A model generated the notes under the pieces. That model was given only the letters and a program-made list of their open reading frames with translations. It searched no databases and had not been told where the DNA came from. A DNA stretch of 64,000 nt, taken from an uncultured Pelagibacteraceae bacterium. Lineage in GTDB: Bacteria; Pseudomonadota; Alphaproteobacteria; Pelagibacterales; Pelagibacteraceae. The translations under genes and the position numbers were made by a program. Each line of letters begins with the position of its first letter. The stretch's first letter is position 1. Of this stretch, positions 1 to 64,000 are shown piece after piece. Where the stretch lies: positions 1 through 64,000 of the forward strand of contig CACIKW010000003.1 of NCBI GenBank assembly GCA_902587315.1. Direction: 5' to 3'.

Positions 1-798
1 TATAGAATCTGATTTTTTTGATTGGATTAATAATTTATCAATATCTTTTTTTTTATATTTATAGTGGTCAGGAAATGAAAATTGATTATGTAAATTTAGA
101 TTGTTTTCTTTAAGCAAACTAAAAAAATTTAGTGGATTACCAATTCCGGCAAATGCAATTATTTTTTTATTTTTTAAACTTTCGACCTCCAAAGGCTTAT
201 ATTTTGAGTAGTATATTTTTATATTTTTATTTTGCTTAAATATTTCCTGCTCTATTTCATCATTTTTTTTGCCATTAATTATTACGCAATCAGCTCTATT
301 AATACTTGATAATTTTTCTCTTAATGGACCGGAAGGTATTAACATTCGGTTTCCTAGCCATTCTTTTTGATTAAAACAAATAATTGAAAAATCTTTTGTA
401 ATGGAAAAATCTTGAAATCCATCGTCAAGAATAGCTACATCTTTATTACTATTTATTAGAGATATTATCGCATCATTTCTACTTTTTGAGGCAAATACTT
501 CACCTTTTTTTTTTAGCATAGAAATTTCATCTTCAAGATAGTTATAGTATTTTTTAACAAGACCTGGTTTTTTCCCAAGCGATTTTAAAATATGAAAAAT
601 TTCTAATGCCAAAGGTGTTTTTCCTGTACCACCTAAATATATATTTCCAACACAAATAATAGGTATTTTATATTTTTTGGAAAATTTAATTTTATTTAAC
701 CAAGAAATTAATAAATATATTAGTGATATTGGATAGAGAATAATTGACCAAATAGTAAGTTCAGAACTATTCCAAAATTTTGGTTTATTTATTAACAT
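1..798 (-). CDS. lpxK: Tetraacyldisaccharide 4'-kinase (partial, runs off the left edge)
   Basis: My reverse-strand translation: MLINKPKFWNSS...KIPIICVGNIYLGGTGKTPLALEI...DVAILDDGFQ...FAGIGNPLNFF; LpxK P-loop GNxxxGGTGKTP and DDGFQ motifs; abuts kdtA. Confidence 0.9.
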   Translation of the reverse strand, partial: MLINKPKFWNSSELTIWSIILYPISLIYLLISWLNKIKFSKKYKIPIICVGNIYLGGTGKTPLALEIFHILKSLGKKPGLVKKYYNYLEDEISMLKKKGEVFASKSRNDAIISLINSNKDVAILDDGFQDFSITKDFSIICFNQKEWLGNRMLIPSGPLREKLSSINRADCVIINGKKNDEIEQEIFKQNKNIKIYYSKYKPLEVESLKNKKIIAFAGIGNPLNFFSLLKENNLNLHNQFSFPDHYKYKKKDIDKLLIQSKKSDSI

Positions 799-799
799 T

Positions 800-2050
800 T
801 TATATGTATTTGCAGGTTTCCTTAAAATTATTTGATAATATAATTTTGCCAATTTTAATTAGCTTTCTTCTTGCTCTTTTTGAATTTGATTTGTTTTTTT
901 TTGATTCTTTAATAAAATTTAAAGCCTCACGGACATTATTAATTTTTTTTGATATTTTTATTTTTTTTAATATTTCATAAGATTCAAGGTGATTAGATAT
1001 ATACTTGCCATGAATAACTTTTAATCCCAATCTTGCGGCTTCCATAGGATTATGTCCTTTATAATCTACCAAGGATCCACCTAAAAATGCAATATTACAT
1101 AAATTCAAAAATTTTTTTGTTTCCCCATATGTGTCTACTAGATAAATATCAGTATTACCATTTATATTACTACTTAAACTGTGCAATTGTACATTCAGTC
1201 CAATTTTTTCTAAATTATTTTTTATTTCGAATGATCTGTTTACATGTCTAGGAATAATAATTGTGCTTATATTATTAAATATTTTTTTAGACTCGCTATG
1301 AATTTTAGCGCAGAAAATTTCTTCATTATAATGAGTGCTAACAGCACAAAATAAAATCTTTTTTTGATTTAAAAAATTTTTAGAAAAAATTTTATTATTT
1401 TTATTTATAGAAATTTCTGGTTCACAAAATTTTAAGTTACCCGCCTTCTTAATTTTATATGCACCTAGCTTTTTTAAGTAAATATTTGTCTCATTATTTT
1501 GTGGTAAACATAAATCAAATTTACTTATTATTCTTTTTGAAAAAATTTTTATAGAGTTCCATCTCTCAAATGTTTTTTTTGTAAATCTTGCATTTAATAA
1601 TATTAGCGGAATTTTTTGTTTATTTATTTCCAAAACCATATTTGGCCATATTTCCGATTCAATAAATATAGCTAAATTTGGCTTCCAATAATTTAAGAAT
1701 TTTCTCGATAGTATGTTTGTGTCAATTGGAAAAAATTGATGTATAATTTTATTTAATCTTAACCCTTCTATAACTTTTGAAGAACTTACAGTATTAGAAG
1801 TAATCAATATTTGACTTATATCTTTTCTTTTTTCTAGTTTTTCGATTAAAGGCACTGCTCCAAGTATTTCCCCTACACTTGAGCCATGTATCCAAATCAA
1901 TTTTCCTTTTGACACTCTTTTTTTTCTTATATTGCCTATTTTTTCAAAAAAGCTTTTTAGAGTTTCTTTTTTATTAATTATACGAGGTATTAATATTAAT
2001 GGAGATATTATAAGAACTAGATTAATTATTATTCTGTACAATAATAACAT
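800..2050 (-). CDS. kdtA: 3-deoxy-D-manno-octulosonic acid (Kdo) transferase
   Basis: 416 aa; WIHGSSVGE, FIESEIWPNM, LGGSLVDYKGHNPMEAA motifs typical of WaaA/KdtA; next to lpxK. Confidence 0.92.
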   Translation of the reverse strand: MLLLYRIIINLVLIISPLILIPRIINKKETLKSFFEKIGNIRKKRVSKGKLIWIHGSSVGEILGAVPLIEKLEKRKDISQILITSNTVSSSKVIEGLRLNKIIHQFFPIDTNILSRKFLNYWKPNLAIFIESEIWPNMVLEINKQKIPLILLNARFTKKTFERWNSIKIFSKRIISKFDLCLPQNNETNIYLKKLGAYKIKKAGNLKFCEPEISINKNNKIFSKNFLNQKKILFCAVSTHYNEEIFCAKIHSESKKIFNNISTIIIPRHVNRSFEIKNNLEKIGLNVQLHSLSSNINGNTDIYLVDTYGETKKFLNLCNIAFLGGSLVDYKGHNPMEAARLGLKVIHGKYISNHLESYEILKKIKISKKINNVREALNFIKESKKNKSNSKRARRKLIKIGKIILSNNFKETCKYI

Positions 2051-2052
2051 TA

Positions 2053-3792
2053 TTATTTTATTATTTGTTTGTTATAAAAATTAGCATAAATATTTGAATT
2101 TTTAAGAAGCTCTTCATGATTGCCTTCACCAACTATTTGTCCTTTATCAACAACATAAATTTTCTTTGAATTCATTATAGTTGATAATCGATGTGCTATC
2201 ACTAATGAAGTTCTGTCCTTTGTTAAAATACTTAAAGCTTCTTGTATTTTTTGTTCAGTTTCTGAATCCAATGAAGATGTAGCCTCGTCTAACAATATAA
2301 TTTTGCTTTTTTTTAACATTGCTCTTGCAATTGATAATCTTTGTTTTTCACCACCAGAAAGTCTAATCCCGTTTTCTCCAATTAAAGTCTCATATTTATT
2401 TGGTAATTTTTCAATAAATTCTTCACAAAAAGATAATTTTGCAGCATTAATTATTTCATCCTGAGATGCATTCATGTTTCCATAAGCTATATTGTTTTTA
2501 ATTGTATCATCAAACAAAGTAACATCTTGAGTAACTAATGAAATATTAGATCTTAATGATTTAACAGTGGAATCATAAATCGATATATTATCAATCAAAA
2601 TATCCCCATCAGTTGCTTCATAGAATCTTGGAATTAAATTTAATATAGTTGATTTCCCAGCACCACTATGGCCGACTAAAGAAGTCATTTTGCCTCCTTC
2701 GATTTCTAAATTAACAGTGTTTAAAACTTCTTCTTTAGAATCTTCATAATATTTAAAATTAACGTTTTTAAATATTATTTTTCCGCTATCGACCATTAAT
2801 TTTTTGCTGTCTGGCTTTTCAATTATTTTCGATTTAAAATCAATAATTGGCAAAATTCTTCTTGCGGCAGCAAGGCATGAATTTACTGTCATATTCAAAG
2901 TTGCTAGCGACCTAACAGGCTGATATGCCAGCATCATAGCGGCCAAAAAAGAAAAAAAATTATTTATTTCTAATTTTCCGTCTATAATTAAAGTACCTGA
3001 ATAATAAATTAATCCAGCAATCATAAACCCAGTTAAAACTTCCATTATAGGAGACATTCTATTCAGAACTAAATTAATTTTAATAAGTTTTTCTTTTAAA
3101 TCATTAATAACTTTTTCAGCTCTTGAACTTTCGTATTCTTCTTTTTGAAAAATTTTTATAATTTTGTGATTTTTAAAAATTTCTAGTAAATATGAATTTA
3201 AAATACCAGATTTTTGTTGTGCTTCTACGGCCACTTTGCCAATTCTTTTCCCCAAGGATCGTGCGGCAAACGATGCAAGTGGGACCATCAATATTGCGAA
3301 AACACTCAATCTCCAGTTCTGATAAAACATCACAGAGATTAAACCAATTAATGTAAGGCTGTCTTTAAATAAATTTAAAACACCAGTACTAATTAAGTTT
3401 GTAATCATTCCTATGTCGTAAGTAATATGAGATATAAATTTTCCAGAATGTTTTTTATCAAACACTTCTGTATCAGATCTAACTATAGATTTCATAGCAT
3501 CCAATTGAAGTGTTTTAGTAACTTCTTGACCAACTTTAATTAATATTGACCTTGCAAGATAAAGAGAAATTCCTTTTGTTGAAAAAGCAATAATTATTGC
3601 AAAAGGTATTATCAAAATTAATGAAAGGTCTTTTTCAATAAAAATTTTCTTAATCGCTGGATCTAAAAGCCAGGCTATTGAAGATGTACTACCAGCAACT
3701 AAAACAGAAAAAAAAACTGAAATTAATATTTTAGCTAAATGTTTTTTTGTATAATTTTGGTAAAGTCTTTTTAATATTTCTATATCTTTCAT
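2053..3792 (-). CDS. msbA: ABC transporter ATP-binding/permease, MsbA-like lipid exporter
   Basis: 579 aa fused TMD-NBD; Walker A GHSGAGKST, signature LSGGEKQR, Walker B ILLDEATSSLD; LPS gene context. Confidence 0.85.
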   Translation of the reverse strand: MKDIEILKRLYQNYTKKHLAKILISVFFSVLVAGSTSSIAWLLDPAIKKIFIEKDLSLILIIPFAIIIAFSTKGISLYLARSILIKVGQEVTKTLQLDAMKSIVRSDTEVFDKKHSGKFISHITYDIGMITNLISTGVLNLFKDSLTLIGLISVMFYQNWRLSVFAILMVPLASFAARSLGKRIGKVAVEAQQKSGILNSYLLEIFKNHKIIKIFQKEEYESSRAEKVINDLKEKLIKINLVLNRMSPIMEVLTGFMIAGLIYYSGTLIIDGKLEINNFFSFLAAMMLAYQPVRSLATLNMTVNSCLAAARRILPIIDFKSKIIEKPDSKKLMVDSGKIIFKNVNFKYYEDSKEEVLNTVNLEIEGGKMTSLVGHSGAGKSTILNLIPRFYEATDGDILIDNISIYDSTVKSLRSNISLVTQDVTLFDDTIKNNIAYGNMNASQDEIINAAKLSFCEEFIEKLPNKYETLIGENGIRLSGGEKQRLSIARAMLKKSKIILLDEATSSLDSETEQKIQEALSILTKDRTSLVIAHRLSTIMNSKKIYVVDKGQIVGEGNHEELLKNSNIYANFYNKQIIK

Positions 3793-3798
3793 AAAATT

Positions 3799-4707
3799 TT
3801 AGACCAATCTCTCCAAAAGAATTGTAAAAAAAAGAATTAATCCAAAAAAATTATTTGATTTAAATTTTTTTAAACAACTTGTCTGTTCATAAATTTTCAG
3901 GTTTTTTATTTGAAAAATAAATAAATGAAAAAAAACAAAAGCAAGCAAAACAAAATATATCATACTAAAATTTTTTAATATTCCTAAAATTATTAATGAA
4001 GTTGAAAATATTAAATAACATACAAATAAAAATTTTTTTGGATTATTTTTAAACTTTATAGATGTAGATTTTACTCCAATTATTTCATCATCTTTTATAT
4101 CTTGATACCCATAAATTGTATCGTATCCAAGTGTCCAGAATATGGCGCCAATATAGAAAACTATTGGTATAAAATTAATCTCACCTATTACTGAAGTCCA
4201 ACCTAAAATTAAACCATAATTAAAAGTTATTCCTAGGAAAAGTTGTGGCCAATATGTAAATCTTTTCATAAATGGGTAAATAAAGGCAAATGGCATTGAT
4301 ACCATTGCCAAAATGATAGTCAGGTAATTAAAATTAATTAAAACTATAAAGGCAATTAAACATAATAATATTGCAATAACTAAACTTAATTTTACAGATA
4401 TTTTTTCTGCTGCTATAGGCCTATTTTTAGTTCTTAAAACTTTTTTATCAAAATCTTTGTCAGCTATGTCATTTATAATACATCCCGCAGATCTCATTAA
4501 TACTGATCCTGAAAAAAATAAAAAAGAATAATAAACAAATTGGCTAATTCCATTTTCAAAATTATAGCCTAATGTTAATCCCCACATACATGGCCAGAAA
4601 AGCAACATGAAGCCCACTGGTTTTTCCAATCTAGTGAGTTCTATGAATAAAGATATTTTTTTCATAAGAAATAGCTTGTAATTAACAAAGGCTGGATTCA
4701 TAATCAA
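3799..4707 (-). CDS. ubiA: 4-hydroxybenzoate polyprenyltransferase
   Basis: UbiA motifs SAGCIINDIADKDFDKKVLRTKNRP and GYDTIYGYQDIKDD; true start may be the internal Met at about 4665. Confidence 0.9.
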   Translation of the reverse strand: MIMNPAFVNYKLFLMKKISLFIELTRLEKPVGFMLLFWPCMWGLTLGYNFENGISQFVYYSFLFFSGSVLMRSAGCIINDIADKDFDKKVLRTKNRPIAAEKISVKLSLVIAILLCLIAFIVLINFNYLTIILAMVSMPFAFIYPFMKRFTYWPQLFLGITFNYGLILGWTSVIGEINFIPIVFYIGAIFWTLGYDTIYGYQDIKDDEIIGVKSTSIKFKNNPKKFLFVCYLIFSTSLIILGILKNFSMIYFVLLAFVFFHLFIFQIKNLKIYEQTSCLKKFKSNNFFGLILFFTILLERLV

Positions 4708-4717
4708 ACTGATTCGT

Positions 4718-5122
4718 ATGAATATAGATTACACTGTAACTGCTTTAATGTTTCCAGCAATTCCATTATTGATGAGCGTGTATGCAAATCGCTTTCACAC
4801 ACTTAGTAATCTAATTAGAAAAATACATGATGAATATGTATGGGAAAAGCATATTCCACCTGAATGGGAAAAACAGCTTATAAATTTAAACGGAAGAATA
4901 AAGTGGCTAAAGTTCACCTTGGCTTTTGCTAGCTTTGGATTTTTATTTAATATGTTAACTGTTTTTGCGCTCTATTTGGACATGCTTTTTGTTGCAAGAA
5001 TAATCTTTGGCTCATGTTGTTTGGCAATGATAATTTCAGTTATTTTTTTTATAAGAGATATAAATGTTTCAACAGAAACTTTAAAGTTACATCTTTCAGA
5101 TATGAAAATTAATTTAGACTAG
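4718..5122 (+). CDS. DUF2721-like membrane protein
   Basis: 134 aa, TM-rich; ALMFPAIPLLMSVYANRFHTLSNLIRKIHDEY resembles DUF2721. Confidence 0.6.
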   Translation: MNIDYTVTALMFPAIPLLMSVYANRFHTLSNLIRKIHDEYVWEKHIPPEWEKQLINLNGRIKWLKFTLAFASFGFLFNMLTVFALYLDMLFVARIIFGSCCLAMIISVIFFIRDINVSTETLKLHLSDMKINLD

Positions 5123-6090
5123 GGTACTATAACTGCGGGTCCAATAATTTTTCTTGATTCGATGTCAATATGTGCTTGCTTAATATCGTCTAATTTATAT
5201 TTTTTAAATATTTCTACTTTAACTTTTCCAGAACTTATTTTTTCAAATAAAGTTTTAGATGCCTCATCTAGTTCTTCTCTAGTATGCAAATACTGGCCCA
5301 TTGAAGGTCTTACAAAAAATAATCCCTTTGGTTGTAAAGACTTTGGTACATTAATTGGATCTAACGCTCCAGAAGCATTTCCAAAAGAAATCATCATTCC
5401 TCTTGTTTCTAAACATTTTACTGATTTTTCAAATGTCGATTTTCCAACTCCATCATAAACTACTGGCACACCTTTGCCATTAGTTAACTCCATAACTTTT
5501 TTTGCAAAGTCATCTTTTGAATAGTTTATTACTTCTTCACATCCATTTTGTTTTGCTATACTGATTTTTTCATCACTTCCTACTGTACCAATCACTTTTA
5601 CGCCTAGACTTTTAGCCCACTGACAAAATATTTGACCAACACCTCCTGCGGCAGCATGAAATAAAATAGTTTGACCAGAAGAAACAGGGTATGTTTTATA
5701 CAATAAATAAAATGTTGTTAGGCCTTTGGTCATTAGTGTTGCTGCTAAAGTCAAATCAATTTCGTCTGGTACTTTGACCAAACTATTTGTTTTAAAAATT
5801 CTATGAGTAGAATAAGCACCTAAAGGTACTGAAGCATAAGCAACTTTATCACCCACAGAAAAGTTTGTAACATCTGAACCAACTTCTTTAATAATTCCAG
5901 AAGCTTCCATTCCTAAACCAGAAGGATAAATAAGAGGATACAAACCTGACCGGTGATATGTATCAATATAATTTAGTCCGATAGCCACATGTTCAATTAT
6001 AACTTCATTTTTAACTGGTTTTCTTAAAGTTATATCTTGTAGTTCCAATACTTCTGTACCACCAGCTTTTTTAATTTTTACTGCTTTCAT
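5119..6090 (-). CDS. qor: NADPH:quinone oxidoreductase (zinc-free MDR family)
   Basis: 323 aa; GLNYIDTYHRSGLYP, HAAAGGVGQIFCQWAKSLG, YDGVGKSTFE motifs. Confidence 0.9.
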   Translation of the reverse strand: MKAVKIKKAGGTEVLELQDITLRKPVKNEVIIEHVAIGLNYIDTYHRSGLYPLIYPSGLGMEASGIIKEVGSDVTNFSVGDKVAYASVPLGAYSTHRIFKTNSLVKVPDEIDLTLAATLMTKGLTTFYLLYKTYPVSSGQTILFHAAAGGVGQIFCQWAKSLGVKVIGTVGSDEKISIAKQNGCEEVINYSKDDFAKKVMELTNGKGVPVVYDGVGKSTFEKSVKCLETRGMMISFGNASGALDPINVPKSLQPKGLFFVRPSMGQYLHTREELDEASKTLFEKISSGKVKVEIFKKYKLDDIKQAHIDIESRKIIGPAVIVP

Positions 6091-6926
6091 TATTTTACAA
6101 ATGTACCATTATGATAGTCTTCGTTAGCTTGCAAGATTTCTGATTTAGTATTCATTACAAATGGACCACCTCTAGCAATTTTTTCACCAATAGGTTTGCC
6201 AGATATCAACAAAAACTTAGATTTTATTAAAGCAGACACTTTAAGCTGCTCACCTTTGGCCAAGATGACAAGAGTTGAGTTTTTAACTTTATTATGAGTT
6301 TTAATTCCAATTTTAATTTCACCTTCAATTAAATATATAAATGAACTATGTGTTGATGGTAATTTAAAATTAAATTCTTTGTTTTTCTCTATTTCGACAT
6401 CAAAATAGATGGGTTCAATGTTATGTTTATTAATTGGACCTTCTGTTTTTTCAAATTTTCCTGCAATTACTTTTACTAATTTACTTTTATCCTTATGAAT
6501 TCCTATTTTATTTGAGTCAATATAGTGGTACTCAGGTTTACTCATTTTCTTGCTTGCAGGCATATTTATCCATAATTGAAATCCATGAAGCTTACCCTCT
6601 TTCATTGCTGGCATTTCAGAATGAATAATTCCACTTCCAGTTTTCATCCACTGAACATCACCAGCTGTCATTCTACCTTGCCCACCAGTACTATCTTTGT
6701 GTTCAAAATCTCCAGCCAGCATATAAGTTACAGTTTCAATTCCTCTATGAGGGTGGGATGGAAAGCCAGCAATATAATCATCTTTATTTTCTGAACCAAA
6801 TTCATCTAACATTAAAAATGGATCAAAGTAATTTGGCTCTAAACCAATACTCCTTTTTAATTTTACTCCTGCACCATCGGATGTAGAAATAGGGACTACA
6901 ATTTTACTTGCTTCAATGTTTTTCAT
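6090..6926 (-). CDS. Pirin family protein
   Basis: 278 aa; FPSHPHRGIETVTYML...GDVQWMKTGSGIIHSEMP pirin cupin motif. Confidence 0.93.
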   Translation of the reverse strand: MKNIEASKIVVPISTSDGAGVKLKRSIGLEPNYFDPFLMLDEFGSENKDDYIAGFPSHPHRGIETVTYMLAGDFEHKDSTGGQGRMTAGDVQWMKTGSGIIHSEMPAMKEGKLHGFQLWINMPASKKMSKPEYHYIDSNKIGIHKDKSKLVKVIAGKFEKTEGPINKHNIEPIYFDVEIEKNKEFNFKLPSTHSSFIYLIEGEIKIGIKTHNKVKNSTLVILAKGEQLKVSALIKSKFLLISGKPIGEKIARGGPFVMNTKSEILQANEDYHNGTFVK

Positions 6927-6965
6927 ATAGTGTTATATTTTAATAAATTAAAATATTTTAAGCTT

Positions 6966-7676
6966 ATGGGCAATATCAGATTATTTTCTAGTGAAAGATT
7001 GTCGCTGAATTTAAATTCTAAACTCAATAAATCTCAATCCCATTATATAAATAAAGTTATGAGAATTAAAGTGAACGAAAAATTTTCTCTTTTTAACAGC
7101 CTTGGAGAATGGGAAGCAAAAATAAATCAAATTACAAAAGGGGTGGTTGAGTTTATCATTGTTAAGCATTTAAGATCTCAAGAAAACTCAAAAGAACTTT
7201 GGTTAGCTTTTTCGCCAATAAAATCAAACTATTTTAATTTTATGATACAAAAATCTACCGAACTTGGAACTACAAAATTTATTCCAATAATTACAGATAG
7301 AACTATTGTTAGAAAAATTAATATTAAAAGATTTGAAAAAGTAATTATCGAATCGTGTGAACAGAGCAATAGATTAAAAATACCTATTATTGAAAAACCG
7401 TCATCTTTGGAAAATTTTATCAAAACAAATCAAGACTTGGATGTTATTTTTTGTGATTTAAATGCTGGTAGTAGAACGATTAATAAAAATATATTAAAAA
7501 ATCAAAAACCTTTATGCGTATTAATTGGACCAGAGGGTGACTTTACAGAAAATGAAAGAAAAAAAATACTTGAATTAAATAATGTTCAATCTGTTAAGAT
7601 TAATGAAAATATACTTAGATCAGAAACAGCAGCTATTTCAGCACTTTCAATTATTAATTTTAATCTAAATTTATAA
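6966..7676 (+). CDS. rsmE: 16S rRNA (uracil1498-N3)-methyltransferase
   Basis: IGPEGDFTENE and LRSETAAI SPOUT motifs; RsmE-like start at MGNIRLF (ORF track starts at 6930). Confidence 0.88.
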   Translation: MGNIRLFSSERLSLNLNSKLNKSQSHYINKVMRIKVNEKFSLFNSLGEWEAKINQITKGVVEFIIVKHLRSQENSKELWLAFSPIKSNYFNFMIQKSTELGTTKFIPIITDRTIVRKINIKRFEKVIIESCEQSNRLKIPIIEKPSSLENFIKTNQDLDVIFCDLNAGSRTINKNILKNQKPLCVLIGPEGDFTENERKKILELNNVQSVKINENILRSETAAISALSIINFNLNL

Positions 7677-8255
7677 GTATTTATTTATTTTTTTTAATGA
7701 TTTTTTAATATCATCACGGTGCGAGATAGTTCCAACATATTTACCTTCTTTAAGAAGTATAACTGGCGAACTATGATCTACATTGTATTCACCATCTTCT
7801 AAAAAAATTTTTTGGCTTACAATTCCCCACGACTGAGAAAGCAAAAATATTTTTTCAGGATCGCCGGTTATACCAATAAAATCATTGTCAAAAGAACTTA
7901 AATAATTTTTTATAACTTCCGGAGTATCTCTTTGAGGATCAACACTTATAAAAAATAATTTTACATTTTTGTTTTTATTTTTCAATTTAGATAAAACAAT
8001 ATCCATTTTATTTAATGTCATTGGACAAACATCAGGACAGTGAGTAAATCCGAAAAAAATTGCTGTTAAAGGTCCATCAAAAGATTTCTGAGTTATTGTA
8101 TCATTATTCATATCCTTTAAAGAAAATTTTGATCCTTTGTATGATGCGACATATTCATCTTTTTTTTCTTGTTTAGATATAAAAATTGGCAACATAATAA
8201 ATAAAAAAATAAATAAGCAACCACTTATAATTGTAATTGATGTCTTTAGTTTCAT
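7671..8255 (-). CDS. SCO1/SenC/PrrC family copper chaperone
   Basis: FFGFTHCPDVCPMTL CxxxC motif, distal VDHSS; divergent from a cox gene. Confidence 0.9.
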   Translation of the reverse strand: MKLKTSITIISGCLFIFLFIMLPIFISKQEKKDEYVASYKGSKFSLKDMNNDTITQKSFDGPLTAIFFGFTHCPDVCPMTLNKMDIVLSKLKNKNKNVKLFFISVDPQRDTPEVIKNYLSSFDNDFIGITGDPEKIFLLSQSWGIVSQKIFLEDGEYNVDHSSPVILLKEGKYVGTISHRDDIKKSLKKINKYL

Positions 8256-8291
8256 TATTGATATATTGTTAAATATAACTATATAAAATTT

Positions 8292-8972
8292 ATGAGCGGA
8301 CTAATAAAGAAACTTTTTGGCACATTAACTCAAAAGCCCTGGGAAAAAGAACAGATGGCTATGGATTCATTACATGAAGGAAAAACATTTAATATTTCAT
8401 CACAAAAATCAGCAGTTATAATTATTTTTGGTATTGCAACAGTTCTATTCAGTTTGGTTTTTACTGCGTATCTTTATACAATACCTCCAGAGCAAGACAC
8501 CATGTATTTACTTAAGCCAAATCTTTTATGGATAAATACTACAATTCTTTTTTTTGTGACTTATTTTTTTGGAAAAATTACTAAAGATTTAGAGAAAAAA
8601 GAAACTTTAAAGATTAAAAAAAATTTAATTATTGTAGGAGGCTTAAGTTATTTGTTCTTGTTTGGACAAACAATCTTTTGGTTTCAACTAATGCAAAGTG
8701 GAAATTATGTTTCAACCAACACATATTTTTCATCATTTTATTTTTTTACAGCACTCCATGGATTGCATCTATTAGGAGGTTTATTTTTTTGGGGCAAAGT
8801 TACATCTAGAGTTCTTAAACTTAACAATAGTGAAATTTTAGATGAAGAAAAAAACATATCCGCATTATCTCTTTATTGGACTTATTTATTGATTGTTTGG
8901 ATTGCATTTTTTTTAATGATTTATTTATTTAATGATTCATTTATTGCTTGGTGCAAATCTCTTATTTCGTAA
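8292..8972 (+). CDS. Heme-copper oxidase subunit III family protein (CoxC-like paralogue)
   Basis: 226 aa multi-TM; FFTALHGLHLLGGLFFWGKV and LYWTYLLIVWIAFF subunit III-like motifs. Confidence 0.75.
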   Translation: MSGLIKKLFGTLTQKPWEKEQMAMDSLHEGKTFNISSQKSAVIIIFGIATVLFSLVFTAYLYTIPPEQDTMYLLKPNLLWINTTILFFVTYFFGKITKDLEKKETLKIKKNLIIVGGLSYLFLFGQTIFWFQLMQSGNYVSTNTYFSSFYFFTALHGLHLLGGLFFWGKVTSRVLKLNNSEILDEEKNISALSLYWTYLLIVWIAFFLMIYLFNDSFIAWCKSLIS

Positions 8973-9164
8973 TTATAAAAATAAAACCAAAATACTTCCA
9001 ACGATAGCAATTACAGCTAATAGTATATTTACAGACTTCAAATATCTTTTGGTTTCAGGTTTTACTTGATCCTTAGAAAATGCACCCGCCCCTAAAGATA
9101 TAACAATAAAAAAAATAAATACTAAAACGAGTATTGTAATTAAAATCCCAAATTTGCTAAGCAT
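8973..9164 (-). CDS. Small two-TM protein (possibly HIG1/twin-TM type)
   Basis: 63 aa with two hydrophobic helices; located inside the cox gene cluster. Confidence 0.5.
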   Translation of the reverse strand: MLSKFGILITILVLVFIFFIVISLGAGAFSKDQVKPETKRYLKSVNILLAVIAIVGSILVLFL

Positions 9165-9202
9165 ATTTATGTTGATTATATTAGCTTATTTCAAATTTTT
9201 TT

Positions 9203-9232
9203 ATGACATTTTGTCATAGGTTTTTATATGAT
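9203..9232 (+). promoter_or_regulatory. Candidate coxB promoter overlapped by inverted repeat TATGACA-TTT-TGTCATA (9202..9218)
   Basis: ATGACA (-35-like, 9203..9208), 18 bp, TATGAT (-10-like, 9227..9232); only sizeable gap upstream of coxB. Confidence 0.4.
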
Positions 9233-9252
9233 ATTTCTTCTATATAAAGGCT

Positions 9253-10089
9253 ATGCACGCGGGAATAATATTTTTTTTGGTTATACTTGGTTCAGTTCTT
9301 TTTCATATCTTTACCCCCTGGTATTGGACTGACATAGCTTCGAACTGGGGATCAATGGACGACACTATAACTTTAACATTTTGGATTGGTGGCGGTGTTT
9401 TTGTAGCTGTTTGTCTTTTCATGGTTTACTGTGTTTTTAAGTTTTCTTATAAAGAAGGACGTAAAGCAGAATATAAACCAGAAGATAAGAAGCTAGAAAG
9501 AATATTAACATGGGCAACGACTTTAGGAGTTGCTGCACTTCTAGCTCCTGGATTAATTGTTTGGAACCAGTATGTTAACGTTCCAAAAAATGCACTCGAA
9601 ATTGATGTAATGGCTTGGCAATGGGGATGGCAATATAGATTACCCGGCGAAGATGGAAAATTAGGAACCACAAAAATAGTAAATATTAATGATAACAATC
9701 CTTTTGGAATTAATTTAGAAGATTCAAATGGAAAAGATGACGTAATGATCCAAAGCGATGTAATAAATTTAAAAAATAATCGACCAGTAAAAATTTTATT
9801 AAGATCAGTTGATGTACTTCACAATTGGTATGTTCCACAGTTTAGAGCAAAAATGGATGCTGTGCCAGGAGTTGTAACTTATTATTGGTTTGAACCCAAC
9901 AAAGTTGGTAAATATGAAGTATTGTGTGCAGAATATTGTGGAGTTGGACATTATGCTATGAGAGGTGGAGTAATAGTACAATCTGAACAAGATTATGAAA
10001 ATTGGCTACAAGGGCAGCAAACGTTTTCAGAATTAATTGTAAAACAAAAAAAAATAGAATTAAACGAAACAAAACTGGTAAAAAAGTAA
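9253..10089 (+). CDS. coxB: Cytochrome c oxidase subunit II
   Basis: CuA motif CAEYCGVGHYAM; DVLHNWYVPQFRAKMDAVPG. Confidence 0.97.
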   Translation: MHAGIIFFLVILGSVLFHIFTPWYWTDIASNWGSMDDTITLTFWIGGGVFVAVCLFMVYCVFKFSYKEGRKAEYKPEDKKLERILTWATTLGVAALLAPGLIVWNQYVNVPKNALEIDVMAWQWGWQYRLPGEDGKLGTTKIVNINDNNPFGINLEDSNGKDDVMIQSDVINLKNNRPVKILLRSVDVLHNWYVPQFRAKMDAVPGVVTYYWFEPNKVGKYEVLCAEYCGVGHYAMRGGVIVQSEQDYENWLQGQQTFSELIVKQKKIELNETKLVKK

Positions 10090-10127
10090 TTTAAATGAAC
10101 AAAAAAATATATATAAAGTAAGATTTT

Positions 10128-11966
10128 ATGTCAGAAGATTTTAAAGATAGCAAAGCAATTCAAGCCCAATCCTCAGAAACTATTTCAAGTGGTGCAGGAA
10201 GTTCTTCACCAGACTTAGACTATGTAAGGCCTGCAGAAGTTGGTGATCAAGATTTATACCATGGGCATAGTTTTATTACTAAATGGGTTTTTTGTCAGGA
10301 TGCTAAAGTAATCGGAGTACAATATTTTTGTTTAGCAACTTTCACTGGGATTATTGGTCTTATTCTTTCTTGGTTGATGCGATTACAATTAGGATATCCT
10401 GAAGCAGCAGGCTTTATGACTGCTGAACATTATTATCAGTTTGTAACTATGCATGGAATGATAATGGTTGTTTATTTTTTAACAGCACTCTTCCTTGGTG
10501 GTTTTGGAAATTATTTAATTCCTTTAATGGTTGGTGCAAGAGACATGGTTTTTCCTTATCTTAACATGGTAAGTTTTTGGATGTTTTTTGTTGCAGTAGG
10601 AGTTCTGTTAGCAAGCTTTTTTGTTCCAGGTGGACCAACAGGATCGGGATGGACACTTTACCCTCCACAGGCAATTTTGGAAGGAACACCAGGATCAGGT
10701 ATGGGAATAATATTAATGTGTGTATCCTTAATTTTATTTGTGGCTGGATTTACAATGGGTGGATTGAATTATTTAATTACTGTTCTACAAGCTAGAACAA
10801 GAGGAATGACGTTGATGAGAATGCCTTTAACAGTTTGGGGTATTTTTACAGCAACTGTTTTAGCAATGTTAGCGTTCCCTGCATTATTGGTTGGCTCATT
10901 AATGATGATGTTAGACAAATTGCTTGGAACAAGTTTTTTTATGCCCACAATTTTAAAAGCGGGTGAAGTTTTAGAGTATGGCGGAGGAAGTCCTATTTTA
11001 TTTCAGCACTTATTTTGGTTTTTTGGACATCCAGAAGTTTACATTGTTGCTTTGCCAGCATTTGGAATAATTTCAGACTTAATCTCTGTTCACTCTAGAA
11101 AAAATATATTTGGTTACAGAATGATGGTATGGGCCATAGTTATAATAGGAGCTTTAAGCTTTTTTGTATGGGCACACCACATGTATGTCAGTGGAATGAA
11201 CCCTTGGTTTGGATTTTTCTTTGCGACCACAACACTTATTATTGCAGTTCCAACTGCCATGAAAGTTTATAATTGGATTTTAACTCTTTGGAGAGGGAAT
11301 ATTAGAATGAATACTGTAATGTTATGGTGTCTTGGCTTTATAGTTACATTCGTCAACGGAGGTATTACAGGTATTTTTTTAGGAAATGTTTCAGTTGATG
11401 TACCACTATCAGATACATACTTTGTAATTGCGCATTTCCACATGGTAATGGGTATTGCTCCATTAATGGTAATTATGGGCGCTGTTTATCACTGGTTTCC
11501 TTTAGTAACAGGAAAATTCTTAAGTGAGAAATTGGGCAAATGGCACTTCTGGTTAACTTTTTTAGGTGCATATTCAATTTATTTTCCTATGCATTATTTA
11601 GGATTTATTGGAGTGCCAAGAAGATATTTTGAAATGTATGATAGTCCATACATGACCTCTGCTGTAGGAATGAATGAATTTATAAGTACAGCAGCTTTTA
11701 TAGTTGGCGCTGCTCAATTTATTCTAATTTACAATATTATAAAAAGTTTAAAAATAGGAAAAGCAGCAGGAAAAAATCCTTGGCAAGCAAATTCACTAGA
11801 ATGGCTTACTCCTACAGTTCCACCTGAACATGGAAACTGGGGTGATAGATTACCAGTAGTTCATAGATGGGCTTATGATTATAGTGTTCCTGGAGCAAAA
11901 GAAGATTTTATAACCCAAACTACTCCGCCGAGTGAGGTTACGGATAGCAAAGTAGAAAAAACGTAA
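10128..11966 (+). CDS. coxA: Cytochrome c oxidase subunit I
   Basis: 612 aa; LFWFFGHPEVYIVALPAFG, VWAHHMYVSGMNP, DTYFVIAHFHMVMG. Confidence 0.98.
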   Translation: MSEDFKDSKAIQAQSSETISSGAGSSSPDLDYVRPAEVGDQDLYHGHSFITKWVFCQDAKVIGVQYFCLATFTGIIGLILSWLMRLQLGYPEAAGFMTAEHYYQFVTMHGMIMVVYFLTALFLGGFGNYLIPLMVGARDMVFPYLNMVSFWMFFVAVGVLLASFFVPGGPTGSGWTLYPPQAILEGTPGSGMGIILMCVSLILFVAGFTMGGLNYLITVLQARTRGMTLMRMPLTVWGIFTATVLAMLAFPALLVGSLMMMLDKLLGTSFFMPTILKAGEVLEYGGGSPILFQHLFWFFGHPEVYIVALPAFGIISDLISVHSRKNIFGYRMMVWAIVIIGALSFFVWAHHMYVSGMNPWFGFFFATTTLIIAVPTAMKVYNWILTLWRGNIRMNTVMLWCLGFIVTFVNGGITGIFLGNVSVDVPLSDTYFVIAHFHMVMGIAPLMVIMGAVYHWFPLVTGKFLSEKLGKWHFWLTFLGAYSIYFPMHYLGFIGVPRRYFEMYDSPYMTSAVGMNEFISTAAFIVGAAQFILIYNIIKSLKIGKAAGKNPWQANSLEWLTPTVPPEHGNWGDRLPVVHRWAYDYSVPGAKEDFITQTTPPSEVTDSKVEKT

Positions 11967-11977
11967 AGATCTAAATT

Positions 11978-12688
11978 ATGTCTGACCCTAAAATAGAAGG
12001 ATACGAATTTAAACCAGGTTTTAGTGGAATGGCGGCTGACACAGCTTCCGATCAAACCATGTTTAAAGGTGTGCATTGGGGCAAAGCAATGATGTGGATC
12101 TTCTTACTTAGTGATACATTCATATTTAGTTGTTTTTTAATTTCATATATGAAAGGTAGAGGCTCAACACCAGTTGAATGGCCTAACCCAAGCGAAGTAT
12201 TTGGTCTCCACGTTTTTGGCGTTGATGTTCCTTTATTGCTAATTGCCATTATGACATTTGTTTTGATAACGAGCAGTGGAACAATGGCCCTTGCAGTAAA
12301 ATACGGCTACGAAAAGAATCGAAAAATGTGTGGCTGGCTAATATTAGCAACAGCGATAGGTGGACTTACTTTTGTTGGCATGCAAGCTTTTGAATGGTCA
12401 AAGCTAATTCACGAAGGAGTAAGACCTTGGGAAAATCCTTTTGGAGCACCACAATTTGGTTCATTTTTCTTTATGATAACTGGATTTCATGGAACCCACG
12501 TATCAATAGGCGTAATCTTTTTATTTATATATGCTTATAAAACTTTTGCAGGCCATTATGATGAACAAAAAAGAGGATGGTTTACTTCAATAAGAGGTGA
12601 CTATGTTGAAATAGAAATTCTTGGTTTGTACTGGCACTTTGTAGATTTAGTATGGGTGTTTATTTTTGCATTTTTTTATTTATGGTAA
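11978..12688 (+). CDS. coxC: Cytochrome c oxidase subunit III
   Basis: 236 aa; GFHGTHVSIGVIFL, YWHFVDLVWVFIFAFFYLW. Confidence 0.95.
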   Translation: MSDPKIEGYEFKPGFSGMAADTASDQTMFKGVHWGKAMMWIFLLSDTFIFSCFLISYMKGRGSTPVEWPNPSEVFGLHVFGVDVPLLLIAIMTFVLITSSGTMALAVKYGYEKNRKMCGWLILATAIGGLTFVGMQAFEWSKLIHEGVRPWENPFGAPQFGSFFFMITGFHGTHVSIGVIFLFIYAYKTFAGHYDEQKRGWFTSIRGDYVEIEILGLYWHFVDLVWVFIFAFFYLW

Positions 12689-12696
12689 ATTAAAAT

Positions 12697-13032
12697 ATGG
12701 ACGAAACAAACAAAAAAGAACAAACAACAACACACAAGATAGGAATTTATCTTTGGATATGGGGACTATTGTTTGTTCTAAGTTTTTTTTCATACATGGT
12801 GGACTGGTATCAATTCCAAGGTTTGCTTAGATGGTCATTAATTTTAATATTTATGTTTTTAAAAGCAGGATTAATTATGGCTTTCTTTATGCATTTATTT
12901 TGGGAGAGATATGCACTAGTAAATGTTTTATTATGGCCAATGACAGCAATTGCATGTTTTATATTTCTTATGGTAGCTGAGTTTAAGTACACACTTTTTA
13001 CTAGACTGTTTTATTTTTTTGTTGGAGGTTAA
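12697..13032 (+). CDS. Prokaryotic cytochrome c oxidase subunit IV-like
   Basis: 111 aa, three TM helices, HKIGIYLWIWGLLFVLSF...KAGLIMAFFMHLFWE; follows coxC. Confidence 0.75.
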   Translation: MDETNKKEQTTTHKIGIYLWIWGLLFVLSFFSYMVDWYQFQGLLRWSLILIFMFLKAGLIMAFFMHLFWERYALVNVLLWPMTAIACFIFLMVAEFKYTLFTRLFYFFVGG

Positions 13033-13038
13033 AAATTT

Positions 13039-13302
13039 ATGGATGGATATACTATATTAGCAGGATTTTTATTATTTTTTTTATTTTTTATTTACATAAC
13101 TTGGTTTGGCTTTTCAATAAAAGTTGAAAATGAGAAAGATAAAGGATCAGAAATTAAAATAAATCCATATGATCAGATTCCTTTACATAGAAAAATAATT
13201 GATAAAAAAAATCACAAGGTTGGAGTTTTTGATCTTGGAAACCATATACTTATTATTGGATTAATATTAATAGTAATATTTATATCACTTAATGTTGATT
13301 AA
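13039..13302 (+). CDS. Uncharacterised two-TM protein embedded in the cox operon
   Basis: 87 aa with N- and C-terminal hydrophobic segments around a charged linker; 6 nt after subunit IV, 2 nt before ctaB. Confidence 0.65.
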   Translation: MDGYTILAGFLLFFLFFIYITWFGFSIKVENEKDKGSEIKINPYDQIPLHRKIIDKKNHKVGVFDLGNHILIIGLILIVIFISLNVD

Positions 13303-13304
13303 AA

Positions 13305-14216
13305 GTGACTGTCAATATACTCAATAAAAAAACTGTTTCTTTTAATATTTTATCTTACCTAAAATCTTTATTATTATTAATGAAACCAAGAGTAATGTCT
13401 TTGGTTATTTTTACATCTGCAGTTGGACTATTAACCGCACCATCGATTGTTTCTTTTAGAGAATCAATAATTGGAATTTTTTTTGTAGCCATGGGAGCTG
13501 GAGCTGCTGGAGCTTTAAACATGTGGTATGAAGCAGATTTAGATAAACTAATGGCAAGAACTTGTTTAAGACCTATACCAACGGGTAAAGTTAATAGAAA
13601 CCATGCATTAGTATTTGGTATTATACTTTCAACAGTTTCTATTTATGGACTTTATTATTTTGCAAATACAATTTCAGCAATTTTGTTGTTTTCGACGATA
13701 TCCTTTTATTTATTTGTATATACAATCTGGCTTAAAAGACTTACTCCACAAAATATTGTTATAGGGGGTGCAGCAGGTGCCTTGCCACCAGTCATTGGCT
13801 GGACAATAGCAACAGGCTCGTTATCTATTGAACCTATAACTTTCTTTTTAATTATATTTTATTGGACACCATCCCATTTTTGGGCATTGAGCCTATATAA
13901 AGCACAAGATTATGAAAAAGCAAAAATTCCAATGTTACCTATTACAAATGGAATTGAAGTAACGAAGAAAAAAATATTTGTTTATTCTTTATTTATGCTA
14001 CCGATAGTTATACTTCCATACTATATCGGTTTTACTGGCAAAATATTTTTATTTACATCTTTGTTTCTTACTCTTTATTACAATTATATTTGTTATGATC
14101 TTTTAAATTTTAAAAAAAACAAATTTGAGCTTAATAAAGCTAAAAAAGTTTTTTCCTATTCAATACTTTACTTATTTCTTTTATTTGTATTATTTTTAGT
14201 AGACAATTTATTCTAA
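13305..14216 (+). CDS. ctaB: Protoheme IX farnesyltransferase (heme O synthase), GTG start
   Basis: MWYEADLDKLMARTCLRPIPTGKV; WTPSHFWALSLY. Confidence 0.95.
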   Translation: MTVNILNKKTVSFNILSYLKSLLLLMKPRVMSLVIFTSAVGLLTAPSIVSFRESIIGIFFVAMGAGAAGALNMWYEADLDKLMARTCLRPIPTGKVNRNHALVFGIILSTVSIYGLYYFANTISAILLFSTISFYLFVYTIWLKRLTPQNIVIGGAAGALPPVIGWTIATGSLSIEPITFFLIIFYWTPSHFWALSLYKAQDYEKAKIPMLPITNGIEVTKKKIFVYSLFMLPIVILPYYIGFTGKIFLFTSLFLTLYYNYICYDLLNFKKNKFELNKAKKVFSYSILYLFLLFVLFLVDNLF

Positions 14217-14219
14217 ATT

Positions 14220-14249
14220 ATATTTAAATTTATTTATTAATTTAAATAT
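14220..14249. repeat. Inverted repeat ATATTTAAATT-N8-AATTTAAATAT
   Basis: 11-bp perfect arms read directly; in the 56-bp ctaB-ctaG gap. Confidence 0.5.
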
Positions 14250-14272
14250 TGTAGGATTATTCAACAGATCTA

Positions 14273-14752
14273 ATGATTAAGAAAAAAGAAAAAAATTTTT
14301 TAATATTATTTGGAACATTTATATCTTTAATTGTTTTTGCACTATTAATTGCGAAATATTCAGAATTCAGAGAAAAAAATGTAAATAATAAGAATATAAA
14401 CTTAATTTTTAATACAAATATAGCAAATGATTTACCTTGGCTTTTTTTATCAAAAAAAAATCATATTAATTCTAAAATTGGACAAGTTTACAAGGTAGAA
14501 TTTTATGTAGAAAATGAAGGACAAAAACAATCTTCTGGTAAAGCAATTTATGATATTAAACCAAGTTTTTTTAAAGAGTATTTTGTAGAAATGGACTGCT
14601 TTTGTTATAAAAAACAAACATTACTACCTGGTGAAAAATCTAATTATTCAGTAACTTTTTATATTGATGATAGAATATTAAAAAATTCAAAAGTAAAAGA
14701 TATTAATGACGTCAATATCTTGTATACTTTTTTAAAAGTTAGTGATCTTTAA
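14273..14752 (+). CDS. ctaG: Cytochrome c oxidase assembly protein CtaG/Cox11
   Basis: Single N-terminal TM; MDCFCYKKQTLLPGE Cys motif typical of Cox11; follows ctaB. Confidence 0.85.
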   Translation: MIKKKEKNFLILFGTFISLIVFALLIAKYSEFREKNVNNKNINLIFNTNIANDLPWLFLSKKNHINSKIGQVYKVEFYVENEGQKQSSGKAIYDIKPSFFKEYFVEMDCFCYKKQTLLPGEKSNYSVTFYIDDRILKNSKVKDINDVNILYTFLKVSDL

Positions 14753-14760
14753 AAGCATTT

Positions 14761-16128
14761 ATGAAATATATAAGCACAAGAAACAATTCTAAAGAATATA
14801 ATTTTGAACAAATTTTTATTAAAGGTTTGGCAGATGATGGAGGTCTTTACGTACCGAAATCATTAAAAAAATATAGTGCTGACGAATTAATAAGATTCAA
14901 AAATTTAAACTATAATGAATTATCTACTGAAATAATAAATTTGTTTTCATCAGATTTTATCTCAAAAGATGAACTTTCATCCTTAATTAAAAAATCATAT
15001 TCAACATTTAGAGAAAAAGAAGTTGTTAAAATTTCTAGTTTAGGAAAATTAAAATTATTAGAATTATTTCACGGTCCAACGCTAGCCTTCAAAGACGTTG
15101 CAATGCAATTCATTGGAAACTTGTATGAATATTATTTAAGTAAAAATGATAAAAAAATAAATATAGTTGTTGCAACTTCAGGAGATACAGGTGCAGCAGC
15201 AATAGATGCTATTAAAGGAAAATCTAATTTAAATATTTTTGTTTTGCACCCAAATAATAGAATTTCACCAGTTCAAAGAAAATTAATGACAACTGTTGAA
15301 GAAAAAAATGTTTACAATATTGCAATAGATGGAAATTTTGATGATTGCCAGAACTTGGTCAAAAGTATGTTTTCTGATTTAGAATTTTCTAAATCTATAA
15401 ATATGTCAGGCGTAAATTCAATCAATTGGGCAAGAATTATTGCTCAAACAGTTTATTATTTTTACTCATATTTTAAATTAGGCAAAGAAACTCTTTCATT
15501 TTCAGTACCAACTGGAAACTTTGGCGATGTTTTTGCAGGTTATCTTGCAAAAAAAATGGGATTACCAATTGATAAATTAATTGTTGCAACAAACGAAAAT
15601 GATATTTTGCACAGAGCAATCTCAAAAGGAGACTATGTTTCAAAAGAAGTTAAAGAAACATTGTCACCTAGTATGGATATTCAATTAGCAAGTAATTTTG
15701 AAAGACTAATTTATTATATAAATAATTCTGATTCTGGAAAAACAGCTGAAATTATGAAAAAAGTTAAGCAAAATTCTTATCAAATTGAAAAGAACAATTT
15801 AGATGAAATTCAAAAGGATTTTTTATCTGAAAGTTGTAATGAGCAAGAAACTTTAGAAATTATTAAAAAAAATTATGAAGAAAATAATATCATATTAGAT
15901 CCGCATACAGCTGTTGGAGTAGGGGCTGCAAAAAAACTATCTTTTAATGATTGTGTAGTTTTATCAACTGCCCACCCATGTAAATTCCCGGATGCTACAA
16001 ATAATGCAATAAATAAGCATGAAAAGTTACCCGAAGAACTTCAGCATGTACTTGACAAAAAAGAAAATTTTCAATTATTAAAAAACAATACTGAAGAAGT
16101 AAAAAACTTTGTCAAAAGCAAAGTTTAA
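14761..16128 (+). CDS. thrC: Threonine synthase
   Basis: 455 aa; GPTLAFKDVAMQF, VATSGDTGAAA, VPTGNFGDVFAGY. Confidence 0.96.
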   Translation: MKYISTRNNSKEYNFEQIFIKGLADDGGLYVPKSLKKYSADELIRFKNLNYNELSTEIINLFSSDFISKDELSSLIKKSYSTFREKEVVKISSLGKLKLLELFHGPTLAFKDVAMQFIGNLYEYYLSKNDKKINIVVATSGDTGAAAIDAIKGKSNLNIFVLHPNNRISPVQRKLMTTVEEKNVYNIAIDGNFDDCQNLVKSMFSDLEFSKSINMSGVNSINWARIIAQTVYYFYSYFKLGKETLSFSVPTGNFGDVFAGYLAKKMGLPIDKLIVATNENDILHRAISKGDYVSKEVKETLSPSMDIQLASNFERLIYYINNSDSGKTAEIMKKVKQNSYQIEKNNLDEIQKDFLSESCNEQETLEIIKKNYEENNIILDPHTAVGVGAAKKLSFNDCVVLSTAHPCKFPDATNNAINKHEKLPEELQHVLDKKENFQLLKNNTEEVKNFVKSKV

Positions 16129-16225
16129 AGGGGCATTCTATTGCCAGGTGCCTCAAATTTCAAACTATCATCATGATAAGTATGAATACAACCAAAACAA
16201 TTACTGGAGCAAAAAAATATTGCAT
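16125..16225 (-). other. Putative uncalled Cys-rich mini-ORF with one-base frame break at a T7 tract
   Basis: Minus strand ATGCAATATTTTTTTGCTCC...; with one extra T reads MQYFFCSSNCFGCIHTYHDDSLKFEAPGNRMPL*; stop overlaps thrC stop as TTAA (16125..16128). Confidence 0.35.
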
Positions 16226-16243
16226 ATTCTTATTCTAAATATT

Positions 16244-16666
16244 TTATAAATTTGCAGCTTCTCTAGCAATCAAATCGACTTCATTATTTAATTCATCTGT
16301 AGAATGTGCTTTTACCCAATTCCAACTTATTTCAAATTCATTAGCTAGAAGATCTAACTCTTCCCAAAGTTCTTTATTTTTAACTGTTTGTTTGTCTGCA
16401 GTTTTCCATCCATTTTTTTTCCAATTATGGATCCACTCTGTTATTCCTGATTTTACATATTTAGAGTCTGTAAAAATTTGAACTTTGCTTTCTTTAGGAA
16501 TTTTCTTTAAAGCTTCAATTGGAGCAAGTAGCTCCATTTGATTATTTGTAGTATTTTTTTTGCTTCCTTTTATTTGAGTTTTTTTCCCATTATAAATAAT
16601 TATTGCTGCCCATCCACCATTTCCTGGATTTTCTAAACATGACCCATCTGTATAAATTTTAATCAT
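16244..16666 (-). CDS. rnhA: Ribonuclease HI
   Basis: 140 aa; IYTDGSCLENPGNGGWAA, NQMELLAPIEAL, FTDSKYV. Confidence 0.96.
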   Translation of the reverse strand: MIKIYTDGSCLENPGNGGWAAIIIYNGKKTQIKGSKKNTTNNQMELLAPIEALKKIPKESKVQIFTDSKYVKSGITEWIHNWKKNGWKTADKQTVKNKELWEELDLLANEFEISWNWVKAHSTDELNNEVDLIAREAANL

Positions 16667-17635
16667 TTAATTATAATAATTTTTAAAATTGTTAAATTGA
16701 TTATGCACTTTAAGTTTTTGAATATACTCTCTTGGATTCTTTATTTTAATAATAGCACTTTTTGGAGTATTTAAGTAATCATAGGTTCTTGTTAACAAAT
16801 ATCTAAGAGCCGCACCTCTAGACAAGATATTTAAAGATTTTTTTTCTTCAACAGAGAACTTTCTTATTTTTGAATAACCTCTAATAAGATTTGTTGATTT
16901 TTTTTTATTAAAGATAAATTTATTATTTTTTTTATCGAAACATAATGCATTGATACAAATAGCAATTTCATACATTAAAAAATCATTACACGCAAAATAG
17001 AAATCAATATATCCGTGAAATTTATTTTTCTTAAAAAAAATATTATCAATAAATAAATCAGCGTGAATTATTCCATAAGGTAAATTTTTTGGCCATTTAT
17101 TTTTTATTTTTAAGAAAGTATTTTTCATTAAATCATTTAAATTTGGGTTTATAATTTTAGATTTGTTTCCAATTTTATTTAACAGCTTTGGCCATTCCTT
17201 TAATGATAAAGAATTTTTTCTATAAAGTTTTATTTTTTTAGATGCTATGTGAAATTTAGCTATATTTTTACCAATTTCATAACAGTTTTTTGGGTTTAAT
17301 TTTAACTTATCTTTTCCCTCAACAAAGGAAACAATAGAGGCAGTCTTATTTTTTATTTTTATCAAAAAACTTCCCCTTATATTTTTTTGAGGCTTCGGAC
17401 AATTAATTTTATATTTACTTAACTTGTCCATTAAATTCATAAAAAAGGGTAAATCTTTTTTTTGAACTCTTTTTTCAAAAAGTGTAAGTATGAATTTTTT
17501 ATTTTTTGTTTTTAAAAGGTAATTAGTATTTTCTATTCCCTTTTTAATACCTTTAAAAGAAATTATTTTTCCTAATTTATAGTTCTTCTCAATTGATCTA
17601 ATATCATTCGAAGTTATTTTTGTATAAATTGCCAT
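16667..17635 (-). CDS. thrB: Homoserine kinase (APH-type ThrB)
   Basis: 322 aa; GIIHADLFIDNIFF kinase motif; clusters with ispH and rnhA. Confidence 0.9.
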   Translation of the reverse strand: MAIYTKITSNDIRSIEKNYKLGKIISFKGIKKGIENTNYLLKTKNKKFILTLFEKRVQKKDLPFFMNLMDKLSKYKINCPKPQKNIRGSFLIKIKNKTASIVSFVEGKDKLKLNPKNCYEIGKNIAKFHIASKKIKLYRKNSLSLKEWPKLLNKIGNKSKIINPNLNDLMKNTFLKIKNKWPKNLPYGIIHADLFIDNIFFKKNKFHGYIDFYFACNDFLMYEIAICINALCFDKKNNKFIFNKKKSTNLIRGYSKIRKFSVEEKKSLNILSRGAALRYLLTRTYDYLNTPKSAIIKIKNPREYIQKLKVHNQFNNFKNYYN

Positions 17636-18580
17636 CTAATTTAATTTTCCTGGAATTTTAAATTTTATATTTTCCTTAACTATCTCTATTTCTTCCATCG
17701 TCACTGTGAATTGTTTTTTTAAACTATTTATAAAGTTATCGACCAAAATTTCAGGCGCAGAAGCTCCCGATGAAATACCTATAGTTTGATGTTTTTCAAT
17801 TTCATCTAAAGGTACTGTACTTTCAGAATGAATTAGTATTGAATTTTTACATCCAGAGTTTTTTGCAACTTCTACTAATCTTAAAGAGTTAGATGAATTT
17901 CTACTTCCAATAACAAAAAACATATCACACTTTCCTGCAATTTTTTTAACAGCAGCTTGCCTATTTGTTGTTGCATAACAAATATCCTCTTTTTTTGGCT
18001 CTATAATTTCTGGAAATTTTTTCTTTAAAACTGATATTATTTCTTTTGTGTCATCTACGGAAAGAGTTGTCTGGGTAACAAAAGCTAACTTCTTATTAGA
18101 TTTGTTTTCATAATTGTTAGCATCATCAATATTTTCAATAAGATCTATTTGTCCTTCTGGAATTTGACCCATAGTTCCTATAACTTCTGGATGATTTTTG
18201 TGACCAATTAATAATATTTGTACTCCATTTTTATTTAAATTTTCGGCCTCTCTATGAACCTTTGATACTAGTGGACATGTTGCATCCACATACTCCATTT
18301 TAAAATTTTCTGCTTCAATTGGGACCTTTTTTGGTACGCCGTGAGCAGAAAAAATTACTGGTCTAGTTTTATCTTTTATTTCATGAAGTTCTTCGACAAA
18401 AATGGCGCCAATTTCTTTTAAACTATCAACCACATGTTTATTGTGAACAATTTCGTGTCTCACATACACTGGCGCTCCATATTTATTAATACTTTTTTTT
18501 ACAATTTCTATAGCACGTTCTACACCAGCACAGAAACCACGCGGCGTGGCAAGTAAAATTTTAATTTTTTTGTTTTTCAT
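17636..18580 (-). CDS. ispH: 4-hydroxy-3-methylbut-2-enyl diphosphate reductase
   Basis: LLATPRGFCAGVERAI, DATCPLVSKVHREA; conserved Cys residues. Confidence 0.97.
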   Translation of the reverse strand: MKNKKIKILLATPRGFCAGVERAIEIVKKSINKYGAPVYVRHEIVHNKHVVDSLKEIGAIFVEELHEIKDKTRPVIFSAHGVPKKVPIEAENFKMEYVDATCPLVSKVHREAENLNKNGVQILLIGHKNHPEVIGTMGQIPEGQIDLIENIDDANNYENKSNKKLAFVTQTTLSVDDTKEIISVLKKKFPEIIEPKKEDICYATTNRQAAVKKIAGKCDMFFVIGSRNSSNSLRLVEVAKNSGCKNSILIHSESTVPLDEIEKHQTIGISSGASAPEILVDNFINSLKKQFTVTMEEIEIVKENIKFKIPGKLN

Positions 18581-19466
18581 TTTTTTCTAAAAAATATTCC
18601 AGCAATATATGTGGAAAGGTTAAAGACGCCAAACCAATAAATATTACTTTTGATATAGCATTATCTAAAAAGTAATAATTATTTAAAAAAAATAGAGAAA
18701 TTAAGAATAAAATAGCAGTTAAAATAGTTAATGGCATTGCTTTTATTAAAAATTCTTTAAATCCTTTAACAAAATTTTTTTTATTCAGCTCATTAGACAA
18801 TTTAAAGGAATGTCTAACAGAATGTAAAAAGCAAAAATAAATTGTAAATGCCAAAATTGGATTTAAGAAATAGTTAAGTAGCAGGACAGATATAAAATCC
18901 ATCAACAATAGTGATTTGATATCAATTTGTTTATTTAATGAAATAATAATATTTGCAAATAAACTAATTGCTATAAATGCACACAGAAATTCATTCGATA
19001 TAAATAAACTTTGGGAAATATCAAAATTTAAATTATTGAAAATATTTAGAGTTTCATTTTTATGAAATAACAATGGTGTTGTTATTACTAGAGATCCTTT
19101 GAAAAGGTAAACTAATTCAAAATTAGATTTACCGCTTATAAACTCCGAGTCTTCTTTGCCAAAATGATATGATGCAACTATTAAAAAAGTTAATAATAAA
19201 ATTTTAGAAAATAATAGCCATAATACAATTATACTTATTCCAATAAGAATATATGAAATATAAAATATTGAAGTAGATTTATAATTTAGCAGTTTTAATA
19301 ATTTTTTTCCCTTTATATGGTCCAACGCTCCATGCGAAATTCCCAAGCTTAATATAAGAAACAAACATAAAATAAGTAAACTATTATCTCTTAAAAATTC
19401 AAATGCTGATAATAATATACATAAATTAAAAAAAATTAATGAATGATAATAATTTATTTTATTCAT
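18561..19466 (-). CDS. blh: Brp/Blh-type beta-carotene 15,15'-dioxygenase
   Basis: 301 aa multi-TM; SHGALDHIKG, ASYHFGKEDSE, LHSVRHSFK; downstream of crtY. Confidence 0.9.
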   Translation of the reverse strand: MNKINYYHSLIFFNLCILLSAFEFLRDNSLLILCLFLILSLGISHGALDHIKGKKLLKLLNYKSTSIFYISYILIGISIIVLWLLFSKILLLTFLIVASYHFGKEDSEFISGKSNFELVYLFKGSLVITTPLLFHKNETLNIFNNLNFDISQSLFISNEFLCAFIAISLFANIIISLNKQIDIKSLLLMDFISVLLLNYFLNPILAFTIYFCFLHSVRHSFKLSNELNKKNFVKGFKEFLIKAMPLTILTAILFLISLFFLNNYYFLDNAISKVIFIGLASLTFPHILLEYFLEKNEKQKN

Positions 19467-19471
19467 TTAAC

Positions 19472-20536
19472 TTAAAAAATATTTTTTATAAATATCCATT
19501 TGGGCATTTTTAAAATTATTCCCAAATCATCAAAAACATTACTTTTATTTGATAGAAATTTTATAACTGTTTTGGAAGATGCTTTAAACATATTTAAAAA
19601 TATTTTTGGCATTTTATCTGGATTATTTTTCAAAACATTTAAAAATATATTATCAAGAAACTCATATTTTTTTCCAATATGGTAGGTTTTTGTATTTTGA
19701 ATTTTCTCAATATTATTAGTTATATATTTACTATGATCTTGGATATTAAGAAAAGTATATCCAGTACTTAAACGTGTCATACCTCCAGCAGATCCAATAT
19801 TAATTTTATTTTTATCTGTTTTATTTAATGGATAGAACAAAGGTATAGCTCCTTCTTCTTGATAATTAATTTTATAATTTTTTATTTTAAGAGTTTCTTT
19901 AATATATTTTTCTAATTGAATATCATAATCATTTAATGTTTTGTCATCCATTTTTGATAACCAGGTTGTTTCAATTAAAGCCTTATTTTTTGTGAAAGGT
20001 AAGGTATAAAAAAAGTGTACGTTATCTCTTTGATCACAATCAAAATCCATTAAGTTAAAAATTTCATCATCAAAAATATTTTTAGAAGTTTGAATTTCTA
20101 TACCCTTAAAATGCTGCCAAAGATTTGCTTGATAATTTCCTTTTGATGGAATGCTATTAAATATGAATGAATTGTTTGAGTTTAATTGATCTGTATTTTT
20201 AAAAAATTGAATATTTTTATTATGTTTTAATTGATTTAAGACTTTTTTATAAAATAAACCACTATCTATAGTTTGGTAAGGATACTTATTGTTTACAACT
20301 TCATGTGATCCTAATTTAGAATTGATAGAAAAATTGTTCCAACTTTTTATAACACAATCATCAAAATTATGACCAGTGACTTTCCAAAATGACCATGTTT
20401 TATCTCTTTTATACTCGCTTCTATTTTCAACTATAGCTAAAGTTTTGTCTTTTAATTTTTTATTTATATCTAACTCGTAAGCTAATGATAAACCAGCACA
20501 GCCACCACCTAAGATGATATAATCAAATTCTTTCAT
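19472..20536 (-). CDS. crtY: Lycopene beta-cyclase
   Basis: YIILGGGCAGLSLAYEL; TWSFWK; GSAGGMTRLSTGYTF. Confidence 0.92.
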   Translation of the reverse strand: MKEFDYIILGGGCAGLSLAYELDINKKLKDKTLAIVENRSEYKRDKTWSFWKVTGHNFDDCVIKSWNNFSINSKLGSHEVVNNKYPYQTIDSGLFYKKVLNQLKHNKNIQFFKNTDQLNSNNSFIFNSIPSKGNYQANLWQHFKGIEIQTSKNIFDDEIFNLMDFDCDQRDNVHFFYTLPFTKNKALIETTWLSKMDDKTLNDYDIQLEKYIKETLKIKNYKINYQEEGAIPLFYPLNKTDKNKINIGSAGGMTRLSTGYTFLNIQDHSKYITNNIEKIQNTKTYHIGKKYEFLDNIFLNVLKNNPDKMPKIFLNMFKASSKTVIKFLSNKSNVFDDLGIILKMPKWIFIKNIF

Positions 20537-21413
20537 CTAGATCTACTTCCTTACTTATAATTTCATGTTCATTCTTTCTTTGATGAAACTCTACATCTTT
20601 TAAAAAAAGCAATATAAAATCAAATAAAGATAGAATTGTTTGATATATTTTTTCAAAATTATTAACATAAATTTTTCCTGATTTTTCATAATTCTCCATA
20701 CTTTTTTTTTGCATAATCTTTCTTCCAATTTGTCTGTAAACCCTTCTTGCTACAATTATTGCAAATCTATGTTTAAATGGAATTTTCTTTATTGAAGTAA
20801 ACGAACTTTCATAAAACATATCTGCCAGTTTCAATGTTGCTTCAATATTTTCAAAATCGGGTCTTATATATTGTCTATTCATTTTTTGATCTTCCATTAC
20901 ATCTCTTGCTATATTGGTAAGTTGCATTGCAATGCCTAAATCTATAGCTCCCCTTAATGATCTTGTATCATTTACATTTAGTATTTTAGCCATCATCAAA
21001 CCAACTGTTCCAGCCACTCTATACGAATAAACTAATATATCTTTCACTGATCTAAAATAGACTTTTTGTTTTAGATCAGAACCAACACCTTCAATTAAAT
21101 CATCTAAAATAATTCGTTTAATATTGTAATTCTTTGCAAGGACAATCATATCGTTTAAAATTAGTTCATGCTCGTTTTGATCCAGTACCTTTCTATCAGT
21201 TTCATGTAGTCCATAAGTTTTATTGAAAATAGTTTTAATTTCATTAAATCTTTCTATTCTTAATTTTAAGTTAGTTTTTTCATCCACCAAGTCATCTAGT
21301 ACTCTACAAAATGCATATAGTTTAGAGCAATCATGGTAAATTTTTTTTGGTAAAAAAAATCCTGCCCAATTAAATGATTTAGCAAATTGAGCTAGATAGT
21401 TTTTTTTTGACAT
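20523..21413 (-). CDS. crtB: Phytoene synthase
   Basis: AFCRVLDDLVDE, LTNIARDVMED prenyl-synthase Asp motifs. Confidence 0.95.
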   Translation of the reverse strand: MSKKNYLAQFAKSFNWAGFFLPKKIYHDCSKLYAFCRVLDDLVDEKTNLKLRIERFNEIKTIFNKTYGLHETDRKVLDQNEHELILNDMIVLAKNYNIKRIILDDLIEGVGSDLKQKVYFRSVKDILVYSYRVAGTVGLMMAKILNVNDTRSLRGAIDLGIAMQLTNIARDVMEDQKMNRQYIRPDFENIEATLKLADMFYESSFTSIKKIPFKHRFAIIVARRVYRQIGRKIMQKKSMENYEKSGKIYVNNFEKIYQTILSLFDFILLFLKDVEFHQRKNEHEIISKEVDLDERI

Positions 21414-22870
21414 TAAATTAATTTATCCAATACTTTAGCTGACGACAAAACCCCAGGTACTCCTGCCCCCGGATGAGTACCGGCTCCTACAAAAAAAAGT
21501 CCATCACAAATTTCAGATTTATTGTGAAATCTAAAGTAAGCTGACTGTGAAAATTTTGGTTGTATAGAAAAACCTGACCCATATTTAGTATTCAATTCTT
21601 TTTCAAAGTATTCAGGCGTCAAATAAAAGTCTTCAACAATATTATTTTTAAGATCTGGTAATAAACTTTTTTCCATCTTTTTTATAACAAGTTCCTTTAA
21701 CTTTTCACCTTCTATCGTCCAATTAATTTTTGACTGGTTATTTGGAACTGGCACCAAGACATAAAAACAATCATGATTTTCTGGTGCCATAGATTTATCG
21801 GTAGCTGAAGGCCTGTGTAAGTAAAAACTTATATCTTCATTTAATTTTTTATTTTCAAAAATATCTTCTAAATGCTGCTTATACTTGTCACCAAATTTAA
21901 TTGTATGGTGTGCAACATTTTTATAAACTTTTTTAGTTCCAAAGTAGTAAACAAACAAACCCATTGAATATTCCATTCTTTCTTTTTTCCAATTAAAAAT
22001 AAAACTTGATTTTTTACTATCTAATAATTCTTCATAAACAGCCGGAGGATCTGCATTACATATAACATTGTCTACTTCAATTTCTTTGTAATTTTTAAGC
22101 TTAATGCTTTTTATTTTTTCATCATTTAAATTTATTTTTGTAACTTCGGAACCTTTCAAAATTTTTATATTTTCTTCTAACATTAACTTTTCAAGACCTT
22201 TTATAATATTTCCTGTGCCACCCATCGAATAATGTATTCCCCATTTTTTTTCTAAAAACAAAATTAATCCATATATTGATGTAGTCGTAAATGGGTTACC
22301 ACCAACCAGAAGTGGATGCATGCTAAACATCCGTCTCAATTTTTCATTTTTAATATGAGAAGAGACCAAAGAATATACAGACTTATAGCTTTTTAGATTT
22401 AATAAAGCCGGAAGTTGTTTCATCATAAAAAAAGGCTGGTCAAAAGGCACATCCGCTAGTTCTGAAAATCCTTTATCAAATATTTTTTGTGTAAATTTTA
22501 CTAAATTTTCATAACCTTTTACGTCATTTTTACTAATTTTTTCTATTTGGTTTTTCATTGAAACTTCATTTCCTGAATAATCAAAGCTTGTTCCATCTTC
22601 AAAAAGAAACCTATACCAAATATCAAGTGGTTTAATTTCAATATAATCTTCAGGTTTTTTATTAAAAAGTTCAAAAAGTTCAAAAATTAGATAAGGAGCT
22701 GTAATTACTGTTGGTCCGCCATCAAAAGTAAATCCATTTTTTTTGAAAACTCTTGCTCTTCCACCAAGATCTAGATGTTTTTCAACTAGTGTAACGTTAT
22801 GATTTTTTGCTTTTAATCTTAATGCTGCAGCAATTCCACCAAATCCCCCGCCTATAACAATAGAATTCAT
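21413..22870 (-). CDS. crtI: Phytoene desaturase
   Basis: 485 aa; IGGGFGGIAAALRL, GGRARVFKKNGFTFDGGPTVIT, GAGTHPGAGVPGVLSSAK. Confidence 0.96.
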   Translation of the reverse strand: MNSIVIGGGFGGIAAALRLKAKNHNVTLVEKHLDLGGRARVFKKNGFTFDGGPTVITAPYLIFELFELFNKKPEDYIEIKPLDIWYRFLFEDGTSFDYSGNEVSMKNQIEKISKNDVKGYENLVKFTQKIFDKGFSELADVPFDQPFFMMKQLPALLNLKSYKSVYSLVSSHIKNEKLRRMFSMHPLLVGGNPFTTTSIYGLILFLEKKWGIHYSMGGTGNIIKGLEKLMLEENIKILKGSEVTKINLNDEKIKSIKLKNYKEIEVDNVICNADPPAVYEELLDSKKSSFIFNWKKERMEYSMGLFVYYFGTKKVYKNVAHHTIKFGDKYKQHLEDIFENKKLNEDISFYLHRPSATDKSMAPENHDCFYVLVPVPNNQSKINWTIEGEKLKELVIKKMEKSLLPDLKNNIVEDFYLTPEYFEKELNTKYGSGFSIQPKFSQSAYFRFHNKSEICDGLFFVGAGTHPGAGVPGVLSSAKVLDKLI

Positions 22871-22921
22871 GTTGCTAATTTATATTATTTTTTAGAAAAG
22901 TAACGAAATTATAGTAGTTAG

Positions 22922-23419
22922 TTATGAATTAATATTTTTTAAGGATAATTTGGTCTCTTCAAGTTTTTTTTGAAATAATGTATCTAGCTTAGATTTATCT
23001 ACAGATGTTGAAATTATTTTTTTGGCAGAATCTATAGCTATTTTAATTGATGCATTTCTAATTTGTTTTATTGCTGCATCTTTCATTTGTGTAACTTTTG
23101 TTACTGCTAAATTTTTTTTAATTTCTGCTGATTTATGGAATTTATTATTCATTTCAATAATTAAACTTTCCCCATCTTTTTTTGCCTGATCAAGAATCTT
23201 TTTGCTTTCTGAGTTCGCCGAATCTAGTTTATTTTGTGCTTTATCCAAAAGAGCTTTTGACTCTGATCGTAATTTTTCACTTTCTTCAATTTCTTTTTTT
23301 ATATCAATTATTTGTTTATCAAGAATTTCATTAACTTTTTGTGGAATTTTAAAATAAATTAGGACAACAAAAAAAATTATAAACGAAATTGCTACCCAAA
23401 AAGTTGCATCAAAAGCCAT
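22922..23419 (-). CDS. atpF: ATP synthase F0 subunit b
   Basis: MAFDATFWVAISFIIFFVVLIYFKIP then charged coiled coil; start chosen at internal ATG (ORF track starts at 23494). Confidence 0.88.
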   Translation of the reverse strand: MAFDATFWVAISFIIFFVVLIYFKIPQKVNEILDKQIIDIKKEIEESEKLRSESKALLDKAQNKLDSANSESKKILDQAKKDGESLIIEMNNKFHKSAEIKKNLAVTKVTQMKDAAIKQIRNASIKIAIDSAKKIISTSVDKSKLDTLFQKKLEETKLSLKNINS

Positions 23420-24002
23420 AATATTTTTCCTTATTTTTTTTTGAAATATTTTCAACAATAGCAGATATACTACTCGCATTAACTTCAGTACCAATTAAGA
23501 GTTTTACCAAATCCGCTGAAGTTTCTATTGCTATTTTATTTATTTTTTCGGGTGCTTTATTTTTTAGATCATTAATTTCTTTTTCAGCTTCTTTGATTTC
23601 TTTTTCAATTTCACCCTCTATAATTTTTTGTTTTTTTGATATATCTGCAAGAGTTTTTTGTCTTATTTCATTGTAATAACTTTTTGCTTCACTTTTACTA
23701 TTAACTATAATTTTTTCATATTCTTTTATTTTATTTTCACTTTCTTCTCTTTGTTTTTCTGCTGTTTCAATATTTTCTAATATTTCCGATTTTCTTGCTT
23801 CAAGATTTTTGCTTATTTTTGGTAGTATAAATTTTGATAATGAAATAAATAAAATTCCAAAAGTTAATATTAGCCAAAATATTTGTGAAATCCAAAACTC
23901 TGGATTTAGTTGCGGCATACCTCCACTTTCAGAACTTTGCGCCATAGAAAATAACGCAAAGCTGAAAATTAATATGCTAACAATTATTTTTTTTACCATC
24001 AA
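23409..24002 (-). CDS. ATP synthase F0 subunit b'
   Basis: MPQLNPEFWISQIFWLILTFGILFISLSKFILPKI typical b' N-terminus. Confidence 0.9.
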   Translation of the reverse strand: MMVKKIIVSILIFSFALFSMAQSSESGGMPQLNPEFWISQIFWLILTFGILFISLSKFILPKISKNLEARKSEILENIETAEKQREESENKIKEYEKIIVNSKSEAKSYYNEIRQKTLADISKKQKIIEGEIEKEIKEAEKEINDLKNKAPEKINKIAIETSADLVKLLIGTEVNASSISAIVENISKKNKEKYYGF

Positions 24003-24230
24003 TTAAAATGCAAATAATATAATTAATGCAACAACTAAACCAAATAAACCCGTTGCTTCAGCTAATGCAAATCCTAATAGTAAATTAGGAAATTGTTTTT
24101 GAGCTGCTGACGGATTTCTCATCGCGCCAGAAAGGTAATTTCCAAAAATAATTCCTATTCCTACTCCAGCACCAGCTAGCGCTATAGCTGCCAGTCCTGC
24201 TCCAATCATTTTTGCTGCTTCTAACTCCAT
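24003..24230 (-). CDS. atpE: ATP synthase F0 subunit c
   Basis: 75 aa; GAGLAAIALAGAGVGIGIIFG; ALAEATGLFGLVVALIILFAF. Confidence 0.97.
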   Translation of the reverse strand: MELEAAKMIGAGLAAIALAGAGVGIGIIFGNYLSGAMRNPSAAQKQFPNLLLGFALAEATGLFGLVVALIILFAF

Positions 24231-24243
24231 TTATCCTCCTTTT

Positions 24244-24978
24244 TTAATGGTGTAAATTTAATGCATCATTTAAATAAATGCATGTTAATATTGCAAAAAC
24301 ATAAGCTTGAAGAAAAGCAACTAATATCTCCAAACCAGTTAAAGCAACTGAAAAACTTAGTGGAAGCCATCCACCAATTATTCCGAGACTTACAACAAAA
24401 CCTCCGAATACTTTCATCATAGTATGACCAGCCATCATGTTTGCGAAAAGTCTAACAGATAAACTTATTGGTCTACTTAAATAAGAAATTATTTCTATAA
24501 TAACTATTAAAGGCAACAAAATCACGGGGACTCCACTTGGGACAAAGAGCTTTAAATATCCAAATCCGTGTTTTATAAAACCTATTATTGTAACCCCAAC
24601 AAAAATAAATCCAGCCAAAACAAAGGTTACTATTATATGACTTGTAACTGTGAAAGAATATGGGATCATGCCGAACATATTACAAAACAAAACAAACATA
24701 AAAAGAGAAAATATAAATGAAAAATATGGTTTGGCTTTAGATCCCGCGGTATCACTAATCATTTTTGAGACAAAAGAATAACTTAGTTCAGCTAGAAGCT
24801 GCATTTTATTTGGAATTAAAGAATTTTTTTTAGCACCTAAATTAAAAATTAATAATATCGCCAAAGAACAAATAACCATAAACAAACTAGAATTTGTAAA
24901 AGAAATATCTATTTCTCCTAGCTTAATTTCAGGACCAATTCTATATACATTAAATTGGTGCATTGGATTTGCTGCCAT
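24244..24978 (-). CDS. atpB: ATP synthase F0 subunit a
   Basis: LSVRLFANMMAGHTMMKVFGGF; GLEILVAFLQAYVFAILTCIYLNDA. Confidence 0.97.
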   Translation of the reverse strand: MAANPMHQFNVYRIGPEIKLGEIDISFTNSSLFMVICSLAILLIFNLGAKKNSLIPNKMQLLAELSYSFVSKMISDTAGSKAKPYFSFIFSLFMFVLFCNMFGMIPYSFTVTSHIIVTFVLAGFIFVGVTIIGFIKHGFGYLKLFVPSGVPVILLPLIVIIEIISYLSRPISLSVRLFANMMAGHTMMKVFGGFVVSLGIIGGWLPLSFSVALTGLEILVAFLQAYVFAILTCIYLNDALNLHH

Positions 24979-24984
24979 AATAAT

Positions 24985-25260
24985 TTACCTTTGCATATTT
25001 TTTGCCGATCTAACTACGTTCAATATTCCTGCAACTACACCAACAAAAAAAAATATTAAAATTAACCAAGGTTTAGTACCAAACCAATTATCTAAAATAA
25101 ACCCAATAATTGTCCCAACTGCCACAGCGGAAATTAGCTCAGCGCTCATTTTGAAAGCAAATCCTATATTGGAATTGGGATTTTTTTGTTTAGGAAAATA
25201 CTTGCTTTTAATTTTTTCTTTTGCAATCTCCAGGCGAGTTTTTAATTGATCCTTAGGCAT
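24985..25260 (-). CDS. atpI: AtpI-like F0F1 assembly protein
   Basis: 91 aa, two TM helices; first gene of the F0 cluster. Confidence 0.85.
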   Translation of the reverse strand: MPKDQLKTRLEIAKEKIKSKYFPKQKNPNSNIGFAFKMSAELISAVAVGTIIGFILDNWFGTKPWLILIFFFVGVVAGILNVVRSAKNMQR

Positions 25261-25263
25261 TTA

Positions 25264-27660
25264 TTATGCCACCATGCTTTCTGCTTTTTGAAGGTCAACT
25301 GCTACAAGCTGACTAATTCCCTTTTCGGCCATAGTAACACCATAGAGTCTATCCATTTTGGACATTGTTAGTGCATGATGTGTTACTATTATAAATTTTG
25401 TAGAAGTTATTTTTGTTAATTCTTCTAAGAGATTACAAAATCTAGTCACATTAGCATCATCGAGCGGTGCATCTACTTCATCTAACACACATATAGGAGC
25501 TGGGTTTGTCAAAAATACTGCAAACACTAGCGACAAGGCTGTTAAAGCTTGCTCACCACCTGAAAGTAAAGTAATTGATTGAAGTCTTTTTCCCGGAGGA
25601 CTTACCAACATTTCTAAGCCAGCATCCAGAGGATCTTCAGAGTCAACTAATTCTAATCTGGCATTTCCTCCATTAAATAATTTTGTATATACTTCGTTAA
25701 ATCTTCTGTTCACTTTTTCAAAAGCCTCAAGTAGTTTTTCTCTGCCTTTTTGATTTAATTCGTTTATACTTTCTTTAAGTTTTAAAATTGCTGTAACCAA
25801 GTCTTGTCTGTCTTTTTCCATTTTTTTTATCTCATCTATATATAAACTGGTTTCTTCATCAGCTCTTAAATTAACTGAGCCTAATTTTTCTCTATCTCTT
25901 TTTTTTGCATCTAATAATTCTTCTTGTGCCACAGAATCTGGAAGCTCTTCGTTATTTTTTAAATTAGAGAATTCTAATAAATTATTTTCATTTAAGCTTA
26001 AATCAGTCTCAACTCTTTCTATTAAATCATCTTTTCTTTTTAGCAATCCGTCTATTGTTGCTCCTGAGCTAGCTTTTCTTTCTCTTATTTCAATAGTACT
26101 TTCTTTTGTAGAATCTAATTCATTTCTAAGTTCAATAATTTTATTATCAATTTGGTCAATAATTATTTGATTTTCCTGCTTGTCTTTTTCAGACAATCTT
26201 AAATTTTCAGAAATTTGTCCTTTTTTTTCAGCTTGTGACTGTGGCTGTTTTTCTAAATTTTTAAGTTGAACTAAAAATTTATTTTTCCTTTCAGAAAGTT
26301 CATTTATCATTTTTTCTGAATTAATCAGTAAATTTTTCCAGCTTTCTATTTCTGTTTCTATTGAGCCAATTCTTTGTTTTCTTTTTATTGACTCATTTTT
26401 TATATTTTGATTCTTACTGTAACTTTCAGCGTATGATTCTATAATTAATTTAGAATTATCAAGAGCAAGTATTGCTTCGTTATTTTTTTGAGAATTTATT
26501 AATTCTTTTATTTTTTCTATTTCAAGTCTTAATTTATTTTTTGTAGAATCTAAGTCTTCACTAGATTTTTTTTCTGTCTCATAGTATTTTGAGTCTATAT
26601 CAATTAATTCCTTTTTTTCTTCTCCAAGTCTTTTTTCATTAGAGGTAGCATCAATAACAATACTTTTTTCTCGGTCAGTATCTTCTTCAATAGTTTTTAG
26701 TGATTTTTTTACATTTTCTATCTCAATATCAATTCTTTTATTTTCTTCATCTAGACTTTTTAATTCTAAGTTCAATCTTTGAATCTTAGATAAAGTTTCT
26801 ATATTTTTTTCTCTAATTGGATTTACCTTGTCTGTCTCTAACTTTATATTTTTTTCAATAAATTCCAATCTTTCATTAAATTTTTTTACTTCATTATCTG
26901 CTTCACTATTTATTTCGTTTTCCAATTTTATTTCTCGGTGTATATCTTTTAATCTTAAGAAGTATAAACCTGCTTCAATTTTTTTAATTTCTTCTGAGAT
27001 AATTTTGTATTTTGTTGCTTCTTCAGCTTGTTTTTGTAAGCTGTATAATTGTTTTTCTTTTTGTTTTCTTAAATCATCTGCTCTTTTTAAATTATTTTCA
27101 GCTGCATTTAATCTTAATTCGGCCTCATGTCTTCTTGCATGTAATCCTGAAATTCCTGCAGCCTCTTCTAATATTGCCCTACGATCTGCGGGTTTTGCAG
27201 TAACTAGCGCTCCAATCCTTCCTTGGCTAATTAAAGATGGAGAGTGGGCACCAGTTGATAGATCAGCAAAAAGCATTTGGGTATCTTTTGCCCTAACTTC
27301 TCTATCATTAATATAAAATTTTGACCCCTTGTCCTTTTCGATTTTTCTTCTTATTTGAACTTCATCTAGCTCTTTATATTGAATTGGCCCATTTTTTTCT
27401 TCATTATCTAAAACAATTAAAACTTCAGCTATATTTTTTGAAGGTTTATTTGAAGTTCCTGAAAATATCACGTCTTCCATTCCAGAGCCTCTCATGCTTT
27501 TTGCAGAAGTTTCGCCCATGCACCATCTTAGCGCTTCAACTATATTTGATTTACCACAACCGTTAGGTCCAACAATGCCCGTTAGTCCTTTTTCTATAAG
27601 AAAGATTGTTTTTTCAGCGAAAGATTTAAATCCATTAAGTTGGACTTTTTTAAACTGCAT
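25264..27660 (-). CDS. smc: Chromosome segregation SMC ATPase (short, no recognisable hinge)
   Basis: 798 aa; Walker A GPNGCGKSN; LSGGEQALTALSL signature; VLDEVDAPLDDANV Walker B; continuous coiled coil between heads. Confidence 0.93.
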   Translation of the reverse strand: MQFKKVQLNGFKSFAEKTIFLIEKGLTGIVGPNGCGKSNIVEALRWCMGETSAKSMRGSGMEDVIFSGTSNKPSKNIAEVLIVLDNEEKNGPIQYKELDEVQIRRKIEKDKGSKFYINDREVRAKDTQMLFADLSTGAHSPSLISQGRIGALVTAKPADRRAILEEAAGISGLHARRHEAELRLNAAENNLKRADDLRKQKEKQLYSLQKQAEEATKYKIISEEIKKIEAGLYFLRLKDIHREIKLENEINSEADNEVKKFNERLEFIEKNIKLETDKVNPIREKNIETLSKIQRLNLELKSLDEENKRIDIEIENVKKSLKTIEEDTDREKSIVIDATSNEKRLGEEKKELIDIDSKYYETEKKSSEDLDSTKNKLRLEIEKIKELINSQKNNEAILALDNSKLIIESYAESYSKNQNIKNESIKRKQRIGSIETEIESWKNLLINSEKMINELSERKNKFLVQLKNLEKQPQSQAEKKGQISENLRLSEKDKQENQIIIDQIDNKIIELRNELDSTKESTIEIRERKASSGATIDGLLKRKDDLIERVETDLSLNENNLLEFSNLKNNEELPDSVAQEELLDAKKRDREKLGSVNLRADEETSLYIDEIKKMEKDRQDLVTAILKLKESINELNQKGREKLLEAFEKVNRRFNEVYTKLFNGGNARLELVDSEDPLDAGLEMLVSPPGKRLQSITLLSGGEQALTALSLVFAVFLTNPAPICVLDEVDAPLDDANVTRFCNLLEELTKITSTKFIIVTHHALTMSKMDRLYGVTMAEKGISQLVAVDLQKAESMVA

Positions 27661-27668
27661 TTACAGAT

Positions 27669-28250
27669 CTATATCATTTTTTCGAGAGTTTTTTTTAAAT
27701 TTTTATAGTTTAATGGTTTATCAAACTTTTTATTATTTATTATTAAAGTAGGAGTTGCTTCAATTTTGAATTTTTTTACACCTTCGACGCGATCTTCTAA
27801 AATATGGTCCTCGACATATTTGTTATTTATACATTTTTCAAAATTTAACCCAAAATTACTGTTTTCTATAATCTTTTTAAGATGTGAATTTAATTCATCA
27901 ATTGTATTTCCCTTTACCCATTTTTTTTGATTTTTAAATAAAAAATGTAATATTTTTGAATTTCCGTCATTATTACAATGTGCAATTTTTGATGCATTCA
28001 AGGCAGCCATATCTAATGGAAAATTTCTAAATTCTATTTTTACTAAACCTTTTTCAACAAAATTTTTTTTTAATTCTGGATATATATTGTTGTGAAAATT
28101 TGCACAGTGACCACAGGTTAAAGACTCAAAAACGATTAAATGTATTTTAGCATCAGGATCTCCATCAATTATAGGATTCACTTTTGTAGCAGAATAAAGA
28201 TGAGAATAACTGAATATTACCAAAAAGGCCGCTATAATAAATTTGTTCAT
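27669..28250 (-). CDS. DsbA-family thiol:disulfide protein
   Basis: 193 aa; signal peptide; FESLTCGHCANFHNN CxxC; VKKFKIEATPTLIINNKKF. Confidence 0.85.
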   Translation of the reverse strand: MNKFIIAAFLVIFSYSHLYSATKVNPIIDGDPDAKIHLIVFESLTCGHCANFHNNIYPELKKNFVEKGLVKIEFRNFPLDMAALNASKIAHCNNDGNSKILHFLFKNQKKWVKGNTIDELNSHLKKIIENSNFGLNFEKCINNKYVEDHILEDRVEGVKKFKIEATPTLIINNKKFDKPLNYKNLKKTLEKMI

Positions 28251-28606
28251 TTTTTATCTCTTCTGTAAGATACTAATTTAATTTTGTTTATAAACTTATA
28301 TCCAAGAAAATCGTTTATTCTAGCTATAATTATATCTCTGGAATATTCTACGTCTATTTCATGTCCTTTTTTTACTGCAACATTTAATCTTTTTACACCA
28401 GAGTTTTTTAAGTTAATAAAAGATTTTGGAAAACAGGCTTTAAAAAGCTTATTTCCAACAATTATTTTCCAATTGTCGATAATTTTTGAATAGATATCGC
28501 CTTTATTTAAAATTTTTTCTCTTATAGTCTTTGGCAAACTATCCTTAAAGGATCTTAATCCTTGAATTGATTTCTTTCTACTTCTAGTATTGTTTTTTGA
28601 TCGCAT
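28247..28606 (-). CDS. DUF721 (DciA-like) protein
   Basis: SKIIDNWKIIVGNKLFKACFPKSF...LNVAVKKGHEIDVEYSRDIIIARINDFLGYKFINKIKL; start taken at ATG 28606 rather than TTG 28618. Confidence 0.7.
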   Translation of the reverse strand: MRSKNNTRSRKKSIQGLRSFKDSLPKTIREKILNKGDIYSKIIDNWKIIVGNKLFKACFPKSFINLKNSGVKRLNVAVKKGHEIDVEYSRDIIIARINDFLGYKFINKIKLVSYRRDKK

Positions 28607-29599
28607 ATGAGAAAACAAAACATATCAAAAAAAATTCTGTATTGGTACGATAATAATAAAAGACAGTTACCATGGAGAAAGCATATTTCTAAAAAACAAA
28701 GACAATATTTTACTTTAGTAAGTGAATTCATGTTGCAGCAGACACAAGTTAAAACTGTAATTCCTTATTTTAATAATTTTATAAACAAAATTCCAAATTT
28801 AAAAAAATTAGCCAAAGTTGAAGAAAAGAAGTTATTAAAGTGCTGGGAAGGACTTGGCTATTATTCTAGAGCAAGAAATTTAAAAAAAACTGCAAAAAAA
28901 ATTATCTCAGAATTTAATGGAGACTTGCCAAATACAATTGAAGAGCTTAAAAAGCTTCCAGGAATTGGCAGTTATACATCAAGCGCAATAATTGCAATAG
29001 CATTTAACAAACCAATTATTCCCTTAGATGGCAATGTAGAAAGAGTTTTAAAAAGAGTATTTTTTTTAAGAAATGACCATGAGACAAGTAAAGAAAATAT
29101 ATTTAATAAAAAGTCTTTTTTTGGAAAATCAAAAAGGTCGAGTGATTACGCCCAAGCCATTATGGAAATGGGAGCTTTAATTTGCAAACCTATAAATCCT
29201 TTATGTTTTAAATGTCCTATTTCAAAGAATTGTATATCTTATAAAAAAAATGATTTTAAAATAAAACCAAAAAATAAATTTAATAAGGTAAAATATTTTG
29301 AAGCAAATATTTATCAAAATCAAAGAAAATATTTATTAATAAAAAATAACAAATTTGAATTTTTAAAAAATTTATTAATTTTTCCAATGCAAGAAATGAA
29401 AAAAAATAAATTCAGCGCTTCTATTAAAAAAAAAATTAATATTAAAATGTCCAACATGGATATGAAAATTGTTTTAAATAAAAAAAATAAACTTATTAAA
29501 ATTAGAAATAGCTACTTATTAGATAAAAAAAAAATTAAAGATCAAATCTTACCATCATTTACAAAAAAAATTATTAACTCTATTTCAAGCTATTCATGA
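28607..29599 (+). CDS. mutY: A/G-specific adenine glycosylase
   Basis: LPWRK, SEFMLQQTQVKTVIPYF, LPGIGSYTSSAI HhH-GPD, CX6CX2CX5C Fe-S loop. Confidence 0.95.
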   Translation: MRKQNISKKILYWYDNNKRQLPWRKHISKKQRQYFTLVSEFMLQQTQVKTVIPYFNNFINKIPNLKKLAKVEEKKLLKCWEGLGYYSRARNLKKTAKKIISEFNGDLPNTIEELKKLPGIGSYTSSAIIAIAFNKPIIPLDGNVERVLKRVFFLRNDHETSKENIFNKKSFFGKSKRSSDYAQAIMEMGALICKPINPLCFKCPISKNCISYKKNDFKIKPKNKFNKVKYFEANIYQNQRKYLLIKNNKFEFLKNLLIFPMQEMKKNKFSASIKKKINIKMSNMDMKIVLNKKNKLIKIRNSYLLDKKKIKDQILPSFTKKIINSISSYS

Positions 29600-30759
29600 A
29601 AAATATAGCTATTATTGGAGCTGGCATTTCAGGGCTTGTTTTAGGAAATTTTTTTAAAAGTAAATCCATTAATTTTAAAATATTCGAAAAAAAATCTGAA
29701 ATTAATTTCAGCGAAGGATATGGAATACAACTTGGTATAAATAGTATTCAAATATTAAATAAAATTGGATTTAAAAATATTAGTACAGATTATTTATATA
29801 ATCCAAAAAAAATTATCATTAAATCATTACAGAACCAATCTAGAATTTCTCAAATTGATTTAGATTATTTTAATAATTTAAGTGAAAAATATACTTGTTT
29901 AAAAAGATCAATCCTTGTTGAATTTTTATTTAACAAAATTCAAGAAAAAATTCATTTAAATAAATCTGTAGCTGATTTTGAGCACTTAGATAATAAAATA
30001 AAAATTAATTTTTTTGACCAAACATCAGAAGAATTTGATTATGTAGTTTTGGCAAGTGGATTTGAGCCGGATATAAGTAAGTTATTATTTAAAAACTATC
30101 ATAAAAACACTTATGCCGGATACTTGGCTATAAGAAAAATTTTTACAGAAAAATTGAACTTTATTGAAGAAGAAAATATCACTTTATTTTTTGGTAAAAA
30201 CTCTCATTTAGTAACTTATCCAATAGATAATAATAAAACAAAAAATGCTGTATTTATAATTAAACAAAATTTAGATAGTAATAACCTTTATTCAAGTTGG
30301 AGACGTAGTGCTGATGGTTTGGAATTTATAGACAAACTTTTAAAAGACAATCTTTATGTTAATAGTCAAGAATTTGTCAATATTTTTAAAAAAAATTCTA
30401 GCTGGTGGCCAGTAATTATTAATAGGAATTTTTTAGAACCTAAGTATAAAAATGTTTTTGCGATTGGTGATGCAATCTATTCAAATTTACCAACTCTAGC
30501 ACAAGGAGCAGGGCAGGCAATTGAAAGTGCTTATGAATTGAGTAATATATTAGACAAAGAGTCTGATACAGAATCTATAAAATATTTTTTAAATAGAAAA
30601 AAAAGACTAAATATAATTGACAGAAGAATAAGTTTAAATAATTTTATTTTTCATATTTCAAATCCTTTTTTAATATTTTTTAGAAACATAATTATTAAGT
30701 TTTTTTTAAAAAAAAAAATATTTCTTAATAATTATTTGGGTAAAATTTATAAAAATTAG
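29596..30759 (+). CDS. FAD-dependent aromatic-ring hydroxylase-like monooxygenase
   Basis: [14 protein letters not shown] GxGxx[30 protein letters not shown]. Confidence 0.85.
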
Positions 30760-31829
30760 TTGCTAGGTCTTAATCTTTGTCTTAATTCATCAATTGGTTT
30801 TAGAGTATTTCCTGATATATAGTGCCAATATGTCCAGCCATTGCAGCTTTCTGTGCCTAATATTTTTGCTGCAACTTTATGAATAGAGCCTTCAGATTGT
30901 TGATATTTAATACTTCCATCAACCATAATTTTTGCATTAATTTTCTTTTTCTGATCATATATTTCTGTACCTGGTCTAATGACGCCCATTTCTACCAATG
31001 AACCAAAAGGAATTCTGGGTTTAGATCTATTGTTTTGTAAAGCATCCAAATAATTGTCTTCTATTGTTTTTGTGTTTTTTATTCTTTTGTTTGAGGCCTC
31101 AAAATAAGTTTTATTTTTTTCAATTCCATAAAATATTCTACCAAGTTTTTTTGCAACTACCGCGGTAGTTCCAGAACCTGAAAAAGGATCTAAAATAAAG
31201 TCATTTTTGTTTGTAGATGCCAAAAGTATTCTATGAAGTAATGCCTCTGGTTTTTGAGTAGAGTGAACTTTTTTTCCTTTTTCTTTCAATCTTTCTTTTC
31301 CGTTACAAATGGGGATGCTCCAAGTAGATCTCATCTGAAGATCATCATTTAAACATTTTAATGATTGGTAATTAAAAGTATATTTGGACTTTTGATCTTT
31401 TGATGCCCAGATCAAAGTTTCATGTGCATTAGTAAATCTTGTTCCTCTAAAATTTGGCATTGGATTTTTTTTATCCCATATTACATCATTTAATATCCAA
31501 AAACCTAAATCTTGAATTTTTGCACCAACTCTATAAATATTATGATAACTACCTATAACCCATATACTTCCATTTTTTTTTAAAATTCTTTTGCATTCTT
31601 TAAGCCACATAACAGTAAAATCATCATAAGTTTTAAAACTTTCAAACTTATCCCATTTATCATTTACTGCACTTACTTTAGATCTATCGGGCCTAACTAA
31701 TTCATTTTTTAATTGTAAATTGTATGGAGGATCAGCAAACACAAGGTCAAAAGTTTCATTAGGTATTTTTTTTAACTCTTTGAGACTATCACCGTTAATA
31801 ATTTTGTTTTTTAAATTTGAATTTCTCAT
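30756..31829 (-). CDS. ccrM: Adenine-N6 DNA methyltransferase, CcrM type (GANTC)
   Basis: [39 protein letters not shown]-terminal RAMA-like SDNGWTYWH-type domain ([10 protein letters not shown]); start at [16 protein letters not shown]. Confidence 0.93.
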
Positions 31830-31842
31830 TTTATAAAAAACA

Positions 31843-31871
31843 ATTAGACTCCAAGCTGGAGTCCTCGTCAA
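31843..31871 (-). promoter_or_regulatory. Candidate ccrM promoter with GANTC-containing palindrome in the spacer
   Basis: Minus strand TTGACG-17 bp-TCTAAT; palindrome GACTCCA-AGC-TGGAGTC at 31847..31863 carries two GANTC sites; further GANTC at 31891..31895 and 31919..31923. Confidence 0.55.
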
Positions 31872-31913
31872 CCTCAGATTGAATTAATTTGAGTCCTGTA
31901 GTTGTTTAAAATA

Positions 31914-32483
31914 TTAAAGACTCAATATGTTGTATGTTGGACTGAATGTTTTTCTGTGATGCTTAGTGATTCCAAATTTTTTTATAGCCATCAAATGCTC
32001 TCTGGTTCCATAACCGGCATTTTTATCCCAACTGTAATTTTTATATTTTTTTGAAATTTTTTTTACTAAGCGATCTCTAGACACTTTTGCTATTATTGAT
32101 GCGGCTGAAATTTCAGGTATTTTTTGATCACCTTTAATTACATTTATAATTTTGTAATTATTTAATTTTGGAATTTTGTTTCCATCAATTAATACTAAAG
32201 AGGGTTTTTTTTTAAGTTTTTTGATTGCTCTTTTCATAGCTAACAAGCTTGCATTTAAAATATTTAATTTTTCTATTTCAATTATTGATGCTGACCCAAT
32301 TGCCCAAAAGGAATTTTTTTTAATATATTTTTCTAAAATTTCACGATTATTTTTTGATAGTTTTTTTGAATCTTTTAATTTTTTTTTATTTATATTTTTA
32401 TTTAGAATTACAGCCGCCGCATAAACAGGACCAATCAAACTGCCTCTCCCAACTTCATCTACTCCAGCAATTATTTTTTTCAT
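31914..32483 (-). CDS. rnhB: Ribonuclease HII
   Basis: IAGVDEVGRGSLIGPVYAAAVIL; SIIAKVSRD. Confidence 0.96.
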   Translation of the reverse strand: MKKIIAGVDEVGRGSLIGPVYAAAVILNKNINKKKLKDSKKLSKNNREILEKYIKKNSFWAIGSASIIEIEKLNILNASLLAMKRAIKKLKKKPSLVLIDGNKIPKLNNYKIINVIKGDQKIPEISAASIIAKVSRDRLVKKISKKYKNYSWDKNAGYGTREHLMAIKKFGITKHHRKTFSPTYNILSL

Positions 32484-32617
32484 TAAATAATTAAGAAATG
32501 ATAAATTAACAAGCCGATTATTAATCCCTTAATAAAAGATATCCATGCTACTCCATAATTAGATATGCCAGTTTTTTTCTTAAACCAATCTATTCTTTCT
32601 TTATGCCATTCAATCAT
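32483..32617 (-). CDS. Small membrane protein (44 aa), not in ORF track
   Basis: My translation: MIEWHKERIDWFKKKTGISNYGVAWISFIKGLIIGLLIYHFLII*; TAATG stop/start coupling with rnhB; fills the udg-rnhB gap. Confidence 0.65.
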   Translation of the reverse strand: MIEWHKERIDWFKKKTGISNYGVAWISFIKGLIIGLLIYHFLII

Positions 32618-32626
32618 TTCAATAAT

Positions 32627-33331
32627 TTATATTTTCAAATCTAGTTTGTCTATTTTTTTTCTTATCTCTTTTAAATCTGTCCAAGAGTATTTTTTTTGGT
32701 CTGCTTGTCTTAATAGATAAGCAGGATGAAAAGTTATCATTGTAAGATATGTTTTTTGATTAATAATTATTTCTTTCCAAGTTCCCCTTTCTTTTGAAAT
32801 TTTTATTTTAGAACCAAACAATGATTCCATAGCAGTACTACCCATCAAAATTAAAATTTTTGGATTAATTATTGAAATATGTTCCTTTAAAAAAATAGAA
32901 TACCTCATTATTTCTGAAGGATCTGGTTTTCTGTTATTTGGAGGTCTGTAATTTACAACATTGGTTATATAAATCTTATTTCTTTCAATTTTGATAGATT
33001 CTAACATTTTATTTAATAATTTTCCGGCATCACCAACAAATGGCTTGCCTTCCTGATCTTCTTTTTGTCCCGGACCTTCTCCAACTATCATTATAGGACT
33101 TTTGGGGTTTCCATCACTAAATACTAACTGGGATGCATTTTTTTTTAATTCGCAGTTATTAATATTAGATATTTTTTTCCTTAAATTATTTAATAAATCA
33201 TATTTATTTTCTTTGTTAGATGTGTTTTTAACTCTATTTATTGGCTCATTGTTAAATACATAATTAATATCGTATGAATTAATTAGCTCAGAGCTTATTA
33301 TGTTATTTTGATTTTTGTCATTTATGATCAT
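32627..33331 (-). CDS. Family 4-type uracil-DNA glycosylase
   Basis: IMIVGEGPGQKEDQEGKPFVGDAGKLL; TNVVNYRPPNNRKPDPSEI; TFHPAYLLRQ. Confidence 0.93.
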   Translation of the reverse strand: MIINDKNQNNIISSELINSYDINYVFNNEPINRVKNTSNKENKYDLLNNLRKKISNINNCELKKNASQLVFSDGNPKSPIMIVGEGPGQKEDQEGKPFVGDAGKLLNKMLESIKIERNKIYITNVVNYRPPNNRKPDPSEIMRYSIFLKEHISIINPKILILMGSTAMESLFGSKIKISKERGTWKEIIINQKTYLTMITFHPAYLLRQADQKKYSWTDLKEIRKKIDKLDLKI

Positions 33332-33342
33332 AGAATAAATAT

Positions 33343-35034
33343 ATGCGATTTAATTTAATAAAAATATTTTTAATTATATCATTTATCTTGTGCCAAACTG
33401 AAGTGCATTCTAAAGTTTCAGATAAAAATAAATTCAACCACAAGTATTTATCAAATTATTTTTCCGCTTTAGTTTCTTATGATGCTCAAGATAATCAAGA
33501 AGTTTTAAAATATTTTAATTTATCAAAATCACTAGAACCAAATAATATAGACTATTTCAAAAAGTATATATTTACATTAATTAATGCAGGACAAATTTCA
33601 AAAGCAATAAAAGAAATTAATAATTGGGAAAATAAAGGAAATTCAAATTTTTTTGAAACCAATATTTTATTGCTAATAAATAATTTAATTAATAAAAATT
33701 ATGAAGAAGTTAATCAATTATTATTAAAACTGAATGATACACAAAACCAAAACGCATATGATCATATAATTTATGAAACGTTAGAAAGCTACTTTGAGCT
33801 TTTTCAAACCAATGAAATTTTAGATGAAGATAATAATAAATTTGGAAGATTGTCAGCAATAACGAGTGCATTTCAAAACTGTTATATAGATTCAGAAAAA
33901 ACCGACTCATTGTTTTTAAACTTAATAAATTCCTCAGAGGGTGATTATTCAAGATACTTGTTTTTCTATTTTTCAAAAAAAGTAGAAGAGAAAGATTTTG
34001 AAACCATTAAACAGATTTCTTCTACAATTGATCCAATAAACAATGGTTTAATAATTTTACAGTCAAAAAACTGGGTAGAAAAATTAAATTTCAAAAAATT
34101 TAGTCAACCATTTTCCTGCAAAAATAAAAAACATTTATTGTCTGAATTTTTTTTTTTAATAGCTAATTTATATGCAGCAGAAGAAGATTACATTTTGTCT
34201 AATTTTTATTTAAATATTTCAAATTATTTAAATCCTAGATTTTATTTCAATCTTACACTGATAATTGAAAATAATTATATTACTGAAAACTATGAAATTT
34301 CGAAAAAAATATTAAATAAATTTAATAATCAAGATGAATTATATAAATGGTATAAAATAAAAAAAATTTATAAAATTATTTCCCAAAAAGAAAACAATAT
34401 TAAGTCATTAAATTTTATTGAGTCAGAATACGATAAAATTAAAAATCCTTCTACTAAAATTGTTTTTGATATGGCAAATATATATAAAAGTTCAAAAAAA
34501 TATAAAAAAGCAATTGAATTATATACATTAGTTATGAATCAAATAGATAGAAATTCTGATATATACGCTGAAATTTTATACAGAAGAGGTGGCAGTTATG
34601 AGAGGCTCAAAAATTACAAAGATTCAGATATTGATTTATTAAACTCTTTAGAATTAGTACCAAACGATCCTTATGTAACAAATTATCTTGCTTATAGTTG
34701 GTTAGAAAGAAATTACAAAATTAAGGAAGCTTTAAGCATGTTGAAGGAAGCATATGAACAAAGAAAAAACGATCCATATATTATAGATTCAATTGGTTGG
34801 GCACATTATTTAATAAAAGATTATGAAAAAGCAAAAAAATATTTATTAAAAGCTATAAAATTAATGCCAAACGATCCAATCGTTAACGACCATTACGGAG
34901 ATATTTTATGGATGTTAGATAAAAAAATTCAAGCCAGATATTTTTGGAAAAATGCATTAATACAAAATGAAACAGATGAAAAATTAGAAGAAAAAATAAA
35001 AGAAAAACTCTTGAAAGGCATGAGTGAATCATAA
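33343..35034 (+). CDS. Tetratricopeptide repeat protein
   Basis: 563 aa, signal peptide, several TPR units (e.g. AEILYRRGGSYERLKNYKDSDIDLLNSLELVPND; IDSIGWAHYLIKDYEKAKKYLLKAIKLMPND). Confidence 0.85.
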   Translation: MRFNLIKIFLIISFILCQTEVHSKVSDKNKFNHKYLSNYFSALVSYDAQDNQEVLKYFNLSKSLEPNNIDYFKKYIFTLINAGQISKAIKEINNWENKGNSNFFETNILLLINNLINKNYEEVNQLLLKLNDTQNQNAYDHIIYETLESYFELFQTNEILDEDNNKFGRLSAITSAFQNCYIDSEKTDSLFLNLINSSEGDYSRYLFFYFSKKVEEKDFETIKQISSTIDPINNGLIILQSKNWVEKLNFKKFSQPFSCKNKKHLLSEFFFLIANLYAAEEDYILSNFYLNISNYLNPRFYFNLTLIIENNYITENYEISKKILNKFNNQDELYKWYKIKKIYKIISQKENNIKSLNFIESEYDKIKNPSTKIVFDMANIYKSSKKYKKAIELYTLVMNQIDRNSDIYAEILYRRGGSYERLKNYKDSDIDLLNSLELVPNDPYVTNYLAYSWLERNYKIKEALSMLKEAYEQRKNDPYIIDSIGWAHYLIKDYEKAKKYLLKAIKLMPNDPIVNDHYGDILWMLDKKIQARYFWKNALIQNETDEKLEEKIKEKLLKGMSES

Positions 35035-35037
35035 TTT

Positions 35038-35880
35038 ATGAATAATAATAAAATCAAATCTTATGCAAAAGTAAATTTGTCACTTTATGTTATTGGTAAA
35101 TCAAAATCAAAATTACACAGAATAGAGAGTTTAATTTCATTTATTAATTTACATGATGAAATTGTAATAAATAAATCAAATAAAAAGTTTCACTCAATTA
35201 AATTTTATGGCAAATTTTCCAAGGGAATTCTAAAAAACAATACACTATCAAAACTTTTTAAATATCTGGATAATAAAAAGCTACTGGGTGATAAAAAATA
35301 CTCATTAATTGTAAAGAAAAATATTCCTCAAAAATCTGGCATGGGTGGAGGCTCTATGAACGCAGCTGCAGTCATAAAATATTTATTAAAAAAAAAAATT
35401 ATCATCCTTAAAAAGAAGGATTTAGAAAAAATTAGTGATTTTGTTGGTTCAGACGTTAAGTTGGGACTGGACAATAGAAATTCAATATTAATGCCTAACG
35501 GAAAAGTTTTGAAAGAGAAAAAAAGGCAAAAACTACACTTATTAGTAGTCAAGCCAAGAATGGGTTGTTCAACTAAAATTATTTATAAAAATGTTAAATC
35601 ATATTCAAAATCAAATATTAAAAAAAAAAATAATTTTAGACTTAAAAATCTTATATTTTTAAGAAATGACTTAGAGAAGATAGCTATAAAAAAATATCCT
35701 TCTCTCGAAAAATTAAAAAAAATATTAAATAAGTTGCCTAATATAAAATTCACTAGAATGACTGGATCTGGATCAGCTTTTATAGCTTATTTTGTTTCAA
35801 AAAATGCGGCTATTAATGCATCAAAAATATTAAATAACAAAACAAGTAAATATTGGAATAAAATATCTAAAACTATATAA
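35038..35880 (+). CDS. ispE: 4-diphosphocytidyl-2-C-methyl-D-erythritol kinase
   Basis: YAKVNLSLYVIGK; IPQKSGMGGGSMNAAAVIKYL; MTGSGSAFIAYF GHMP kinase motifs. Confidence 0.92.
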   Translation: MNNNKIKSYAKVNLSLYVIGKSKSKLHRIESLISFINLHDEIVINKSNKKFHSIKFYGKFSKGILKNNTLSKLFKYLDNKKLLGDKKYSLIVKKNIPQKSGMGGGSMNAAAVIKYLLKKKIIILKKKDLEKISDFVGSDVKLGLDNRNSILMPNGKVLKEKKRQKLHLLVVKPRMGCSTKIIYKNVKSYSKSNIKKKNNFRLKNLIFLRNDLEKIAIKKYPSLEKLKKILNKLPNIKFTRMTGSGSAFIAYFVSKNAAINASKILNNKTSKYWNKISKTI

Positions 35881-35912
35881 AGCTTTTTTTTTGTGTTATA
35901 GAAAACTAACTT

Positions 35913-35986
35913 TGGGGCTTAGCCAAGTGGTAAGGCAGCGGTTTTTGGTACCGCCATCCTAGGTTCGAATCCTAGAGCCCCAGCCA
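35913..35986 (+). tRNA. tRNA-Gln (anticodon TTG), CCA encoded
   Basis: Acceptor tggggct/agcccca, anticodon stem gcggt/accgc with loop ttttggt, T arm ggttcgaatcc, discriminator g then cca. Confidence 0.95.
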
Positions 35987-35989
35987 AAT

Positions 35990-37267
35990 ATGATAAATTT
36001 AATTAAAAAAATTTTATTTCAAAATAATATTACCAATAACTTTGCTATTAATATTAATAAAATAAATTTAGATACAAAAGTGAGTAAAATTTTTTATGCC
36101 ATATCAGAATATAGTGAAAAAAGTGAAATAAGATTTGTTGGAGGATGTATAAGAAAAATTTTAAATAATGAACAATTTGACGACATTGATCTTGCAACAA
36201 ATCTTAAACCCAATGAAGTGATTGAAGCTTTACAAAAAAATCATATTAAATTTTATAAAACAGGAATAGATCATGGAACAATAACAGCAAATATTGATGG
36301 AAAAAATTTTGAAATAACTTCATTGAGAAAAGATATTTCTACAGATGGCAGACATGCAAAAATTGAATTTTCAGAAGATTGGTACGAGGATGCTGCCAGA
36401 AGAGATTTTACTATTAATTCAATATATTCAGACCTAGAGGGGAATTTATATGATCCTTTTGATGGAAAAAATGATTTAGAAAAAAAAATAGTAAGATTTA
36501 TTGGAAATCCAGAAAAACGAATAAAAGAAGATTATTTAAGAATATTAAGGTATATAAGATTTTTTTTGGATTATAGCAGTTTAAAACATGATGATTCATT
36601 ATTAAAAATAATCAAAAAAAATCTTAAAGGAATCTCAAGAATTTCTTCTGATAGATTATTAGGAGAACTTAAAAAAATTCTTAATTCCAATAATATTTCA
36701 AAACTTATTTCTGACAAATTTTCATTAGAAATCATCCAACTTATTTTTCCACAACTTAAAAATATAAAAATTTTAAAAAAAATAAACAAATATAGTGATG
36801 AAATTTATTTAAAAAAAGATTTTATTTTTTTAATAGCATTAATGATAATTGATGACTCTGATAATTGTGAGTACTTTTTATACAAATACAATGTTTCAAA
36901 TGATGATAAGAAAAGAATAATGTTAATTAAAAATATTTCTTCAAAATTAAATGAAAAAAATTTCTTCGCAGAAAAAAATCTTTGGAAAATGTTTTATATT
37001 TATGGAAAGAATTCTTTAATCGACATAATTAATTTTGAGATATTTAATTCTAAAAAAAATGATGATAAAAAATTATTTAAATTAAGAGAATTTTTTATCA
37101 ATCAGTCTCCTCCTGTTTTTCCAATAAAAGCTAGAGATTTAATTCATAAATATAATCTCAAAGAAGGTAGGGAGTTAGGCCAAAAACTTAAGAAAATCGA
37201 AAATATTTGGATAGAGAACAATTTTAAAATTAAACAATTTGAAATTGATAAGATAATAGAAGTTTAA
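35990..37267 (+). CDS. cca: CCA-adding tRNA nucleotidyltransferase / poly(A) polymerase family
   Basis: [47 protein letters not shown]. Confidence 0.93.
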
Positions 37268-37740
37268 ATATACTTAACATCAATGATTTCAAAATTTTTT
37301 ACCCCAGCCGGCGTTATAATTTCAACCAAATCATTTTTACTTTTTCCTATCAATCCTTTACCAATAGGTGATTTAAAATAAATTAATTTATTTTTTAAAT
37401 CTGCCTCATCCTTACCAACAATTTTGTATTGAATTTTTTCATTAGTGTCTAAATTTTGTAAAAATACTGTTGAGCCAAATATTATTTTTCCATCATCTTT
37501 TATATTTTTTATATCGATTACATTTGCTATAGCAATTGTATTTGTTAGTTCTTGAATTCTTCCCTCATTATGGGATTGCTGTTCTTTAGCGGCATGATAC
37601 TCGGCGTTCTCTTTAAGATCTCCGTGCGATCTAGCCTCAGCTATTGCAGCTACAATTTCAGGTCTTTTTTTTTCTTTAAGAAAAATTAATTCTTTTTTTA
37701 AATCTTCAAGGCCTTGAACAGTGATTGGTTCTTTTTCCAT
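37264..37740 (-). CDS. greA: Transcription elongation factor GreA
   Basis: 158 aa; [31 protein letters not shown]. Confidence 0.97.
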
Positions 37741-37743
37741 AAA

Positions 37744-38571
37744 TTATTTCCACTTCGCTAAAGGAGGCAAAGACATAAAGATAGCTTGTACATTTCCTCC
37801 AGTTTGTAAACCAAACTTAGTTCCTCTATCATAAAGCAAATTAAATTCAACATATCTTCCCCTTTTGAAATATTGAATTTCTTTTTCTTTAGAAGACCAT
37901 TTTTTTTTGTTTTTTTTTTCTATTGTATCTTTTAAAATTTTATTAAAGGTTAATCCTACGTCTCTAACGAATGCAAAATTTTTCTCCCAATTATTTTTTT
38001 GGTAATCAAAGAATATACCTCCTATTCCTCTAGTTTCTTTTCTATGTGGTAAATAGAAATATTTCTCACAGTTTTTACTATATTTTTTATAAAAATATTT
38101 ACTGTGTCTGTTACACATTAATTTTAATTCATTATGAAACCATTTTTTAAAATTAATATCTTTAAAGCATGGGGTTAAATCCATTCCTCCTCCAAACCAT
38201 CCATGATTTGTATGTATATATCTTGTATTAAAATGTATTGCTGGTACGTGGGGGTTCTTCATATGTGCCACAACCGATATTCCAGAAGCCCAGAAATTTG
38301 GACTAGTATTTGTACCAGGAATTTTTTGTTTAAAATTTTTTGAGAACTTTCCGTAAACTTCTGAAAAATTTACTCCAACTTTGTCAAAAATTTTTCCATT
38401 TTCTAATACTCTATATTCACCACCACCCTCATCTTTTTGCGAATTTTTTTGCCACTCTTTTGAAATAAATTTTATTTCTTTTTTTTCAATTTTTTCAATT
38501 TCACTACAGATCACATCCTGAAGAACTTTAAACCAGTTTTTTACTAAGTTTTTTTTTAATTCAACTTTCAT
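37744..38571 (-). CDS. hemF: Oxygen-dependent coproporphyrinogen III oxidase
   Basis: NTRYIHTNHGWFGGGMDLTP; RGIGGIFFDYQ; RYVEFNLLYDRGTKFGLQTGG. Confidence 0.97.
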   Translation of the reverse strand: MKVELKKNLVKNWFKVLQDVICSEIEKIEKKEIKFISKEWQKNSQKDEGGGEYRVLENGKIFDKVGVNFSEVYGKFSKNFKQKIPGTNTSPNFWASGISVVAHMKNPHVPAIHFNTRYIHTNHGWFGGGMDLTPCFKDINFKKWFHNELKLMCNRHSKYFYKKYSKNCEKYFYLPHRKETRGIGGIFFDYQKNNWEKNFAFVRDVGLTFNKILKDTIEKKNKKKWSSKEKEIQYFKRGRYVEFNLLYDRGTKFGLQTGGNVQAIFMSLPPLAKWK

Positions 38572-39030
38572 TTATATGTTTTTTATTTGTCTTAAACTTT
38601 CAGATAAAATTATTGCCACTGATACAGCAAGATTTAATGATCTTTTATTTCCAATCATTGGGATTTTTAATCTACTATCTACAATTTTATGAACATTTTG
38701 TGGCACTCCTGAACTTTCTCTACCAAAAAGAATTGTATCATTAATTTTAAAATTAAAATTAGTATATGCCTTTTTTGCTTTAGTTGTAATTAAAATTATT
38801 CTCTCTTTATTTTTTGAGTTAAAGAATTCTTTAGAATTTTCATAAAACTTTATTTTATCTTTTTCCATGTAATCCATTACAACTCTTTTGAATCTACTAT
38901 CAGAAAACAAAAAACCGCACGGTTTAATGATTTCCAAGCTTGCACCCAAACAGGAACATGTTCTAATAATTGATGCGGTATTCTGGGGTATATCTGGCTC
39001 ATATAACGCTATTTTCGGGCCTATATTCAT
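38572..39030 (-). CDS. trmL: tRNA (cytidine(34)-2'-O)-methyltransferase
   Basis: IALYEPDIPQNTASIIRTCSCLGASLEIIKPCGF; LFGRESSGVP; IPMIGNKRSLNLAVSVAIIL; start taken at MNIGPK. Confidence 0.92.
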   Translation of the reverse strand: MNIGPKIALYEPDIPQNTASIIRTCSCLGASLEIIKPCGFLFSDSRFKRVVMDYMEKDKIKFYENSKEFFNSKNKERIILITTKAKKAYTNFNFKINDTILFGRESSGVPQNVHKIVDSRLKIPMIGNKRSLNLAVSVAIILSESLRQIKNI

Positions 39031-39119
39031 AGTTTGTGTGTCATTGTTACCATAGAAAAAAAACTTTTTTATTAATATTAAATCATATATTGAAGCATAA
39101 TAAATAAATTTAATTTTTG

Positions 39120-39632
39120 ATGCCTGAACAAAAGAAAGCAAAAAGAAGAGATTTCATATTTACAGCGTCGTATACATTGGGCGCAGTAGGAGTGGGAGCG
39201 ACGGTTTGGCCACTAATTGATCAAATGAATCCTGACGCTTCAGTGAAAGCTTTGGCAAGTACGGAAGTTGATGTAAGTGGAATTGAAAGAGGTCAGTCAA
39301 TAACAGTTTTATGGAGAGGAAAACCTGTTTTTATAAAGAGAAGGACAGAGGAAGAAATAGAGAAGGCCAGACAAGTTGACCTTAAGGAATTACCAGATCC
39401 AGAGAAAGATGAAGATAGAGCAAAGAATCCAGAGTGGCTAATTATGTTGGGCATGTGTACACACTTGGGATGTGTTCCTTTAGGAAATAAAGGCGAGTAT
39501 GATGGATGGTTTTGTCCATGTCACGGTTCTCACTATGATACTTCTGGCAGAATAAGAAAAGGTCCGGCACCAACAAACTTAGAGATTCCTAAGTATGAAT
39601 TTGTTAATAGCAACACAATTAAAATTGGTTAA
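39120..39632 (+). CDS. petA: Ubiquinol-cytochrome c reductase Rieske iron-sulfur subunit
   Basis: CTHLGCVP and CPCHGSHYD Rieske motifs. Confidence 0.97.
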
Positions 39633-39644
39633 TAAATAATTATT

Positions 39645-40904
39645 ATGAGCGACCAAAGTTACACACCGAATTCTAAATTTGGAAAGTGGTTTAATGATCG
39701 ATTGCCATTACTAACATTAAGCAAACATCTTCAAGATTACCCAACCCCTAAAAATTTAAATTATTGGTGGACCTTCGGTGGAATATTAACTTTCTGTTTA
39801 ATAGCACAAATTGTTACTGGTCTGATATTAGCAATGCACTATGTAGCCCATGCAGATATGGCGTTTGCAAGTGTGGAACATATAATGAGGAACGTTAATT
39901 ATGGATGGTTAATTAGATATGTTCATGCAAATGGAGCATCAATGTTTTTTTTAGCAGTCTATATTCATATTTTTAGATCGTTGTATTATGGCTCCTACAA
40001 GTCTCCTAGAGAAATAATTTGGATATTAGGAATGATAATTTATTTGTTAATGATGATGGCAGCTTTCATGGGATATGTTCTTCCTTGGGGGCAAATGAGT
40101 TTTTGGGGTGCAACAGTAATAACAAATTTATTTAGCGCCATTCCTATAGTTGGCGAAAGCATTACAACATGGTTATGGGGCGGCTATTCAGTTGGAAATC
40201 CTACTCTTACAAGGTTTTTTAGTTTACATTATTTAATACCATTTTTAATTTTAGGTTTAGTTGTCCTTCATATTTGGGCACTACATGTACCTGGTAATAA
40301 TAATCCAATAGGAATAGAACTTAAGAAACCATCTAAAGACACAGTTCCTTTTCATCCATATATTGTAATAAAAGATTTATTTGCACTTTTAATCTTTTTA
40401 ATAATATTTGCTTTCTTTGTATTTTATTCTCCAAACATTTTAGGACATGCCGATAATTATATAGAAGCCAATCCAATGGTTACACCAGCACATATTGTGC
40501 CAGAATGGTATTTATTACCATTTTATGCAATTTTAAGATCTGTTCCAGATAAACTTTTTGGAGTTATAGCAATGTTTTCTTCCCTAATAGTTTTGGTTGC
40601 TCTTCCATGGCTAGATACATCTAAAGTAAGGTCCGCAATATTTAGACCTCTATACAAACAGTTTTATTGGTTTTTAGTAGCAGATGTAATAATTTTGGGG
40701 TACATGGGAGCAATGCCAGCGGAAGGTACTTATTTGTTAATAGCAAGGGTAGCAACTACTTATTACTTTATTCATTTTTTAATTATCCTTCCAGTTTTAG
40801 GGTATAAAGAAAAAACAATAGATGTTCCTTTAAGCATAGCCGAACCAGTACTTGGCGGATCGGTGGATCCATCTTTAACAAAATCAAAAACAAAAAAAAT
40901 ATGA
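39645..40904 (+). CDS. petB: Cytochrome b (bc1 complex)
   Basis: [54 protein letters not shown]. Confidence 0.98.
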
Positions 40905-41683
40905 AAAATATTCTTAATTTTTTTTTACTATTAATTATATTTCTATCAAACACTTTAATTTCTCATGCTGCTGAAAATTCAAAAAAACTTTTAAATCCTG
41001 ATTGGGGTTTTAAAGGTTTTTTCGGAACTTTTGATAAAGCTTCTCTTCAAAGAGGATACCAAGTATACACAGAAGTATGCTCTGCATGCCATTCAATTAA
41101 ATATTTAAACTATAGGAATTTAGGAGAGCCGGGAGGACCAGAGTTTTCCAAAGAACAAGTAAAAATTATTGCTTCACAATTTGAAGTGACTGATGGACCA
41201 AATAGCGACGGAGACATGTTTACTAGACCAGCTAGACCATCAGATAATTTTGTTAGTCCTTATGCAAATAAACAAGCTGCTATAGCTGCAAATGGAGGAG
41301 CTTACCCTCCAGATATGTCTGTTTTAGTTAAAGCAAGATCAGGCGGAGCAGACTATGTGTATTCACTCTTAGTAGGATATGAAGATCCACCAACAGAAAT
41401 TAATCTAGATGATGGAGTTTATTATAATAAATATATGCCGGGAAATAAGATAAAAATGGCAAACCCATTATCAGATGGATTAGTAGAGTATGTAGATGGA
41501 ACTGAAGCCACGACTAATCAAATGGCAATAGATGTTGTAACTTTTTTAGCTTGGACAGCCGAACCACATATGGAAGCAAGACACAAAATGGGATTTAAAG
41601 CAATATTGTATTTAATAATACTAACAATACTAGTTTATTTTGGGATGAAAAAAGTTTGGTCACGTATTGAAACGGAAGTTTAA
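40901..41683 (+). CDS. petC: Cytochrome c1 (bc1 complex)
   Basis: [16 protein letters not shown] Cxx[16 protein letters not shown]-terminal TM anchor. Confidence 0.97.
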
Positions 41684-42733
41684 AATATCTCCATCTTTAA
41701 CTATATAATCTTTTCCTTCCAATCTCATTTTTCCATTATTTTTTGAATTTAACCAACCTTTACTTTCTACAAAGTCTTTAAAGGATATTGTTTCAGCTCT
41801 TATAAATCCTTTTTCAAAATCACTATGAATTTTACCAGCAGCCTTAGGGGCTGTACAGTTTTTAGTTATTGTCCAAGCTCTAGATTCTTCAGCGCCAGAA
41901 GTAAAAAATGTATCTAGGCTAAGCAGATTGTAACCTTTTCTTATAAGTTTTTTTAGACCATCTTCTTTAATATTAATCATGTCCATGTAGTTTTGTCTTT
42001 CAGTACCATTTAACTGATTTAATTGGTTTTCTATCTCTGCAGAAATTATTAACGTATTTTTTTCACCAAATTTAGAAATAAACTTTTCAGTATATTTATT
42101 TCCTTTGGAAACACTTTTTTCATCAACATTGCATATATAAAGTTTGGGTTTAACACATAATAAACCACTTGAATTTATTTCCTTTTTATCAAAAGTTTCA
42201 AATATTTTATTTAGATTGTTATCATTATTTATACAGTTTAAAGTCATTTCTAATATTTTTAACTGATTATTAGTCAAATTTTTCTTATTTTTTTTATCTA
42301 ATCTTTTTTGTATTGATTCTAAATCAGCTAGCTTCATTTCAGTTTCAATTATTTCTAAATCCCTAATTGGATCAATTGTAGAGTTTACATATTGAATATC
42401 AGGCGAGTCAAAACATCTTATCATGTGAACAATTGCATCTACTTCTCTTATATGTGACAGAAATTTATTTCCCAATCCTTCTCCTTTAGATGCTCCTTTA
42501 ACTAGGCCCGCAATGTCTACAAATGAAATAGTTGTATAAATTTTTTTTTTTGATCTTGAGATTTCAAACAATCTATCCAATCTCTCGTCAATCACTGGAA
42601 CTATCCCTACATTTGGTTCAATTGTACAAAAAGGGAAATTAGCCGCCTGAGCTTTACTTGAATTAGTTAGTGCATTGAAAAGAGTAGATTTTCCAACGTT
42701 TGGTAAACCTACAATCCCACATTTAAAACCCAT
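41660..42733 (-). CDS. ychF: YchF/OLA1 family GTPase
   Basis: CGIVGLPNVGKSTLFNALT; NFPFCTIEPNVGIV; VDIAGLVKGASKGEGLGNKFL. Confidence 0.97.
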   Translation of the reverse strand: MGFKCGIVGLPNVGKSTLFNALTNSSKAQAANFPFCTIEPNVGIVPVIDERLDRLFEISRSKKKIYTTISFVDIAGLVKGASKGEGLGNKFLSHIREVDAIVHMIRCFDSPDIQYVNSTIDPIRDLEIIETEMKLADLESIQKRLDKKNKKNLTNNQLKILEMTLNCINNDNNLNKIFETFDKKEINSSGLLCVKPKLYICNVDEKSVSKGNKYTEKFISKFGEKNTLIISAEIENQLNQLNGTERQNYMDMINIKEDGLKKLIRKGYNLLSLDTFFTSGAEESRAWTITKNCTAPKAAGKIHSDFEKGFIRAETISFKDFVESKGWLNSKNNGKMRLEGKDYIVKDGDILNFRFNT

Positions 42734-42736
42734 TAA

Positions 42737-43212
42737 TTATTTTTTATTTACAGTACTTGAAAATAGATCAAGTTTTTTGTCAATTAATATAGTTAGTGAT
42801 TCAATAATTTTTTTTGTAATTTCTTCAAGCTGCTCTGTTTCATCCGCACTGAAATCTTTAAGCACATAATCAGATGAAGATATTTTATTATTTGGCTTCC
42901 CAATTCCTATTCTAACTCTTGAGTAATCTTTTCCAATAAACTTGTCTATTGACGCTATTCCATTATGTCCTGCATCTGAACCTCCAAAAGTTCACGTATA
43001 CATATTCCGGAGTTGTTCATAAAAGTTAAAGGCTTGATTGCATAAATTTTTTTTTTTCCAATGTTTCCAGTGGTTAAAAGGCCTTTAAATTTTGGTTTTT
43101 GTTTTGAAAGACAAAAATTCTGATTTATTGCGTCGATTACTTTAAATCCAATATTGTGTCGATTGTTTTGACTACCCGGAGTAGGATTTCCAAGGCCAAC
43201 AAAAAGTAACAT
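42737..43212 (-). pseudogene. pth: Peptidyl-tRNA hydrolase interrupted by an internal out-of-frame deletion
   Basis: N-part MLLFVGLGNPTPGSQNNRHNIGFKVI...KPLTFMNNSGICIREL, then stop; second frame resumes FGGSDAGHNGIASIDKFIGKDYSRVRIGIGKP...; junction around 42985..42995. Confidence 0.8.
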
Positions 43213-43244
43213 ACAAATTATCTATTGGATTAATTCACTTTAAA

Positions 43245-43997
43245 TTATTTTTTTTCGGTAGGAGCTTTTTTGTCACCAGAAGCAGCTTTTTTGTCACCAC
43301 CATCAGCTTTTTTATCTCCATCAGTTCCAGGTGTTTTGCCAGAAGAATCTTCAGTCGTGGCCTCTGTAGCGGTTCCTTCTCCTTCAGCACCTTCTGTTGT
43401 AGCCGCTTCATCTTCAGCAGGTTTTTCTGGCTCCTTAATTACCGTTGGTGCCGCGACTGTGGCTATTACAAAGTCCCTGTCTTTTATTGTTGGGCTTATG
43501 TTTTCAGGCAATTTTACTGACGAAATTTTTATACTTGCTCCAATATCTAAACCATGTAAATCTACCACTATCTCTTTTGGAATATTTTCAGTTGGACATT
43601 TTAATTCTACACTTCTTCTTACTATATTTAATACACCGCCTCTTTTTAAACCTGGAGAACTTTCTCTGTTAATAAACTTAACTGGTATTTCAAGAATAAT
43701 TGTTGCGCCTTTAACAATTCTTACAAAATCAACATGAATTGGTTTATCAGACATTACGTCGAAAGAAATTTCTCTTGGCAAAACATTTTCAGTTTTTCCA
43801 TCAATATTAAGAGTTATTACATTTGATAAAAAATTTTCTTTTTCAATCAAATTTTGAATTTCTTTTCTTGGTATTTTAATTTTTTGATTTTCTTCTTTTC
43901 CACCATAAATAATACAAGGAACTTCTCCTTTGAACCTAACTTGTTTTACCTGACCTTTTGTATTGGTGTCTCTAATTGTTGCCACTAAAGTGTTCAT
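43245..43997 (-). CDS. rplY: 50S ribosomal protein L25/Ctc with low-complexity C-terminal tail
   Basis: Ctc family N-domain VPCIIYGGKEENQKI...; VDFVRI; tail AEDEAATTEGAEGEGTATEATTEDSSG...GDKKA repeats. Confidence 0.92.
   Translation of the reverse strand: MNTLVATIRDTNTKGQVKQVRFKGEVPCIIYGGKEENQKIKIPRKEIQNLIEKENFLSNVITLNIDGKTENVLPREISFDVMSDKPIHVDFVRIVKGATIILEIPVKFINRESSPGLKRGGVLNIVRRSVELKCPTENIPKEIVVDLHGLDIGASIKISSVKLPENISPTIKDRDFVIATVAAPTVIKEPEKPAEDEAATTEGAEGEGTATEATTEDSSGKTPGTDGDKKADGGDKKAASGDKKAPTEKK
43263..43325. repeat. Three imperfect 21-bp tandem units encoding the GDKKA tail of L25
   Basis: agcttttttgtcaccagaagc / agcttttttgtcaccaccatc / agcttttttatctccatcagt, starts at 43263, 43284, 43305. 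Confidence 0.7.
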
Positions 43998-44041
43998 AAA
44001 GTCAGCGTTTTTAACTTAAGATGTAAAAATTTACAAGGAAA

Positions 44042-44974
44042 TTATTTAAAGAGGTCTGAAACTGATGTAGAATTAGAAATTCTTTTTATTGCCTCTCCTA
44101 GCAAATTAGATATTGTTAATACCTCTATATTCTTTGCCTTTTTAACTTTGTCTGAATTATCTATGGTATCTGTAATAACCATATTTTTAATTTTAGATTT
44201 TTTTATTTTTTCGACTGCTCCTCCACTTAGAACCCCATGCGTAATATAAACGTGAACTTCCTTTGCTCCTCTATTTATCAGAGCTTCTGCAGCATTTACG
44301 ATTGTTCCGCCTGAATCAATTATATCGTCAACGATTATACAAATTTTGTTATTAACATTTCCGATAACATTCATAACTTGGGATTTTCCAGGAGTAGGTC
44401 TTCTTTTATCAATTATGGCTATACCAATATCCAATTTTCTTGCAAGCGCTCTAGTTCTTTCAACACCACCAACATCAGGCGCAACACAAATTAAATTTTT
44501 ATTATTCAATTTTTTTTTGACATGCCTTGAAAAAATTGGAGTTGCAAAGAGGTTATCAACAGGAATATCAAAAAAACCTTGAATCTGCCCAGCATGCAAA
44601 TCAACAGTAACAACCCTATCTGCTCCAGCCTTGGTTATAAGGTTGGAGATTAACTTTGCAGATATAGATGTTCTTGGTGCAACTTTTCTATCTTGTCTTG
44701 CATAACCAAAATAAGGAATAACTGCTGTTATGTTTTTTGCAGAAGATCTTTTAAGTGCATCAATACATAATAGTAGTTCCATCAAGTTATCATTTGCAGG
44801 AGGAGAAATTGATTGTAATAGAAATATACTATTACCTCTTATATTTTCATTGATTTCTATATAAATTTCTCCGTCAGCAAATTTTTTAATACTAGAATGA
44901 ACTAATTTCGTTTTTAAATGTTTTGATATTTTTTGACTGAGGCTTTTATTACTGTTTCCTGTAAGAAGCTTCAT
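44042..44974 (-). CDS. prs: Ribose-phosphate pyrophosphokinase
   Basis: [34 protein letters not shown]. Confidence 0.97.
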
Positions 44975-44987
44975 TTTCTGAAAAAAA

Positions 44988-45746
44988 CTATTTAATCATA
45001 ATTGTTGTTATATTTCTACCATAATCTTTATAGTTATTATGCAAAGATCTTCTTGAGCTAAAAAAATTGTTTTTTGTATTATATGTATCCTTATTAATTA
45101 TTTCTATATTATTTATTCCTAAACTTCTTATCTGTCCTTTTAAATAATCTTTAAGGCTAAAAAATGTTTTTTTTTTAATTTTTTTAAAAAAAATTCTATT
45201 ATTTTTATCAAGTTTTATAAATTTTTTGAAAAAGTCACTTTTAATCTCATAATTTTTTTGTCCTATACATGGTCCAATAACGACGATAATGTTTTTCTTA
45301 TTGCTTCCTTTTTTTAAAAAATATTTAAGTGTTCTTATTATAATTTTTTTATAAGCTCCTTTCCAGCCAGCATGAATAGCTCCAATCATTTTTATTTTAT
45401 TATCGTAAATTAAAATTGGAGCACAATCAGCTGTTAATATTGATAAAGCTATATTTCTTTTTTTTGTAACCAATCCATCTCCTGCTAGCTTTTTTTTTGG
45501 TATTTTATTTATAAAATGGAATTTATTACTATGAATTTGGTGTAATAAGATAAGATTGTTTTTTTTGGATCCAATTTTTTTTTTTACTATTTTTAAATTT
45601 TTTAAAATATTAATTTTTTTATCTTTTGATCCTAAGCCGCAATTTAAGCTATTATAAATACCATCTGATGCTCCACCAATTTTATTAAAAAACCCATGGC
45701 TCAGATTATTAAATTTAATTAATTTTTTTGATTTAATCAGATTCAA
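44988..45746 (-). CDS. pgeF: Laccase-domain (YfiH/PgeF) family protein
   Basis: [48 protein letters not shown]. Confidence 0.92.
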
Positions 45747-46785
45747 ACCCTTTATTAAAAAATGTATTTGTTTTAGTTAACAAAATAACCTTAAACAATT
45801 CTCCCATTTGATTTTTATCAATTAATCTTTTTAACCTATAATAAATATTTGCTTTTTTTGAAAATGATAGATTTTTAGATATAATTTCAGCCCTTTTTAA
45901 AATTCCCAAATTAATTAAAAATTTACTTTGAGTTATAATATTAGAACATTTAAGCTTAAAATTATTAGCTATTTCGCTAATTAAATTAAAATTAATATGA
46001 TGAGTTATATCTGAGTCACCAACATTATTAAATAATTCATTTTTTTTATGATTATAAACTGACTGTATTGTATCTTTCATGAAATTTTTTTTATTACCAT
46101 AGTCAATTATTAATAAGCCGCCATTATTTTTTTTTATTGTTTTAGCAATTTCTCTTAAATATTGAAATTGCAAAGGAGAAAACTCGATAAATTTTTGATT
46201 TTTTGAGATATTTATTCCAATTTTAGATTCGAGCCTCTTTATATCAAAATTCAAATGACAATATTGATAATTATTGTTTTCTACTTTTACGTATCTTTCA
46301 AGCCATGATTTTTTTTTTCTCAAAAATTGTTTTACCGGCAAGGCATCAAAAAATTCATTTGCCAAATATAAGGTTGGATATTTTTTGATGTTTTTCAGAT
46401 TTTTTAACCAACTTATATTGAATGTTTTTAACTTTTCCTTTTGTAATTTTTTTAATAAAGGACTTTTTTCAAATATATAAGTTTTACAAGAATTTTTAAA
46501 TAATGGAAAACTGTTAAAAGTTTTTAGCATTTGGTAAACCATCTCACCATTCCCTCCACCCATATCAATCAAATTTATTTTTTTTGGACATTTTAGGTAC
46601 TCCCAAAAAGAAACGACCCAAATAGCAATCATTTCATTAAATAAAATTGAAATATTTGGAGAAGTAATGAAATCACCATTTTTTCCAATTGGATTTTTCT
46701 TCATATAAAATCCTGATTTTTTATTATAAAGAGCTTTGTCTATAAATTTATCTAGAGCAATGTATTTTTTATTTGTATTCTTCAT
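45733..46785 (-). CDS. MidA/NDUFAF7-like SAM-dependent methyltransferase
   Basis: GDFITSPNISILFNEMIAIW; LIDMGGGNGEM; ANEFFDALPVKQF. Confidence 0.9.
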   Translation of the reverse strand: MKNTNKKYIALDKFIDKALYNKKSGFYMKKNPIGKNGDFITSPNISILFNEMIAIWVVSFWEYLKCPKKINLIDMGGGNGEMVYQMLKTFNSFPLFKNSCKTYIFEKSPLLKKLQKEKLKTFNISWLKNLKNIKKYPTLYLANEFFDALPVKQFLRKKKSWLERYVKVENNNYQYCHLNFDIKRLESKIGINISKNQKFIEFSPLQFQYLREIAKTIKKNNGGLLIIDYGNKKNFMKDTIQSVYNHKKNELFNNVGDSDITHHINFNLISEIANNFKLKCSNIITQSKFLINLGILKRAEIISKNLSFSKKANIYYRLKRLIDKNQMGELFKVILLTKTNTFFNKGFESD

Positions 46786-47548
46786 TTTTTTTGTAAAATA
46801 AAATTATACCCACAAACAAAAATACTATACTTAAAATTTGACCTAGAGAAAAACCCAACAAAATAAATCCAAGTTGAAAATCAGGTTCTCTTGTAAACTC
46901 TATAATAAATCTAAATAATGAATAGAAAATTAAAAATAGAGCAGAAATAATACCAGCTCCCTTTAAATAATATTTTTTAAATGTAAAATTTAATAAAAAA
47001 AATAATACAACACCCTCAAATATTGCCTCATATATTTGAGAAGGGTGTCTATAAATATCGTCAATTTTTATAAATTTAACTGCCCACAAAATATCCGAAG
47101 GTCTTCCATATAATTCTGAATTAATAAAGTTTGATATTCTGCCTAAAAAAAGACCTATTGGCGCTACCATAGAAATTATATCAAGAAATATAAATTGATC
47201 GCTACTATTTTTTTTTGAAAAAATATATGTTGCAGTTATAACTCCAATCAAGCCTCCATGAAAAGACATTCCGCCATTCCACAAAAAAATAATCTCTAAA
47301 GGATTATTTATATAATATGTAAGATTGTAAAATAAAACGTATCCAAGTCTTCCTCCTATAATAATTCCAAGAACTATATAAGTCAGTAAATGATCGAATT
47401 GTTCTGCAATTTTATCATTATTATTTATTATTTTTTTTTTACAATATTGCCACCCCAAAATAATTCCAAAAATATATGAAAGCGAATACCATCTAATTTC
47501 AAAAGAAAATATGCTTATTGCTACCGGATCTAAATTATTGATAAACAT
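46769..47548 (-). CDS. lgt: Prolipoprotein diacylglyceryl transferase
   Basis: IRWYSLSYIFGIILGW; GRLGYVLFYN; GGMSFHGGLIG; GRISNFINSELYGRPS. Confidence 0.97.
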   Translation of the reverse strand: MFINNLDPVAISIFSFEIRWYSLSYIFGIILGWQYCKKKIINNNDKIAEQFDHLLTYIVLGIIIGGRLGYVLFYNLTYYINNPLEIIFLWNGGMSFHGGLIGVITATYIFSKKNSSDQFIFLDIISMVAPIGLFLGRISNFINSELYGRPSDILWAVKFIKIDDIYRHPSQIYEAIFEGVVLFFLLNFTFKKYYLKGAGIISALFLIFYSLFRFIIEFTREPDFQLGFILLGFSLGQILSIVFLFVGIILFYKKNEEYK

Positions 47549-47589
47549 TTTAAAAAGAATAAATTATACCATTATTATAATTTTATTAT

Positions 47590-47823
47590 ATGTCTAATTC
47601 AAAATTTGTACTTGATAAAATAGCAAAATTGTTCGAACAGGGAATTGTTAATTATAGAGATTTTAGTAACGAAATTTTAAATATCATTAAATCTAAAAGA
47701 GATGAGATAGTTTTTAAAATGAAACTTACCAGCAAGGAGGAAACAGATATTGTAATAAAAAGATTAAATAATTTAGAAAAAAAAATTTTAAAAATTGAGA
47801 AAAAAATAAAAAAAATTAAATAG
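47590..47823 (+). CDS. ubiK: UbiK/BMFP-family accessory factor
   Basis: 77 aa helical; C-terminal KEETDIVIKRLNNLEKKILKIEKKI coiled coil typical of the family. Confidence 0.6.
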   Translation: MSNSKFVLDKIAKLFEQGIVNYRDFSNEILNIIKSKRDEIVFKMKLTSKEETDIVIKRLNNLEKKILKIEKKIKKIK

Positions 47824-49132
47824 GTAAAAAAACCTTAGTCTTTAAACCTCCTAAATTAGACCTTCCCAATTCTATATTTCCTCCATGAGATCTGACAATG
47901 TCAAAAGAAATTGAAAGTCCCAAGCCAACACTGGATTTTGTTTCTCCTCTACCTTTATCAATCTTATAAAATGGTTTGAAAACATTCTCGTACTCTGATT
48001 TAGGAATTCCAGGACCATCATCTTCAACAAAAATTAATATGTTTTTTTTTAATTTTTCAACTTTTACTTCAATTTTTTCAGAATATTTGACTGAATTATT
48101 TATGAGATTGTTAATACATCTTTGAATTAGATTTTTTCTACCTACAAATAAAAGATTTGGCATGATATTAACCGATATATTTTTATTGTTATATTTGTTT
48201 ATTGTTGAATGTACTAATTTAGATAAATCAAATTTTTCACTTTTTTCATTCGCTGTCGAACTAGAGAATTGAAGATATTCGCTAAGCATTTTTTCCATCT
48301 CGTCAACATCATCTGATAAATTTTGTGCTATTTTTTTATCTTTTATAAACTCTAATTGAAGTTTTATTCTTGTTAGTGGAGTCCTAAGGTCATGACTGAT
48401 ACCAGATAGCATTTCTGATCTTTGATTCAGATGTCTTAAGATTCTTTTTCTCATTCTGTCAAACTCATAGCCTGCCTGTCTAATTTCTAGAGCCCCAGAA
48501 GGTCTAAACTCTTCAACATCTTCTCCTCTACCGAATTTTTCAGAAGCTCTAGCAAGATTAATTATCGGCCTTGTTTGATTTTTAAGAAAAATTAAAGCTA
48601 TTATAATTAAAAGAATAGCTGGAAGTGTAATCCATAAAGCAAATATTCTTATAGACGAAGCTTGTATTCTTTCCTTGGGAAAAAAAATTTGCAAAACGCC
48701 ATTTCTAAATTTTATTCTTAAATCCACAACTTCTTTGAAAGAGGTTGTATTAAACCAATATTCATTAAACCTTGGTTTTAGTTCTCTTCTCAATGTTCTA
48801 TCCATTGGACTAAACCATCTTTCAACTTTTACGTCTGGCAGTTTTTGATTTTCTAAAAACCTTACAGAGAAGTTAAAGTTTTTATTATATAAATCAGTAA
48901 CTATTTTTTTATTGTACTCACTTTCATTATTATAAATATCTATGATAGTAACTATTTCACCAACTAAAGCTCTAGTCATACCTTTGCTTGTTTTTATCCA
49001 CAAGCTGTCAAAAAAAACAACTGATATTGTGATTTGTAATATAATTATTGGAGCCGCTACAATAATTAATGCTCGATAAAATAGCTGCTTAGGTAATAAA
49101 TTTTTTATAAATTTATTCAATCCATAAAACAT
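47816..49132 (-). CDS. HAMP-domain sensor histidine kinase (EnvZ-like)
   Basis: GISHDLRTPLTRIKLQLEF H-box; FVEDDGPGIP; SVGLGLSISFDIVRSHGG. Confidence 0.93.
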   Translation of the reverse strand: MFYGLNKFIKNLLPKQLFYRALIIVAAPIIILQITISVVFFDSLWIKTSKGMTRALVGEIVTIIDIYNNESEYNKKIVTDLYNKNFNFSVRFLENQKLPDVKVERWFSPMDRTLRRELKPRFNEYWFNTTSFKEVVDLRIKFRNGVLQIFFPKERIQASSIRIFALWITLPAILLIIIALIFLKNQTRPIINLARASEKFGRGEDVEEFRPSGALEIRQAGYEFDRMRKRILRHLNQRSEMLSGISHDLRTPLTRIKLQLEFIKDKKIAQNLSDDVDEMEKMLSEYLQFSSSTANEKSEKFDLSKLVHSTINKYNNKNISVNIMPNLLFVGRKNLIQRCINNLINNSVKYSEKIEVKVEKLKKNILIFVEDDGPGIPKSEYENVFKPFYKIDKGRGETKSSVGLGLSISFDIVRSHGGNIELGRSNLGGLKTKVFLPI

Positions 49133-49790
49133 AGCCTGAACCTCTAATAGTTTGAAGATATTTTGGATTTTTTTGATTGTCTTCGATTTTTTTTCTTAAC
49201 CTTGTTATTATTACATCTATAGATCTTTCTTTTTCTAAACCAATTATGTCTGCAATTTCATCTCTAGAAAATACTTGACCTGGAGAATTAATCATTTTTT
49301 CTAGAATAATTTTTTCTGTATTATTAATTTTATACTGTTTATTAGAATTAATTATAAATAGTTTGTTTAAATCGATTTTAACATTTCCAAACTCTACTAC
49401 TCTTTCTGATTTTAAGTTTCTTGTTTTGTGTAATATATTTTTTATTCTTAATAGCAATTCTTTTGGCTCGAATGGTTTTGGTAAATAGTCATCAGCACCT
49501 GTTTCTAAACCCTTAACTCTTTCAGAGGCCTCACCTTTTGCTGTTAGAAGAATAATTGGTGTATTTAGTCTATTTTTGTATTCTTTAGTAAATTCCAAAC
49601 CGCTCTTACCAGGCATCATTATGTCTAAGACAATTAAATCAAATTTTAATATATCTGTTTTTTTTTTAGCGTCCTCAGCATTATTGGCAGTAGTAACCAA
49701 ATAATTATTATCATTTAAATATTGTTTAACTAAATTTCTGATACCATCATCATCATCCACGATTAAAATATGTTCTTCAAATTTATTCAT
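49113..49790 (-). CDS. OmpR/PetR-like response regulator
   Basis: ILIVDDDDGIRNLV; IVLDIMMPGKSG; winged helix IDVIITRLRKKIEDNQKNPKYLQTIRGSGYVL. Confidence 0.94.
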   Translation of the reverse strand: MNKFEEHILIVDDDDGIRNLVKQYLNDNNYLVTTANNAEDAKKKTDILKFDLIVLDIMMPGKSGLEFTKEYKNRLNTPIILLTAKGEASERVKGLETGADDYLPKPFEPKELLLRIKNILHKTRNLKSERVVEFGNVKIDLNKLFIINSNKQYKINNTEKIILEKMINSPGQVFSRDEIADIIGLEKERSIDVIITRLRKKIEDNQKNPKYLQTIRGSGYVLWIE

Positions 49791-50220
49791 TAATTAATTT
49801 TTTTAATACCTTATTAAAGTAAAGCACTTCTTTTGAATCAGAATCAATCAAAGCATTATAAATTCTTTTTTTTTGAATTGAAAAAATTTCATTAAAAATA
49901 TTCAATCCTTTAGTACTTAAATAAATATGCTTTAATCTAGTGTCTATCTCATCTTTTTTAAAGTATATTGCTTCAATTTTTATCAAATCATTTAAAACCC
50001 TGTTAAGACTTTGCTTGGTAACTTTAAGCTTACCTAAAAGTTCCGAAATTGTTATTCCTTGATATAAAGACACCAAATGCATTGCTTTATGATGCGCATG
50101 TCCAATTTTGTACTTATGCAGGACATCCTTAACATCAGCAAACGTATCTCTATAACTCATAAATATTTTTTCAATAAACTCTTTCAATTGATCATCTTTT
50201 AAATATAAAAGTTCTTTCAT
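49783..50220 (-). CDS. MarR-family regulator (PetP-like position)
   Basis: 145 aa; ITISELLGKLKVTKQSLNRVLNDLIKIEAIYFKKDEIDTRLKHIYLSTKG. Confidence 0.88.
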   Translation of the reverse strand: MKELLYLKDDQLKEFIEKIFMSYRDTFADVKDVLHKYKIGHAHHKAMHLVSLYQGITISELLGKLKVTKQSLNRVLNDLIKIEAIYFKKDEIDTRLKHIYLSTKGLNIFNEIFSIQKKRIYNALIDSDSKEVLYFNKVLKKLINE

Positions 50221-50279
50221 AATGGGTAAGTTATATTGACATATTATATATACAAAGATATTTTTTCATAAAAAAAATT

Positions 50280-51161
50280 ATGGTTCCTTTCGATAAAAGA
50301 TCCGGCAAAATTTGGTATAACAATGATCTTGTTGACTGGGAAAATGTTAAATTTCATGTTTTAAGCCATGGTCTTCACTATGGAAGCTGTGTGTTTGAAG
50401 GTTTAAGAGTATATGATGGAGAAATCTTCAAACTAGAAGAACATACAGACAGACTTTATCATTCAGCAAAAAGAATGGACATTAAAATTCCTTTTTCAAA
50501 GGATGAAATTAATAGCGCTACAAAAAAAATTGTTTCAGTTCAAAATGTTAAAAACGGATATATTAGACCTTTTGTTTGGAGAGGAAGTGAAATGATGGCA
50601 GTTTCTGCACAAGATACACAAATACATGTAGCAATTGCAACATGGGAGTGGGGAACATATTTTGATCCAAAATTAAAAACAGAAGGAATTAAATTAAATA
50701 TTTCGAAATGGAAAAGACCAGCTCCAGACACAATACCCTGGGATACAAAAGCATCAGGCTTATATATGATTTGTACTTTATCAAAACATGAAGCTGAAAA
50801 ACACGGATACACAGACTCGCTTATGATGGACCACGAAGGCAATGTTGCCGAAGCCACTGGTGCAAATATATTTTTTAAAGATAGTAATGATGAACTGCAC
50901 ACACCAATTCCGGATTCTTTTTTAGACGGAATAACAAGAAGAACAGTGATTGAAATAGCAAAATCTAAAAATATAAAAGTTAATGAGAGAAAAATATCAC
51001 CAAAAGAACTTTCTAATTTTGAAGGGTGTTTTTTAACGGGTACTGCAGCCGAAATTACACCAGTATCAAAAATTGCGGACCAAAGTTATAAAGTGTGTAA
51101 TATTATTTTAGATTTATCTGCAAGTTATGATAAATTGGTAAGAGCAAAGAAAGCAGCTTAA
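50280..51161 (+). CDS. ilvE: Branched-chain amino acid aminotransferase
   Basis: HGLHYGSCVFEGLRVYDG; EATGANIFF; LTGTAAEITPV. Confidence 0.95.
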   Translation: MVPFDKRSGKIWYNNDLVDWENVKFHVLSHGLHYGSCVFEGLRVYDGEIFKLEEHTDRLYHSAKRMDIKIPFSKDEINSATKKIVSVQNVKNGYIRPFVWRGSEMMAVSAQDTQIHVAIATWEWGTYFDPKLKTEGIKLNISKWKRPAPDTIPWDTKASGLYMICTLSKHEAEKHGYTDSLMMDHEGNVAEATGANIFFKDSNDELHTPIPDSFLDGITRRTVIEIAKSKNIKVNERKISPKELSNFEGCFLTGTAAEITPVSKIADQSYKVCNIILDLSASYDKLVRAKKAA

Positions 51162-51742
51162 TCTTTCTGATCTTCTGATATTGCGTGGTCTATACCTTTT
51201 CTTAAATATTCATATCCAGTATACAAGGTTAAAAAAGAAGAAAGCCATAAGAGCACAATACCTATGGTCTGGGCATTATAATCTTGAAAATTTAAAATTT
51301 TATTTCCAGTGTCGCCAGTTAATAATATTGATATAGAAAACATCTGCAAAAACGTTTTGGTTTTTGCCAAGTTTGAAACTGGAAGCTTTATTTTTCCTTT
51401 AGCAAGGAATTCTCTTAATCCTGAAATTAATATTTCTCTTGTTAAAATTATTATTGCAGCAATTACCTCATAATTTTTAATTGTACCGTCCATAACTAAA
51501 AGAATAAGTGCAGTTGCAACAATAATTTTATCTGCTATCGGATCTAAAAGTTCTCCAAGTTTGGATTCTTCTTTGTACATTCTTGCCAGTAAACCATCTA
51601 AAAAATCTGTGAATGAAGCTATAACAAATAGTACAAATGGAATGATGTCTCCATAAAATCCTGGCAGGTAAAAAGTAATAACAAAAATAGGAACAATTAT
51701 TATTCTCCCTATTGTTAAATAATTTGGAATTTTAAATTTCAT
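51158..51742 (-). CDS. pgsA: CDP-diacylglycerol-glycerol-3-phosphate 3-phosphatidyltransferase
   Basis: [46 protein letters not shown]-alcohol motif. Confidence 0.95.
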
Positions 51743-53604
51743 TCGTGAAAAAAGTTATATATTTTTTTTGCAACTTTATCTTCTACTCCTTCAACAGATT
51801 TTATCTCATCTAGGCTGGCAGATTCTACTGCTCTAGCTGAGCCAAAATGGTTTAATAATGCCCTTTTTCTTATTGATCCAATACCCCGAATTTGATCTAA
51901 AAGCGATCTGCTAATATTTTTCTTTCTTTTTGCCCTATGAGCACTGATTGCAAATCTATGTGCCTCGTCTCTAATTCTTTGAAGAAAAAATAGAGTGGGA
52001 TCATTTTTTTCAAATTTATATTCTTTTTCATTATAAAAAAAAGTTTCATTACCACTATTTCTTAATTTGCCCTTAGCTATTGCGACTATTGGAATATCAT
52101 ATAAACCGAGCTCGTTCATAGTGTTTCTGGCCGTTGAATATTGACCTTTGCCACCATCTATTAGAATTAAATCTGGAAAACTAAGATAATTATCTTTTTC
52201 TTGTATTGCTCTTTTAAATCTTCTGTTCAAAACCTCTTTTATCATCCCATAATCATCCTGTTCATTTTTTTTAACTTTAATACTAAATTTTCGATATCTT
52301 TTTTTTATAAAACCTTCTTCACCATAAGTTATTAATGCGCCAACACTATCGGTTCCTTGTATGTGACTGTTATCATAAACTTCAACTAAATTTATATTTG
52401 TTTCTAAATTAAATTTTCTGGAAACTGCCTCAAACAATTCTTTATTGTTTTGGCTTTCATAAAGCTTTTTATTTAAACTATCCTTGGCATTTTTTATTGC
52501 CTGTTTAACCACATTTAGCTTAGAACCTGTTTTTACAACAGAAATATTAATGTCTTTCTTTTCTTTTTTAGACAGTGTTTTTTCTAGCAGAGCCTTTTCT
52601 TTAATTTCATCACTTAATATAATTAATTTGGGAACACTTTTATTTTCATAGAATTGTGCTACAAAAGAATTCATTATATTTTTTAAGCTTTCATCAGGAT
52701 CATGTTTCGGAAAAAATGCTTGATTACCCCAATTTTGTTTAGACCTATAAAAGAATACCTGCACACATGTTTTTCCAGACTCCTTATAACCAGCAATTAC
52801 ATCTGCCTCAATTAGATTTGCCTCATTTATTCTTTGTGAAGACTGAATTATATTTAATGATTTAATTTTATCTCTTAGAATTGTAGCTTTTTCAAAATCT
52901 AATTCTTCACTTGCCTTTTCCATTTGTTCAGAAAGACTTTTTTGGATTTTTCTAGATTTTCCAGAGACAAATTCTATTGCATCTTCAACAGCAGTTTTAT
53001 ATTCACTCTCATCAATATAACCAACGCATGGTCCAGAACATCTTTTTATTTGATACAGTATACAGGGTCTATTACGATTTTTAAAAACGGTATCATCACA
53101 AACTCTTAATTGGAAAATTTTTTGTATCATTTTTATTGTCCAATTAGCCGAACCCGAGGAAGCGAAAGGACCAAAGTAAAATCCATCTTTATCTTTTTTA
53201 CCCCTGTGTCTCGCAAGTTGGGGCCATTTATTTTTATTTCCAATATAAATTAATGGAAATGATTTATCATCTTTAAGCAAAATATTAAATTTTGGTTTAA
53301 ATTTTTTTATTAGGTTTGCTTCTAGAAGCAAAGCTTCACTTTCATTTGAAGTAGTTGTTATTTCAATTTTTTGAGTTTGAGACAACATTCTTTCAGTTCT
53401 TATAATGTGATTGCTTTCTGAAACGTAACTTTTTAATCTATTAGTCAAGTTTTTAGCTTTACCAACATAAATAACATCGCCTTTTTGGTTTATCATTCTG
53501 TATACACCGGGTCTTTTGGGTGTTAACAGTAGTTCTTTTTTAATTACTTCTTTACCAAGTTCAGAACCTGTCATGGCTTCTTTTTTTAGAAATTTGTATA
53601 CCAA
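51739..53604 (-). CDS. uvrC: Excinuclease ABC subunit C
   Basis: [51 protein letters not shown]-terminal HhH; likely start MTGSEL at about 53574. Confidence 0.96.
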
Positions 53605-53986
53605 CTGCTGAGCAATCTTTCATAATTTCTAATTTTTCTATCTGCAAAGTTATTTTATCAATTCTTTTATCTTTAAATAGCTCGTCAAAAACGTCTTCAG
53701 CCAAAGTTTCGAGAAAATTATAATGTTTGTTTTTAATAAGTTTTTTTATTAATTTTACAATTTTTGCATAATTAACAATTGATTTAATATCTTTATCGTT
53801 TGAAGGCTTTTTATCCTCATAGTTTATATCAAGATTAAATTTTACTTTTTGAGATTTGTTTTTTTCTTCCTCATTATATCCAAGTTTTAAATTTAATACT
53901 AAGTCCTTAATTAGAACTTTCTTTTCGTAATTAAAAAGATGTCTATTTTTATTTATTTTAACTAATTTTAAATTATTTTTTCTCAT
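53561..53986 (-). CDS. folB: Dihydroneopterin aldolase family
   Basis: [37 protein letters not shown]. Confidence 0.82.
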
Positions 53987-54738
53987 TCTCTTACGTTAAT
54001 TATGTCTGGTGTTTGCCAATTTAAACTTTGACCACTATCAACAGCAATAACTTGTCCAGTAATTGATCTGTTTTTAATTAAAAAGTCAACAGCATTGCAA
54101 ATTTCCTTAACATCTACTTGTTTTTTTAATGGTGTCGACAAATATTGTTTTTTAAAGTGTTTTTCACTTTGTCTTTTATTTTTAATCGTAGGCCCTGGAG
54201 CTATTCCATTAACTCTAATCTTAGGAGCGAGGCTCATAGCACTAGTTTTCGTTAGAGTATACAAACCAGTTTTGCTAATTGTATAAGAAAAGAAAAATGG
54301 AGTTAGTTTAAAAACTCTTTGGTCTATTATATTTATAATATTGACATTATTTCCCTTGGTATTTTTTGCAAATTTCCTAGTTAATAAAGCCGGAGCTCTT
54401 AAGTTAGTTCTTAAGTGTCTACCCCAGCTATTTGTTGTAAAATTTTCTAACTTATCATTTTCAAACAATGAAGCATTATTTATTAAACAGTCAAAGTATT
54501 TTAATTTAGATTTAGAAAATTTTAATATCTTATTTAAATCAGTTTCTTTGTTTAAGTCACCTTTTACTAAATAAACTTTCGTTAATTTTTTAGATAATTC
54601 ATTCTTAAGTCTTTCAGCATTAACTTTAGATTTATTGTAGTGAATTACTATTTCTACTTCCGGACCTGACAATTTTCTAGCGATTGCTGCTCCAATTCTA
54701 TTAGCACCACCAGTTATAATTATTTTTTTTGCTTCCAT
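53983..54738 (-). CDS. SDR oxidoreductase, possible pteridine reductase/FolM-like
   Basis: [39 protein letters not shown]; overlaps folB start. Confidence 0.8.
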
Positions 54739-56891
54739 TTTCTCTTATCTTTCTTAACTTTTGTTCCAGGCATACCCATAGTAGATCTTCCTTTGGGATA
54801 CAATTTGTTTTTTAAATTATATTGTTTTACTTTTGGATTTAGAGTTATCTCTAGTTCCGTACTTTCCAATTTTCTAATTTCATCTCTTATTTTTGCTGCC
54901 TGTTCAAATTCTAAATTACTTGCCGCTTCTTTCATTTTATTATTTAATGCTTTCAAATGTTTTTTTAAATTTCCACCAATATTAGAGTCCTTACTTATTT
55001 TAACGTAATCCTTTTCATAAACAGATTCTAATATATCACTGATTTCTTTTTTTATTGTCTTTGCACTAATATTGTTCTTTTTATTATACTCAATTTGAAT
55101 AGTTCTTCTTCGATTTGTTTCTTTGATGGCTTTGTTAATACTTTTGGTTTTTTTATCAGCATAAAGAATAACTTTACCTTCCAAATTTCTTGCTGCTCTC
55201 CCAATAGTTTGTACTAAAGATCTTTCAGATCTCAAAAAACCTTCTTTGTCTGCATCTAAAATCGCAACCAAGGCACACTCAGGAATATCTAATCCTTCTC
55301 TTAAAAGGTTTATCCCAACCAACACATCAAAAACTCCCATTCTTAAATCTCTCATAATTTCAATTCTTTCAAGTGTATCTATATCTGAATGTAGGTATCT
55401 TACTTTAATTCCATTTTCGTGAAGATATTCAGTTAAATCTTCGGCCATTCTTTTTGTTAAAGTAGTTACCAATACTCTAAAATTTTTTTCCACTACTTTT
55501 TTACATTCGTGCATTAAATCATCAACCTGGTTTTTAGCTGGTCGTATCTCTACCTTCGGATCAATTAGTCCCGTAGGTCTAATTACCTGGTCAATAAATT
55601 TTCCTTTGGTCTGCTCTAATTCCCATGGACCAGGGGTTGCTGATACAAAAACTGTTTGAGTTCTCATTAAATTCCACTCTTCAAATTTTAATGGTCTATT
55701 GTCCATGCAAGATGGTAGTCTAAAACCATATTCTGCAAGCGTACTTTTTCTTGATCGGTCACCTTTAAACATCCCATTTAGCTGTGGTACAGTAACATGA
55801 GATTCATCTACAAAAATTAATGTATTATCAGGAAAGTATTCAAAAAGAGTAGGAGGAGGCTCCCCTGGCTTTCTTCCAGACAAAAATCTTGAATAATTTT
55901 CAATTCCAGCACACGATCCGGTAGCCTCTATCATTTCTAGATCAAACTTGGTTCTTTCTTCTAATCTTTGAGCTTCTAATAATTTATTATTTGATTTATG
56001 TTTTTTAAGAGTGATGTCCAATTCTTTTCTAATGTTAATAATTGCCTGCTCAACTGTTGGCTTAGGCGTTATATAGTGACTGTTGGCATAAATTTTAATT
56101 AAATTCAATTCTCTTACTTGATCTCCAGTTAAAGGATCAAACTCTTCTATTTTTTCAAGTTTATCTCCAAATAAACTAAGCCGCCATGCTCTATCTTCTA
56201 AATGAGATGGAAATATTTCTAAATATTCCCCTCTAGCTCTAAATGTTCCTCTATAAAAATTTTGATCATTTCTTTTGTACTGTAGAATTACTAATGACTT
56301 AATTATTTGTTCTCTATTGTATTCATTATTTCTTTGAAGTGTAATTGTCATTTTGCTGTATGCTTCAACTGAACCCAGTCCATAAATACATGAAACGCTA
56401 GCTACAATTAAAACATCATCTCTTTCGAGCAAAGATCTAGTTGCAGAGTGTCTCATTCTATCGATTTGTTCATTTATAGAAGCTTCTTTTTCTATATAAG
56501 TATCAGACCTTGGTACATAAGCTTCAGGTGTATAGTAATCATAATAAGACACAAAATATTCCACAGCATTATATGGAAAAAATAATTTCATTTCCCCATA
56601 AAGCTGAGCAGCCAAAGTTTTATTTGGTGCCAAAATTAATGCAGGTCTGTTCGTTTCTTCAATTACTTTTGCCATTGTAAATGTTTTTCCAGAGCCAGTC
56701 ACACCAAGAAGAACTTGATTAAATTCACCTTTTTTAGCACTTTGCACTAATTTTTTTATTGCTGCTGGTTGATCGCCAGCCGGCTTAAAGTCTGATTTAA
56801 TTTTAAATTTTTTACCACCCTCAAGTTTTCCACCAATTTGAGGATTTTTACTTTGAATATCTGTAATTAAATCTTGATAAGTATTTTGCAT
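54720..56891 (-). CDS. uvrB: Excinuclease ABC subunit B
   Basis: [47 protein letters not shown]-terminal UVR motif. Confidence 0.98.
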
Positions 56892-56915
56892 ATATTAAAC
56901 AAAGTAATAAAATAA

Positions 56916-58498
<1,583 letters not shown>

Positions 58499-58528
58499 AT
58501 TAATTGCTTTTTAACGATTTTAACCTTA

Positions 58529-59476
58529 TTAGCTATGCGACAAATGTTTTTCTGCTTCAAGAGCCGCCATACATCCCATTCCTGCAGCAGTAACGGCTTG
58601 TCTAAAAACTTTATCTTTAACATCTCCCGCGGCATAAACACCAGTTATATTTGTTTGAGTCGAGTCAGGTTTGGTAATTAAATAGCCTTCTTTATCCATT
58701 TCTAGCTGGCCTTTGAATAATTGGGTTGCTGGATCATGTCCAATTGCTATGAAGAGGCCATCTATTTTTAATTCTTCCACTTTATTTGTTTTTACATTTT
58801 TAATTTTTAAACCTTTGACATTTTTTGGTTCGCTATCTCCAAGTACTTCTTCAACTACACTATCCCAAATTATTTCTATCTTTTTATTAGCCTTTAATTT
58901 GCTTTGAAGTAGTTTTTCAGCTCTTAAAGCATTTCTTCTATGAATTAATTTTACTTTTGATGCAAATTTTGTAAGAAACATTGCTTCTTCAACAGCAGCA
59001 TTCCCACCGCCTACAACTGCAACTGTTTTATCTTTAAAGAAAAATCCATCGCAAGTCGCGCACGCAGAAACCCCAAATCCTCTAAATTTTTGTTCACTAT
59101 CTATGTTTAGCCATCTTGCCTGTGCTCCTGTTGAAATGATAATTGAGTCAGCAGTATATTTTTGACCACCATCTCCAATCGCTTCAAATGGTTTAGATTT
59201 AAGATTTACTGATGAAATATGATCTTCTATTATTTCGGTTCCAACAGCTTTTGCTTGATCTTTCATTTGTTCCATAAGCCAAGGTCCTTGAATAGCTTCA
59301 GCAAAACCCGGATAATTTTCCACGTCAGTCGTTGTAGTTAATTGACCCCCAGCTTCCATTCCAGAAACTAGCATAGGTTTTAACATTGCTCTAGCCGCGT
59401 AAACAGCAGCAGTATATCCAGCTGGGCCAGATCCAATTATTAACACTTTTGTGTGTTTAGTTGGATTTTGATTCAT
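58529..59476 (-). CDS. trxB: Thioredoxin-disulfide reductase
   Basis: IIGSGPAGYTAAVYAARA; SACATCDGFFF CxxC; VVGGGNAAVEEA; YAAGDVKDKVFRQAVTAAGMGCMAA. Confidence 0.98.
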   Translation of the reverse strand: MNQNPTKHTKVLIIGSGPAGYTAAVYAARAMLKPMLVSGMEAGGQLTTTTDVENYPGFAEAIQGPWLMEQMKDQAKAVGTEIIEDHISSVNLKSKPFEAIGDGGQKYTADSIIISTGAQARWLNIDSEQKFRGFGVSACATCDGFFFKDKTVAVVGGGNAAVEEAMFLTKFASKVKLIHRRNALRAEKLLQSKLKANKKIEIIWDSVVEEVLGDSEPKNVKGLKIKNVKTNKVEELKIDGLFIAIGHDPATQLFKGQLEMDKEGYLITKPDSTQTNITGVYAAGDVKDKVFRQAVTAAGMGCMAALEAEKHLSHS

Positions 59477-59497
59477 ATCAAAGCTATATAGTAATTA

Positions 59498-60436
59498 ATG
59501 AGCAAATTAAAAGGGTTATTGCTAACAGAAGGTTTACATGGAATGATAAGCCAGGTTGAGGGGTTAGCTAAAGAATTAGATCTAGATTATTTTCACGAAA
59601 AAATTGAATTAAATAGTTTTTGGAAATTTATACCGCCGAATCTAACGCCTATAAGTAAATTTGTATTTAAAAATCAACTACGCAGAAATTTTGACATAAT
59701 TATTTCTTGTGGAAGAAAAAGTGTTATTCCATCAATTTATTTAAAAAGAAATTCAAAAAAGAAAATAATTAACATTCATATACAAGATCCAAAAATATCT
59801 TTCGATAAATTTGATTTTATTGTGGCGCCAGATCATGATGGTTTAAAAGGACCAAACGTGTACACATCAAAAGGAGCCATACATTATTTAACTACAGAGG
59901 AAGTCAATGAAGCTAGAAATTATTTAGAGAATAAAATTGAGAAAAACAAAGATATAGTTTCTTTAATTTTAGGCGGTCCAACAAAACACTATGATTATTC
60001 CGATGCAAATATGATAAATATATTTTCAAAAATTAATAAAAATTTAATTGATAAAAATTTGCAATTAATCGTCGTTCGATCAAACAGAACTCCACAAAAA
60101 ACAATTAATCTTGCAAAAGAATATTTTAACAAAAGTCGTATAGTTATAGATAATCTAGATAAAAAAGCTTATTTATCTAGTCTTGCTTTATCAAAATATA
60201 TAGTAGTTACTTGTGATTCTAGTTCCATGATATCTGAAGCAGCACTAACTGGAAAACCAATTTATGTCGCAATGATACCTCCGCTTAAAAATGATAAAAG
60301 ATTTAAGAGGTTTAGAGATTTATTTGAAAAACTAAATATAACTAGAAATCTTGATAAAGAATTTGAGATTTGGAACTATGAAAAACTGAACGAAACAAAT
60401 AGGATTGCCTCAGAAATAAAAAAAAAGATAAGCTAA
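59498..60436 (+). CDS. ELM1 (mitochondrial fission)/DUF1022 family protein
   Basis: 312 aa; ISCGRKSVIPSIYLKR, HIQDPKISFDKFDFIVAPDHDGLKGPNV, VTCDSSSMISEAALTGKPIYV. Confidence 0.87.
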   Translation: MSKLKGLLLTEGLHGMISQVEGLAKELDLDYFHEKIELNSFWKFIPPNLTPISKFVFKNQLRRNFDIIISCGRKSVIPSIYLKRNSKKKIINIHIQDPKISFDKFDFIVAPDHDGLKGPNVYTSKGAIHYLTTEEVNEARNYLENKIEKNKDIVSLILGGPTKHYDYSDANMINIFSKINKNLIDKNLQLIVVRSNRTPQKTINLAKEYFNKSRIVIDNLDKKAYLSSLALSKYIVVTCDSSSMISEAALTGKPIYVAMIPPLKNDKRFKRFRDLFEKLNITRNLDKEFEIWNYEKLNETNRIASEIKKKIS

Positions 60437-61102
60437 ATGTCATTTTTAAATTCAATATTAAAAAATTCAAAAAAATTTTATGAACCATTCACCCATTGGG
60501 AATTAAATAAACCTTTACATGAAGGAGCTATTCAAGAAATAACGAATGCTGATATAGCTAATCCTGCTGAACATAATCTGAAATATGATGGAACAAGAGC
60601 TATAGATGGAGGAGGGGGTAAATTTAGAGAGGGAATAAGTTCAGGTGGCCAAGCTTTAAAATTTAGATGTTTTATTACAAAAGAAAATTCAAAAAAGTTC
60701 CCAAATTTAACAAAATTTATTAACGAACTACAAAGTAAAAAAACTTATTTAGAAATATCTAAGCTAGTAAACAAAGATTTAACAAACTCTTATGTAAGAG
60801 TTGAAGTGATTTGTGATAGGAAAGGATTTTGGCTTAAGCCACATTGTGACATTAAAGAAAAATTAATTTCATGCTTACTATTTGTAAATAAATTCAATGA
60901 GAATGAAAATTTAGGAACAGATTTTTATGACAAGAATCTAAACAAAGTTAAAACTTTACCTTATAGAGATAATTATGGTTATTTTTTTTCCAGCGGTCCA
61001 AATACTTGGCATGGAATGGAAAAGAAAGATATTGTTAAAGAAAGACGTTGTCTTCAAGTAAATTATGTTACATTTAAAACTGATTGGAAAGTAAAAAATT
61101 AA
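60437..61102 (+). CDS. 2OG-Fe(II) oxygenase-like protein
   Basis: 221 aa; KPHCDIKEK HxD, distal [23 protein letters not shown] His...Arg. Confidence 0.7.
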
Positions 61103-64000
61103 ATTTCTTGTAAAGATTTGACTTCTATTTTTTTTGTTTTCAATGATTTAATAGCTTCTAAACAAGCATAAGCAGTTGACATATTCGTACAATAAGGAAC
61201 TTTATTTATTAAGGTTGATCTTCTTAATGATGTAGAGTCTTGGATACGATATGCGCGCTTTCCACCTCCAGTATTAATTACTAATGCAATTTTTTTTGCA
61301 TTTAATACATCAATAATGTGTGGAGAGCCTCCGCTTACTTTATTTATTTTTTTACATTTAATACCATTTTTAATAATTCTATTCGCGGTACCTTCAGTGC
61401 CACATAATGTAAAACCTAATTTTACTAATTGTTTTGCCAAATCTACTCCTTCATTTTTATGTCTATCTTTTAAAGAAATAAATGCTAATCCCTTAGTTGG
61501 TAAGGAATTTTGTGAAGCAATTTGACTTTTGGCGTATGCTAAACCAAAATCTTTATCTATTCCCATTACCTCTCCTGTTGATTTCATTTCAGGACCTAAT
61601 AAAACGTCAACATTTGGAAATTTATTAAATGGAAAAACTGCTTCTTTAACAGCAAACATGTTTTTATTTTTATTTTTTAAATTAAATTTTTTTAATTTTT
61701 CTCCAGCCATTATTCTTGAGGCAATTTTGGCTAGAGGAATTCCTTTAGCTTTAGAAACAAAAGGTACAGTTCTACTGGCTCTTGGATTAACCTCAATAAT
61801 ATAAATTTCATCATTTTTAATTGCAAACTGAACGTTCATAAAACCTTTGACTTTTAATGCTAATGCCAATTTTTTAGTTTGATTATTAATTTCATTGATT
61901 AATTCTTTCTTAATAGCGACTGGAGGGATACAGCAAGCTGAGTCACCAGAATGTATACCGGCTTCTTCAATGTGCTGCATAATTCCTGCAACAAAAACAT
62001 CTTTACCATCAGATATAGCATCAACATCTACTTCCATCGCGTTATTAATAAATCTATCAATTAAAATTGGATTATTGTCTGCAACTTTAAAAGCTTCTTC
62101 AATAAAATCTTTTAGCTGATTTTTTTCATAAACTATTTCCATAGCCCTACCTCCCAACACATAGGAAGGTCTCACAACAAGTGGCAACCCAATATCAGAT
62201 GCTATTTTTATAGCTTCTTTGTATGTTTTAGCTATTCCGCTATCTGCTTGTTTTAATTTTAATTTAATTAAAAGTTTTCTAAACCTATCTCTGTCTTCAG
62301 CCAAATCAATTGACGAATATTGAGTTCCTATAATTGGTAAAGCGTTATCATGAAGAAATTTTGCTAATTTAATGGGAGTTTGACCTCCAAATTGTGCAAT
62401 TATTCCTACCAAATTTCCTTTAAATTTTTCCTTTAATATTATGTTATGGACGTACTCTTCAATTAGAGGTTCAAAATATAATCTGTCACTTGTATCATAA
62501 TCAGTTGAAACAGTTTCTGGATTACAATTAATCATTATTGTTTCAAAACCAGCTTCTTTTAGAGAGTAGCTTGCCTGGCAGCAACAGTAGTCAAATTCAA
62601 TTCCTTGACCTATTCTATTTGGTCCACCACCCAAAATAATAATTTTATTTTTTTTAGAAGGGTTTGCTTCACATTCTGTATTTGTCGAAAAATTTCTTTG
62701 ATATGTTGAATACATATAGGGAGTAAAAGATTTAAATTCAGCAGCACATGTGTCGACTTTTTTAAATACTGGAAAAACTTTTAAAGCTATTCTCTTTCTT
62801 CTAACGATTTTTTCTTTTAAATTAGTTAACTGAGATAATTTTTTATCAGAAAATCCTATTGATTTAATTCTATTAAATTCATTAAAGTTTTTAGGTAAAC
62901 CTTTTTTAGAGATTTTATTTTCTTCCTCTACAATTTCTTTAATTTGTTCTAAGAACCAAGGGTCTACTTTTGATAATTTATATATTTTTTTTAAATTAAT
63001 TTTTTTACGTATTGCTTCTGCAATTAATAAAATTTTATTTGGGATATTAGTCTTTAATTTTTTTTCAATATCGTTCTTACTTAAATCAAAAATCCTGTCC
63101 AAACCTGAAAAACCTACTTCTAAAGATACCAATGCTTTTTGAAGAGATTCCTTAAAGTTTCTACCAATTGCCATTGCTTCACCAACAGATTTCATTGAGG
63201 TACCTAATATTGCAGGAGAATTGGAAAATTTTTCAAAAGTAAATCTTGGTATTTTAGTAACCACATAATCTATGGTTGGTTCAAAAGATGCGGGAGTAAC
63301 TTTAGTAATTTCATTTTTTAATTCATCAAGCGTGTAACCAATGGCAAGTTTTGCCGCAATTTTTGCAATTGGAAAACCTGTTGCTTTTGACGCAAGTGCT
63401 GAAGACCTAGAAACTCTTGGATTCATTTCTATAATTACCATTCTTCCGTTTTTTGGATTAATAGCAAACTGAACATTAGAGCCTCCAGTTTCTACTCCAA
63501 TTTTTCTTAAGCACGCAATAGATGCATTTCTCATAACCTGATATTCTTTGTCTGTAAGAGTTAGGGCGGGCGCTATAGTAATTGAATCTCCCGTGTGAAC
63601 ACCCATAGGATCTAAGTTTTCAATTGAACATATGATTATGCAGTTATCTTTTCTATCTCTAACAACTTCCATTTCAAATTCTTTCCATCCTTCCAGGCAT
63701 TCTTCTACTAAAACTTGATTTACTGGTGATGCATCAAGGCCTTCTCTAACACGTTTGAAAAAATCTTTTTTACTTTTGGCTATACCACTTCCAAGTCCGC
63801 CAAGAGTAAAAGCCGGTCTTATTATTGCGGGCAATCCAACTTTACTTAAGCATTTTTTTATTTGTTTAATATTATTAACGATTTCTGATTTTGGAAGATT
63901 TAATCCAATGTCACTCATATTTTTTCTAAATTTTTTTCTGTCCTCTGCGTTAGAAATAGCTTTTGAGTTTGCTCCGATTAGCTCAATTTTATATTTTTTG
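61099..64000 (-). CDS. carB: Carbamoyl-phosphate synthase large subunit (partial, runs off the right edge)
   Basis: [42 protein letters not shown]; upstream of the ORF-track Met the frame continues [27 protein letters not shown] to the window end. Confidence 0.97.

Follow-up and report, generated by a model that had tools for sequence, protein, structure and literature searches.

In Caulobacter, the ccrM promoter carries a pair of GANTC sites and is active in the hemimethylated state (PMC10073500, PMC2217572), and those start sites that have a GANTC in the −10/−35 interval make up a separate timing class within the cell cycle (PMC4287350). The protein GcrA binds to region 2 of sigma, recognizes promoters bearing m6A, and stimulates formation of the open complex (PMC7403470). 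An ortholog of ctrA is absent from Pelagibacter (PMC2877005), in which GANTC is methylated in vivo (PMC9516812). For the space between rnhB and a DNA methylase gene, Meyer et al (2009) proposed a weakly supported structured RNA (Rfam RF01784, bablM), in which stem 1 showed no mutations and stem 2 few compatible ones (PMC2704228); the text of that paper mentions neither GANTC nor a promoter (PMC2704228). In the 64,000-nucleotide stretch of Pelagibacteraceae DNA analyzed here (the window), the SAR11 element catalogued as this small RNA is probably the promoter of ccrM. This promoter, in turn, is probably gated by the methylation that its own gene product carries out, and would be on when hemimethylated.

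The rnhB–ccrM region and its predicted promoter

On the minus strand, rnhB (ribonuclease HII; 32483-31914; Pfam RNase_HII, 5e-41) is followed, after a gap of 84 bp, by ccrM (babIM; 31829-30756), which encodes a GANTC adenine methyltransferase of 357 aa. The product contains the Pfam domains N6_N4_Mtase and RAMA and scores 569 bits with the NCBIfam CcrM model, which is under the curated cut-off of 830; an ortholog is present in 272/297 genomes of the order.

The candidate promoter that the first-pass annotation had placed upstream of ccrM was recovered on the minus strand, with a −35 element TTGACG (31871-31866), a spacer of 17 bp, and a −10 element TCTAAT (31848-31843). Two GANTC sites lie within or next to these elements. 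The first core site (GACTC, 31859-31863, minus strand) begins at offset 8 counted from the first T of TTGAC, and the second (GAGTC, 31847-31851, minus strand) extends into the −10 element by two bases, an overlap already noted in the first-pass annotation. Together they form the inverted repeat GACTCCA-AGC-TGGAGTC, the 7-nt arms of which (31847-31853 and 31857-31863) are perfect. A further GACTC (31891-31895, minus strand) is located 24 nt before TTGAC and is moderately conserved (88/138 congeners). The four sites at 31847, 31859, 31891, and 31919 that had been counted as a cluster upstream of ccrM are all real, in position and letters, but the fourth (31919-31923, minus strand) falls within the last codons of rnhB.

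GANTC is depleted by ∼30% in the window (103 sites found versus 151 expected from dinucleotide shuffles). Since four of the 103 sites would fall within 77 bp with P ∼0.02 under uniform placement, density by itself is modest evidence, and it is conservation that decides. The pair GACTC-N7-GAGTC is unique in the 859-kb genome, and the ccrM promoter is the sole genomic match to TTGACN11-15GANTCTANT. When TTGACN11-15GANTCTAAT was searched in 151 congeners, the matches were mainly at ccrM and the remainder was near the reversed control; the search thus revealed no wider SAR11 promoter set sharing precisely this geometry. A generic sigma-70 scan did not flag the ccrM promoter because TCTAAT is devoid of an A at position 2, and this departure from the usual −10 element counts against the explanation preferred here. 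That explanation, to which we assign a probability of about two in three, is that the 29-bp segment 31871-31843 (minus strand) serves ccrM as its sigma-70 core promoter and is gated by CcrM methylation.

From the spacing to the −10 element, transcription is predicted to start at 31838-31834 (minus strand), which would leave a leader of ∼5–9 nt. The near-leaderless mRNA suggested earlier fits with the first ATG being 12–15 nt past the −10 element in 138/138 congeners. Two further conserved features were observed upstream. The sequence TTCAATC (31883-31877, minus strand) forms an inverted repeat with the −35 element (TCAAT-N5-GTTGA), of which it supplies the left arm; the whole, TTCAATC-N5-GTTGA (31883-31867), overlaps the −35 element, is near-invariant in the 138 congeners and absent from the sister family, and is possibly a regulator site. 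A conserved (A)CACAA-like block at about 31904-31899 (minus strand), ∼30 nt upstream of the −35 element (columns −32 to −28 from TTGAC in the alignment of this genus, g1), is visible in other SAR11 genera too.

Conservation of the core sites in SAR11

Upstream regions of ccrM from the same genus were compared, 135 of them distinct in one count and 138 in the tree set; changes were counted on a tree built from the coding part of ccrM. The genomes are mostly MAGs, and related sequences are not independent. TTGACN-17-TCTA[ACT][TC] was present in 135/135 distinct regions, always with the 17-bp spacer. GTTGAC was invariant (138/138) and AGTCTAAT nearly so, both with 0–1 changes per column on the tree, compared with 18–34 changes in each of the spacer columns +6 to +8.

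The first core site was kept as GANTC in 128/138 sequences, at offset 8 in 41 and at offset 9 in 87, irrespective of its central base (A in 97, C in 27, G in 3, T in 1), and was lost ∼9 times on the tree, to be compared with the 18–34 changes per column at +6 to +8. The second core site was kept in 133/138; its G position changed 5 times versus 24 times for the neighboring position. Because G is the only N seen at this site in the genus, part of its conservation may reflect constraint on the −10 element and not methylation. Overall, GANTC was retained at both core positions in the congeners while N and the flanks varied. Conservation upstream of orthologous ccrM genes, the check proposed for the methylation-gated reading, is therefore borne out by the core sites, and an equivalent with fixed geometry is found class-wide (see below).

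In the other genera of the order, TTGAC was present in 30/30 loci and was followed by at least one GANTC in the adjoining interval in 26/30. The sister family has the layout TTGACC-N2-GANTC-N6-GAATCATATT, with the ATG 6–7 nt past the −10 element in nine of ten genomes; by this distance, ccrM of the sister family (L083-L091) is apparently leaderless. The core GANTC was lost in some or all sampled members of two SAR11 genera of family f1 (g2, L080 and L081; g4, L075 and L077), which have nevertheless kept gcrA; a test for joint loss of gcrA and the GANTC sites was negative. As a separate observation, several SAR11 genera have a conserved GTTGAA(T) just before the ATG, within the short leader of ccrM (L064-L077, L080, L081), and in genus g5 it is part of GATTCAA-N7-TTGAATC, with one GANTC per arm.

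The bablM family, promoter or RNA

What the first-pass annotation had overlooked is that the segment matches Rfam RF01784 (31826-31895, minus strand) with 66.3 bits, above the gathering score of 38, and this match is the source of the main rival to the promoter. According to that rival, a cis-acting structured RNA, for example an attenuator or terminator hairpin, is located in the ccrM leader and acts on transcripts initiated farther upstream or continuing out of rnhB. Besides the score of the match, the conserved rnhB–ccrM context (PMC2704228) is in favor of such an RNA, as is the hairpin of this particular genome, which is strong (−11.2 kcal/mol) and terminator-like. In most relatives, however, the hairpin is weak (mean MFE −5.1).

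The Rfam consensus of stem 2, GAAUCC..GGAGUC with a central A.G mismatch, corresponds to two GANTC sites that differ in N, and any two GANTC sites mimic a stem because GANTC is its own reverse complement. No compensatory change in stem 2 was detected among the 138 sequences, and pairing was never clearly above that of shuffles. The central pair of the stem was C-G in 32 sequences and T.G in one, whereas the other 105 had non-complementary bases there, and in none of the 14 sequences lacking a site was the loss compensated; stem 1 is nearly invariant and hence uninformative either way. Matches to RF01784 are confined to the genus itself (1/11 genera), and beyond it the stem is gone while TTGAC and GANTC stay. 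In addition, the fixed 17-bp spacing and the fixed distance from the −10 element to the ATG are features of a promoter, and support for the RNA had already been graded weak in the original paper (PMC2704228). We thus regard the structured RNA as very unlikely.

If the segment is read as the ccrM promoter, its distances to the ATG imply that the mRNA would begin past the hairpin and be near-leaderless or leaderless; with a start ∼5–9 nt before the ATG, bablM would not be expected as an RNA from this promoter. This suggests that RF01784 is worth re-examination as a promoter and shows, more generally, how self-complementary methylation sites can mimic RNA stems.

Recurrence across the class and relation to described promoters

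The same arrangement was sought in 107 other alphaproteobacterial ccrM upstream regions, drawn class-wide. A GANTC 6–20 nt after TTGAC was present in 70/107 regions (reversed control, 1), and TTGAC-N2-6-GANTC-N3-7-GANTC in 38/107 (reversed and reverse-complement controls, 0; dinucleotide shuffles, 0.02). In 42/107 (reversed control, 1), the distance from TTGAC to the beginning of a GANTC was exactly 14 nt, and ANNNT followed this GANTC in all 42; the last C of GANTC therefore opens a −10 hexamer CANNNT at a spacing of 17 bp. The genus studied here has a one-base variant of this class geometry (offset 20, TCTAAT). Carriers of the element include Altererythrobacter sp. C41 and a Rhodobiaceae MAG; among the class ccrM regions, it was absent from several Mesorhizobium and Phyllobacterium loci. 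Because the promoter layout recurs at ccrM genes across Alphaproteobacteria, control of ccrM by its own product is probable.

Another dual-GANTC element that occurs class-wide, typically TTGAC-N4-6-GANTC-N5-7-GATTC (L318, L320-L329), sits ∼9–13 nt before the start codon of a protein of ∼103–137 aa; the two such proteins that were tested both match Pfam DivIC (septum formation initiator, FtsB type). A search of viral contigs returned only distant methylases.

A constitutive sigma-70 promoter, at which the GANTC letters are kept for reasons of promoter sequence or by shared ancestry and methylation is without effect, would account for the conservation of AGTCTAAT past GANTC, for the two SAR11 genera in which sites were lost and the gene kept, and for the absence of a link between the element and GcrA (see below). 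Nevertheless, the first core site has no role as a promoter element, slides by one base, and stays GANTC with any N. The same relation also recurs in families that otherwise differ in sequence, with variable gaps of 2–5 nt, and GANTC is 2.6 times commoner in the class regions than in their shuffles (3.53 versus 1.34 per region), yet depleted in the window. We therefore consider a promoter indifferent to methylation unlikely.

Methylation-dependent autoregulation of ccrM, perhaps via GcrA, is the mechanism that we infer to be the best. Replication would render the sites of the ccrM promoter hemimethylated; GcrA, as a sigma-70 cofactor, or RNA polymerase directly would read the methylated GANTC beside the −10 element and open the promoter; and the CcrM thus made would remethylate the chromosome, including its own promoter, whereupon transcription would fall. 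We infer the effect of methylation on transcription, its sign, and the reader protein alike; the sign and the reader are uncertain.

The gcrA gene, which the first-pass annotation had suggested looking for, is present together with ccrM in the genome, and also in 36/41 relatives. Across the class, the element did not correlate with GcrA: it was present in 54/83 genomes with a PF07750 match and in 16/24 without, although this model may miss divergent GcrA. With the element equally common in both groups, co-occurrence lends no support to GcrA as the reader. Among gcrA upstream regions from five genomes, no GANTC promoter of the ccrM type was seen at SAR11 gcrA. The earlier reading is thus partly supported, by the conservation of GANTC, the presence of gcrA, and the short leader, but the element does not correlate with GcrA, and sites have been lost in genera that keep gcrA.

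Control by occupancy, with CcrM or RNA polymerase on the clustered GANTC sites repressing the promoter and no separate reader involved, would accommodate both the element in genomes without detectable GcrA and the CtrA-less SAR11. Stable occupancy by CcrM is, however, unlikely because the enzyme dissociates from DNA once it has carried out one methylation (PMC10073500), and we hold this form of autorepression to be highly improbable.

A further reading, which we consider less likely than not, is that one ancestral promoter design (TTGACN, a 17-bp spacer, one GANTC sliding within the spacer, and a second GANTC whose last C opens the −10 element, GANT[CANNNT]) has kept ccrM under methylation feedback class-wide and has persisted in SAR11 without CtrA as well as in lineages without detectable GcrA; from this persistence it would follow that methylation is sensed by RNA polymerase itself or by some other, unknown reader.

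The proposed gating of the ccrM promoter offers a testable model of how very abundant, streamlined marine bacteria reported to be without the master regulator CtrA could time DNA methylation. The class-wide signature could also be used to find further promoters gated by methylation; the similar element before the DivIC/FtsB-type division gene came out of this search as well. A literature search of open-licence papers found no published description of this ccrM promoter geometry.

Compared with the Caulobacter crescentus ccrM promoter, the SAR11 promoter serves the same gene and likewise has two GANTC sites, for which control by methylation state has been reported in Caulobacter (PMC10073500, PMC2217572). 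The Caulobacter promoter is CtrA-activated, however, whereas Pelagibacter is reported to be without ctrA (PMC2877005). In the SAR11 promoter, both sites lie inside the −35/−10 region at fixed offsets, and the leader is near-absent. With the methylated GcrA/sigma-70 promoters of mipZ, ftsZ, and ctrA P1, it shares a GANTC located in the −35/−10 interval or close to the start site (PMC3708114, PMC4287350), but differs in having two sites, one fused to the −10 element, and in that the target is the methylase gene itself. With RF01784, it shares the identical segment and context, but it is read as a DNA promoter, with no covariation and with a hairpin that precedes the expected start site. A pair of GANTC sites in the ccrM promoter is already known from Caulobacter; new are a geometry that is fixed throughout the class, the use of this geometry where CtrA is lacking, and the reinterpretation of an Rfam family.
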